Positions 1-39,364 of a stretch of 39,364 nucleotides of DNA are shown here, piece after piece. The notes beneath the pieces are model-generated. The model was not told the DNA's origin, searched no databases, and worked only from the letters and a program-made list of their open reading frames with translations. Source of the stretch: Methanobacteriota archaeon (GTDB lineage: Archaea > Thermoplasmatota > Poseidoniia > Poseidoniales > Poseidoniaceae); assembly GCA_011524855.1 (NCBI GenBank), contig WTJK01000037.1:5302-44665 (forward strand), in the 5' to 3' direction. Position numbers and translations under genes: made by a program. How positions within the stretch are numbered: position 1 is the stretch's first letter; each line of letters starts with the position of its first letter.

Positions 1-212
1 ACCAACAACCAATCGGCTAGACCGATGGTTTCGATGCCTTGTGCCTGGGATTCACCGCTCGTCACGGTGAGCGTTGCACCCGCCACGGTGTCACCTCGCA
101 TCAGGACTCCTTCGTTGCGCCAGTATCCCTCGGAGCGAGCATTGTCCGTGAACAACGCATCCACGCCCTCAGGGAGGGTTGCTGTATCGGCGCCAGCGAT
201 CCAAATCTGCAT
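1..212 (-). CDS. Probable 3-dehydroquinate synthase II, N-terminal part (partial)
   Basis: The reading frame starts at an ATG (212-210) four bases after the stop of the upstream aldolase gene and runs off the window edge, so only about 70 residues are visible. The start reads MQIWIAGADTATLPEG and the visible end reads IGLADWLLV. Archaea that use the aldolase upstream normally carry 3-dehydroquinate synthase II (AroB') beside it; that enzyme oxidatively deaminates and cyclises the aldolase product to 3-dehydroquinate with NAD. The N-terminal Trp and the visible end are compatible with that family, but too little is present for motif proof. The call rests mainly on gene order. The tight spacing suggests cotranscription and translational coupling. 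Confidence 0.6.
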   Translation of the reverse strand, partial: MQIWIAGADTATLPEGVDALFTDNARSEGYWRNEGVLMRGDTVAGATLTVTSGESQAQGIETIGLADWLL

Positions 213-216
213 GGTG

Positions 217-1035
217 TCACAATCCGTGAAGGGCCATGGCGTCCTGGGCAGTCAGACCATCGTGGACGATGCTCATCAACGCTCTCGCCATGTTGACCAT
301 GTCGGGGTGGGCGAACACCTGACGGCCCATGCACACGCCTCCGGCGCCCAAAGCCATGGCTCGCTCCACGCGAGTCAACACTTCGAGGGTGTTGTCGGTT
401 CGAGGGCCTCCGGCGACCAACACGGGAATGGGGACGCAAGCCGTCATCGCCTCGAACGCTGAATCGTTGTCAATCCACGTTGTTTTCGCTGCATCGCAAC
501 CCAACTCGAAGGCAAGTCGCACGGCATGGATTTGGCCATTGGTGCTGTCACCGTCCACCGGGTTCAGATGTTCGCCTCGGGCGTACACCATGCCGAACGA
601 AGGGAGTGCGAGATGATGTGCTTGTCGGTTCAGCTCGCCCATTCGTTCGATCATGCTGGCTTCGTTGGGTGATCCCATGTTGACCTGGCTTGACACGGCG
701 ATACCTCCCCTTGAAAGGGTCTCATCGGCGTGGCCGACGAGCACCTTGTTGCTTTGATCTTCGCCAGCATGTCGCGTGGAGACCGAATAGTGAACCACCA
801 TGGCGGTGTTGGTGCCTTCGCACAACGCATGGTAGCGGCCGACCACGCCTTTCTGAGCGACGATTGCATTCACCCCTGCTTTGACCAATCCGCGAATCGT
901 TTGCTCAAGGTCTTCAAGTCCTGGGCAAGGGAAATCGCTCGCACCGTGGTCGATGGGAATCCAAACGCCTTTGCCACCGGGCAGCAGCTGTTCCAGTCGC
1001 GAAGTTTTGGTTTCAGCCACAGCGCCGGCGACCAT
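217..1035 (-). CDS. 2-amino-3,7-dideoxy-D-threo-hept-6-ulosonate synthase (archaeal shikimate entry, DhnA-type aldolase)
   Basis: This 272-residue class I aldolase of the DhnA/FbaB family is complete. In archaea the enzyme makes the first precursor of 3-dehydroquinate from aspartate semialdehyde and a 6-deoxy-5-ketofructose phosphate, replacing DAHP synthase. Visible motifs are IPIDHGAS with Asp29, the MVYARGEHL segment with Tyr151, and the Schiff-base lysine in DAAKTTW at Lys184. The last falls at the same residue number as the catalytic lysine I recall for the Methanocaldococcus enzyme. A phosphate-binding end is seen in VLVAGGPRTDN and GAGGVCMGRQVF. A fructose-bisphosphate aldolase is the main alternative, but the adjacent dehydroquinate-synthase-like start favours the aromatic pathway. 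It lies 37 bases downstream of the HTH_10 regulator and 4 bases upstream of the next gene. Confidence 0.87.
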   Translation of the reverse strand: MVAGAVAETKTSRLEQLLPGGKGVWIPIDHGASDFPCPGLEDLEQTIRGLVKAGVNAIVAQKGVVGRYHALCEGTNTAMVVHYSVSTRHAGEDQSNKVLVGHADETLSRGGIAVSSQVNMGSPNEASMIERMGELNRQAHHLALPSFGMVYARGEHLNPVDGDSTNGQIHAVRLAFELGCDAAKTTWIDNDSAFEAMTACVPIPVLVAGGPRTDNTLEVLTRVERAMALGAGGVCMGRQVFAHPDMVNMARALMSIVHDGLTAQDAMALHGL

Positions 1036-1072
1036 GCGGTGTCCACCCCCTCGGCATCATCAAAGGTTTGCT

Positions 1073-1708
1073 TTACACATCGTTGACGAGGTCGAGCGCC
1101 GTTTGCTCGAGTATGACCCGTTCTGCGGACTTGAGGTGCTCTTGGAGGGTGGACCTTGACACGCCCTGAAGGTCCGCCAGGTATTGCAATGTCACCCCTT
1201 CCTTTCGCTGATAGTAGCCATGCTCTGCTGCAACCTTGAAGCAGGCGAACTGCTGCTTTGTCAATCGGTCTTCAAGTTCGTCAACGCTTTCCACCACGCG
1301 TCGTACGTTGATGTGTTTGGGTGGCATGGATTGCCGGCACAACCGAACAAAGTTGCCCACGGTTTCCGGCAGTCCCCGAACCGAGATGCGGACTTCACCT
1401 TCGGCCAGTTCGTAGGGCGGAAGGATCTGAATGTTTTCAGCAGCCGTGGCCATCCGTACCAACGGGTGCGTGTTCCAGACGACCAGTGTGTTGTTTTCAA
1501 ACGTTGATTCCACGTCGAAGTACGGCAACGCAGCCACATCTTCAACGCCTTTACCGGGCTGGAAGGTCGGTTCCAATATTTGACGAATCCCGGTATCGGT
1601 GATTTCGAGGTGGCAAAGCACCCTCATCGATGAAAACACATCACTCAGCCCTTGGAAAATACCGAGTGGGTCGGAGGTGGTATCCCAAACCAGTTGGACC
1701 TCTCGCAT
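1073..1708 (-). CDS. HTH_10 (Bat-type) transcriptional regulator
   Basis: The C-terminal 60 residues match the archaeal HTH_10 DNA-binding domain: LTKQQFACFKVAAEHGYY, then a GVTLQYLADLQGVSRSTLQEHL helix-turn-helix, then a final AERVIL helix. The N-terminal about 150 residues are a Bat-like sensory region with no motif I can assign to a ligand. I chose the internal ATG at 1708 (MREVQLVWD) because HTH_10 proteins commonly begin MRxV and because it leaves 94 bases for the divergent promoters. An upstream ATG at 1789 would add 27 residues but leave only 13 bases to the divergent gene. It precedes the two shikimate-entry genes on the same strand, so it may regulate them, itself, or the divergent stalk-protein gene. 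The target is not shown by sequence. Confidence 0.85.
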   Translation of the reverse strand: MREVQLVWDTTSDPLGIFQGLSDVFSSMRVLCHLEITDTGIRQILEPTFQPGKGVEDVAALPYFDVESTFENNTLVVWNTHPLVRMATAAENIQILPPYELAEGEVRISVRGLPETVGNFVRLCRQSMPPKHINVRRVVESVDELEDRLTKQQFACFKVAAEHGYYQRKEGVTLQYLADLQGVSRSTLQEHLKSAERVILEQTALDLVNDV

Positions 1709-1802
1709 GAGCGAACCTGCATCTTTTACCGTAAGAAACCGTTCATGGCGGGCGATGAAATCGGTCGTATGTTTGAAGTGGTTGTTCATCGTGGGCGAAA
1801 CG

Positions 1803-3551
1803 ATGGACCCAGCCGACTACGTTCTGACCTTTGCCTTGGGCGGGGCCTTTGTGATGGGTCTCTTGTTCATCCTGGTTCGCCGGGAGGCGTCCATCAACAT
1901 CCAAAGCGGCATGGCTGCTGAAGGGCTGATGGGCCAGCATTCCGGCATGGGGTTCGGTAAAGCCAAGAAAAACCTCGATCGGAAACTTTCGTTGGTTCAA
2001 GACATGCTCCGCAATGCCAGCCAGAGCGACCGGGAGTTGGCCGAAGCTCGGTTCAACCAACGTCGCGAAGCCCAGCTGGAAGAAGAGAATGCAGAGCGTC
2101 AACGGCGCGCTGAAGAAGAAGCTCGACGAAGCGCCGAGGCCCAAGCAGCCCTTGAGCAACAACAAATGGAAGCCGAACTCCGACAACAAGAGCGCGAGGC
2201 CGAGGAGGCCCGGCTCGCAGAGGAGCGTGAGCTTCAGCGCCAAACGGACTTGGCCGCTGCAGAGGCGCAACGTGTCGCTGAGATTGAAGCCGCACGGGAG
2301 GCCGAGCTGCTGGAATCCCGACAGGCAGCGCAACGTGCCATGTCCGAACTTCAAGCCCGTCTCGAGCGTGAGGGCGCCAAATCCTCGGATGTTCAAATTT
2401 CCTTGATGTGGAACAACTACAACGATCTTGACCTCCACGTCGTCTGTCCTTCGGGCGAGCGTATTCACGGCGGCAACAAAAAGTCAGCCTGCGGTGGTGA
2501 ATTGGACGTCGACGCCAACGTGCGCGCTGAGACGCGCAAGCCCGTTGAGAACGTCTTTTGGGAAGACGGCACGGCCCCTGCTGGAAAGTACCAGGTTTAC
2601 GTCCACTACTACAAAAAGCACAACAAGCGTCGCAGCAAGGATCCTACCAAATTCCAGGTGATTGCCAACCAGGGCGGCGACCTTCAGGAATTCAACGGGG
2701 AATTGTCCATGGGCGACCCCATCATGCTCGTTACGGAATTTATCCTTCCCTCGCTTGAGGAACGCGCTGCCCGCCGCCGAGAGCTGGAGGAGCAACTTCG
2801 AAACGCCGGCATGGATGTACCGGACCGCGCTGACGAAGAGGCAGAACGTCAGCGAGCGCTTCAGGAAGCAGAAGAGCAACGCCAAGCCGAAATTGCTGCT
2901 GCTGAGGAGCAAGCTCAGGTTGAATCTCAACAGGCTGCACAGCGAGCGATCTCTGAGCTCCAAGCCCGGCTCGAGCGCGAAGGCGCACAGTCATCGGACG
3001 TTCAGGTTTCCTTGATGTGGAACAACTACAACGACTTGGACCTGCACATTGTCTGTCCGTCAGGTGAGCGCATTCACGGCGGCAACAAGAAATCAGCTTG
3101 TGGCGGTGAACTGGACGTTGATGCCAACGTGAAGGCGGAAACCCGGAAACCCGTCGAAAACGTGTTTTGGGAAGAGGGGCGTGCACCTGCAGGTACCTAC
3201 CAGGTCTATGTCCACTACTACAAGAAGCACAACAAGCGCAAGAGCAACGATCCCACCAAGTTCCAGGTCATCGTCAACAAGGGCGGAGAGATGTTGGAAT
3301 ACAACGCCGAGTTGTCCACGGGTGACCCGATCATGAAAGTAGCTGAGTTCACGTTGCCTTCCGCTGAGGAGCGAGCAGCACGTCGTGCACAACTGGAAGC
3401 GGAACTGAACGCCGTCGCCAGCGGTGATTCCACGGACGCTTCAGAAGTGACTTCGGCTGAGGACGAATTGCCTGGCGCTCCCGACCTCGATGCTCTGGCG
3501 GACAACGCTGAAGCGAGCGACGAGGGCGCATCCGCTGCCAACGAAGATTGA
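1803..3551 (+). CDS. Membrane-anchored coiled-coil protein with two YfaP/DUF2135-like domains
   Basis: The start is the ATG at 1803 (MDPADYVLTF), giving 582 residues. Residues about 7-26 form one membrane segment. Residues about 60-190 are a long Glu/Arg/Ala/Gln-rich coiled coil. Two beta-rich domains follow at about 196-317 and 399-520, separated by a second coiled coil, and the tail is acidic. Each domain carries SLMWNNYNDLDLH, CPSGERIHGGNKKSACGGEL, then PVENVFWE and YQVYVHYYKKHNKR. This resembles the YfaP/DUF2135 pattern (DLDLHV..PSG.., G.LD.D, PEN..W, P.G.Y.V.V.YY). The domains are close copies, with substitutions that are mostly conservative. The orientation of the anchor is uncertain. 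The biological role is unknown; a stalk presenting two binding domains is an inference from the architecture. Confidence 0.85.
   Translation: MDPADYVLTFALGGAFVMGLLFILVRREASINIQSGMAAEGLMGQHSGMGFGKAKKNLDRKLSLVQDMLRNASQSDRELAEARFNQRREAQLEEENAERQRRAEEEARRSAEAQAALEQQQMEAELRQQEREAEEARLAEERELQRQTDLAAAEAQRVAEIEAAREAELLESRQAAQRAMSELQARLEREGAKSSDVQISLMWNNYNDLDLHVVCPSGERIHGGNKKSACGGELDVDANVRAETRKPVENVFWEDGTAPAGKYQVYVHYYKKHNKRRSKDPTKFQVIANQGGDLQEFNGELSMGDPIMLVTEFILPSLEERAARRRELEEQLRNAGMDVPDRADEEAERQRALQEAEEQRQAEIAAAEEQAQVESQQAAQRAISELQARLEREGAQSSDVQVSLMWNNYNDLDLHIVCPSGERIHGGNKKSACGGELDVDANVKAETRKPVENVFWEEGRAPAGTYQVYVHYYKKHNKRKSNDPTKFQVIVNKGGEMLEYNAELSTGDPIMKVAEFTLPSAEERAARRAQLEAELNAVASGDSTDASEVTSAEDELPGAPDLDALADNAEASDEGASAANED
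2322..2777 (+). repeat. Intragenic repeat, copy 1 (YfaP-like domain plus flanking coiled coil)
   Basis: This is the first of two direct copies about 456 bases long inside the stalk-protein gene. It begins at the codon for Gln174 (QAAQRAMSELQARLEREGA) and ends near EERAARR at residue 325. The copies lie exactly 609 bases (203 codons) apart, so they are in frame. The protein copies are nearly identical while many third codon positions differ, which indicates an older duplication kept by purifying selection or partial gene conversion. Confidence 0.9.
2931..3386 (+). repeat. Intragenic repeat, copy 2 (YfaP-like domain plus flanking coiled coil)
   Basis: Second copy of the 456-base unit, from Gln377 (QAAQRAISELQARLEREGA) to the second EERAARR. 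The core CPSGERIHGGNKKSACGGEL is identical to copy 1. Visible changes include AKSSDVQISL to AQSSDVQVSL, the single change VRAETRK to VKAETRK, and RRSKDPTKF to RKSNDPTKF. Confidence 0.9.
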
Positions 3552-3585
3552 GGCTTGCAGTCACTGCCTGCAAATCAACACGGGT

Positions 3586-3595
3586 CTCTATAGAT
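3586..3595 (+). promoter_or_regulatory. Candidate TATA box
   Basis: CTCTATAGAT lies 52-61 bases upstream of the ATG of the small gene at 3647 in otherwise GC-rich sequence. A short inverted repeat (TTGCAG, 7-base loop, CTGCAA; 3555-3573) sits just before it and could end the preceding transcript. The call rests on base composition and position only. Confidence 0.35.
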
Positions 3596-3646
3596 TCCAC
3601 AGAGCATGTCTATCCGTTGGGTGATGGTCGTTGCCCATGACCAACC

Positions 3647-3910
3647 ATGCTACGAGAGGATCTCTGGGTTCCTGACTCACCGAGTTACGACCGCACATGG
3701 GACGACATCGAGTGCTTGCTCGAGCAAGCCGTGCAAGAGATGGAGGCTCAACGAGCGAAATTCTACCTCCGGAAACGAAGCGGACCAAAGGAGGCCAAGT
3801 ATCGAGCGCTCATGAAGTACCAGCGAGCCAAGGGCATTGTTGACACTTTGCGATGGACCCTGGGTGTACGCGGCCAACGTTCGCCGTTGTTGGAAGGCCT
3901 TGGCGATTGA
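3647..3910 (+). CDS. Small hypothetical protein, 87 aa
   Basis: I do not recognise a family. The product is charged and probably helical: it opens MLREDLWVPDSPSYDRTWDD, continues with a Glu/Arg-rich helix (LLEQAVQEMEAQRAKFYLRK) and ends GLGD. It has no signal peptide, membrane segment or cysteine pair. Amino-acid composition and codon use look like real coding sequence, unlike the overlapping frame that starts near 3606. It stands alone between the stalk-protein gene and the convergent purP, 73 bases before the purP stop. Confidence 0.55.
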   Translation: MLREDLWVPDSPSYDRTWDDIECLLEQAVQEMEAQRAKFYLRKRSGPKEAKYRALMKYQRAKGIVDTLRWTLGVRGQRSPLLEGLGD

Positions 3911-3983
3911 GCGGGGAAGGGCGCTCCTGAGTTCGTGGTTGGTGGGTGTTCAACCCTCTTGATTCCTGGCTTGTGCTCGGTGG

Positions 3984-5096
3984 TCACGAAATGATGTCCT
4001 CGAGGCGCCCTTGCTCCAACGCATGACGAACGGAGCGGGCGATGCGGCGGCCGGTGGACATGAACGGCTCGTTGATGTCGGAGTAGGGCGAGCCGCCAAT
4101 GAAAGGGTTGGAGCCTGCGACAATACGAGCGCTGATTTCAAACACTTTGAATTCAAGCTGATCGGTGACAATGGTCTCCAAACAGAACGGGCCCAGCATG
4201 CCGCGAGAGCCTTCTTCGAGGTTGTAGGAGGCTGCGACGGTCCCTTCTGCCATTTCAAAGGCACGAGGCAACAGCGATTCACGGATCACCACAGGTTGGT
4301 TGCCGGTCACGACAAACGACGGCTCAAGCGCCATTTCTCGCAGGTCTCGCAGTGAACCCAGTTTGTAGAATTCGTCCACGTTGCTTTCGTCGCGTCGGTC
4401 CATGGACAACAGCTCCAGCCTGCCGAGGTTTTTGCCTGCCATGGGGCCTCGACCTTGGACTTGATAGCCATCGGTGGCGGTGGGGTCAAAGAAGAAATGA
4501 AGATAGTATCGACAACCGAGTACGTACTCTTGAATCGTGAATTCTTCTTCAATGTCGACGTTGCGTCGGAAATCTCGATAATCACGGGCAATGAAGTAGC
4601 CCCGACCGCCTTTGGCGCCGGCGTACTTCACAATGACGGGGCCTGCGATGTTGTGAGGGTCTTCGATGACTTTGGGCATCGTGCACCCGCCGTCTTCGAG
4701 CCATTGCCGTTGAAGGGCGCGGCTTGATTCCCAGTGGAGGATGTTTCGATTGCCGAAGGTAGGGACCTCGAGCGTGCGGAAATTGTTGGCGCCGAGGTAT
4801 TCTACAAGCGAACCGTGCGGGACGATGATGACGTTCTTTTGCCGCATCCATTCAGCGTGGTCTAGCATCTCTCGATAGTCGTCAAGGATCAACCACTCGT
4901 CGGGGTCGGCTCCGGGGAACGCCTGATAGAACCGTCGGCGATTCTCACCGACAGCGATGCCAAGGGTCCGGAAGCCTTCCATCCGTGCTCCGTGAAGGAT
5001 TTGCAAGGATGAGTGAGAGGCGACCACGCCGATGGTGATGGAGGAGGGGTCGTAATCAGCAAGCCACGCTCGCACATCATCAAACGGTACGCCCAT
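3984..5096 (-). CDS. purP: FAICAR synthetase PurP (formate-dependent AICAR formylation)
   Basis: This is the archaeal ATP-grasp enzyme of purine synthesis that formylates AICAR with formate and ATP to give FAICAR, replacing the folate-dependent PurH formyltransferase. It is 370 residues from the ATG at 5096 (MGVPFDDVRAWL). In-frame codons upstream of this ATG look non-coding. Family hallmarks are GVVASHSSLQILHGARMEGF at the N-terminus, GPVIVKYAGAKGGRGYFIA as the ATP-grasp segment, IQEYVLGCRYYLHFFFDP, and a C-terminal FEISARIVAGSNPFIGGSPY. Length is normal for the family. It is transcribed divergently from tryptophan dioxygenase across a 134-base gap. No other purine gene is in the window. Confidence 0.93.
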   Translation of the reverse strand: MGVPFDDVRAWLADYDPSSITIGVVASHSSLQILHGARMEGFRTLGIAVGENRRRFYQAFPGADPDEWLILDDYREMLDHAEWMRQKNVIIVPHGSLVEYLGANNFRTLEVPTFGNRNILHWESSRALQRQWLEDGGCTMPKVIEDPHNIAGPVIVKYAGAKGGRGYFIARDYRDFRRNVDIEEEFTIQEYVLGCRYYLHFFFDPTATDGYQVQGRGPMAGKNLGRLELLSMDRRDESNVDEFYKLGSLRDLREMALEPSFVVTGNQPVVIRESLLPRAFEMAEGTVAASYNLEEGSRGMLGPFCLETIVTDQLEFKVFEISARIVAGSNPFIGGSPYSDINEPFMSTGRRIARSVRHALEQGRLEDIIS

Positions 5097-5175
5097 ATGG
5101 ACCGGTTCCGTATTCGCCCTATGAGCATTCCCTCTGTAGTCCGCAGCGCAGTCACCCCGTGGGGGCAACGGGTCG

Positions 5176-5225
5176 CTGTCCGGGGCTGGGTTGGACAGGG
5201 TTCATGGTGCGTCGTGACCCACGAC
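5176..5225 (+). promoter_or_regulatory. Two inverted repeats upstream of tryptophan dioxygenase
   Basis: CTGTCC (5176-5181) pairs with GGACAG (5193-5198), and GTCGTG-ACC-CACGAC forms a tight second inverted repeat at 5211-5225, five bases before the ATG at 5231. Both lie in the gap between the divergent purP and dioxygenase genes. They could be regulator sites or a leader structure near the start codon. No clear TATA box or Shine-Dalgarno site is visible for this gene. Confidence 0.35.
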
Positions 5226-5230
5226 AGCCC

Positions 5231-6328
5231 ATGAGCACCAGCGATGACAAGACGCGCATGACCTACGGGGGCTACCTTCAACTGGAAGCGTTGCTGAGCC
5301 TCCAAGACGGTCCGCCCGGACACGACCCACCCCCATCAAACGATGAGATGCATTTCATCGTCGTCCATCAGTCGTTTGAGTTGTGGTTCAAATTGATCTT
5401 ACGGGAACTAAAGGAAGCCAGGGACTTGCTGCACACAGAGTTCGTGGACGAGGCCAACATTCCCAACGTTGTTCACCACATCGAACGGGTGACGGAGATT
5501 TTCCGGTTGCTTGCCGACCAATGGAAGGTGATGGAAACGTTGTCTCCACAAGACTTCCTTGCGTTCCGAGACCGGCTTGGTACATCGTCCGGCTTCGAGT
5601 CGTGGCAAATGCGAGAATTGGAGGTGCTCTTGGGGTTGCAGCACGAACAGCGCGTGGGGGGCATGGATCCGCTCGCTCACATGGAACGTCTTCATGGTGA
5701 AGGGAAAGTGCCCGACGCTGCACTTCGCGACCTTCGAGCAACCGCCGCAGCCCCTTCCCTGAACGATGTGCTGATGGCGTGGCTGGCACGGACGCCCATC
5801 CAGGGTTCCACCCCAGGACGTCCCGGAGATGGAGACGTGGTGAACGCTTACGCCGAGCGTCACCTGGCAACCATGAGCGAGCACATCGAGGGTGTGATTG
5901 ACCACATGGTGGCCATCGGCCACGGTGATGAGGCCTCCATCCGACCTCGATTGGAGGCAGGTGTCGAATCCGCACGGGATTTCTTGTTCGATGACGGGGA
6001 AGTAAATCGGGCAAGGGCAGGCTTGTTGTTCATCGAATCCTACCGTGAATTGCCCTTGTTGAGTTGGCCTCGCCGCCTCATCGATAGCATGGTGGAGCTG
6101 GAGGCCTCGATGGTGCTGTTCCGTTCGCATCATGCTCGAATGGTGGAGCGGACCATCGGTCGACGGATGGGCACCGGGGGCTCAAGCGGGGTGGATTACC
6201 TCGACGCAACGACCCGGTACCGCGTGTTCGTTGATCTTTGGGCGGTCCGAACGCTGCTCGTGAAGCGTTCGGCACTCCCGGATTGCCTTGAGCCCGAATA
6301 CTACGGGTTTTCGGCGAAAACCTCCTGA
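5231..6328 (+). CDS. Tryptophan 2,3-dioxygenase
   Basis: This haem enzyme opens the indole ring of L-tryptophan with O2 to form N-formylkynurenine, the first step of the kynurenine pathway. It is 365 residues from the ATG at 5231 (MSTSDDKTRMTYGGYLQLE). The N-terminal active-site block DEMHFIVVHQSFELWFK contains His46, which corresponds to the distal-pocket histidine of bacterial enzymes. The C-terminal block HHARMVERTIG followed by GTGGSSGVDYL contains His301 in the HxxxVxRxIG context of the proximal haem ligand. No kynureninase or formamidase gene is in view, so the fate of the product is unknown. A hairpin spans its stop codon. A more distant indoleamine dioxygenase is ruled out by the GTGGSSG motif. 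Confidence 0.93.
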   Translation: MSTSDDKTRMTYGGYLQLEALLSLQDGPPGHDPPPSNDEMHFIVVHQSFELWFKLILRELKEARDLLHTEFVDEANIPNVVHHIERVTEIFRLLADQWKVMETLSPQDFLAFRDRLGTSSGFESWQMRELEVLLGLQHEQRVGGMDPLAHMERLHGEGKVPDAALRDLRATAAAPSLNDVLMAWLARTPIQGSTPGRPGDGDVVNAYAERHLATMSEHIEGVIDHMVAIGHGDEASIRPRLEAGVESARDFLFDDGEVNRARAGLLFIESYRELPLLSWPRRLIDSMVELEASMVLFRSHHARMVERTIGRRMGTGGSSGVDYLDATTRYRVFVDLWAVRTLLVKRSALPDCLEPEYYGFSAKTS

Positions 6329-6336
6329 CGGAGGTT
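6319..6336 (-). terminator. Hairpin overlapping the dioxygenase stop codon
   Basis: AACCTCC (6319-6325), loop TGAC, GGAGGTT (6330-6336) is a perfect 7-bp stem whose loop contains the TGA of the dioxygenase gene. Read on the minus strand the stem is followed by further T residues (GGAGGTTTT), so it could terminate the convergent SnoaL-like transcript. On the plus strand no T-run follows. Confidence 0.45.
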
Positions 6337-6376
6337 GCTCATCGGAGGCATGCGCTCCCAAAGGTGGATGCCGAGG

Positions 6377-6742
6377 TCATTCACTGCCGATCAACTGGTA
6401 GCCGTCGGAGAGGGGGGTGGCTCCGGTCTCCATGGAGATGATTTGGCCGTTCTTGAACCGCATGAACGACAGAACGGCCTCCGAGTCGGAATCGTTCGCA
6501 AAATGGACGACAGCATGACTGACGCCAACTTCATCGTTCTCAAACAGGACACGTTCGTGCTCTGCGGTGGTGTGGGACGAACCTGCGAATTTCAGGACGT
6601 CGCTTTTTCCCATCGTGATACCGCCGACATGGGGGTTGAACACAAAATCGTCGTGAATGAGGGCTTCAAGGGCTTCAACATCCCCTTGGTTCCAGGCGTT
6701 GTTGTACGCTTCAATGATGGACATGGTTGCGATAGACATCAT
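6377..6742 (-). CDS. SnoaL-like / NTF2-fold small protein
   Basis: The product is 121 residues or slightly fewer, since ATGs at 6742, 6739 and 6724 are all possible. The pattern is that of the SnoaL-like NTF2 superfamily: a first helix pair (IIEAYNNAWNQGDVEALEALI) then HDDFVFNPHVGG, and alternating beta strands ending LSFMRFKNGQIISMETGATP. Members are ketosteroid-isomerase-like cone-shaped folds with varied or unknown substrates, so no reaction can be assigned. It is convergent with tryptophan dioxygenase, with the stop codons about 50 bases apart around a terminator-like hairpin. It lies downstream of rpoK on the same strand after a gap of about 90 bases. Confidence 0.75.
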   Translation of the reverse strand: MMSIATMSIIEAYNNAWNQGDVEALEALIHDDFVFNPHVGGITMGKSDVLKFAGSSHTTAEHERVLFENDEVGVSHAVVHFANDSDSEAVLSFMRFKNGQIISMETGATPLSDGYQLIGSE

Positions 6743-6832
6743 CCATGGATGAAGTTATTGGCGGAAACGTACGGTTCCCGCGAAGCACGGTCTGTTTGCC
6801 ACCGTGGAGGCCGACGCACCAAGACAGGGCAT

Positions 6833-7090
6833 TCACTCGTCCAAGTGAGGGTCGATGTCGATGGGGATAAGGTGGTTTTCGTACTCGTAGAGAGCGATTT
6901 TCAACGGATCGAGGACGAAGCGGATGTTTGCCTCCTCAAGACCGTACAACGAAACCAACTCGTCCTTGAACTCTTCACGGAGCACTTCTTCGGTGGCGAA
7001 CAGTGGTGCGCCCATTCCGATTTGGAGGGCTCGTGCACCAATGATTCGGGCTCGCTCGAAGCGGGTGTGGAGACGGGCTGGTTTCACCAT
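6833..7090 (-). CDS. rpoK: DNA-directed RNA polymerase subunit K (Rpb6/omega homologue)
   Basis: RpoK clamps the assembled archaeal RNA polymerase core. The diagnostic block [21 protein letters not shown] is at residues 9-29, and the C-terminal block [19 protein letters not shown] matches the usual DPxxIAxxEFxxxxIPI ending. I chose the ATG at 7090 ([11 protein letters not shown]), giving 85 residues; an ATG at 7117 and a GTG at 7126 are in frame upstream. The protein is longer than typical archaeal RpoK (about 55-60 residues) because residues about 31-58 (charged, [20 protein letters not shown]) are inserted between the two conserved blocks. No other polymerase genes are adjacent. Confidence 0.85.
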
Positions 7091-7150
7091 TTCAATCACA
7101 TGCGAAGGACTTCGCATGCTGCCCACCGGGCGTCTCTTTTTGAACCTACC

Positions 7151-8029
7151 TCATTCGCTCTCGCCGTCGAAGGAAGCGTCCATGAGGCTTCGGTGCATGG
7201 CGAGGGCGGGGGCCGTGATCGCCACCAAAGCAACGCCCACCAACATCGGCCACCACCACGCTGGCATCGCTTCGTCGTTTTCGCCCGAGGGGTCGTTGTC
7301 ATCGCTGAGGTTCATGTCCCCGGTCGGTGAGAGCGAAGCAACCGTGAGGGGGCGAACGCCTTGCTGCTCAAGGACCACCACCACCTGTCCGTTGTCAGGT
7401 ACCGTCATCCCTCGCACGTCCGAATGGTTGTTGCTGGTGTTCAGGGGCAGCGAATCGACAACAAGCCGTGCATGGGTGAGGTTGCCCGCTTCGTTCAAAC
7501 GCGGAGCCGTGACGTAAACGGTAAGGCTCAGGCCTTCCATGCCCGTGTGGTTGAACGAGCCGTTGTCAAAACTGAGGTTGTCCAATCCACCCCATTCCAT
7601 CGTACGGTTGGCGAGGGTGTGATTCAGGTCGAGTGCTTGACGAGCCCCTGTGAGCAGCGCTTCGCCGTCAACCACGATGGATGGATAGAGCAAGAGCCTG
7701 AAGGTGGTCTCAAACCGTTCGTTGGAGGCAGAGAGGTACGCTTCATCGACAGGGGATGATGGGTGTTGCAAGACCGCCGTCTCCGTCCTGTTGAGTCCAT
7801 CGACCAGGGGTGATACCTCGTAGCAGGGCTCGCACCAATCGGCGGCGAAATATTCCACAAGGTGCGCGGGGCGAACCGGTTCACAATCGCTCGAGTTCCA
7901 GCATGCGCCGTCGAAGATCATCACGTCCAAGACCGAGCCGATTTGAACATCTTCGGTCTGGCCGTGGGCTGGGGTGGCGGAAAAGGCAAGCAACGCCAGC
8001 GTGAACAACAGCCCCCATGGCGTTCTCAT
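7151..8029 (-). CDS. Secreted, membrane-anchored thioredoxin-like protein
   Basis: From the ATG at 8029 the protein has 292 residues. Residues 1-23 are a signal peptide (WGLLFTLALLAFSATPAHG). A thioredoxin-fold region follows, with the redox motif FAADWCEPCYE (Cys66 and Cys69) and a likely cis-Pro segment LLYPSIVVDGEALLTG. A second cysteine pair (Cys43, Cys49) precedes it. The C-terminal half is beta-rich with many N-x-S/T sites, and residues about 258-277 form a single C-terminal membrane helix. The domain therefore faces outside. It is divergent from ctaA across 54 bases, so reduction or metallation of cytochrome oxidase, or of the CtaA cysteine pair, is a reasonable but untested role. An ATG at 8050 would add seven residues. 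Confidence 0.8.
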   Translation of the reverse strand: MRTPWGLLFTLALLAFSATPAHGQTEDVQIGSVLDVMIFDGACWNSSDCEPVRPAHLVEYFAADWCEPCYEVSPLVDGLNRTETAVLQHPSSPVDEAYLSASNERFETTFRLLLYPSIVVDGEALLTGARQALDLNHTLANRTMEWGGLDNLSFDNGSFNHTGMEGLSLTVYVTAPRLNEAGNLTHARLVVDSLPLNTSNNHSDVRGMTVPDNGQVVVVLEQQGVRPLTVASLSPTGDMNLSDDNDPSGENDEAMPAWWWPMLVGVALVAITAPALAMHRSLMDASFDGESE

Positions 8030-8083
8030 GATGCACGCAGGCGGGGGCATGTGTTCAAAAGGGGTCTGCTCTCACCAAACAGC

Positions 8084-9148
8084 ATGGAAGACCCTTGGTG
8101 GCGCCGCCCATCGGTCCTTCCTCTGATGCTCGTGGTGATGGCGTTTCTCATCATCGCCGTCGGCGGAAGCATCCGCATCAACGACGCTGGCGAGTCATGC
8201 CCCGAGTGGCCCACGTGCTTCGGAACGTGGCACTTCGTCGTCAGCGAAGCAGAACAAGCGGCTTACTGGGACGAGCACCCTGAGCAAATCGATTCTCGTG
8301 GTCCGGACCATCGGTACACCACCTTCCAGATTTTTGTGGAATGGTTTCACCGGCTGCTGGTCGGTGTCATTGCCGTCCCCATCCTCGTCAACGTTCTCAT
8401 GGCGCGCAGCGGTCGCTTGGGTGAGGGGGTGTTCCCGCTGGCGAGTGCGGCAGCCGTGCTGCTGGTGGTCCAAGCGTTTGCGGGCTACATCACGGTGGAG
8501 TACGATAACGCAGATTGGACCGTCGCCCTCCACCTCTCGCTGGCTTCCATCTTCCTCTCGTTGCTGATGTACCAATACATGCGGATGCGGGTGGCAGAAG
8601 GTGCGCCCTGGCCGTGGGCGATCGAGACGAGTCAAGCGTTTTTGCAGAAGCACAGCAAGCGCATGCACAGCATGGCTGCCGCCCTGGGGCTCTTGCTGGT
8701 GCTCGGCGCTTGGGTCTCGTCCTCTGCCGGCGGTCAGTACAACCAGAGTTGCTCCGTTGGGTTCCCGAACGGCTGGCCCAAATGCCAGGGGTCGTTCTTG
8801 CCCTCTTTGGAAGGACCCGGCATTTTCATTCAAATGATTCACCGGGTGGGTGCGCTTGTTGTCGGTTTGGTGCTCGTCATGAGCACTGCTGTGATGCGCA
8901 ACGAGGACCTGAAGGTCGCCGGGGATGCCTCTTTGGTGACGATGGCCGAGGTGACCACGGGCGTTTGGTTCCTCAATCTCATGGTCGGTGGCTCCTACAT
9001 CGTGTTCGCAAAGATTGGCGACTTCCCTGAATGGCTCTCGCTGCTCCACCTGGTGGTGGGTGTGACGGCGTTCTTTTGTGCCATGGCCATGGTGTTCGCC
9101 ATCCGAATCGCCGGTGCGGCAGCGCCCGATCGTGAGGCATCGACATGA
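8084..9148 (+). CDS. ctaA: Haem A synthase CtaA (COX15 family)
   Basis: This membrane enzyme oxidises the C8 methyl of haem O to the formyl group of haem A for terminal oxidases. From the ATG at 8084 it has 354 residues and about eight membrane helices. All four haem-ligand-type histidines are present at helix ends: His89 (EWFHRLL), His150 (ALHLSLAS), His253 (MIHRVGAL) and His322 (LLHLVVG). The first extracytoplasmic loop has the paired cysteines Cys39 and Cys45 in GESCPEWPTCFG, as in Bacillus-type CtaA. Its stop overlaps the ctaB start (ATGA at 9145-9148), so the two are translationally coupled. Transcription is divergent from the thioredoxin-like gene. Confidence 0.93.
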   Translation: MEDPWWRRPSVLPLMLVVMAFLIIAVGGSIRINDAGESCPEWPTCFGTWHFVVSEAEQAAYWDEHPEQIDSRGPDHRYTTFQIFVEWFHRLLVGVIAVPILVNVLMARSGRLGEGVFPLASAAAVLLVVQAFAGYITVEYDNADWTVALHLSLASIFLSLLMYQYMRMRVAEGAPWPWAIETSQAFLQKHSKRMHSMAAALGLLLVLGAWVSSSAGGQYNQSCSVGFPNGWPKCQGSFLPSLEGPGIFIQMIHRVGALVVGLVLVMSTAVMRNEDLKVAGDASLVTMAEVTTGVWFLNLMVGGSYIVFAKIGDFPEWLSLLHLVVGVTAFFCAMAMVFAIRIAGAAAPDREAST

Positions 9149-10170
9149 GTGCGGCGGCCTCGCAGCCCGAAGGGCCACCACCGCATCCCGGTGTGGTCAA
9201 GGTCATGATCCAGCTGATGAAACTTCGAGTCATTGTCCTCTTGCAGGTGACGGCCGTGTGCGCCATTTTGGTTCATGATCTGTTGGCTCGTCACGGTTTG
9301 ATCGATGTGACGCGCACATGGACGGATACCGGCCTTGCCGTCCTCCTCACGGTCGTTGGAGGGACCTTGTCTGCAGGTGGGTCCAACGCCATCAACATGT
9401 GGTACGATGCGGACATTGACCCAAAAATGCGCCGAACGCGAAACCGACCGATCCCTCTCGGTCATGCTTCTCCGCGATTTGCCCTGTTGTTCGGGCTGGT
9501 GATCGCCATTGTCGGTTCATCCATGTTCTTCTTGGCCAGTGCCAAAGCAGCGTTCTGGTCCTTCTTCTCCGTCGCATTTTACGTGTTGGTGTATTCCATG
9601 TGGTTGAAGCGGCGGACACCGCAAAACATCGTGATTGGCGGCGTAGCAGGGGCCACGCCCCCCCTCATCGGCTGGGCGGTTGCCGCAGGCGACAGCATTG
9701 CGGGTTCGAACGTCTTTGACCTGGGTTCCCCCGTGCCTTGGATGCTGTTTTTCCTGATTTTCTTGTGGACGCCACCGCATTTTTGGGCGTTGGCGCTTTA
9801 CCGTTCTGGTGAGTACAAAGATGCGAATGTTCCGATGATGAACGAAGTGAAGGGGCCTGAACACACCCTTGCGCAATCAAAAGCCTACGTGGTTGCCCTG
9901 TTGATGCTTGGTTCTGTGCCGTGTTTTTGGCCGGGGTCTGGCATGCCGTTGCTGTGGGCGTTCGTCTCTGGTGGTCTCACCGTTTGGTACGGCCTGTCGG
10001 TGTGGAACATTGACCCAAAGGAACCCTTTGACGACAACGGTCGCATGCCAAAGGCAGCCAAATCGTTCTTCCGAAGTCTGTTTTACCTTGGCTGGATGTT
10101 CTTCGCCTTGGTTCTCATCGTGGCGCTGCCGCCCGCTTGGCTGGGACCCTTGGGGCCGCTGAACGCTTGA
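9145..10170 (+). CDS. ctaB: Protohaem IX farnesyltransferase (haem O synthase) CtaB
   Basis: This UbiA-family prenyltransferase adds the hydroxyethylfarnesyl group to haem b to give haem O, the substrate of CtaA. It has 341 residues and about nine hydrophobic segments. The first prenyl-diphosphate motif is N81 to R in NAINMWYDADIDPKMRRT, followed by RNRPIP. The second conserved region is YKDANVPMMNEVKG, and TPPHFWALALYRSGEY is the usual HFW block. The ATG overlaps the ctaA stop by four bases. A small hairpin (GGTCC-TTGTT-GGACC, 10176-10190) follows the stop codon and may mark the transcript end before the tRNA. Confidence 0.95.
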   Translation: MSAAASQPEGPPPHPGVVKVMIQLMKLRVIVLLQVTAVCAILVHDLLARHGLIDVTRTWTDTGLAVLLTVVGGTLSAGGSNAINMWYDADIDPKMRRTRNRPIPLGHASPRFALLFGLVIAIVGSSMFFLASAKAAFWSFFSVAFYVLVYSMWLKRRTPQNIVIGGVAGATPPLIGWAVAAGDSIAGSNVFDLGSPVPWMLFFLIFLWTPPHFWALALYRSGEYKDANVPMMNEVKGPEHTLAQSKAYVVALLMLGSVPCFWPGSGMPLLWAFVSGGLTVWYGLSVWNIDPKEPFDDNGRMPKAAKSFFRSLFYLGWMFFALVLIVALPPAWLGPLGPLNA

Positions 10171-10238
10171 CAGCAGGTCCTTGTTGGACCACCACCGACC
10201 GTCACGTTCATGAGAAGTTCACGGGTGGCGCAGGTCAA

Positions 10239-10325
10239 GCGGCAGTCGCATAGCCTGGCCATTGCGCCGGATTGCTAATCCGGTGGTGTCTCACCTCGGG
10301 AGTTCGAATCTCCCCTGCCGCGCCA
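10239..10325 (+). tRNA. tRNA-Ser (anticodon GCT), CCA encoded
   Basis: The acceptor stem GCGGCAG (10239-10245) pairs with CTGCCGC (10315-10321). The D stem is GCA/TGC, and the anticodon stem is CCGGA/TCCGG with loop TTGCTAA (anticodon GCT, reading AGC and AGU). A long variable arm (GGTG-TCT-CACC) marks a class II tRNA, as expected for serine, and the T arm is GGGAG-TTCGAAT-CTCCC. The discriminator is G and CCA is encoded at 10323-10325. No intron is present. The stop codon of the convergent surface-protein gene begins at the next base. Confidence 0.95.
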
Positions 10326-13307
10326 TCAATCAAAAAAGTCGTCAAAGTCGTCTTGCATGGCCCGTGAATCGGCATGTTTTCTTCGAGCCGCCATGATTCG
10401 CTTCAAGCGCTTGTTCTTCTTCAAAATCATGGGGAGGGCAACGGCGTTCAGCAGGACCATCCCCAACAACACCAGACCGATGAGTTGGAATTCAGAGGTC
10501 AGCATCGCATCGTTCAGATCTTGCAACCAATCAACGCCCAACGGCGGCTCCGGGGGCTCAGGCTCGGGTGGGATGAGGTGTTGGTTGTAGGTCCACCAAT
10601 CGTCTTGGATGGACACGCGTTCAACGTTGGGCGACGAAGAAGTCACCATGAATTGCTCGTTTCCGACGTGGTCGATGGGGGCCAGAACGTAGTAGTACGT
10701 TCGATGTGGCCGAATGCCATCCACTTCGATGCCGGTTTGATTGAAGGAACCGGTGGCGCCCGGGTCGTTCACAAGGCCGCTGGCGATGGGCTGGATGAAG
10801 GACAGGTCCATGTCGTCCGGGCGCTGCTCGACCCGATAGAGGTCCCACATCAAGGCACCTTCGGCTTCGTGGTCGGGCCACGTCCAGGTGAGGTCGACTT
10901 CGTAACAAACCGACCAATCTTCCCGGCGATCGAAGCATTCGGTGTCGTTGGTGAACCGCCATTCATGATTGAAATTGGATACGGTGGCGGTGGGAGCCAC
11001 CGCATCACCGCACAGCAGGCCGGCTTCCCCGTCGACACGGGTGATGTTGACCATCTGGATGTTCGGTACGCCCTCGCGGTCGACGGGGGCGATGGCGTAG
11101 GATGCGCACACATCGGTGGGCAGTGGTTCTGGGTCCACCCACGTGGTCGCGGTCGGGGCGAGGGTGGCCACCTGCGTGGTGGTGGTCAGTTCTTCCCAGA
11201 TGAACGCATTGATGCCTTGCGAGGGGTCGGGGAAGAAGGTTGAACCGGCTCCGCCACTGAGTTTGTACACGGCCCAACCGCCGAGGTAGGGGTTGGTGGT
11301 GTCGCCTTGGGAGGTGAAGTCAAGTTGGATTTGGCCGGCTCGAAGTTGCGTGTGAGACACGTTCTGGGCCGAAACCGACAGGTCGGGGAGCACCCCGGTG
11401 ATGAGGACGACGCCCGGTTGAGCAAGTTGGACCGTGGCCGTTCCGTCTTCAGCGATGGAAGCGGAACTGTCCCCGTCGATTTCGGTCCACAGTTGTGAGT
11501 CGATGGAGGGGAGATAGCGCAAATTAACGGTGCTCAGGTTCACGTCGCTGGGCAAGATGGCAGAGAGGTTCAGCGTGAGCCGCAAACTTCGCAACCCCAA
11601 ATCCGTCGCAGGTTCCGAGGGCGTCAGGTTCACACTGACCATCATGAGGGGCGAAGCACCTCCGCCGATGCCGTAATTTTGACCGAGCAACGGCAGAAGC
11701 AATGCCGTTTCGTGTTCAGCGTCCTGTTCGGTGACGGCTTCCCCGGTGAGGTAGGGTGCGAGGTCCAGCGGGATGGCGTTGAGGACATCAAATTCAACGT
11801 AGGCGTACGCCTCTTCGCCGAACGGGTCTCGGGCAACCAACGTGATGTTGTGATGGCCAAGGCCGAACTCACTTCCGGTGAGGTTCAGCACCTGTCCGTG
11901 TCCCCACGTGTAGAAACCCTCCCGCCAGGTGAAGTTGAGGGGTTGTGAGGCCAATTCGCTGTGGCGTCCTACGAGTTCAACCGTTTCACTGGCCGAAAAC
12001 ACGCCGATGGCATCGTTGATTTGGATGGTTGGGTTGATGGGCCCGACCTCAATGTTGGTGTCGAACGAGTACAGGTTGTCCGTGGTTCGAACATCGAAGT
12101 TGTTGTCGAAGCTGTTTGGCAGGCTGACTCGGACCGTTCGGCTCGAACCGGTGGTGGTCATGGGGAACAAACAGGTGGTGGTTTCGCCTGGGTGGAGTTG
12201 GTCGACCTGGCATGTTTCGTCAACCTCGGTCAAAAACTGGGGCGAGAGCACTTCCAACGTGACGGCGATGTCGTCCACCGTGATGTTGCCGTTGTTTCGG
12301 ATCTCTGCCGTCAACCGGTCGGTGCCGTAATAGAAGGTCGTGGCCGATGCACTGTGCGAAGGATACACGTTCATGACTTCAAGATCAAGGCTGTTGTTGA
12401 ACACCAACACGCTGCTTGCTAAGTTGTCTTCGATGTTTTTGTCACCGTGAGGGGTGCCAATGCTGCTGAACACGCCCCACTTCAGAAGGAAGGTTCCCTC
12501 CGTCCCGTGATTCAAGGTAGGGAGAGCTTGGTTGAACGCTTCGAGGCCGCCCCAATTGGGCAAGGTGGTCACGTTGCGATAGGCCTGGTCCAGCAACACG
12601 TTCCCGTCTTCGGTCCACAATTGCCATCCCATGTTGGCATCCAGCGAACAGGTGGGGCAACTGATGGCATGGCCACGGGCCGTGAGGTTGTACGCCGTTC
12701 CGGTGTTGAGGATGCGTTGTCCGTCCTGTTCGGCGAGATGGTCGATGTTCTCCAACACGTCATGGGCGTTGTTCACGGTGATGTCGGAAAAGTACTGGGT
12801 GACATTGATGTTGAACTTGAGCTCGTCGTCAACGGGGTTTTGGTCGGTGGCGGTGAACGCATAGACCACCGTGAAGACCCCCTCAGAACCCGAACCAGGT
12901 CGCCAACGGTCGCTGGATGTGATGTTGTCGGAAGCACCGCCGGGAATGTTCGTGAGGGTGAACGCCCCCTGGTCTTCCGGATCGGCTTTGCATGCGGCAA
13001 CGGTCACATCGCCCTCGCAGGCATACCAGGACAAGGCTCGTCCCACCCCGTCGGTGCTGCCGATGAAATTCGTCACTTCGGCGGTGAATTCAATCTGCTG
13101 GTAAGCGTTGTACCAGCGGTCGGGTTGCGGCGATGCGGTGTCGGTGATGCCCAACGACCCGCTCACGGCACTGGCGGGGGGAACGGTCACCAACGCCAGC
13201 AAGGACGATGACAGCAACAACAGCACCAGCGAAGAACTTCGACGCCGGGGGGTTGCCTTGCGAGGCTGACGCTGGGCCATGTGCAAATGGTCGCCTTGAT
13301 GCTTCAA
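10326..13307 (-). CDS. Large surface protein with Ig-like/FN3-like domains and C-terminal anchor
   Basis: The protein has 993 residues from the ATG at 13307 (984 from the ATG at 13280, MAQRQPRK). A signal peptide of the form RRRSSSLVLLLL...PPASA|VSG is followed by a long beta-rich ectodomain with many N-x-S/T sites. Residues about 300-430 look like a CARDB-type domain (YYGTDRLTAEIRNNGNITVD), about 440-520 like a PKD-type domain (FGLGHHNITLVARDPFGEEA), and about 820-910 like a fibronectin-III domain (DLTWTWPDHE, PHRTYYYVLAPIDHVGNE). A Pro/Glu-rich linker leads to one membrane helix at about 940-962, then a Lys/Arg-rich and finally acidic cytoplasmic tail ending DDFDDFFD. Adhesion, envelope structure or polymer binding are all possible; function is not assigned. 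The domain calls are by eye. Confidence 0.82.
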   Translation of the reverse strand: MKHQGDHLHMAQRQPRKATPRRRSSSLVLLLLSSSLLALVTVPPASAVSGSLGITDTASPQPDRWYNAYQQIEFTAEVTNFIGSTDGVGRALSWYACEGDVTVAACKADPEDQGAFTLTNIPGGASDNITSSDRWRPGSGSEGVFTVVYAFTATDQNPVDDELKFNINVTQYFSDITVNNAHDVLENIDHLAEQDGQRILNTGTAYNLTARGHAISCPTCSLDANMGWQLWTEDGNVLLDQAYRNVTTLPNWGGLEAFNQALPTLNHGTEGTFLLKWGVFSSIGTPHGDKNIEDNLASSVLVFNNSLDLEVMNVYPSHSASATTFYYGTDRLTAEIRNNGNITVDDIAVTLEVLSPQFLTEVDETCQVDQLHPGETTTCLFPMTTTGSSRTVRVSLPNSFDNNFDVRTTDNLYSFDTNIEVGPINPTIQINDAIGVFSASETVELVGRHSELASQPLNFTWREGFYTWGHGQVLNLTGSEFGLGHHNITLVARDPFGEEAYAYVEFDVLNAIPLDLAPYLTGEAVTEQDAEHETALLLPLLGQNYGIGGGASPLMMVSVNLTPSEPATDLGLRSLRLTLNLSAILPSDVNLSTVNLRYLPSIDSQLWTEIDGDSSASIAEDGTATVQLAQPGVVLITGVLPDLSVSAQNVSHTQLRAGQIQLDFTSQGDTTNPYLGGWAVYKLSGGAGSTFFPDPSQGINAFIWEELTTTTQVATLAPTATTWVDPEPLPTDVCASYAIAPVDREGVPNIQMVNITRVDGEAGLLCGDAVAPTATVSNFNHEWRFTNDTECFDRREDWSVCYEVDLTWTWPDHEAEGALMWDLYRVEQRPDDMDLSFIQPIASGLVNDPGATGSFNQTGIEVDGIRPHRTYYYVLAPIDHVGNEQFMVTSSSPNVERVSIQDDWWTYNQHLIPPEPEPPEPPLGVDWLQDLNDAMLTSEFQLIGLVLLGMVLLNAVALPMILKKNKRLKRIMAARRKHADSRAMQDDFDDFFD

Positions 13308-13401
13308 AGACTCATCGCTTCATTCGGCGCATATCATCGGTTTCTCGAAGACCGAAGGGGGCGTGAAGGCGTGAACGCTGCTCGGATTCATCGGCAACCT
13401 C

Positions 13402-14511
13402 ATGAAGCCCGCTTGGGTCAATGGATTCATGCGAAGCGATGCACGTCGTGACCTGGTCAGCGATGACCGGGGATTGACGGCGGTCATCGAGTTCCTTTCT
13501 GCGTTCACGCTGTTCTTGATGATCCTCACGGCGTTCATTTCGCTCGCCCAGCTGCAAATGGGTTCCAACGACCCTTCCGTGGACCGGTTGGACCGCGCTG
13601 CAGCGATGGGGTTGGATCGACTGACCTCAAACGAGGGATGGTTTGTTCCGGTGCTCGATGATGGCTCGTTCGACACAGCCAACGGCACGGCTGACTGGGA
13701 TGTGTTGGATGCCGAGGCCCTCAACAACGGCCGACTCCAAGCGGGCCTGTTGGTGAACGGCCAACTGGACAGCAACCGCATCTCGGCCCTGCGCAACGTC
13801 ACTGAAACCGGGATGGCAGAAGGGCTGGGTTTGGGCGACAGCATGAGCCTTCACTTGTCCATCCGCGTGGTGTCGAGCGACGACGCCAACCGGTCTGGCG
13901 CTGAATTGTTTGTCGGTGGGACGGAGCGAGGCACCTCGCCCGCCTCCTCCACGGCGTACAGGACATTCACACAAGAGGGGGAGGTCCTGATGGTGGTGCT
14001 GGAAGTGCACAGCCGTTCGCAAAAGTTTGACGTTCTTGAGTTGAATGAAATCATGACACGCCCGGCCTCGGGTGGTCCCGAGTGGATTGAGGTTCGAAAC
14101 CCCAATCAGTTTGCCGTGGCATTGCGAGGGTGGTCGCTGAACCACACGTCGGGGTCGTCGTCCTCGGACGTCCTCCTCCAGGGCGGTGTGATCTCCGGTG
14201 AGGGCATGGCTCTCCTGACCGGTGACCCGACGAGCCAAGCGGTGGGCAACGCCACCGAGGTGATCGACCTCGGCCAAACCGGCTTCCTCGGTGTGGGCTC
14301 GCTCAACGGCTTGGCCGATGGTCAAGGCGTCCTTTCTTTGCGCTACACCCAACTCGACAGTGTGACGCCCAGCGAAATGGGCCGAGCGGCTTGGGGTGGC
14401 AACACCGGATTGTTCATGGTCGTCGGCCAGTCCATGGCGTGGGACGGCAGCGATCGATTTGCAAGCGACGCTTGGTCCACCAACCCCGACCCCACGCCGG
14501 GCGAGGTCTGA
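13402..14511 (+). CDS. Pilin-like protein with C-terminal lamin-tail-like domain
   Basis: The protein has 369 residues, or 360 from the ATG at 13429. Near the start, DDRG at residues 21-24 precedes the hydrophobic stretch LTAVIEFLSAFTLFLMILTA with a Glu at the sixth hydrophobic position. That resembles the class III signal of archaeal type IV pilins, cut after Gly by a PibD-like peptidase. After about 160 residues of Asn/Ser/Gly-rich sequence, residues about 210-335 read FDVLELNEIMTRP, GPEWIEVRNPNQFAVALRGW, then ISGEGMALLTGD, the pattern of the lamin-tail (LTD) domain of secreted prokaryotic proteins. It lies 73 bases upstream of the KaiC-like cluster and is divergent from the large surface protein. 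A non-pilin single-pass membrane protein is the alternative. Confidence 0.7.
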   Translation: MKPAWVNGFMRSDARRDLVSDDRGLTAVIEFLSAFTLFLMILTAFISLAQLQMGSNDPSVDRLDRAAAMGLDRLTSNEGWFVPVLDDGSFDTANGTADWDVLDAEALNNGRLQAGLLVNGQLDSNRISALRNVTETGMAEGLGLGDSMSLHLSIRVVSSDDANRSGAELFVGGTERGTSPASSTAYRTFTQEGEVLMVVLEVHSRSQKFDVLELNEIMTRPASGGPEWIEVRNPNQFAVALRGWSLNHTSGSSSSDVLLQGGVISGEGMALLTGDPTSQAVGNATEVIDLGQTGFLGVGSLNGLADGQGVLSLRYTQLDSVTPSEMGRAAWGGNTGLFMVVGQSMAWDGSDRFASDAWSTNPDPTPGEV

Positions 14512-14584
14512 ACGGAGCGGGCCTTGCGGCGTCCGGGCATGCAAACACTTCATCAACCTGCAAGCGCTCACTGAGGTTGGTCCC

Positions 14585-15367
14585 ATGCAGTCCTCTGGCG
14601 TCTACACCCGCGACCGATGCGTCACCGGCATTCATGGATTGGATGAAATCCTCCGCGGTGGCATTCCTTACGGTTCCACCGTTCTGGCAGCCGGGACCTG
14701 TGGGTCCGGGAAGACGACCCTTGCCATGGAATTCCTCGTGCGCGGGGCGCTCGCTGGCGAGGCATGTGCCCACTTCACGGCAACAGAGCCCTCGGTGAAG
14801 TTGCTTGAAAACATCCGTCAATACGCCTTTTTTGACATGAACATGGTTGATTCCGGCCTCATCAACGTCTTTGACATGGACGTGCTGTATTCGTGGCTTG
14901 GTCTCGAGAAAGCCTCGTTCGATTTGGACGACGTCCACGCGCTCATCAAGTCCATCGTTGACATCGTGAACACCATCGGCGTCACCCGACTTGTCATCGA
15001 CTCGGTGACGACGTTGTGTTACAAGATCAAATCCGAGCAACTGATTCGTGATTTCTTGTTCACCCTCGGTAAGAAACTGGCGACCCTCGGGTGCACCACC
15101 GTCCTGATCAGCGAAATCACATCCGCCACCGAGAACGCACACTGGTCTTCGTTTGGGGTGGAAGAAGCCATCGCTGATGGCATCATTGTTATGGGCGATT
15201 CGGAACGCATGGGGCACCTCCTTCGTTTCCTTCAGGTGGTGAAGATGCGTGGCACGGCGCACAGTCGAGCGAAACACGCCATCGAACTCACGCCGTTGGG
15301 CGTGATGCTGATTCCGATGCTGAAATGGGGTGCTTCGGCGGATAAAACCAGTCGATGGGGGTCGTGA
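14585..15367 (+). CDS. KaiC/RadA-like ATPase with intact P-loop
   Basis: This single-domain RecA-fold ATPase has 260 residues. The N-terminus TGIHGLDEILRGGIPYGSTVLAAG is typical of KaiC and RAD55-like proteins. Walker A is GTCGSGKTT with Lys43, and Walker B is TRLVIDSVT with Asp139. The C-terminal half has LRFLQVVKMRGTAHSRAKHAIELTPLG, the usual KaiC ending. No KaiA or KaiB is in view, so a clock role is not implied; archaeal relatives include ArlH of the archaellum and KaiC-like signalling ATPases. The next gene starts two bases after its stop. The start at 14585 is chosen because sequence upstream of it overlaps the pilin-like gene and lacks KaiC similarity. Confidence 0.87.
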   Translation: MQSSGVYTRDRCVTGIHGLDEILRGGIPYGSTVLAAGTCGSGKTTLAMEFLVRGALAGEACAHFTATEPSVKLLENIRQYAFFDMNMVDSGLINVFDMDVLYSWLGLEKASFDLDDVHALIKSIVDIVNTIGVTRLVIDSVTTLCYKIKSEQLIRDFLFTLGKKLATLGCTTVLISEITSATENAHWSSFGVEEAIADGIIVMGDSERMGHLLRFLQVVKMRGTAHSRAKHAIELTPLGVMLIPMLKWGASADKTSRWGS

Positions 15368-15369
15368 CG

Positions 15370-15954
15370 ATGTTCGAACTTGACCAAATGATCGCCGAGC
15401 AACTCACGCAGGTCTCCCTCAGCAGCGCCATTCAAGTGCGCGTTGGGGCCAACAATGCCTTTGGCGTGACAGCAAGCACCATGGTGCCGTTGATGCAGAT
15501 GTTCGAAATGGGCGGCGTGTACATCTCTGCAGGTCGCGGAGCGGTGGAGATCATTCAGGCGTACGAGGCCATCGGGGTGGATGTGTCCAACATCCAGTTC
15601 CTCGACCTCGTCTCATCTGGCGTGTTGGGGGGGACCGATGTCCCGTACCCCAACGTGACCTTCATTGACAGCCCGATCATGCTTGAGTCCATCTTGTTGC
15701 GCACCCTTTACACCCTCCGCACGGTCAACACGGCACGAAATTTTGTGATCCTTGACAGCCTCAACGCGTTGTCCATCTACAACGACGACCGGATGCTCGC
15801 CGAATACCTTCACACCTTCATCAACACGTTCCGACAGCGCGAGGTGCTGTCCGTCCTCTTGACCGTGCCGGACCAAACGCCGCCACTTGTGCTGGCAAAT
15901 TTGGACACCTACTGCACGGACATTGTCGACCGGGGGCAAGTCGTTCTCCTCTGA
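15370..15954 (+). CDS. Degenerate KaiC/RecA-fold protein lacking a P-loop (first pseudo-ATPase)
   Basis: The protein has 194 residues from the ATG at 15370 (MFELDQMIAEQL); an ATG at 15355 overlaps the previous gene. It aligns in order with its upstream neighbour. The Walker A region reads VGANNAFGVTASTMV, with neither GxxxxGK nor the lysine. The Walker B-like strand remains (ARNFVILDSLNAL, Asp129). The later RecA-fold strand FRQREVLSVLLTVPD is followed by a truncated end at VDRGQVVLL. It probably cannot hydrolyse ATP and may bind an active partner. It ends in TGAGGTG, whose TGA is also the start of the Shine-Dalgarno site of the next gene, so expression is coupled. Confidence 0.78.
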   Translation: MFELDQMIAEQLTQVSLSSAIQVRVGANNAFGVTASTMVPLMQMFEMGGVYISAGRGAVEIIQAYEAIGVDVSNIQFLDLVSSGVLGGTDVPYPNVTFIDSPIMLESILLRTLYTLRTVNTARNFVILDSLNALSIYNDDRMLAEYLHTFINTFRQREVLSVLLTVPDQTPPLVLANLDTYCTDIVDRGQVVLL

Positions 15955-15963
15955 GGTGGTACC

Positions 15964-16767
15964 GTGGCACGGAAAATGACGTTTGACGAAGAAGACGAGG
16001 AATTCTTTGGGAAGGTCGGCTCGTTCGGTGTCCCGAAATTCGACAACGAAATGCACGGTGGTGTCCCCCGAGGTTTCACCATCATCGCGTTCACCGAAAC
16101 CGGTTCAGGAAGCGAATTGTTCGCCAAACAATTCACCTCGCCTGCGGAAGAACCGGAGAACACGCTGTACATCACGACCGACGAGGGGCAGCAAGAGATC
16201 GTTCGGATTTTTCAAAAATACGGATGGCCCCTCGACATCAACGTTCGGACCATCGGTGAGGAATACAACGCCAACGTTCTCGAGCGAGACCTCTTGGCCA
16301 GCCGCTACCGTTTGGAGGGCTTCAGGCTGGAGGACATTCAGCGTCTGGCACAAACCCGTTTTGTGGACGATTCATCTCAGGATTATCTGACGGAAGTCAC
16401 CAACGAAATCATGGGCTTGGGGCCTTACTTCCGAGCGGTGCTTGACAACCTGGACTTCTTCCTTCAACGCGAAGACCCGGCTCGGGTGGTGTCCATGGTT
16501 CGCATGCTGCAGGCCCATGCTCAACTCGTGCGTGGAATCCTGATGATTTCGGTGTCCACCGACGGCTTGGCTTCCAGTGTGAAGCAGGAGCTTTCGTCCA
16601 TTGCTGACATGGTCTTGTCGTTCAAGGTCCGAACCATCGGTACGGATTTTGAAAACTCGATGATCGTTTCCAAGTTCCGAAACGCCCCGGAAAACCTCAA
16701 AATTTTGGTGTTCCGTGTGACTCCGGACGAAGGTATCACGCCCGAAACGGTTGAACGCATCGCTTGA
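15964..16767 (+). CDS. Degenerate KaiC/RecA-fold protein with altered P-loop (second pseudo-ATPase)
   Basis: The start is a GTG at 15964 supported by GAGGTG five bases upstream; an ATG at 15976 is less well placed. The product has 267 residues. The KaiC-like opening FGVPKFDNEMHGGVPRGFTI is clear. The Walker A equivalent is TETGSGSELF (residues about 44-53), where the invariant Lys is Ser50 and the following Ser/Thr is Glu51. The Walker B strand is weakened (FRAVLDNLDFFL). The remainder (MVRMLQAHAQLVRGILMISVSTDG, ADMVLSFKVRTIG) keeps RecA-fold order. With its two neighbours it forms one active and two inactive KaiC-like proteins in a probable operon. The downstream gap of 55 bases precedes the methyltransferase. 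Confidence 0.8.
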   Translation: MARKMTFDEEDEEFFGKVGSFGVPKFDNEMHGGVPRGFTIIAFTETGSGSELFAKQFTSPAEEPENTLYITTDEGQQEIVRIFQKYGWPLDINVRTIGEEYNANVLERDLLASRYRLEGFRLEDIQRLAQTRFVDDSSQDYLTEVTNEIMGLGPYFRAVLDNLDFFLQREDPARVVSMVRMLQAHAQLVRGILMISVSTDGLASSVKQELSSIADMVLSFKVRTIGTDFENSMIVSKFRNAPENLKILVFRVTPDEGITPETVERIA

Positions 16768-16822
16768 TGTTGTATCGTGGTGGAAACGACACCTCCAAAA
16801 CGGTCGGACCATCCCAAACATC

Positions 16823-17572
16823 ATGGGCAAGCGCGCAGCAACGGGCGGTTACGACCCCTCCGGTATTGACTTGGACGCCTGGGAGACGCTGGAGTCGCAG
16901 CTCGAAGCCACCATCCCCAATTACGATCGCGTCAACAAATGGATGACGTTTGGACAGGACAAGCGCTGGCGCAGGAACGTCCGAAACCACGCCCAACCTG
17001 GCATGAAAATTCTGGAGGTTGGCTGCGGCCCCGGCTCCTTCGCTGAGGACCTGGTCGGCTTGGACGTCACCTGTTTGGACCCGTCAGCAGAGATGCTGGC
17101 TACGGCCAAGCGTCGCGTGGACGGCGCCCGTCGATCACGAGGTGAAGCTCCCGCAGCTTACGTCGAAGCCATCGCCGAGTCCATTCCCCTTCCCGACAAC
17201 ACCTTTGACATGGTGTTTTGCTTGTTTTCCTTCCGCGACTTCCAAGACAAAGAGCAAGGGCTGCGCGAAATTTTTCGCGTGCTCAAGCCCGGGGGGCGGC
17301 TCGTCATCTGCGATGCAGGAAAAGCCAATCGCATCCACGGTTTCTTCGGTTACCTTTGGATGAACACCGTGGTGCAATGGATGGCTCGTATCATCACTCG
17401 GGAGAAGAACCACCCCTGGAAGGGCCTCGCCAACAGTTACACACACTATGGCACCAACGGTTACTACCGAGCCATGCTCCGCAAGGTCGGCTTCGAGGCC
17501 GTTGACGGTCGGTTGCTGCTGCCCTTCGGCATGTCGAGTCGATTCCGTGGTACGAAACCAAAGTCAAACTGA
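16823..17572 (+). CDS. UbiE/MenG-like SAM-dependent methyltransferase
   Basis: The protein has 249 residues from the ATG at 16823 (MGKRAATGGYDPSG). The class I methyltransferase fold is clear: motif I is ILEVGCGPGSFAEDL, the acidic end of strand 2 is VTCLDPSAEML, and later motifs are LPDNTFDMVFCLFSFRDF and REIFRVLKPGGRLVICD. The early YDRVNKWMTFGQDKRWRR is the UbiE/MenG signature (YDxxNxxxSxGxxxxWR). The family C-methylates demethylmenaquinone or ubiquinone precursors. This could complete a respiratory quinone and would suit an aerobe with haem-copper oxidase genes nearby, but the family also contains other small-molecule methyltransferases. It precedes the ATP synthase promoter by 50 bases. 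Confidence 0.75.
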   Translation: MGKRAATGGYDPSGIDLDAWETLESQLEATIPNYDRVNKWMTFGQDKRWRRNVRNHAQPGMKILEVGCGPGSFAEDLVGLDVTCLDPSAEMLATAKRRVDGARRSRGEAPAAYVEAIAESIPLPDNTFDMVFCLFSFRDFQDKEQGLREIFRVLKPGGRLVICDAGKANRIHGFFGYLWMNTVVQWMARIITREKNHPWKGLANSYTHYGTNGYYRAMLRKVGFEAVDGRLLLPFGMSSRFRGTKPKSN

Positions 17573-17585
17573 CCATCCCGTTAGA

Positions 17586-17617
17586 CTCTTAAACCCCGTG
17601 AAGTTGAACCGGTTCAA
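17586..17617 (+). promoter_or_regulatory. ATP synthase operon promoter with a perfect 14-base palindrome
   Basis: A TATA-like CTCTTAAACC (about 17586-17595) is followed by TTGAACCGGTTCAA at 17604-17617, a perfect palindrome. If transcription starts about 25 bases after the TATA centre, the palindrome covers the start site, so a dimeric regulator bound here would block RNA polymerase. No regulator of this site is identified. The first operon start codon lies 13 bases further on (ATG at 17630). Confidence 0.5.
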
Positions 17618-17629
17618 TAGGTGCTTGTC

Positions 17630-17944
17630 ATGGGTATGGTTGACGTTCTCCGAAGCATCAAAAATGCCGAGCAGGCCGCTGAAAAGCGCCTCAGCGAAGC
17701 ACAAGAGGAAGCTGCGAAAATCGTGGCTGACGCACGGAAGAAATCCTCCGAAATGATTCAGGCAGCAGCCGACCAATCCGTGGCCAACGCCCAGGCCATT
17801 CTTGACGATGCCCGTGCAAAGGCCCAGGTGGAAGCCGATGCGGTGAAATCCGAGGGCGCTGGCGGTGTTGCCTCCATTGAAGCCCAATCCTCCAAGAATC
17901 AGGACAAAGCGGTCCAAATGGTCATCGACGCCCTTTCTGCTTGA
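17630..17944 (+). CDS. atpH: A-type ATP synthase subunit H (peripheral stalk)
   Basis: The protein has 104 residues from the ATG at 17630 (MGMVDVLRSIKNAEQAAEKR); a GTG at 17621 and an ATG at 17636 are also in frame. It is a single long Ala/Glu/Lys/Gln coiled coil (RLSEAQEEAAKIVADARKKS), as expected for AhaH, which pairs with subunit E to form the right-handed peripheral stalk linking head and membrane parts. It is first in the operon, the usual archaeal position. Its stop codon is the start of TGAGGTG, the Shine-Dalgarno site of subunit I. Confidence 0.85.
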   Translation: MGMVDVLRSIKNAEQAAEKRLSEAQEEAAKIVADARKKSSEMIQAAADQSVANAQAILDDARAKAQVEADAVKSEGAGGVASIEAQSSKNQDKAVQMVIDALSA

Positions 17945-17954
17945 GGTGAGTGCC

Positions 17955-20000
17955 ATGTTCGAGACCGTCGCCATGTCCCGCCTCACCGTGGCGGCTCCCG
18001 TGGCGAACATGGAGCAGGTGCTCCGCGCCTGCACCAACGAAGGTTGCGTTCACGTTGAGACGTACACCAACTTCGAGGAAGGCGTCCACGTCGGTCAGGC
18101 CGTGGTTTCCGACGAAGCCAACCACGTCAGCGCACTGCTGGCAAAGGTACGTGCAGCCGTTTCAGCCTTCAAGCCGGTGAACGTTGACGGCCCCATGCCG
18201 GTGGAACAGGTCAAGAAACTCATCGAAGGTTCGTTCCCCGAAGAACTCCAAGAAGGGCTGGATCTTCTCGACGCCCAGCGCGACGCCGAGGCAGAAGTGG
18301 CCACGCTCAACGAGCAGGTCAAACTCATGACGCGACTGGCGCCCCTTGGCGTGGACCTCGAACTGCTCCTTGGCAGTGACCGCGTGGAGGTGTTCGTGGC
18401 CGAGACCAGCAAAGCAAGCAAAGCCCGCTCGACGTTTGGTGGATTGGCATCCAAGGTTGAAATGGCCACGGCCCCCGGTATTGTTGCCGTCGCATGCATG
18501 CCAGCAGACTCGGCAGAGGTGCAAATGGCGTTGGGGGAACTCGGCGGTAAACCTGTTCAAATCCCTGCCATGGAAGGCTCGCCCAAAGCCCTGCTCGACA
18601 GCCTCGTGAAATCGATGAACGAGCAACAGGCCATTGCTGAGTCGTCAAAAATCCAGGCCGACAAGTGGGCTGAGGCCAACGCCCGTCATCTGCTGGCAGC
18701 CCATGAATACCTGTCCAAAGAAGACGAAATCTTCACTGCTCCGACCCAGATGGCCGTGACAGGACAGGCGTTTGCTTTGGATGCGTGGGTGCCCAGCAAC
18801 AAGGAAACCAGCATTCGAGCGGCGCTCAAGCACATTGCCTCTCACGTGGATGTTGAAGCCTTTGTGGACGACCACCACGGGCACGGTCATGACGACCACC
18901 ACGATGACGACCACGGCCACGCATCACCGCCCATCGCTCTTGAAAACGGACCGGTTTCCAAACCGTTCGAGCTTCTCGTCGGTCTTGTCGGCCGACCGGC
19001 TTACGGCACCTTCGACCCCACGTTCTTCATGATGCTCACCTTCCCCGTCATCTACGGGCTGATTTTGGGTGACTTCGGTTACGGGCTCATCATTCTCCTC
19101 ATCGGCATGTACCTCGGTACCAAGCCGTTTGCAGCCGACCCTGTGGTCAACAACGGGATCACCATCCTCAAGTGGATGGGCGTTTGGTGCATCATTTGGG
19201 GGCTGCTCTTTGCCGAAGGTTTCGGGTTCGTCTGGGACGAAGACTGGTCGCCGCTCGCTCCGTTGTATGAAGTGACCAAGGACTTGACCTACGGCAACAT
19301 CCCGTCGTTCATTACCGACACCCTCGGCATGAGTCACACCTACATTCCCTTCCACCGTGCCTCGGGCGCGTTGACGGATTATGTCCTCCTCTCGGTGTAC
19401 CTTGGCATCGTTCACCTGGCCTTCGGCTTCATTCTGGGCTTCATCAACGTCGCACGAGCTCACGGCCTTGCCGCTGCTTTCTTCGAGAAGGGCAGCTGGA
19501 TGATCATCCTCTTCGGCGGCACCCTCCACATCTACGCTTTCTTGACCGACGATGCCGTGCTTGCGACCACGCTCACGCCTTGGGCCATGCTCACCCTTGT
19601 GGGTGTTCTGTGCCTCATCGTTGGGCTTGCTGTGTACGAGAAGTTCGGGTGGGCCGGTGGCATCATCATGGGCCCCATCGAAACCTTCGGTCTGCTCGCC
19701 AACACCCTCTCGTACCTGCGGGTCATGGGCGTGGGCGTAGCCGGTGTCAAAATCGCCGAAGTCTCCATCACCATGGGCTTTGACCTGATGGTGACCACGT
19801 CCAACCCTGCCCTGATGCTTGTCGGGCTCCTCTTGTTCGTGTTCATCCAAGCCTTTGCCCTCGCCCTGGGCATCTTGTCCCCCAGCATTCACGCCGCCCG
19901 TCTCCACTTCGTGGAATGGATGGGCAAGTTCTACGACGGTACGGGTCGAGTGTTTGCCCCACTCGGCGGCCGCACCCTCCACACGGAGGGTCAATCATAG
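17955..20000 (+). CDS. atpI: A-type ATP synthase subunit I (membrane subunit a)
   Basis: Subunit I carries the ion half-channels and anchors the peripheral stalks. From the ATG at 17955 it has 681 residues. The N-terminal about 300 residues are the soluble domain (FETVAMSRLTVAAPVANMEQ), and the C-terminal half has about eight membrane helices. The essential arginine lies in NTLSYLRVMGVGVAG at Arg589. An unusual His/Asp/Gly-rich segment (residues about 305-322, DDHHGHGHDDHHDDDHGH) sits just before the last part of the soluble domain enters the membrane. GAGGTG (17943-17948) is its Shine-Dalgarno site and overlaps the stop codon of subunit H. Confidence 0.94.
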   Translation: MFETVAMSRLTVAAPVANMEQVLRACTNEGCVHVETYTNFEEGVHVGQAVVSDEANHVSALLAKVRAAVSAFKPVNVDGPMPVEQVKKLIEGSFPEELQEGLDLLDAQRDAEAEVATLNEQVKLMTRLAPLGVDLELLLGSDRVEVFVAETSKASKARSTFGGLASKVEMATAPGIVAVACMPADSAEVQMALGELGGKPVQIPAMEGSPKALLDSLVKSMNEQQAIAESSKIQADKWAEANARHLLAAHEYLSKEDEIFTAPTQMAVTGQAFALDAWVPSNKETSIRAALKHIASHVDVEAFVDDHHGHGHDDHHDDDHGHASPPIALENGPVSKPFELLVGLVGRPAYGTFDPTFFMMLTFPVIYGLILGDFGYGLIILLIGMYLGTKPFAADPVVNNGITILKWMGVWCIIWGLLFAEGFGFVWDEDWSPLAPLYEVTKDLTYGNIPSFITDTLGMSHTYIPFHRASGALTDYVLLSVYLGIVHLAFGFILGFINVARAHGLAAAFFEKGSWMIILFGGTLHIYAFLTDDAVLATTLTPWAMLTLVGVLCLIVGLAVYEKFGWAGGIIMGPIETFGLLANTLSYLRVMGVGVAGVKIAEVSITMGFDLMVTTSNPALMLVGLLLFVFIQAFALALGILSPSIHAARLHFVEWMGKFYDGTGRVFAPLGGRTLHTEGQS

Positions 20001-20029
20001 TCCCCATGGACAAAATAGGAGGTAGAAAA

Positions 20030-20341
20030 ATGAACAAGAATACCCTGAAGAAGAGCCTGCGCACGTTGATCGTCTTGCTGACCCTCGCCTTGGTTGCCCA
20101 AGGCGTGGCTGCAGCTGAGGGCGACCCCGTTGAATCCGTGAACACCATGTCCGGCGACATTGGCGTCGGTCTCGCCCTTGGTTTGGCTGCCATCGGTGCC
20201 GGCTTCTCGCAAGCCGCCATCGGCTCCGCCGCCATCGGCATGATCGCTGAAGACGACGGTAAGTTCGGTTACGGTCTCATCTTCACCGCTCTCCCTGAGT
20301 CCATCGTGATTCTGGGTGCGCTCCCGCTCTTCCTCGCTTGA
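20030..20341 (+). CDS. atpK: A-type ATP synthase subunit K (c-ring proteolipid)
   Basis: The protein has 103 residues from the ATG at 20030, preceded at seven bases by AGGAGGT (20017-20023), one of the strongest ribosome sites in the operon. Residues 1-29 are basic then hydrophobic and end VAQGVAAAEG, resembling a signal peptide. The remainder is one helical hairpin: IGVGLALGLAAIGAGFSQAA, loop AEDDGKFG, then YGLIFTALPESIVILGALPL. The ion-binding carboxylate is Glu90 in LPES. Gln61 in the first helix and Ser91 beside Glu90 are at positions that bind Na+ in sodium-coupled rings. One carboxylate per hairpin is the synthase-type arrangement, unlike the duplicated V-type subunit. A 13-base hairpin follows the stop. 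Confidence 0.92.
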   Translation: MNKNTLKKSLRTLIVLLTLALVAQGVAAAEGDPVESVNTMSGDIGVGLALGLAAIGAGFSQAAIGSAAIGMIAEDDGKFGYGLIFTALPESIVILGALPLFLA

Positions 20342-20367
20342 AGGTCGGGTCGAAGATTCCCCCCCCC

Positions 20368-20380
20368 GGGGCATTGCCCC
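20368..20380 (+). other. Intercistronic hairpin after the c-subunit gene
   Basis: GGGGC-ATT-GCCCC is a perfect 5-bp GC stem with a 3-base loop, preceded by a run of nine C residues (20359-20367) that could pair alternatively with the four G residues. It lies in the 65-base gap between atpK and atpE, one of the few non-coding gaps in the operon. It could protect the atpK message 3' end or attenuate downstream expression, matching the high copy number of the c subunit. Confidence 0.5.
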
Positions 20381-20406
20381 ACGCATGAACGAACGGAGAG
20401 AAGAAC

Positions 20407-20970
20407 ATGACACTAGAAACACTGGCCAAAGACATCGCTGAAGCTGCGGAAGCGGAAGCCAAGCAACTGATTGCCGCAGCCAACGACGAAGCCAACACTC
20501 TGCTTGCAGAGGCACAGGCTCGCGTGGATGCCATTCAGGGCGAGGCTACGCAACGCGCCGAAAAGGAAGCCATGCAAATCGCCCGAGAGGTGGTGGCAAG
20601 CGCTCGACAGTCCAACCAAAAGGACGTCCTGGTTGCCCGCCGAAAGGTGCTGGATGCAACGTACGCCGCTGCTAAATCCACCGTTGCCGACCCCGGTATG
20701 AAGGGTCGTGCAGCCATCCTCAAGGGCCTGGTTGCTGAAGCAAAGAAAGTCGCCAAAGGCGATTACATCATCCGTCCCGTGAAGGTTGACGAAGCCGCCA
20801 TCAAGAAGGCGGCCGGCGATTTCACCATGGGGGATGCCGTTGATGGATTGGGTGGGTTCGTCCTCGAAGCCGCCGACGGGTCGGTGTCCTATGACATGCG
20901 CTTTGACAACATGCTGGACCGTGCTTGGTCCGGTCAACTGACCAACATCAACGCAACACTGTTTGAATGA
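20407..20970 (+). CDS. atpE: A-type ATP synthase subunit E (peripheral stalk)
   Basis: The protein has 187 residues. The N-terminal two thirds are a coiled coil (LAKDIAEAAEAEAKQLIAAA) that pairs with subunit H. The C-terminal globular part contains DYIIRPVKVDEAAIK and DGLGGFVLEAADGSVSYDMR, then FDNMLDRA, the typical NtpE/AhaE ending that binds the top of the A3B3 head. GGAGAG precedes the ATG. Its stop codon is embedded in TGAGGTGAT, the Shine-Dalgarno site of subunit C, giving tight coupling. Confidence 0.92.
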   Translation: MTLETLAKDIAEAAEAEAKQLIAAANDEANTLLAEAQARVDAIQGEATQRAEKEAMQIAREVVASARQSNQKDVLVARRKVLDATYAAAKSTVADPGMKGRAAILKGLVAEAKKVAKGDYIIRPVKVDEAAIKKAAGDFTMGDAVDGLGGFVLEAADGSVSYDMRFDNMLDRAWSGQLTNINATLFE

Positions 20971-20980
20971 GGTGATGGCC

Positions 20981-22021
20981 ATGATGCTCGGAAACACCGC
21001 ATACGTTGTTGCTCGTGCCAAGTCGCGAAGGCAACAATTGGCTGACCGAGCACGTCTGCGCCAACTCATCCATCAATCCGTTGATCAACTGTCGGTGGCC
21101 GTTGGCGACATCGGGTACCGTGCTGAAATCGATCTTTACGCTGGCAAACTCGCCGGCGGAGATCTCATTGAGGCTGCCTTGACACACAACCTCGAAGGCG
21201 AACTGTCGAACATTCTGGACATGACATCCGGTCGTATTCGATCGCTCATCGAGATTTACACGGGTCGTTTCGAGTATCAGAACGCCAAAGCCGTGCTGCG
21301 AGCCATTCACAACGAAGTATCCGTGGAGGAGGTGGCCAACGCCATCCTTCCCGAGTTGAACGACATCAATACGCCGTGGCTGAAAGTGGTCGAGAGTTGC
21401 GATGACCTTCGATCCGCTGCAGTCCTCATGAAGCGCAAGTCGTTTGGCCCGGCCTTGTTGAAGGTCCCCGAAGACGGTTCGCTGGCTGATTACGAAGACG
21501 CCCTCGACCGGCACTACTACGCCGATGCCCGAGGTGCCCTTGCTTCGGCCAAGGGGGCACCTGCCCGTGAACTGAAGAAACTGTTCGCTGCTGAAATTGA
21601 CCACCGCAACATTGCCAACATCTTGGAAGCGTCTGCCGTCGGCATTGAAGCAGATCAACTGGTGACCTTGTTGATTCCTGGCGGTTCCTTGGTGCCTCGT
21701 CGTGCCTTCTCTGCCGTCGCCAACGGCGGTGAGGATGCGTTGATGGACGTGCTCCGTGCGTCGAAGACGTTTGATGTGACCGGCTTCGAATCGGCTCTCA
21801 GCGATGCGAAGGCCACCCGCAGCCTTGACGCCGTGATCACGTGGATGAAAGCCCGTGAGGCAAACATGATGACCAGGATGAGCTACCTCCATCCTGTGTC
21901 GGCCTTGCCCATCATCCATTATGTCGCCATGAAGGTTCAGGAAGTGACGGATCTCCGTCTGATCGTTCGCGGTCGAATGGCAGGACTCTCTGCCGAAGTG
22001 CTTGAAGCACACGTTTTGTGA
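20981..22021 (+). CDS. atpC: A-type ATP synthase subunit C (central stalk base)
   Basis: Subunit C (V-type d homologue) joins the central stalk to the c-ring. It has 346 residues from the ATG at 20981. The start NTAYVVARAKSRRQQL is followed by three helical repeats. Typical segments are DMTSGRIRSLIEIYTGRFEYQNAK, in which arginines and the E-x-x-N pattern match the family, and the final helices LPIIHYVAMKVQEVTDLRLIVRGRMAG. Length is normal. GAGGTGAT (20969-20976) lies just upstream, and the gene ends in another TGAGGTG junction leading to subunit F. Confidence 0.92.
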   Translation: MMLGNTAYVVARAKSRRQQLADRARLRQLIHQSVDQLSVAVGDIGYRAEIDLYAGKLAGGDLIEAALTHNLEGELSNILDMTSGRIRSLIEIYTGRFEYQNAKAVLRAIHNEVSVEEVANAILPELNDINTPWLKVVESCDDLRSAAVLMKRKSFGPALLKVPEDGSLADYEDALDRHYYADARGALASAKGAPARELKKLFAAEIDHRNIANILEASAVGIEADQLVTLLIPGGSLVPRRAFSAVANGGEDALMDVLRASKTFDVTGFESALSDAKATRSLDAVITWMKAREANMMTRMSYLHPVSALPIIHYVAMKVQEVTDLRLIVRGRMAGLSAEVLEAHVL

Positions 22022-22031
22022 GGTGTGAAGA

Positions 22032-22331
22032 ATGGAAATCGCTGTTGTCGGGTCCCCTGCCTTCACCCTTGGATTTCAACTTGCAGGTCTTTCCGACCTG
22101 CACAACCCCGACGGGGACGAAGCGTTGCACGCCACCCTTCGCTCCCTCCTCAACAACAAAAGCGTGGGAATCGTGGTGGTCGACTCCGCCATGATGGCCT
22201 CGCTGCCGGACCGTTTGCGCTCGCAACTGTCCGCTTCCGTCTCCCCCACCGTGCTTGGCATCGGTACGGAGGAAGACACCACCTTGCGCGATACCATCCG
22301 CAAGGCCATAGGAGTCGATTTGTGGAAGTGA
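22032..22331 (+). CDS. atpF: A-type ATP synthase subunit F (central stalk)
   Basis: The protein has 99 residues with the Rossmann-like NtpG/AhaF pattern. The start [20 protein letters not shown] is characteristic (family: xxIAVIGDxDTVxGFRLAG). The middle has [19 protein letters not shown] and the end [20 protein letters not shown]. Subunit F binds the rotor shaft subunit D and modulates coupling. It lies between C and A, the usual place, with GAGGTG seven bases before the start codon. Confidence 0.92.
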
Positions 22332-22356
22332 TGATCCAACCCAGGAGGAAAACAGA

Positions 22357-24096
22357 ATGAGCAATGAAGGAGTAATTTACCGAATTTCCGGTCCTGTGGT
22401 CACCGCCACGGGCATGAACGCAGCAATGTACGACGTGGTGCGCGTCGGTCACGAAGGCCTGATGGGCGAAGTGATCGAGTTGCACGGCGACAAAGCCGTG
22501 ATTCAAGTCTACGAAGACACCTCGGGTATCCGTCCGGGTGAGCCCGTGCTGAACACCGAAGAAACCCTCTCGGTGTCGCTGGGTCCGGGCTTGCTGACAC
22601 AAATCTACGACGGTATTCAGCGCCCGCTGGCCACCCTTGAGGAAGTCATGGGTGTGTTCATCACCCGTGGTGTCGATGCAGATGCTTTCGATCTTGAGAA
22701 GAAGTGGACCTTCGAGCCCACTGCCTCCAAGGGCGACGCCGTCGAAGGCGGCAATGTCATTGGCCACGTCCAAGAGACCGAGACCATCGTCCACAAGATC
22801 ATGGTCCCTCCTGGCACCAACGGCACCATCAAGGACATCAAATCCGGTGACTTCAACGTGACCGAGACCGTTTGCGTGCTCGATGACGGTACCGAACTCC
22901 AGATGATGCAAAAGTGGCCGGTTCGAACCCCTCGTCCCTTCACACAAAAGTACGCACCCGACACCCCGCTCGTGACGGGCATGCGGATCCTCGACTTCCT
23001 GTTCCCGCTCGCCAAGGGTGGTGCAGCTGGGATTCCCGGTCCGTTCGGCTCTGGAAAGACCGTGACCCAACAATCCTTGGCCAAGTACTCTGACGCTCAA
23101 CTCGTGGTCTACATCGGCTGCGGTGAGCGCGGTAACGAGATGACGGAAGTGTTGGATGAGTTCCCTCACCTGATCGACCCCAACACCGGTAAACCGCTGA
23201 TGAACCGTACGGTCATGATTGCCAACACCTCCAACATGCCCGTGGCGGCTCGTGAAGCATCGGTGTACACCGGTATCACCATCGCCGAGTACTTCCGTGA
23301 CATGGGCTACGACGTTGCCCTCATGGCTGACTCCACCTCTCGCTGGGCTGAAGCCATGCGTGAGATTTCATCCCGTCTCGAAGAGATGCCCGGTGAGGAA
23401 GGTTACCCTGCCTACCTTTCGTCCCGTATCGCCGAATTCTACGAGCGTGCCGGCCGTGTTGAAACCCTCAGCGGTGAAGACGGCTCTGTGACGGTCATCG
23501 GGGCCGTGTCCCCGCCCGGTGGTGACATTTCGGAACCGGTGTCCCAAGGTACCCTCCGCATCGTCAAGGTGTTCTGGGGCCTTGACGCTGGACTTGCCCG
23601 ACAACGCCACTTCCCCGCCATCAACTGGCTGAATTCCTACTCGCTTTACCCGCAGAGTTTGGATCAGTGGTTCCGTGACAACATTGCACAAGACTTCCCT
23701 GAAATCCGGACCCAAATCAGTGGTTTGCTCCAAACGGAAGCCGAACTCCAGGAAATCGTTCAGCTGGTTGGTTCCGACGCTTTGCCCGTTGACCAACAGT
23801 TGACCCTTGAAGTCGCACGTATGATTCGTGAGTACTTCCTCCAGCAAAACGGGTTCCACGATGTGGACGCCTACTGTGACATCCATTTGCAGTACCAAAT
23901 GGCCAAGGCCATTCTGACCTTCCAAGACGCGGCCAAGTCGGCCATGGCTTCAGGCGCACAACTCAACGATGTTGTGAACGTCCCTGCACGCTCCGACTTG
24001 ATCCGTGGTCGCTTTGAGAAGGGCTACATCGACGAGATTGAAGCCATGGTCAAGAAGATGACCGACGAAATCGCCGACACGGTGGAGGCCAACTGA
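22357..24096 (+). CDS. atpA: A-type ATP synthase catalytic subunit A
   Basis: The catalytic subunit has 579 residues, the expected length. The P-loop GPFGSGKT begins at residue 228 with Lys234 and follows [12 protein letters not shown]. Other hallmarks are [20 protein letters not shown], the catalytic glutamate region here, [20 protein letters not shown] as Walker B and beyond, and [22 protein letters not shown]. The N-terminal bulge insertion typical of A/V-type subunits (residues about 110-190, with [20 protein letters not shown]) is present. No intein is seen. AGGAGG (22343-22348) lies eight bases before the ATG. Confidence 0.97.
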
Positions 24097-24109
24097 GGAG
24101 AGGATTGAC

Positions 24110-25489
24110 ATGACTGGAAAAGAATACCGCACCATTACCGACGTGAAGGGCCCGCTGGTCTTTTTGAACAAAACCGAGCCCGTAGCGTTCGGTGAAATCG
24201 TGACCCTCCGCCTCTCCAACGGCGAGATCAAGAACGGACAAGTGCTCGACACTTCCGACGACTTGGTCATCGTTCAAGTGTTCGAAGGGACGGCCAAGAT
24301 CAACCGAGAAACCGGTGTGACCTTCATGGGCGATGTCTTCAAACTCCCCGTCAGCACGGACCTCATCGGTCGCATTCTCGACGGTGCGGGACGCCCCCGT
24401 GACGGTGGACCAGAAATCGTGGCCGATGAAAAGGCCGACATCATCGGTGCTGCCATCAACCCCTACAGCCGACAATCCCCTCACGACTTTATCCAAACGG
24501 GGATTTCGGCCATCGACTGCTGCACCACGCTCGTCCGTGGGCAAAAACTCCCGATCTTTTCGGCTTCGGGTTTGCCCCACAACGACATTGCGCTTCAAAT
24601 CGCTCGTCAAGCCAAGTTGAAAGATTCCGATGAGGAGTTTATCGTGGTGTTCTGTGCCATGGGTATCACCGCTGAAGAGTACAACTTCTTCCGGTCCGAC
24701 CTTGAGCGCACCGGTGCCCTCGAAAACGCTGTGTTGTTCGTGAACCTTGCTGACGACCCAGCTGTCGAGCGAATCATCACCCCTCGTCTCGCCCTGACGG
24801 CTGCAGAATACCTGGCGTTTGAGAAGGACTATCACGTTCTCGTGATTTACACGGACATGACCAACTACTGCGATGCACTTCGCCAAATCGGTGCTGCTCG
24901 TGAAGAAGTTCCCGGTCGACGTGGTTACCCTGGGTACATGTACACCGACTTGGCCATGCTCTACGAGCGTGCTGGCATTGTGAAGGGCAAGAAGGGGTCA
25001 ATCACGCAATTCCCCATCCTGACCATGCCCGGTGACGACATCACCCACCCCATTCCTGACCTTTCGGGATACATCACCGAAGGCCAAATTGTGATCAGCC
25101 GTGAATTGCACCAGCAGGGAATTTACCCACCGATCAACGTGTTGCCCTCGCTGTCCCGTTTGATGGGTTCCTGTATTGGCGCCAAGACCACCCGTGAGGA
25201 CCACAAGTCCGTGTCCGACCAAATGTACGCTGCGTACGCCCAAGGGCGTGAACTGCGTGGTCTGGTTGCCATTGTTGGTGAAGACGCACTCAACGAGCGT
25301 GACAAGCAGCTGCTTGACTTCGCTGGCATCTTTGAGGACAAGTTCCTTCGCCAATCCCGAGACGAAGACCGTTCCATCGAAGAGACACTGGACCTGTGCT
25401 GGACGCTGATGGCCAACATCGACACGAAGTACCTCGTTCGGTTGGACCAAAAGTGGATCGAGAAGTACCACCCAGAAAACCGAGCTTGA
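24110..25489 (+). CDS. atpB: A-type ATP synthase regulatory subunit B
   Basis: The non-catalytic nucleotide-binding subunit has 459 residues. It opens [20 protein letters not shown]. In place of a P-loop it has [20 protein letters not shown], which is normal for B subunits and not a defect. The conserved arginine that reaches the catalytic site of A lies near [22 protein letters not shown], and [14 protein letters not shown] is the usual family block. The start follows the atpA stop by 13 bases, with GAGGAGAGG between. It lies directly upstream of subunit D. Confidence 0.97.
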
Positions 25490-25512
25490 GCAACGAAACG
25501 AGGTGAGACAGC

Positions 25513-26130
25513 ATGGCGTTGGACATCAAACCCACCCGAAGCGAACTCATCAAGCTCAAGGGCCGCATCAAGCAAACCAAAAACGGTTACAAACTGCTCA
25601 AGATGAAGCGGGACGGTCTGTTTCACGAATTCCGTCAACTCCTTGCGGAGATGATTCAGGCCAAGCGGGAACTCACCGACGCCTACCGTCTTGCCAAGAC
25701 TCGCATTGACCTTGCGAACGCCATTGAAGGCGGTTTGGCGGTCCGTGCTGCAGCCATTGCCAACTCGGCGCACCCCGAGGTCGAGGTTTCCCCTCGCAAC
25801 ATCATGGGTGTGGTGGTCCCTAGTGTGAGCGGAACGAACCTGAAGTCAACGTTTGCTGAACGCGGTGTCGGTTTCATCGGTTCTTCACCTTACATCGACG
25901 AAGCCAGCGATTCGTTCAGCGAACTCATCGAGAAAATCGTTCGTGCCTCCGAAATGGAAGCCACCTTGAAGCGCTTGTTGGCTGAAATCGAGGCGACCAA
26001 GCGGCGTGTGAATGCGCTCGAGTTCAAGGTCATTCCCGAACTCGAGGAAGCAAAAGTGTTCATTCAACTCCGCTTAGAAGAAATGGAGCGTGAAGAAACC
26101 TTCCGGCTCAAGCGCTTCAAGAACAAGTGA
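25513..26130 (+). CDS. atpD: A-type ATP synthase subunit D (rotor shaft)
   Basis: The rotor shaft subunit has 205 residues. The N-terminal helix IKPTRSELIKLKGRIKQTK and GYKLLKMKRDGL are the standard opening (family: PTRxxLLxLKxRLxxAxKGxxLLKxKRD). The C-terminal helix TKRRVNALEFKVIPELEEAK is the long shaft partner, ending in EEMEREETFRLKRFKNK. GAGGTGAG (25500-25507) lies five bases before the ATG. It closes the H-I-K-E-C-F-A-B-D operon; a 68-base gap separates it from the next gene on the same strand. Confidence 0.95.
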   Translation: MALDIKPTRSELIKLKGRIKQTKNGYKLLKMKRDGLFHEFRQLLAEMIQAKRELTDAYRLAKTRIDLANAIEGGLAVRAAAIANSAHPEVEVSPRNIMGVVVPSVSGTNLKSTFAERGVGFIGSSPYIDEASDSFSELIEKIVRASEMEATLKRLLAEIEATKRRVNALEFKVIPELEEAKVFIQLRLEEMEREETFRLKRFKNK

Positions 26131-26198
26131 GACCATCGTGAGGCCCCAACGAGGGGTTGATGATGGATGGGCCGTCGTCACCAACTGGAGGGGTCCGA

Positions 26199-28730
26199 AT
26201 GGTTGACAACGACGGGCCTGAACAACAACCGCTTCCCCATCAGCGTTCTGCATGGGATCAAATCGAACTGCTTTCGGCCGTCGTCGGCCGTTTTGTTCAC
26301 CTTGAGCATCGGCACGCAGCTTCGTGGCCCTCGTGGAACGTGCAGCCTTTTGGCGACGAGGACGTCCATGAAGTCGTTGTTCGATTGAACCGTCACCTCG
26401 CCAAACTGGGTTGGTTGGCAAAGCTGACCCGTGCACGCTCGGGATGGGCCATCACCGTGCTACCGCTGCCTGAACGGCAATTTCCCCGTCGCATGAGCGT
26501 CGCAGCCTTCTGGTTCCTTTCGGCATTGACCCTCACGCTCGCAGCCGATGTGTGGACCGGGCAGGTGCGCCCCGATTCGGGATGGATCGCTTCGTCGACG
26601 CTGGTGGATGCGTTCATCGGCTATGCCTTGCCGGTGCTGACCGTACTGGCCATGGCCAGCGCCCTCCAGTGGGTCATCGCTCGCCGTTACGGGGTGCGCA
26701 GCGGTTGGTTGCTGCCGGTGCCTGACTTGACCATCGCCCTGTACGCTGTTGGCTTGTTCCCTCACGAGTGGCTGTTTTGGCCGTTCGGTTTGTTGCTCAT
26801 CCCAAGCCTGCCCCGAATGGATGCTCGCCCGTGGCCCGACCGCGCCGCCCTGGGCTACACCGCCCTCAGCGTACCGCTCGCCATGGGTTTGGGCGGCATC
26901 ATCCTGTTTTTCCTTGGCGTGATGCTGACGCCTGAGTACCTCGCACCGTCAGCGATGCCTCTTGTCACGCAAGCTCCTGTCTTGATGTCACTGATCTCGG
27001 TTGAACTCATCCACGCTGATGCGTTGGTACGCATGGCTTGGGCACATCCGTTTGTTCACGCAGGTGGCTTGTTGATGTTGTTCGCTTGGATTTCTCTTCT
27101 CCCCATCCCTACCTTCCCTGGTGGGCGATTGCTGGTGGCTCGTATGGGGTTGATCGACGCACGCAGTTCCTCCACCCAAACCCTGCTCATCGTAACGACG
27201 TTTGTGTTCGCCTATGTCTTTGGTGTGTTCTCCTCGTTTTCCTTGTGGTACTTGGTGCTGGCGCTGGTCCTGCCGTTGTTGTTTTTCTTTGGAAACACGC
27301 TGGGAACACCCGTCGTCTTGGACGAGGTGAAGGGTTTAACCGAACCCCAGCACCGTCAACTCGGCTTGTTGTTGCTCATCGTTTTTTTGTTCCTGCTGCC
27401 CGCCCAGCAACCGGTGGTTCACGGGAACGAATGGGATGACCCCATGCAGGTCGAGGTGGACAACCCACCGCTCGCCGATGCCCTGGCCGACGGCACCTGG
27501 GTGTCGAGGGCTGAAGTTCGCGTCACCAACCCCTCGTTCCTCGCTCAACCCTTTGCTGTTGACGTTCGTTATGAACAACGAAACGGCAATTGGCAATCGG
27601 TTTGGGATTGTGATGGGCTCGATGCGTTCACCCTCGGAGGTGCGGGGTGCGGTGATGTGTTGCTGCCAGGACGAACGGCTATTTTCTGGGTGAACCACAC
27701 GTGGACAGGGGCCGCTGACCCGACCGCAGCGAACCTGACCTACATCGTTGAACTTGACGGCGCACCCTCACTCCACGACCGACGTGTCGCACCGGCGTTG
27801 GAGGTCACACCCGACGACCATTGGTACGATGTCCCTTCCACGCCGCCTCAACGCTGCGTTCAACTGAACGGGGAGTTGACCGTTTCATCGCAGCTGAACG
27901 TCAGCGTAGAGGGGGTCGTCATGAGCGACCTGCACCTTGATCCGGTTCAACTCTTGGACGGTGGACTGAACGCTACGTACGACACGGTCCCCGACCGAAT
28001 ATGCATGACAGGTGTTGATCCGGTGGTCCTCGACGCCGCTTCACCGGTGCTCCACCTCAACAACCGGACCTTCCCCGTCCTCAAACCCATGAAGGAACAT
28101 CAGCTTCTCACGCTGGTGCCAGCATCAGGTTGGGTTATTGACCCCGACAACCAAAGCGGTTGGGGTGGCTTGATGGACCAGGGAGGCGTTCTCACGCACG
28201 GCGACGCCTGTGCCATCAACACCACGATGAGCCCACCCGCCCGTTCGAACGTTGGACCTTGGATTTGGGACACCAGCGTCCGCAAAGCTGGGCATATTCC
28301 TGCGGTGGATGCTGGGGAACAACTTGTGCTTCTGATGTCGGACGGGAGCAACCACTCCGTATGCAGCGATCCGTTTTCGCCCTATCCCCGGTTGAATTTC
28401 GACGTGAAAGCGGGGCCTGAACTGATGATCTCCTGGCTCAACACCACCACCCGGTTTGTGAACCAACCCTGGGCCTTGTCGGTGAATGGCACGTTGATCA
28501 ATGCGGGCATGGGAGTGTTGGAATTTGAGAACCCGAACAGCGCATCCATCCCCTTCCGTCTCTCCCGTGAAGGGGATTTCGGTGAAGATTGGTTGCACGA
28601 TTGGAACGGTGAAAACCTTCCACCCGGGTCCACTCGCCTCGAACTAACACCGCCTTCATCCGGCCTTGGAAGCATGTGGCTCACGTACGAATCCAACGCG
28701 GTGGTGCTTCACCTTGCCACGTATTCCTGA
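26199..28730 (+). CDS. Metal-less site-2-protease-like (M50/EGY-type) membrane protein fused to ectodomain
   Basis: The ATG at 26199 has GGAGGGG five bases upstream and gives 843 residues; in-frame ATGs at 26160 and 26163 are alternatives. Residues about 20-90 resemble the soluble N-terminal domain of archaeal and plant EGY-type M50 peptidases. Residues about 100-400 hold eight or more membrane helices with M50 landmarks: ARRYGVRSGWLLPVP, PRMDARPWPDRAALGY and AHPFVHAGGLLMLFAW followed by LLPIPTFPGGR. The zinc-binding HExxH, expected just before ARRYGV, reads ASALQ (153-157), and the LDGG aspartate is Pro307. A proteolytic role is therefore unlikely. Residues about 405-843 are a beta-rich extracytoplasmic domain with several N-x-S/T sites and no final membrane helix. 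It lies 68 bases after atpD. Confidence 0.75.
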   Translation: MVDNDGPEQQPLPHQRSAWDQIELLSAVVGRFVHLEHRHAASWPSWNVQPFGDEDVHEVVVRLNRHLAKLGWLAKLTRARSGWAITVLPLPERQFPRRMSVAAFWFLSALTLTLAADVWTGQVRPDSGWIASSTLVDAFIGYALPVLTVLAMASALQWVIARRYGVRSGWLLPVPDLTIALYAVGLFPHEWLFWPFGLLLIPSLPRMDARPWPDRAALGYTALSVPLAMGLGGIILFFLGVMLTPEYLAPSAMPLVTQAPVLMSLISVELIHADALVRMAWAHPFVHAGGLLMLFAWISLLPIPTFPGGRLLVARMGLIDARSSSTQTLLIVTTFVFAYVFGVFSSFSLWYLVLALVLPLLFFFGNTLGTPVVLDEVKGLTEPQHRQLGLLLLIVFLFLLPAQQPVVHGNEWDDPMQVEVDNPPLADALADGTWVSRAEVRVTNPSFLAQPFAVDVRYEQRNGNWQSVWDCDGLDAFTLGGAGCGDVLLPGRTAIFWVNHTWTGAADPTAANLTYIVELDGAPSLHDRRVAPALEVTPDDHWYDVPSTPPQRCVQLNGELTVSSQLNVSVEGVVMSDLHLDPVQLLDGGLNATYDTVPDRICMTGVDPVVLDAASPVLHLNNRTFPVLKPMKEHQLLTLVPASGWVIDPDNQSGWGGLMDQGGVLTHGDACAINTTMSPPARSNVGPWIWDTSVRKAGHIPAVDAGEQLVLLMSDGSNHSVCSDPFSPYPRLNFDVKAGPELMISWLNTTTRFVNQPWALSVNGTLINAGMGVLEFENPNSASIPFRLSREGDFGEDWLHDWNGENLPPGSTRLELTPPSSGLGSMWLTYESNAVVLHLATYS

Positions 28731-28739
28731 GGGCGAGCC

Positions 28740-29666
28740 ATGAAGATCGCAGTGTTGGGGGTCGGTTCCATCGGCTCCGTGCTGGTGACATCGCTCGCAG
28801 AGGCGGAGCATGAAATCCACCTGCATGTCCGCGGAGAACGGGGTGCTGAAATGGCGCTGCAGGGGTTGGCCATTGAGGGTCACCGAACACAGACCGTCCA
28901 GCCCGACCGGTTTTCCTGGAGCTTCGACGAGCGTCCTCTTCCTCAAGAACGGTGCGCATGGGCCGACACGGTGGTGATCACCTCGAAGGCAGCCGATGTC
29001 CACCGGTTGCTCCATGTGGCATCTTTCCTCCTGAAGGACGATGGGTTGGTGGTGGTCATGGCGAACGGGTTGGGGCACCTTGAGGCAGCCGCCGCCGCTG
29101 TGGGGCACGAACGAGCAGCGGTGGCCATCACCACGCACGGTGCGCACAGGTTGCCTGGCGGCAAGGTCCGTTGGGTAGGAGAAGGCGTCGTGCGTTGCGG
29201 AGTGTCGCCCCTCGGCGATGCTTCTCGAGCCGAAACCCTTGTTCGCGTACTCGATGAGGTCGGCCTGAATGCACATCTCGAGAAGGATGTGCAAGGCATG
29301 GTCTGGGAGAAAGTGCTCATCAACCTCGCTGTGAATCCAATCGCAGCCCTCGGAGGGCTTCGCAACGGAGCTCTGCTGGGTCCTGAACTGTTCAGCACCT
29401 GCATGGAGGTGTACCGGGAGGCTGCTCAAGTTGCCCGATTGGAACGCATCGACGTCCCGGACGAATCAACGTTTGAGCAGCAGCTTCGGTCGGTGTTGGT
29501 GGCCACCTCGGAAAACGAATGCAGCATGCTTCAGGACCTCAAGGCGGGACGGGCCACGGAAGTCATGTGGCTCAATCAAGCCGTGGTATCGCTGGCCGAG
29601 CGACACGGCTTGCGTTTGCCCCTGAATCAAGCCCTTGCTGCCCTCATTCAGGCTTGCCGTCCTTGA
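28740..29666 (+). CDS. panE: 2-dehydropantoate 2-reductase family protein (PanE/ApbA)
   Basis: The protein has 308 residues. The NADPH-binding motif is IAVLGVGSIGSVLV at the very start, followed by LHVRGERG. ADTVVITSKAADV and VMANGLGHLEAA match the ketopantoate reductase middle region (family: vKxxxxxxxl ... QNGxG). The catalytic lysine is in MVWEKVLINLAVNPIAALGG, and MLQDLKAGRATEVMWLNQAV is the C-terminal signature (SMxxDxxxGRxTExxxLxG). The reaction would be NADPH reduction of 2-dehydropantoate to pantoate for coenzyme A, although paralogues act on other 2-oxoacids. It starts nine bases after the preceding stop, and its end overlaps nadB by 23 bases on the opposite strand. Confidence 0.87.
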   Translation: MKIAVLGVGSIGSVLVTSLAEAEHEIHLHVRGERGAEMALQGLAIEGHRTQTVQPDRFSWSFDERPLPQERCAWADTVVITSKAADVHRLLHVASFLLKDDGLVVVMANGLGHLEAAAAAVGHERAAVAITTHGAHRLPGGKVRWVGEGVVRCGVSPLGDASRAETLVRVLDEVGLNAHLEKDVQGMVWEKVLINLAVNPIAALGGLRNGALLGPELFSTCMEVYREAAQVARLERIDVPDESTFEQQLRSVLVATSENECSMLQDLKAGRATEVMWLNQAVVSLAERHGLRLPLNQALAALIQACRP

Positions 29667-31281
29667 TGAGGTCGAGGTTGTGATGCAAACCCACGTTACG
29701 GGGTTGGTGGATCGCACTCTCGACCACCAGTTGCCCCACCAAGGCGAGGTTTCGCAATTCGATGATGTCTCGATCAGGCAGGGATGTTCGCCACATCATG
29801 GCAATTTCTTCACCAAGCAACGCAAGCCTGCGCTTCGCTCGTCGCAAACGTCGATGCGTCCGGACGATGCCAACTTCACGCGTCATCGTGGTCAGCAGGC
29901 TTCGGCGGTCATGGAGCAAGGGGGCATGTTCAACCAGCAAATCCAACCCCTCGGCGCGCCACGACGGGTGCACACCTCGATATGCGGCTGGAGGGTGTGC
30001 GATGAGATGCTCCGCCACTCGGGCAGCATAAACCACGGCTTCGAGGAGGCTGTTTGATGCCAATCGGTTGGCTCCATGCATACCGGTGCAGGCCACCTCG
30101 CCAATGGCGTAAAGGTGCGGTACATACCCGTCCTCCTCCCTTAACTGCGCTCGCCCGATGTCGTCCACGTCCAAACCACCCACCATGTAGTGGGCAGCCG
30201 GGAGGACGGGGATGGGGTCAACACCGAGTTCCAACCCTTCGCTGCTCAGGCGGGCGGCGATGTTGGGGAACTGCTCCTGCAAATGTTCGGCGTTCAAGTG
30301 CTCGGTCACCAACCACACGTGGTCTTCGCCCGATGTGGTTAATTCACGGTCAATCGCCCTCGCCACGATGTCCCTCGTAGCCATGGAACCGCGTTCTGAG
30401 TGCTGCAGCGTGAACGAATGAAGGTGTGGTAGGGGCGGTGGTGTGTCATGTTGGATGGCGTTGGCGACCGCCGTTCGCCAAGCGTTCAAATCCGCACTGT
30501 TCATCAGCACCGCTCCCTCTCCACGAAGGGCCTCGGTGATCAAGAAGGGTGTCGGCCGTTCGGAATGCAACGCCGTTGGATGGAACTGAATGAAGGCCAT
30601 GTCTTTCACGCTGGCGCCCGTTCTATAGCCCATGGCCAAACCGTCACCTGTCGCCACACTCGGATTCGTGGTGTGGGCCCAAAGTTGTCCAACGCCTCCC
30701 GTGGCCAACACCACAGCATCAGCGCTGAGTGTCACCACCTCGTCGCTCATTTGGTCCAAACACCACGCACCTGCTACGCCTTCGGAGGGGGTGCCGTGGG
30801 AGCGTTGGATCAGGTCGATGGCCAGTGTGTTGGTTCGCAATCGAATGTTGGGGTGGCTTTCGGCCTTCGCGGCCAGCGCCCGTTCAATTTCACGACCGGT
30901 GGTGTCCTTGGCGTGCAAGATTCTTGGCTCGGAGTGGCCGCCTTCTTGGGCGAGGGCGTACCCACCGTCGCCCGAAGGCTGAAACTGGACTCCCAAGGCG
31001 ATGAGGTCGTGAATTCGGGGTGCGGCTTCTTGGATCACGGAGCGGACAACCGCCTCGTCGCAGACCCCGTCTCCCGATGCCAAGGTGTCGTCGATGTGGG
31101 CCTTGATGCCCTCCTGGTCGGCAGTGTCTAAGATCGCAGCAATGCCGCCTTGGGCCCAGTTGGTGGAGGAATCCTTCGTGCGTTGTTTGGTCACGACCGT
31201 GACGGTGTGGCCAGCATCGGCCAGTCGGTTGGCGGCAAACAGGCCTGCAATGCCGCTGCCGATGATCATGATGTGGGCCAA
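29644..31281 (-). CDS. nadB: L-aspartate oxidase NadB
   Basis: This FAD enzyme oxidises L-aspartate to iminoaspartate for quinolinate and NAD synthesis. It has 545 residues if the TTG at 31281 is used, which AGGGAGG about nine bases upstream supports; the ATG at 31269 (MIIGSGIAGL) is the alternative. The FAD motif IIGSGIAGLFAANRLADAG is at the N-terminus. DSSTNWAQGGIAA, VVLATGGVGQLWAHTTNP, DMAFIQFHPTAL, ITEALRGEGAVLMN, AHYMVGGLDVD and GEVACTGMHGANRLASNSLLE are the standard NadB/SdhA-family blocks. The early WAQGGIA and long C-terminal helical region distinguish NadB from succinate dehydrogenase. NadA and NadC are not in the window. Confidence 0.95.
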   Translation of the reverse strand: MAHIMIIGSGIAGLFAANRLADAGHTVTVVTKQRTKDSSTNWAQGGIAAILDTADQEGIKAHIDDTLASGDGVCDEAVVRSVIQEAAPRIHDLIALGVQFQPSGDGGYALAQEGGHSEPRILHAKDTTGREIERALAAKAESHPNIRLRTNTLAIDLIQRSHGTPSEGVAGAWCLDQMSDEVVTLSADAVVLATGGVGQLWAHTTNPSVATGDGLAMGYRTGASVKDMAFIQFHPTALHSERPTPFLITEALRGEGAVLMNSADLNAWRTAVANAIQHDTPPPLPHLHSFTLQHSERGSMATRDIVARAIDRELTTSGEDHVWLVTEHLNAEHLQEQFPNIAARLSSEGLELGVDPIPVLPAAHYMVGGLDVDDIGRAQLREEDGYVPHLYAIGEVACTGMHGANRLASNSLLEAVVYAARVAEHLIAHPPAAYRGVHPSWRAEGLDLLVEHAPLLHDRRSLLTTMTREVGIVRTHRRLRRAKRRLALLGEEIAMMWRTSLPDRDIIELRNLALVGQLVVESAIHQPRNVGLHHNLDLIKDGKPE

Positions 31282-31395
31282 ATCCTCAGCCTCCCTGCAT
31301 CAACGGTTGCGGCGCCCCCTCTTCATGGTGATGGGGGTCCGTTCCAACACGATACTGCTATCAATTGTCATCCGTTGGTCGGACCAGGTCTGCAG

Positions 31396-32154
31396 ATGAA
31401 GGGAGGGCTGGGGACGTTGATTGGCGGCGCCATCGTGGTGTTTGTCGTGGCCAACGTTCAGCTCGGCATGGTGGCGCCACTGGCCATCGACGGTGCAGAC
31501 GGCCACAAACTCGATGTCATGATGATGGCCGATCCTACCTGCAACTTCGACAGTGTGGAAAACGATCTCGAAACCATGGGTGCTTCGTATTGCTTGGGCG
31601 AAGCCGGCCAATGGTCCGGAGCTGATATTTTGATGTTGGTCGAAGGGTTGGTCATCGTGCTTGCCGGCCGTCTCGAACTTCCCCAGAACAAGGCATGGGC
31701 GAACCGATTGCGCAGCATCGGGAAGGTCGTTGGATGGGTGTTCATTGGGCTGGCGTTGCTCGACCGGCTCGGTTGGCTCCCAGCCTCAGCAAATTCACAA
31801 AGCCTGGCTGATTTCTTCCCGTTTGAGACCGAAGCTTGGCTCGTGCAAATTGCCTTTGCCGGGTTGGGTGTGTTCATGATCCGTGGTCCCAAATACTGGG
31901 AGGCAGAAGCCGTTGCCCAAACCCGCAGCAAAATGGAACGAAAGGCAGAGAAAGCTGAGCAATTCAAGTCTTCGTTCTACAACAAGGAGCGGCACAGTGA
32001 GAAAACGTTGGCCCGTGTTGAGCGGTCACGTTTCCTTCAGCAGGACAAGAACTTGGCCATGAAGAAACGCCGAAAGCAACTGCTCGTCATGGCAACCTGC
32101 CCCTACTGCCAGGGCGGTGGCTGCAAGCGCTGCAATGAGTTCGGCGTCTTTTGA
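31396..32154 (+). CDS. Unknown membrane protein with C-terminal CPYC-CKRC knuckle
   Basis: I do not recognise the family. From the ATG at 31396 it has 252 residues. Hydrophobic segments lie at about 8-28, 78-92, 108-124 and 147-163. Two cysteines (Cys49 in DPTCNF and Cys66 in ASYCLG) fall in the loop after the first segment and could form a disulfide outside the cell. Residues about 165-232 are a strongly basic and helical stretch (KMERKAEKAEQFKSSFYNKE). It ends with MATCPYCQGGGCKRCNEFG, where Cys235, Cys238, Cys243 and Cys246 look like a small zinc knuckle of the DnaJ CxxCxGxG type. It is divergent from nadB and followed by smc after 126 bases. Confidence 0.7.
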   Translation: MKGGLGTLIGGAIVVFVVANVQLGMVAPLAIDGADGHKLDVMMMADPTCNFDSVENDLETMGASYCLGEAGQWSGADILMLVEGLVIVLAGRLELPQNKAWANRLRSIGKVVGWVFIGLALLDRLGWLPASANSQSLADFFPFETEAWLVQIAFAGLGVFMIRGPKYWEAEAVAQTRSKMERKAEKAEQFKSSFYNKERHSEKTLARVERSRFLQQDKNLAMKKRRKQLLVMATCPYCQGGGCKRCNEFGVF

Positions 32155-32286
32155 CGACCTCCGGCGTCGGCAGCCTTGGTCTGTAAACGCTTGACGCAAC
32201 CCCTCTTGTTCGCATTCTTTAAGACCCGTGAGCAGGCATGCCGCAGGGTGGTGGGGATGCAAAATCTCCTCCGTTGAGGGATGGAT
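32155..32286 (+). promoter_or_regulatory. Intergenic region and candidate promoter of smc-scpA-scpB
   Basis: This gap is among the longest plus-strand non-coding stretches in the window. It holds a T/A-rich TTCTTTAAGA near 32214-32223, the only TATA-like site seen here, and TGAGGG (32275-32280) six bases before the ATG at 32287. The latter favours 32287 over the ATG at 32281 as the smc start. No RNA gene is evident. Confidence 0.35.
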
Positions 32287-35200
32287 ATGTACCTGAAATC
32301 GCTGGAAGTGGAGAATTTCAAATCCTTCCGCGGCGAGGTGACCATCCCCTTTGGGCGCGGTTTCACGGCCATCACGGGTCCCAACGGCTCGGGGAAATCA
32401 AATTGCGGTGACGCCATTCAATTTGTTTTGGGACCCAAATCAAACCAGGTCATTCGTGCCAAAAACTCAGCCGACCTCATCTTCAACGGCGGCAAAAACT
32501 CGAAACCTGCTCGTGCTTGCACCGTCACCCTCGTGTTCGCCAACCCGGTGATGGCAAGTGGGCGACGGCGTGTGCCGCTTGAAAAAGACGAAATTCGAAT
32601 GACACGCCACATCCGTCTTACGGCTTCCAACAATCCCGTGAACTCCTACCTGCTCGACGGTGAGGAAAGCTCGCAAAAGGTGTTTCATCGCTTGTTGGGT
32701 GCAGCCAACGCCCGGCCCGACGGTTACAACATCGTCCTTCAAGGCGACGTGACCAGCCTCGCCAAGATGACGGCAAAAGAGCGGCGTAAGGTGTTGGATA
32801 ACGTGGCAGGCGTGACCTCCTACGACGATGAAATCCGCAAGGCAACGAAGCAAAAGGAGCATGTCGAATCGTACCTTGAGCGCATTGGGCTGCTTGAGAA
32901 CGAGCAGAAAGAACGTCTGAAGACCCTTGCCGCTGAGAAAAAGGTCGCAGAGCGAGCACGCGACGTCACTGACCGCATCCAAGCCACGAACACCTTGTTG
33001 CTTCAGTCGCGCTATGCCAGCATCAAGAACGAACTGGCGTTCCACATCGACGAACGTCAGAAGTACATTCAAGCAAGCAACGACCTGATCGACGAGCATC
33101 GTGAAGACGAAAAACGCCTTTTGGGCTTGGACGACCGAATCGCCGAGTTGCAGCGAGAAATTGACCGACTCACCGGCGGTGAGACTTCGGAGTTGGCCCA
33201 AGCCATCAGGGCGCTTCAGGTAAATTTGGAGTTGAACGCTGACCGCGTGCTTGATGCTGAAAAAGAGGCTGAAGACGATGCAGGCCAAATGGTGTTGCTC
33301 CATGAACAGCGAAAGGAGACCGACGAGGAACTGAAGGCTCACATGGACGATGTGAACCAGGCCAAGGCGGTGCTCGCACAGGCCCGTGTTCTGTTGGACG
33401 AGGCGGCAGCCGAGGAGCAAGAGGTACGTGAGTTGCTTGACGATGCCGGTGAGCAGAACCAAGCCCTCTCGAGCGCCCTTCAAACAGCTGAAGCCCATCT
33501 TGCAGCGACCAACGAAGCCGTCAGCCACGCTCAGTCGGCGGTCGACCGATTGGCCATTGAGGCGGAACTTCAAACCCAGCAACTGGCCGAAGCTCAGGAG
33601 GCTGCCGAAGACCTTCGCTTGGCCCTGGGCGATCTCGATGTGAAAGAGGAATCGTTGGCAGCCGACGCGCCTCAACACGACCGTGCATCACTGGCCCAAG
33701 CCCTGGCAAATGCTCAGCGGACAGAGGCGCAACTCGCCGAGGATCGACAGCAGGTGGAAGCCAAACTTCAGAACGCTCGAAGAGCGCTCGCCTCCGCTCA
33801 ACACGAAATGGAGCAGCGTTCAGGGGCAAAGGGTCTCGCCGGCGGTGCAAGTGCGGTGATTGCGGCACGGGACCGTGGAGAACTCAGCGGAGTGATTGGC
33901 ACCATCGCAGAGCTGTGTGCGCCTAAGGACGATGATCACGAACTCGCCCTTGCCACAGCGATCGGCGGGGGCATGGCTTCCGTTGTTGTCGAGTCGGATG
34001 AAGATGCAGCGAGGGCCATTCGGTGGCTGGCAGAACACAAAGCCGGTCGGGCAACGTTCCTGCCACTCAACCGTCTCAACAACACCCGTGCAGGTGGTCG
34101 TGCGGTGATGACAGCGAAGAAGGACGGCGTCCTCGGTTTCGCTCATGAAATGCTCGATTATGACCCGCGTATCGACGTGGCGGTTCGTTTTGTCCTCAGA
34201 AACACGTTGGTCGTCAAGGACATGGCAACGGCACGGCGTCACATGGGTGGTGTCCGGTTGGTCACGCTTCGCGGTGATGTTACGGAGGCAGGAGGTGCCA
34301 TGATCGGGGGCTCACGTCGTCGACAGACCATTGCCTTTGGAGGCCGAATTCAGGGTGCCAGCGAGGTTGAGAAGCAAACCGGATTGGTGCAACAGTACCA
34401 GTTGATGGCTGAAACCGTCGCAGCAGCCCTCTCGGAAGCTCGGCGCACACAGCAGCACCTTCGTCAGCAGATCAACGCCTTGGTCGACGACAGCCATGCC
34501 GTCGCCCTGCGAGAACTTCAAGCAGAACGCAAGCAAACGAAGGGTCTTCATCGCAAGGCCACGGATGCGGTGGCGAGCGTTGAGCGCCGCCTCGAGGCTT
34601 TGCATCAAGAGGCAAGGGTGGCCTTGGACAGGTTAACCGAGGCCCAGCAAGAGGTCGCAGCATCGACTTCGGTGATGGAATCAGCCAAATCGGCCCTGGA
34701 GGCGGCCAGCCCGCAGCACTTGCGTGATCGGATGCATGAGGCGAACCTCAAGCGGGTCGCTGCCGAAGGCGAAGCCGGGAAGGCCGAGGCGACGTTGGCA
34801 AACGGTGCCGGTCAGGAATCGCTCTTGCGAAGGCGTTTGACCGAGGTACAGGCCTCCCTTGATCATCTGGAGCGGCAAAAGGTCGCACGGAGTGAACGCA
34901 TTGACGCCCTGCAGGCCCAATTGGCCAGCGATCGTATCGCCCTCAAGGAAAAGAAAGCCGAGCAAGCCGTGCATCTTGAAGAGAACAAAGGGCTCGAACT
35001 GGAGCGGCAAGAATTGGCGGATGAACGAACCGCGTTGCGTATCAAAAACGAACACCGACTGGAACAGGCGCAGCAACACCGGCGACTTGCTGATGAACTT
35101 CAACGCACGGTCTCTGAGAAGGAACTGGAACTTCATGGCATGGGGCAGGAACTGGTTGAAGCGGGGCTGTCCGTGACATCCTTCCCCGAACAACTTGGTA

Positions 35201-36171
35201 ACGTCGGTGAGCTTGAGCGCACGCTTCGGCGCCTGCAACGCCGATTGGATGAGTTCGGCCAGGTCAACATGATGGCCATTGAGCAATACGATGCCTGTCA
35301 AGCCCGTCTGGACTTGATGAAAGACGAATTTGCTCTCCTCAAGCAACGGCGGCAAGACTTGATTGACATCACCTCACAACTCGAAGAGCAACGCAAGTCG
35401 AGGTTGCTTTCGGTGTTGGAACAGGTCAACGAGAATTTCAAAATCGCCTACAAAGAACTCTCCGACGGTGGTCGTGGTGAACTCTTCCTCGAACACCCTG
35501 ATGAGCCCTTCAAAGGTGGCCTTGAACTCTGGGCCCAGCCTCGAGGCAAGTCCTCCAAAGTCAATCGGCAGCAGCTCTCCGGTGGTGAGCAGTCCATGGC
35601 AGCGCTTGCACTCATTTTTGCCATCCAGGATTACGATCCCAGCCCGTTCTATTACTTTGATGAAGTCGACCAAAACTTGGATGCTTACAACGCTGAGCGG
35701 ATCGCAAAGATGTGTCGAAAACGCAGTCAGCGTGCGCAATTCATCATGGTGACCTTGCGGAAGGTGTCGCTGAAGTTAGCCGACCATCACATCGGCATCA
35801 CGCACGGCGGGGATGGGTGCAGCCGCAGAATCATGGACTTCGATCGAGACCGCGCCATGGCCTTGGGTGAGGCGGCGTTGAAGGAGGCTGAAAACGATGC
35901 CAACACCAACGAGACACGCCTGCTGGACGCCGCAGCCGCTGCTCACGACATGCCTCTGGTGCCGGATGCGTTGGGTGTCCCGCAGAGCCTCGGGGGTCTT
36001 GTCCCCCACCTCGCTCCACAGGGAGGCTTGGGTGGTCTTGTTGAGCGAACCGAAGACACCAACGATGACATTGAAGAGCGAACCCAGGTGGCCCGGAAAG
36101 TCGCTGAACTTGCGGATGCCGAAGCTGCTGGTGAAGCCGAACAGCCAACGGACGATGTCGCGAACGTGTGA
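32287..36171 (+). CDS. smc: Chromosome segregation protein SMC
   Basis: The condensin ATPase has 1294 residues. I chose the ATG at 32287 (MYLKSLEVENFKSF), the usual SMC opening with a well-spaced Shine-Dalgarno site. Walker A is TGPNGSGKSN near residues 30-39, and NIVLQGDVTSLAKMTAKERR is the R-loop/Q-loop region. A first long coiled coil leads to the hinge at about 516-680 (GELSGVIGTIAELC, ATAIGGGMASVVVES, GGAMIGGSRRR), then the return coil. The signature motif is QLSGGEQSMAALAL from residue 1096, and Walker B is FYYFDEVDQNLD with Asp1125. Asn replaces a small residue in the D-loop region (DEVDxxLD usually has Ala). About 105 acidic, low-complexity residues follow the normal SMC end. It is coupled to scpA by TGAGGTG. 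Confidence 0.96.
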   Translation: MYLKSLEVENFKSFRGEVTIPFGRGFTAITGPNGSGKSNCGDAIQFVLGPKSNQVIRAKNSADLIFNGGKNSKPARACTVTLVFANPVMASGRRRVPLEKDEIRMTRHIRLTASNNPVNSYLLDGEESSQKVFHRLLGAANARPDGYNIVLQGDVTSLAKMTAKERRKVLDNVAGVTSYDDEIRKATKQKEHVESYLERIGLLENEQKERLKTLAAEKKVAERARDVTDRIQATNTLLLQSRYASIKNELAFHIDERQKYIQASNDLIDEHREDEKRLLGLDDRIAELQREIDRLTGGETSELAQAIRALQVNLELNADRVLDAEKEAEDDAGQMVLLHEQRKETDEELKAHMDDVNQAKAVLAQARVLLDEAAAEEQEVRELLDDAGEQNQALSSALQTAEAHLAATNEAVSHAQSAVDRLAIEAELQTQQLAEAQEAAEDLRLALGDLDVKEESLAADAPQHDRASLAQALANAQRTEAQLAEDRQQVEAKLQNARRALASAQHEMEQRSGAKGLAGGASAVIAARDRGELSGVIGTIAELCAPKDDDHELALATAIGGGMASVVVESDEDAARAIRWLAEHKAGRATFLPLNRLNNTRAGGRAVMTAKKDGVLGFAHEMLDYDPRIDVAVRFVLRNTLVVKDMATARRHMGGVRLVTLRGDVTEAGGAMIGGSRRRQTIAFGGRIQGASEVEKQTGLVQQYQLMAETVAAALSEARRTQQHLRQQINALVDDSHAVALRELQAERKQTKGLHRKATDAVASVERRLEALHQEARVALDRLTEAQQEVAASTSVMESAKSALEAASPQHLRDRMHEANLKRVAAEGEAGKAEATLANGAGQESLLRRRLTEVQASLDHLERQKVARSERIDALQAQLASDRIALKEKKAEQAVHLEENKGLELERQELADERTALRIKNEHRLEQAQQHRRLADELQRTVSEKELELHGMGQELVEAGLSVTSFPEQLGNVGELERTLRRLQRRLDEFGQVNMMAIEQYDACQARLDLMKDEFALLKQRRQDLIDITSQLEEQRKSRLLSVLEQVNENFKIAYKELSDGGRGELFLEHPDEPFKGGLELWAQPRGKSSKVNRQQLSGGEQSMAALALIFAIQDYDPSPFYYFDEVDQNLDAYNAERIAKMCRKRSQRAQFIMVTLRKVSLKLADHHIGITHGGDGCSRRIMDFDRDRAMALGEAALKEAENDANTNETRLLDAAAAAHDMPLVPDALGVPQSLGGLVPHLAPQGGLGGLVERTEDTNDDIEERTQVARKVAELADAEAAGEAEQPTDDVANV

Positions 36172-36180
36172 GGTGTGAGA

Positions 36181-37428
36181 ATGGCGGAACGTCAAGCGCT
36201 GTTGGACCAATGGTTCCTCAAACAGGACATCATTGACACGTTGCTTGCTTCCGGTGAAGCAAAAGACGAGGCGGACGCCTTCAGCCAACGTATTCTCGCC
36301 ATTGCTGCCGCAGAGGAGGCTGAGCACCAGAGTCTGCACGATCCGTTCGACCGCTCCGTAGCGCTCGTCCTTTCACTGGTTCGGGAGGAAGCGTTTGACC
36401 CGTGGGACGTCGATTTGTCCCAGTTCATTGCGTCCTTTTCGAAGCGGGTCAAAACCGGCGTGGGCCTCGATCTGCCTGCTTGCGGCCGATTGATTCGATT
36501 GGCGTGGGAAGTGCTCCACCATCAGTCGGCAACCTTGTTCGACCGGGTTCAACTTGACGAAGAACCCGAGGAGTGGTTCGATGACCTGGAATTCGGATGG
36601 GAAACCGAGCTTGATGATGAGGCATTCATGTTCACCCAGTCCATCCTCGACGGATCAGCAGACGGTGCGCTTCCTGAATTGTTTGACGAGCGTGTCCGTC
36701 GAGAAGAAGGCCGCCCCGTCACGCTGGGTGAACTGTTGTCGGCCTTCAAGCAAGCGGCGGACGATGCGGATGAAATGAAACGCCGGGAGCACCACAGGCG
36801 CCTGCATCAAGAGGAGTTGGCCGCCTACCTTGCCGACGTTGGTGGCCGAATGCACAACGAAGACCTCGAGGGTGATATTGAGCGAAGTTGGCTCGCCATG
36901 AAAGCAGCATGCGCCGAAGCCGACGCACAAACCGTTCCTCTGCTCGAGGTCATGAAGCACCTCCAACCTGTTCTCGAAGCCCGCTTTGGCCAACACGTCC
37001 TCGATGTTGAAAACGAAGCGTTTGTGTCGTCCTTCATCGCAGGCCTGTTCCTCACGCACCGAAGGGTTGCCAGCATCACGCAAGAAGGTGACACCCTCGG
37101 TTCAGTGATGCTCAACGACCTCTGGCCCGATGTGAATGAATTTTCTGAAGTGTTGGCACGCGTGGAGGCCACGATGCAAGACGATGCGGACGCCCTCGAA
37201 GGCGAAGCGACGGGCTCCATGCACCGCTTGGAGGCCATGGCGGAACGGGCAAAGAAAGCTGAGGCCAAGGCTGAGCGCCAGCGAGCACGTGCTGAGGCGA
37301 AATCCACGCATTCCGGAGATTCACGTTCTTCCGCTGAATCCGTCGAGGTGCCAGAGGTTGAACCGGGGGGAGCAGCGAAGGAAGCTTGGCCGACCGATGT
37401 TCACGCGCACGAATGGTTGGTGGAATGA
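36181..37428 (+). CDS. scpA: Segregation and condensation protein ScpA (kleisin)
   Basis: The kleisin subunit bridges SMC heads. From the ATG at 36181 it has 415 residues, longer than the usual 230-280. The conserved N-terminal block is DRSVALVLSLVREEAFDPWDVDLSQFI, matching the ScpA pattern of an SMC-neck-binding helix followed by DPWDIDI. A strongly acidic insert follows (residues about 124-150, LDEEPEEWFDDLEFGWETEL). The winged-helix end is near VENEAFVSSFIAGLFLTHRRVASITQEG. A Lys/Arg/Ala-rich helix and a low-complexity tail ending HAHEWLVE follow. GAGGTG lies five bases before the start, and its stop is embedded in TGAGGTGAT of scpB. Confidence 0.88.
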   Translation: MAERQALLDQWFLKQDIIDTLLASGEAKDEADAFSQRILAIAAAEEAEHQSLHDPFDRSVALVLSLVREEAFDPWDVDLSQFIASFSKRVKTGVGLDLPACGRLIRLAWEVLHHQSATLFDRVQLDEEPEEWFDDLEFGWETELDDEAFMFTQSILDGSADGALPELFDERVRREEGRPVTLGELLSAFKQAADDADEMKRREHHRRLHQEELAAYLADVGGRMHNEDLEGDIERSWLAMKAACAEADAQTVPLLEVMKHLQPVLEARFGQHVLDVENEAFVSSFIAGLFLTHRRVASITQEGDTLGSVMLNDLWPDVNEFSEVLARVEATMQDDADALEGEATGSMHRLEAMAERAKKAEAKAERQRARAEAKSTHSGDSRSSAESVEVPEVEPGGAAKEAWPTDVHAHEWLVE

Positions 37429-37437
37429 GGTGATGCT

Positions 37438-38049
37438 GTGACGGAATTACCCCTTGAAACGCTGATTGAAGCGACGTTGTTCAGTTCGGGTAAATCCATG
37501 TCGGTGGCTGAACTTTCCGATGCCCTTGGTTATGATGAAGACGAAATGTTGGATTGCTTGTACTCGCTTCAAGCCACCATGAAGCGGCGCCGTGGGACGG
37601 CCCTCCAAATGGCCGAAGTAGGCGACAGGTGGGCACTCGAAGTGAAGCCTACCATCGCAGGCCATTTGCCCAAGGCGACCAAAACGGCGTTCCCTCAGAA
37701 GCTGCTCAAAGCAGCAGCCCTCATCGCTTACCATCAGCCGATGTCACAGTCACGTTTGGTGGACATGTTGGGGCAGAAGGCCTACGATTACGTGAGAGAA
37801 TTGGCTCAGTTGGGGATGATCGATCGAAGAAAGGACGGCAACACGCGGCGACTGACCACCACGCGTCGTTTCGCGGAGTCGTTCGGGTGCCCCTACACCG
37901 ATCGAAAGCGTGTCAAAGCGTGGTGGCGTGAGCGCGTGCAAGAGGTGGGTATCATCGATGAGCTGGGCGCAGGGCACGATGTGTTCCGGGAAGAGTCCGA
38001 AAACCAGGGGACGGTACAATCCAACCTCCCGCTGTTGGAAGAAGAGTGA
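37438..38049 (+). CDS. scpB: Segregation and condensation protein ScpB
   Basis: The protein has 203 residues and starts with GTG at 37438, supported by GAGGTGAT (37427-37434) three bases upstream. ScpB is a double winged-helix protein that binds the ScpA middle region in the SMC complex. Visible blocks are LETLIEATLFSSGKSMSVAELSDALG, GDRWALEVKPTIAGHLPKA, LKAAALIAYHQPMSQSRLVD and the second wing ELAQLGMIDRRKDGNTRRLTTTRRFAESFG, which follow the family order. It is last in smc-scpA-scpB and converges on the HMG-CoA reductase gene with only four bases between stops. Confidence 0.92.
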   Translation: MTELPLETLIEATLFSSGKSMSVAELSDALGYDEDEMLDCLYSLQATMKRRRGTALQMAEVGDRWALEVKPTIAGHLPKATKTAFPQKLLKAAALIAYHQPMSQSRLVDMLGQKAYDYVRELAQLGMIDRRKDGNTRRLTTTRRFAESFGCPYTDRKRVKAWWRERVQEVGIIDELGAGHDVFREESENQGTVQSNLPLLEEE

Positions 38050-38053
38050 ACCG

Positions 38054-39352
38054 TCACCCGTTGCGCATTTCGGCCAGCCAGGCCTCGGCCAAGGTTTGCG
38101 TGCGTGCACCGTCGTAGGCCTGCAAGCGGGCCGCCAGGGCTTCAATCTCCTCGCCTTGAGCACCGGCCGTCACGGCCATGTTTTTCGCGTGGAGTTTCAT
38201 GTGGCCTGCCTGAATGCCCTTGGTCGATAGCGCACGAAGAGCGCCGAGGTTCTGTGCAAGGCCCGCACACGCCATGATACCGGCAAGTTCCTGCGCAGAT
38301 TCAACGCCCAGAATGGCGAGGTTGGCCCGGGCAGCAGGGTGCACTTTGGAGGCCCCTCCAACAATGCCCACGGCCAGCGGAACTTCCAACCGGCCAACGA
38401 GGTTGCCATCGTCGTCTTTGGTCCACGAGGACATGGAGGTGTAACGCCCTTCGTTCAACGCCGCCCAAGCATGACACCCGGCTTCAATGGCTCTCCAGTC
38501 TTGGCCGCATGCCACGCCCACGCTGCTGATGGCGTTCATGATGCCCTTGTTGTGGGTGGCAGCTCGGAATGGGTCGTGAACGGCAAAGTGTTGGGCTTCG
38601 AGAATGCCTTCGATCACAGACGCTCCGTCTTCGGCAGAACCGTCGGTGGACATCTCCACCGGTGTGAACGTTGCTGTGACCCTGGCGAGCCTGTGTGCGG
38701 CGAGGTTTGACAGGATGCGAAGATGCGCCCTTCCTCCGGTCAAACCTTCCAATCGGGGAGCAAGCCGTTCTGCCATCGTGTTCACAGCATTGGCGCCCAT
38801 CGCATCCCTGCAGTCCACCAAAAGGTGGACAATGAGCATGGTGCCCATTGGGGTGGGCAGTTGGCGGCACACCACGTCTTTGCACCCTCCGCCCAAGGCG
38901 ATCATGCGGGATGGCGTGTCGTTGCAAAACGCCATCATGGCTTGTTTTTCAGATAAAATCACAGCTTCAGCCGCTTCGACATCGTCAATGTCGAGCAATT
39001 GAATTTGAGCGATCATGATGGGGTCGTCGTTGTTGGTGGTGAACCCGCCATGGGTCAAGCACCGCTTGGCCATGTTGGATGCTGCAGCGACCACGCTCGA
39101 CTCTTCCAAGCAGAAAGGAATGAGGTGGTGTGCGCCATCGATGACGAAGTTGGTGGCCACGCCAACGGGGAGGGACATGGTGCCAATCACGTTCTCAATC
39201 ATACGGTCTGCTGCAGGTTCGTCAAGTTCTCCGTGCTGAGCGAGGGCGTTGATGTCTTCCGGACGAAGGTTGGCAGCCCGTGCCACCTCCGTGCGCCGCT
39301 CTTCGACACTTTTCTTGTAAAATCCCTTGAGGCGGCTGTTGTCGACGGCCAT
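38054..39352 (-). CDS. hmgA: Class II 3-hydroxy-3-methylglutaryl-CoA reductase
   Basis: The enzyme interconverts HMG-CoA and mevalonate, the key step of archaeal lipid synthesis. It has 432 residues and resembles the Pseudomonas mevalonii-type class II enzyme, not the class I enzyme of most archaea. It opens with GFYKKSVEERR, where the class II family has GFRxLSxxxR. The catalytic glutamate is Glu83 in CLEESSVVAAAS, the lysine is Lys269 in ATHNKGIMN, the aspartate is Asp285 in CGQDWRAIEAG, and the histidine lies in GHMKLHAKN. DAMGANAVNTMAE is the nucleotide-binding block. Cofactor preference cannot be read safely. Direction in vivo is presumably biosynthetic. The start ATG is at 39352 and the upstream region lies outside the window. 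Confidence 0.95.
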   Translation of the reverse strand: MAVDNSRLKGFYKKSVEERRTEVARAANLRPEDINALAQHGELDEPAADRMIENVIGTMSLPVGVATNFVIDGAHHLIPFCLEESSVVAAASNMAKRCLTHGGFTTNNDDPIMIAQIQLLDIDDVEAAEAVILSEKQAMMAFCNDTPSRMIALGGGCKDVVCRQLPTPMGTMLIVHLLVDCRDAMGANAVNTMAERLAPRLEGLTGGRAHLRILSNLAAHRLARVTATFTPVEMSTDGSAEDGASVIEGILEAQHFAVHDPFRAATHNKGIMNAISSVGVACGQDWRAIEAGCHAWAALNEGRYTSMSSWTKDDDGNLVGRLEVPLAVGIVGGASKVHPAARANLAILGVESAQELAGIMACAGLAQNLGALRALSTKGIQAGHMKLHAKNMAVTAGAQGEEIEALAARLQAYDGARTQTLAEAWLAEMRNG

Positions 39353-39364
39353 GTTGGTTCCCCG

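Follow-up and report, generated by a model that had tools for sequence, protein, structure and literature searches.

KaiC-family proteins of archaeal filament systems

ArlH (FlaH) provides the precedent for a KaiC-like cofactor in the pilus superfamily (PMC8978795). KaiC-family regulators of type IV pili were also predicted earlier, from genes lying near archaeal type IV pilus loci (Makarova et al. 2016; available part of PMC4858521). The CdiP pilus of Cuniculiplasma divulgatum is a type IV pilus of the Thermoplasmata with a platform split between two genes (available part of PMC12448462), and in Haloferax volcanii the KaiC-like proteins CirA and CirD control archaella and the expression of pilins (PMC13286277).

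The window analysed here (the whole stretch of DNA, 39,364 nucleotides) comes from a Ca. Poseidonia-type MGIIa genome and carries three consecutive, operon-like genes, P1, P2 and P3, preceded by a pilin-like gene, P0. The trio resembles ArlH in its KaiC fold, which is probable for P2, and in being tied to a filament machine of the type IV pilus superfamily, and the C-terminal part of P3 matches ArlH models. However, ArlH is encoded by one gene of the arl operon and has a working Walker A motif, whereas the trio comprises three genes, two of them without Walker A, is associated with pilins and with a TadA-like ATPase, and is present in genomes without archaella. The occurrence together of three different RecA-fold proteins, P2 being a probable one, also recalls, as an architectural analogy only, the Elongator subcomplex Elp456, whose three different subunits form a hexameric, RecA-like ring; unlike the trio, Elp456 is eukaryotic and acts on tRNA. 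Matches to Elongator Pfam models were sub-threshold (P2 to PF10483, 0.22; P1 to PF05625, 0.052). The ATP dependence of Elp456 has been described (PMC10018365).

P1 fits the class of KaiC genes near type IV pilus loci in the available part of PMC4858521, which describes either a single KaiC or a KaiC with a KaiB-like or DEATH-like partner, and no trio of one active and two inactive members. Set against that part, a conserved trio of this composition appears to be a new variant. CdiP resembles the ATPase-A operon here, where the platform is split into two T2SSF-like proteins; a KaiC trio is not mentioned for CdiP in the available part of PMC12448462. CirA and CirD, unlike the trio, are single genes and are not described with inactive partners (PMC13286277).

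Gene order and sequence features of the locus

The genes and motifs of the locus are as follows.

13402–14511, + strand: P0, 369 aa, pilin-like, membrane-anchored
13468–13542 (residues 23–47), + strand: class-III-signal-like stretch and N-terminal hydrophobic helix of P0, from sequence reading and alignment
P0 residues 211–276, + strand: Lamin Tail Domain-like segment (PF00932 LTD, E=2e-6, below cut-off)
14585–15367, + strand: P1, 260 aa, KaiC-family ATPase with intact Walker A
14693–14719, + strand: Walker A of P1, GTCGSGKTT (Lys43); K43, T44 and T45 invariant in 19 P1 sequences phylum-wide
15242–15253, + strand: KMRG trans-acting finger of P1 (K220, R222), invariant in 80/80 MGIIa loci and in the phylum set
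15370–15954, + strand: P2, 194 aa, KaiC-like, truncated, without P-loop
15442–15477, + strand: P-loop equivalent of P2, VGANNAFGVTAS, read as having no Gly-Lys; a P-loop is present in 0/80 MGIIa loci
15964–16767, + strand: P3, 267 aa, predicted KaiC/ArlH-like pseudo-ATPase
16093–16122, + strand: degenerate Walker A of P3, TETGSGSELF (Ser in place of Lys, Glu in place of Ser/Thr)
16672–16683, + strand: retained KFRN finger of P3, equivalent to KaiC KMRG; [ST]KFRN in 77/79 MGIIa loci

The preliminary description of this locus had given intergenic gaps of 2 bases (P1–P2) and 9 bases (P2–P3), which the ORF coordinates reproduce, and an overlap between the P2 stop and the Shine–Dalgarno sequence upstream of P3, which was found as an SD-like GGTGG in TCTGAGGTGGTACCGTG. 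Its reading of the nucleotide-binding motifs was also confirmed, with GTCGSGKTT (Lys43) in P1, no GxxxxGK[ST] at the equivalent place in P2, and TETGSGSELF in P3, with Ser for Lys and Glu for Ser/Thr. An in-frame ATG at 15355 is an alternative start for P2, giving 199 aa. The statement that no secretion ATPase or platform protein is visible was correct for the window but not for the genome, in which both are present elsewhere (L051, L053). No kaiB was recognised among the neighbouring genes on inspection by eye.

P1 belongs to the KaiC family by its match to PF06745 (4.6e-52, 177 bits against a cut-off of 26.6) and matched KaiC in the PDB at 1.2e-40. Profile scores place it nearer to KaiC than to ArlH, for which the model gave 36 bits against a cut-off of 215. 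A circadian clock KaiC of the KaiABC system was rejected, as P1 has only one domain and scores well short of the circ_KaiC threshold (97.8 bits against 546). GTCGSGKT was present in 79/80 named MGIIa loci. Judged from its residues, P1 is the only member of the trio equipped for the usual binding and hydrolysis of ATP.

P3 is also assigned to the PF06745 family (1.8e-16, 60.6 bits against the cut-off of 26.6). Its NCBIfam matches, to KaiC_arch_4 (8.3e-14) and ArlH (4.3e-13), were both far below their cut-offs; with 49.5 bits against 215 for the ArlH model and a locus outside the arl operon, P3 is not an ArlH as such. Profile comparison with the PDB returned KaiC (6.9e-26) and FlaH (1e-11), and HHalign aligned P3 with P1 (98.6 %, E=5.6e-16). 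The fold assignment rests on these profiles, the AlphaFold model (pLDDT 39) having been set aside as unusable, probably because its alignment was limited to MGIIa sequences. From its sequence, P3 is confidently predicted to be a KaiC/ArlH-family protein. In the named MGIIa loci the Lys position is always non-Lys and the Ser/Thr position always Glu. Across the order, Ser, Ala or another residue replaces Lys and Glu or Asp replaces Ser/Thr, a motif unlike that of an active ATPase; in the wider set nearly all P3 have an acidic residue at the Ser/Thr position, and Lys is confined to MGIII-like genomes and a single other case (GSGKEL). In the phylum set, K237 is nearly invariant and N240 invariant, as are G22, K55, Q56, T72, E74, W88 and D164.

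P2 is more diverged. Its PF06745 match (3.2e-4 over residues 46–165) reached 20.6 bits, under the Pfam cut-off of 26.6, HHalign to P1 gave E=1.4e-4 with a probability of 52, and a profile search against the PDB returned no significant match. An AF2 model of moderate quality (mean pLDDT 61, pTM 0.60), used cautiously, had KaiC and FlaH as its top Foldseek matches, both weak (best E 1.5e-3, TM about 0.5). Orthologues across the Thermoplasmatota were recovered at 1e-41 to 1e-24, with Y51, F77, D79, P102, D129 and S130 invariant in the phylum set. The protein terminates ahead of the KaiC C-terminal hairpin that bears the trans-acting Lys/Arg, a hairpin still present in P3 (KFRN). P2 is probably a highly diverged KaiC/ArlH-family protein. 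The KaiC/RecA fold proposed earlier for P2 and P3 is clear by profile for P3, and for P2 is suggested by weak model matches to KaiC and FlaH. Chance likeness to KaiC was rejected on the PF06745 matches of P1, P3 and, below the cut-off, P2.

P0 is a probable minor pilin. Its N terminus resembles a class III prepilin (RG|LTAVIEFLSAF) and is kept across 19 aligned loci, and neither the PF07790 nor the TIGR02537 pilin model matched it. The PF00932 LTD match is above cut-off in the orthologue of G033. In named MGIIa loci P0 precedes the trio in 76/76 cases, and family f20 has two loci in which an orthologue likewise lies 5' of P1.

Conservation and association with type IV pili

The preliminary description depended on the trio being kept together across marine relatives, and it withstood this comparison. 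In the named MGIIa loci (n=80) the order was unbroken, with P1 upstream of P2 in 78/78 and P3 downstream in 76/76. Among 59 relatives, P1, P2 and P3 share the same 40 genomes (P1 orthologues in 40/40), the single missing P3 coinciding with a contig end. Beyond Poseidoniales, P1-P2-P3 was found in MGIII-like genomes and about ten other Thermoplasmatota families (among them f6, f12, f13, f16, f20, f24, f26, f34 and f35); a true P3 is missing from families f30, f38, f7 and f22, and P3 is hence not universal. Pairwise distances of the three proteins correlate (Spearman 0.66–0.69), and the three genes are co-inherited. Because P1-P2-P3 recurs with the same lesions across Thermoplasmatota families, the trio is ancient and under selection.

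The suspected link with surface filaments was supported and can be sharpened to type IV pili, through TadA-like ATPase, PilA and prepilin peptidase. Across 319 Poseidoniales genomes in 22 genera, the trio and TadA-like ATPase A were both present in 15 genera and both absent from seven, although co-loss may represent one or a few events rather than 22 independent points. ATPase B showed the same genus-level match, and all 15 trio-bearing genera have a secretion ATPase. PF07790 pilins were found in 6/6 trio-bearing Poseidoniales tested versus 0/4 lacking the trio. A PilA-type pilin (PF07790) lies directly 3' of P3 in three genera (G033, G043, G050, G057), and in G030 a PilA orthologue lies directly 3' of ATPase A. 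PilA was also the next gene after P2 in 6/6 checkable loci without P3 (L184, L191, L195, L196, L197, L199; four families), in genomes with just one to four PF07790 proteins each. A prepilin-peptidase-like gene adjoins the locus in g10, g12 and G342, and an ATPase-B motor operon adjoins P2 in G420 (L213).

Some observations count against such a link. In MGIIa the motor operon is about 75–80 kb from the trio, and outside Poseidoniales secretion ATPases are also found without P2. There, at least two PF00437 matches were present in 31/33 P2-positive genomes versus 35/47 others (4.2 versus 2.7 per genome, p=1.4e-4, with overlapping distributions and kinship uncorrected), which amounts to a statistical trend. 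One genome (G392, 97 % complete) is an apparent exception, with a full trio and a marginal PF00437 match.

Possible functions of the trio

We see about an even chance that P1, P2 and P3 together make up a KaiC-fold module of three subunits devoted to a type IV pilus, one with PilA-type pilins, a TadA-like ATPase for assembly and a platform in two T2SSF-like parts. A possible but less probable alternative is a signalling hub in which P1 would be a KaiC-type switch with P2 and P3 as regulatory and output partners, controlling surface genes, including those for pilins, at the level of transcription or post-translational state and leaving the motor untouched. The closer relation of P1 to KaiC than to ArlH and the position of the MGIIa motor genes elsewhere are consistent with this, as are a 371-aa protein between P2 and P3 in G338, which marginally matches Methanogen output domain 1 (PF18546, 3e-5), and a similar-sized gene at the same position in G329. 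In Haloferax, archaellation, cell shape and the expression of pilins are likewise under the control of the KaiC-like CirA and CirD (PMC13286277). However, the recurrent neighbours of the trio are structural pilins and prepilin peptidase, and genes for DNA-binding proteins or response regulators were not seen to recur beside it. Sets of active and inactive RecA-fold proteins are known among the Rad51 paralogues, and P1 has weak matches to RadB/RadA models, as would suit Rad51-paralogue-like proteins handling DNA with a DNA-uptake pilus; this is improbable, the best matches, by many orders of magnitude, being to KaiC and ArlH, and no ComEC or DprA having been recognised near the loci examined (incidental inspection).

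The trio might instead serve the archaellum, whose distribution in MGII has been published (PMC6336850, PMC6461757), as a second ArlH-like set; this would agree with the resemblance of P3 to ArlH and with the presence of archaella in most trio-bearing genera. Nevertheless, 28 genomes of g9 and g22 have an ArlI orthologue but no trio, the trio occurs with no ArlI orthologue in g21 and in 7/9 genomes of g12, and the arl operon has its own ArlH (L062; 155.7 bits, also under the cut-off of 215). On this distribution the archaellum role was rejected as very unlikely. Loss of the P-loop might also indicate that P2 and P3 are decaying duplicates without a role, but this is scarcely credible and is refuted by their conservation phylum-wide, with their own invariant residues and a fixed gene order.

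Since the trio recurs across the phylum and tracks type IV pili rather than the archaellum, an ancient role in the control of pili is probable. The motifs of the trio are split, in that P3 lacks the Lys and the Ser/Thr that binds Mg but has kept the trans-acting K-x-R finger, while P2 has lost both P-loop and finger. Within a module dedicated to the pilus, P1, P2 and P3 may form a mixed ring, where ATP sites of P1 would be completed by fingers of P1 or P3 and those beside P2 would stay incomplete. The ATP state or autophosphorylation of P1 could then switch how tightly the ring binds the motor ATPase or the platform of the pilus and so turn assembly on or off, a role like the one proposed for the KaiC-like ArlH towards ArlI in the archaellum. 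In its strictest form, an obligate, phylum-wide mixed KaiC ring in which P1 alone hydrolyses ATP, P3 donates the finger and P2 terminates sites, docking on the TadA-like motor to gate pilus assembly, this proposal is tentative and on balance unlikely.

MGII genomes with the trio need not be motile, because it tracks pili, and since it is widespread in Thermoplasmatota a cultured member could be used for its study. A family of pseudo-ATPases that retain the finger and have lost the P-loop would yield precise biochemical predictions. On/off control of archaeal pili is poorly known, and the ArlH switch appears to be an isolated case. A phylum-wide set of KaiC proteins tied to pilins would make ArlH one instance of a wider principle, and if the asymmetric mixed ring is true, control by KaiC rings would be general to motors of the type IV pilus superfamily rather than specific to the archaellum.

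The four genes and their products

The window comes from a Candidatus Poseidonia-type MGIIa genome of the order Poseidoniales, and the closest named relatives of P2 are from Ca. Poseidonia and Poseidoniales MAGs. Re-reading of the ORFs confirmed the coordinates, motifs and intergenic gaps reported in the preliminary description for a four-gene row, P0-P1-P2-P3.

13402-14511, + strand: P0, pilin-like gene
14585-15367, + strand: P1, KaiC-family ATPase
15370-15954, + strand: P2, probable KaiC-fold protein
15964-16767, + strand: P3, KaiC-family protein

Profile comparisons identify P1 as a KaiC-family ATPase (PF06745, 4.6e-52; KaiC in the PDB, 1.2e-40) and P3 as a KaiC-family protein (PF06745, 1.8e-16; profile against the PDB, KaiC 6.9e-26 and FlaH 1e-11; HHalign to P1, 98.6 %). 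P2 is far more divergent than P1 or P3 by profile and HHalign comparison and is probably, though not provenly, a KaiC-fold protein: it scored 3.2e-4 against PF06745, under the cut-off, aligned to P1 with E=1.4e-4 and a probability of 52, and gave an AlphaFold2 model (pLDDT 61, pTM 0.60) with KaiC and FlaH at the top of the Foldseek list (E about 1e-3, TM about 0.5). The N terminus of P0 has a conserved class-III-prepilin-like motif, [GA]|[LVM]TAV[IV]EFL, and its lamin-tail-domain-like segment is under the Pfam cut-off in the window and above it in the orthologue from genome G033.

Two neighbouring ORFs were also recorded. The ORF of a UbiE-like methyltransferase (16751-17572) begins with a TTG codon located within the end of P3; a start further downstream is just as likely. 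Divergent from P0 is the gene for a 993-aa secreted CARDB-like protein (10326-13307, - strand; PF07705 3.5e-4, just under the cut-off), which may be a partner of the pilus at the cell surface; a CARDB-like gene is divergent from P0 in 61 of the 64 named MGIIa loci whose sequence extends far enough.

Conservation of the trio and division of its motifs

Judged by gene content and order, P1, P2 and P3 (the trio) are one unit. P1 and P2 occurred in the identical 40 of 59 relatives' genomes and P3 in 39 of these 40, the sole absence being at a locus at a contig end. Searching the phylum with a P2 profile revealed P2-like genes, about 190-200 aa long, in many further families, and gene order was read at 40 of these loci. 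The order P1-P2-P3 recurred in MGIII-like genomes (family f3) and in families f6, f12, f13, f16, f20, f24, f26, f34 and f35; at some of these loci outside Poseidoniales a further gene separates P2 from P3. A gene of about 370 aa has this position in f13 and f20 (loci L176:3751-4875 and L178:8285-9400). By P3 profile search, a true P3 (E<1e-40) was present in 26 of 40 P2-positive genomes and absent from f30, f38, f7 and f22, where a pilin follows P2 instead. P1 lies directly before P2 in f30, f38 and f22, and in f7 (genome G323, locus L195) the closest P1-like gene matches less strongly and lies 4 kb off on the opposite strand. Pairwise distances of P1, P2 and P3 correlated at 0.66-0.69, in keeping with shared descent.

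Among named MGIIa loci, P1 kept GTCGSGKT in 79 of 80 and the C-terminal finger, VVKMRG, in 80 of 80. P2 lacks a P-loop in all 80 and its C-terminus stops short of the finger hairpin, while P3 has G[SA]G, a non-Lys residue and Glu-Leu-Phe, with an [ST]KFRN finger in 77 of 79. Outside Poseidoniales, P3 nearly always has an acidic residue at the Ser/Thr position, and the Lys is gone in most lineages (present in MGIII-like genomes and one other); the finger persists as K-x-[RK]-N. At the level of sequence, the lesions of P2 and P3 are fixed. In KaiC the finger completes the ATP site of the adjacent subunit. The conservation of motifs across loci indicates that P1 has site and finger, P3 the finger only and P2 neither.

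Association with type IV pili

The trio was found in 15 of 22 genera across 319 Poseidoniales genomes. Orthologues (E<1e-100) of ATPase A, a TadA-like protein of 418 aa with its platform in two T2SSF-like proteins, occurred in exactly these 15 genera and in none of the other seven, and ATPase B (515 aa, FlaI/PilB3-like) was distributed likewise. Orthologues of the archaellum ATPase ArlI (about 575 aa) were present in 28 trio-less genomes of genera g9 and g22 and, in the 319-genome search, absent from trio-bearing g21 and from 7 of 9 trio-bearing g12 genomes. This match and mismatch indicate that the trio tracks pili, not the archaellum. The genus-level match could perhaps reflect a single co-loss, since the trio-less genera may be one clade. 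PF07790 pilins were detected in 6/6 trio-bearing vs 0/4 trio-less Poseidoniales (10 genomes tested). Outside Poseidoniales, P2-positive genomes had a mean of 4.2 PF00437 ATPases vs 2.7 (P=1.4e-4, kinship ignored; distributions overlap), and the trio-bearing G392 had only a marginal PF00437 match. With a full P1-P2-P3 on C109 (L211) and a genome that is 97 % complete, G392 is an apparent exception to the association with pili.

In many MGIIa genomes the trio and the ATPase-A gene lie on the same contig at a near-constant distance.

Trio and ATPase A, about 75-80 kb apart (genome:contig): G005:C31, G014:C6, G022:C2, G028:C3, G085:C1, G092:C1, G109:C53 and others

Gene neighbours add more independent evidence for the pilus link. 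In G033, G043/G057 and G050 the gene directly after P3 encodes a PilA-type pilin (archaeal T4P pilin, above the PF07790 cut-off). Orthologues of this pilin (42-47 % identity) stand directly after ATPase A in G030 and close to the ATPase A operon in the genome of the window. At all six P3-less loci whose downstream sequence is long enough (f30, f38, f7 and f22), the next recognised gene after P2 encodes a PilA-type pilin, in genomes with just 1-4 PF07790 proteins each. In g10 and g12 (PF06847 8.7e-6, just under the cut-off) and in G342 the locus has a prepilin-peptidase-like gene next to it, and the ATPase-B pilus motor operon of G420 (L213:1082-5749) ends 14 bases from a convergent P2.

Five trio-bearing Poseidoniales genomes, from two families, also have an archaeal pilin N-terminal domain (PF07790) inside a very long open frame (about 4,500-4,640 codons); other Thermoplasmatota have shorter giants of about 1,270-2,430 codons. 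These frames possibly encode giant pilin-anchored adhesins.

Giant-frame PF07790 domain: G000:C71:20742-20924, with similar places in G043, G050, G057 and G092

A putative mixed ring

An association of KaiC with T4P is already published as a prediction, KaiC-like genes being named as predicted regulators of archaeal T4P (PMC4858521). The well-known ArlH has a KaiC fold, forms hexamers, binds ATP without hydrolysis and autophosphorylates, and phosphorylated ArlH releases the motor ArlI (PMC8978795). A set of active and inactive RecA members already exists in Elp456. The literature searched, which did not extend to the likeliest survey, yielded no account of a conserved KaiC trio with one active and two inactive members.

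The main competing explanation is a signalling hub that acts on expression, as CirA/CirD may do in Haloferax (PMC13286277). The gene of about 370 aa that separates P2 from P3 fits such a hub in G338, where it matches Methanogen output domain 1 marginally. On the reading proposed here as the likeliest, the trio would be the pilus counterpart of ArlH. P1, P2 and P3 would form a mixed ring with P1 as its sole working ATPase or kinase, and this ring would bind the TadA-like ATPase or the platform of that ATPase and would switch pilus assembly.
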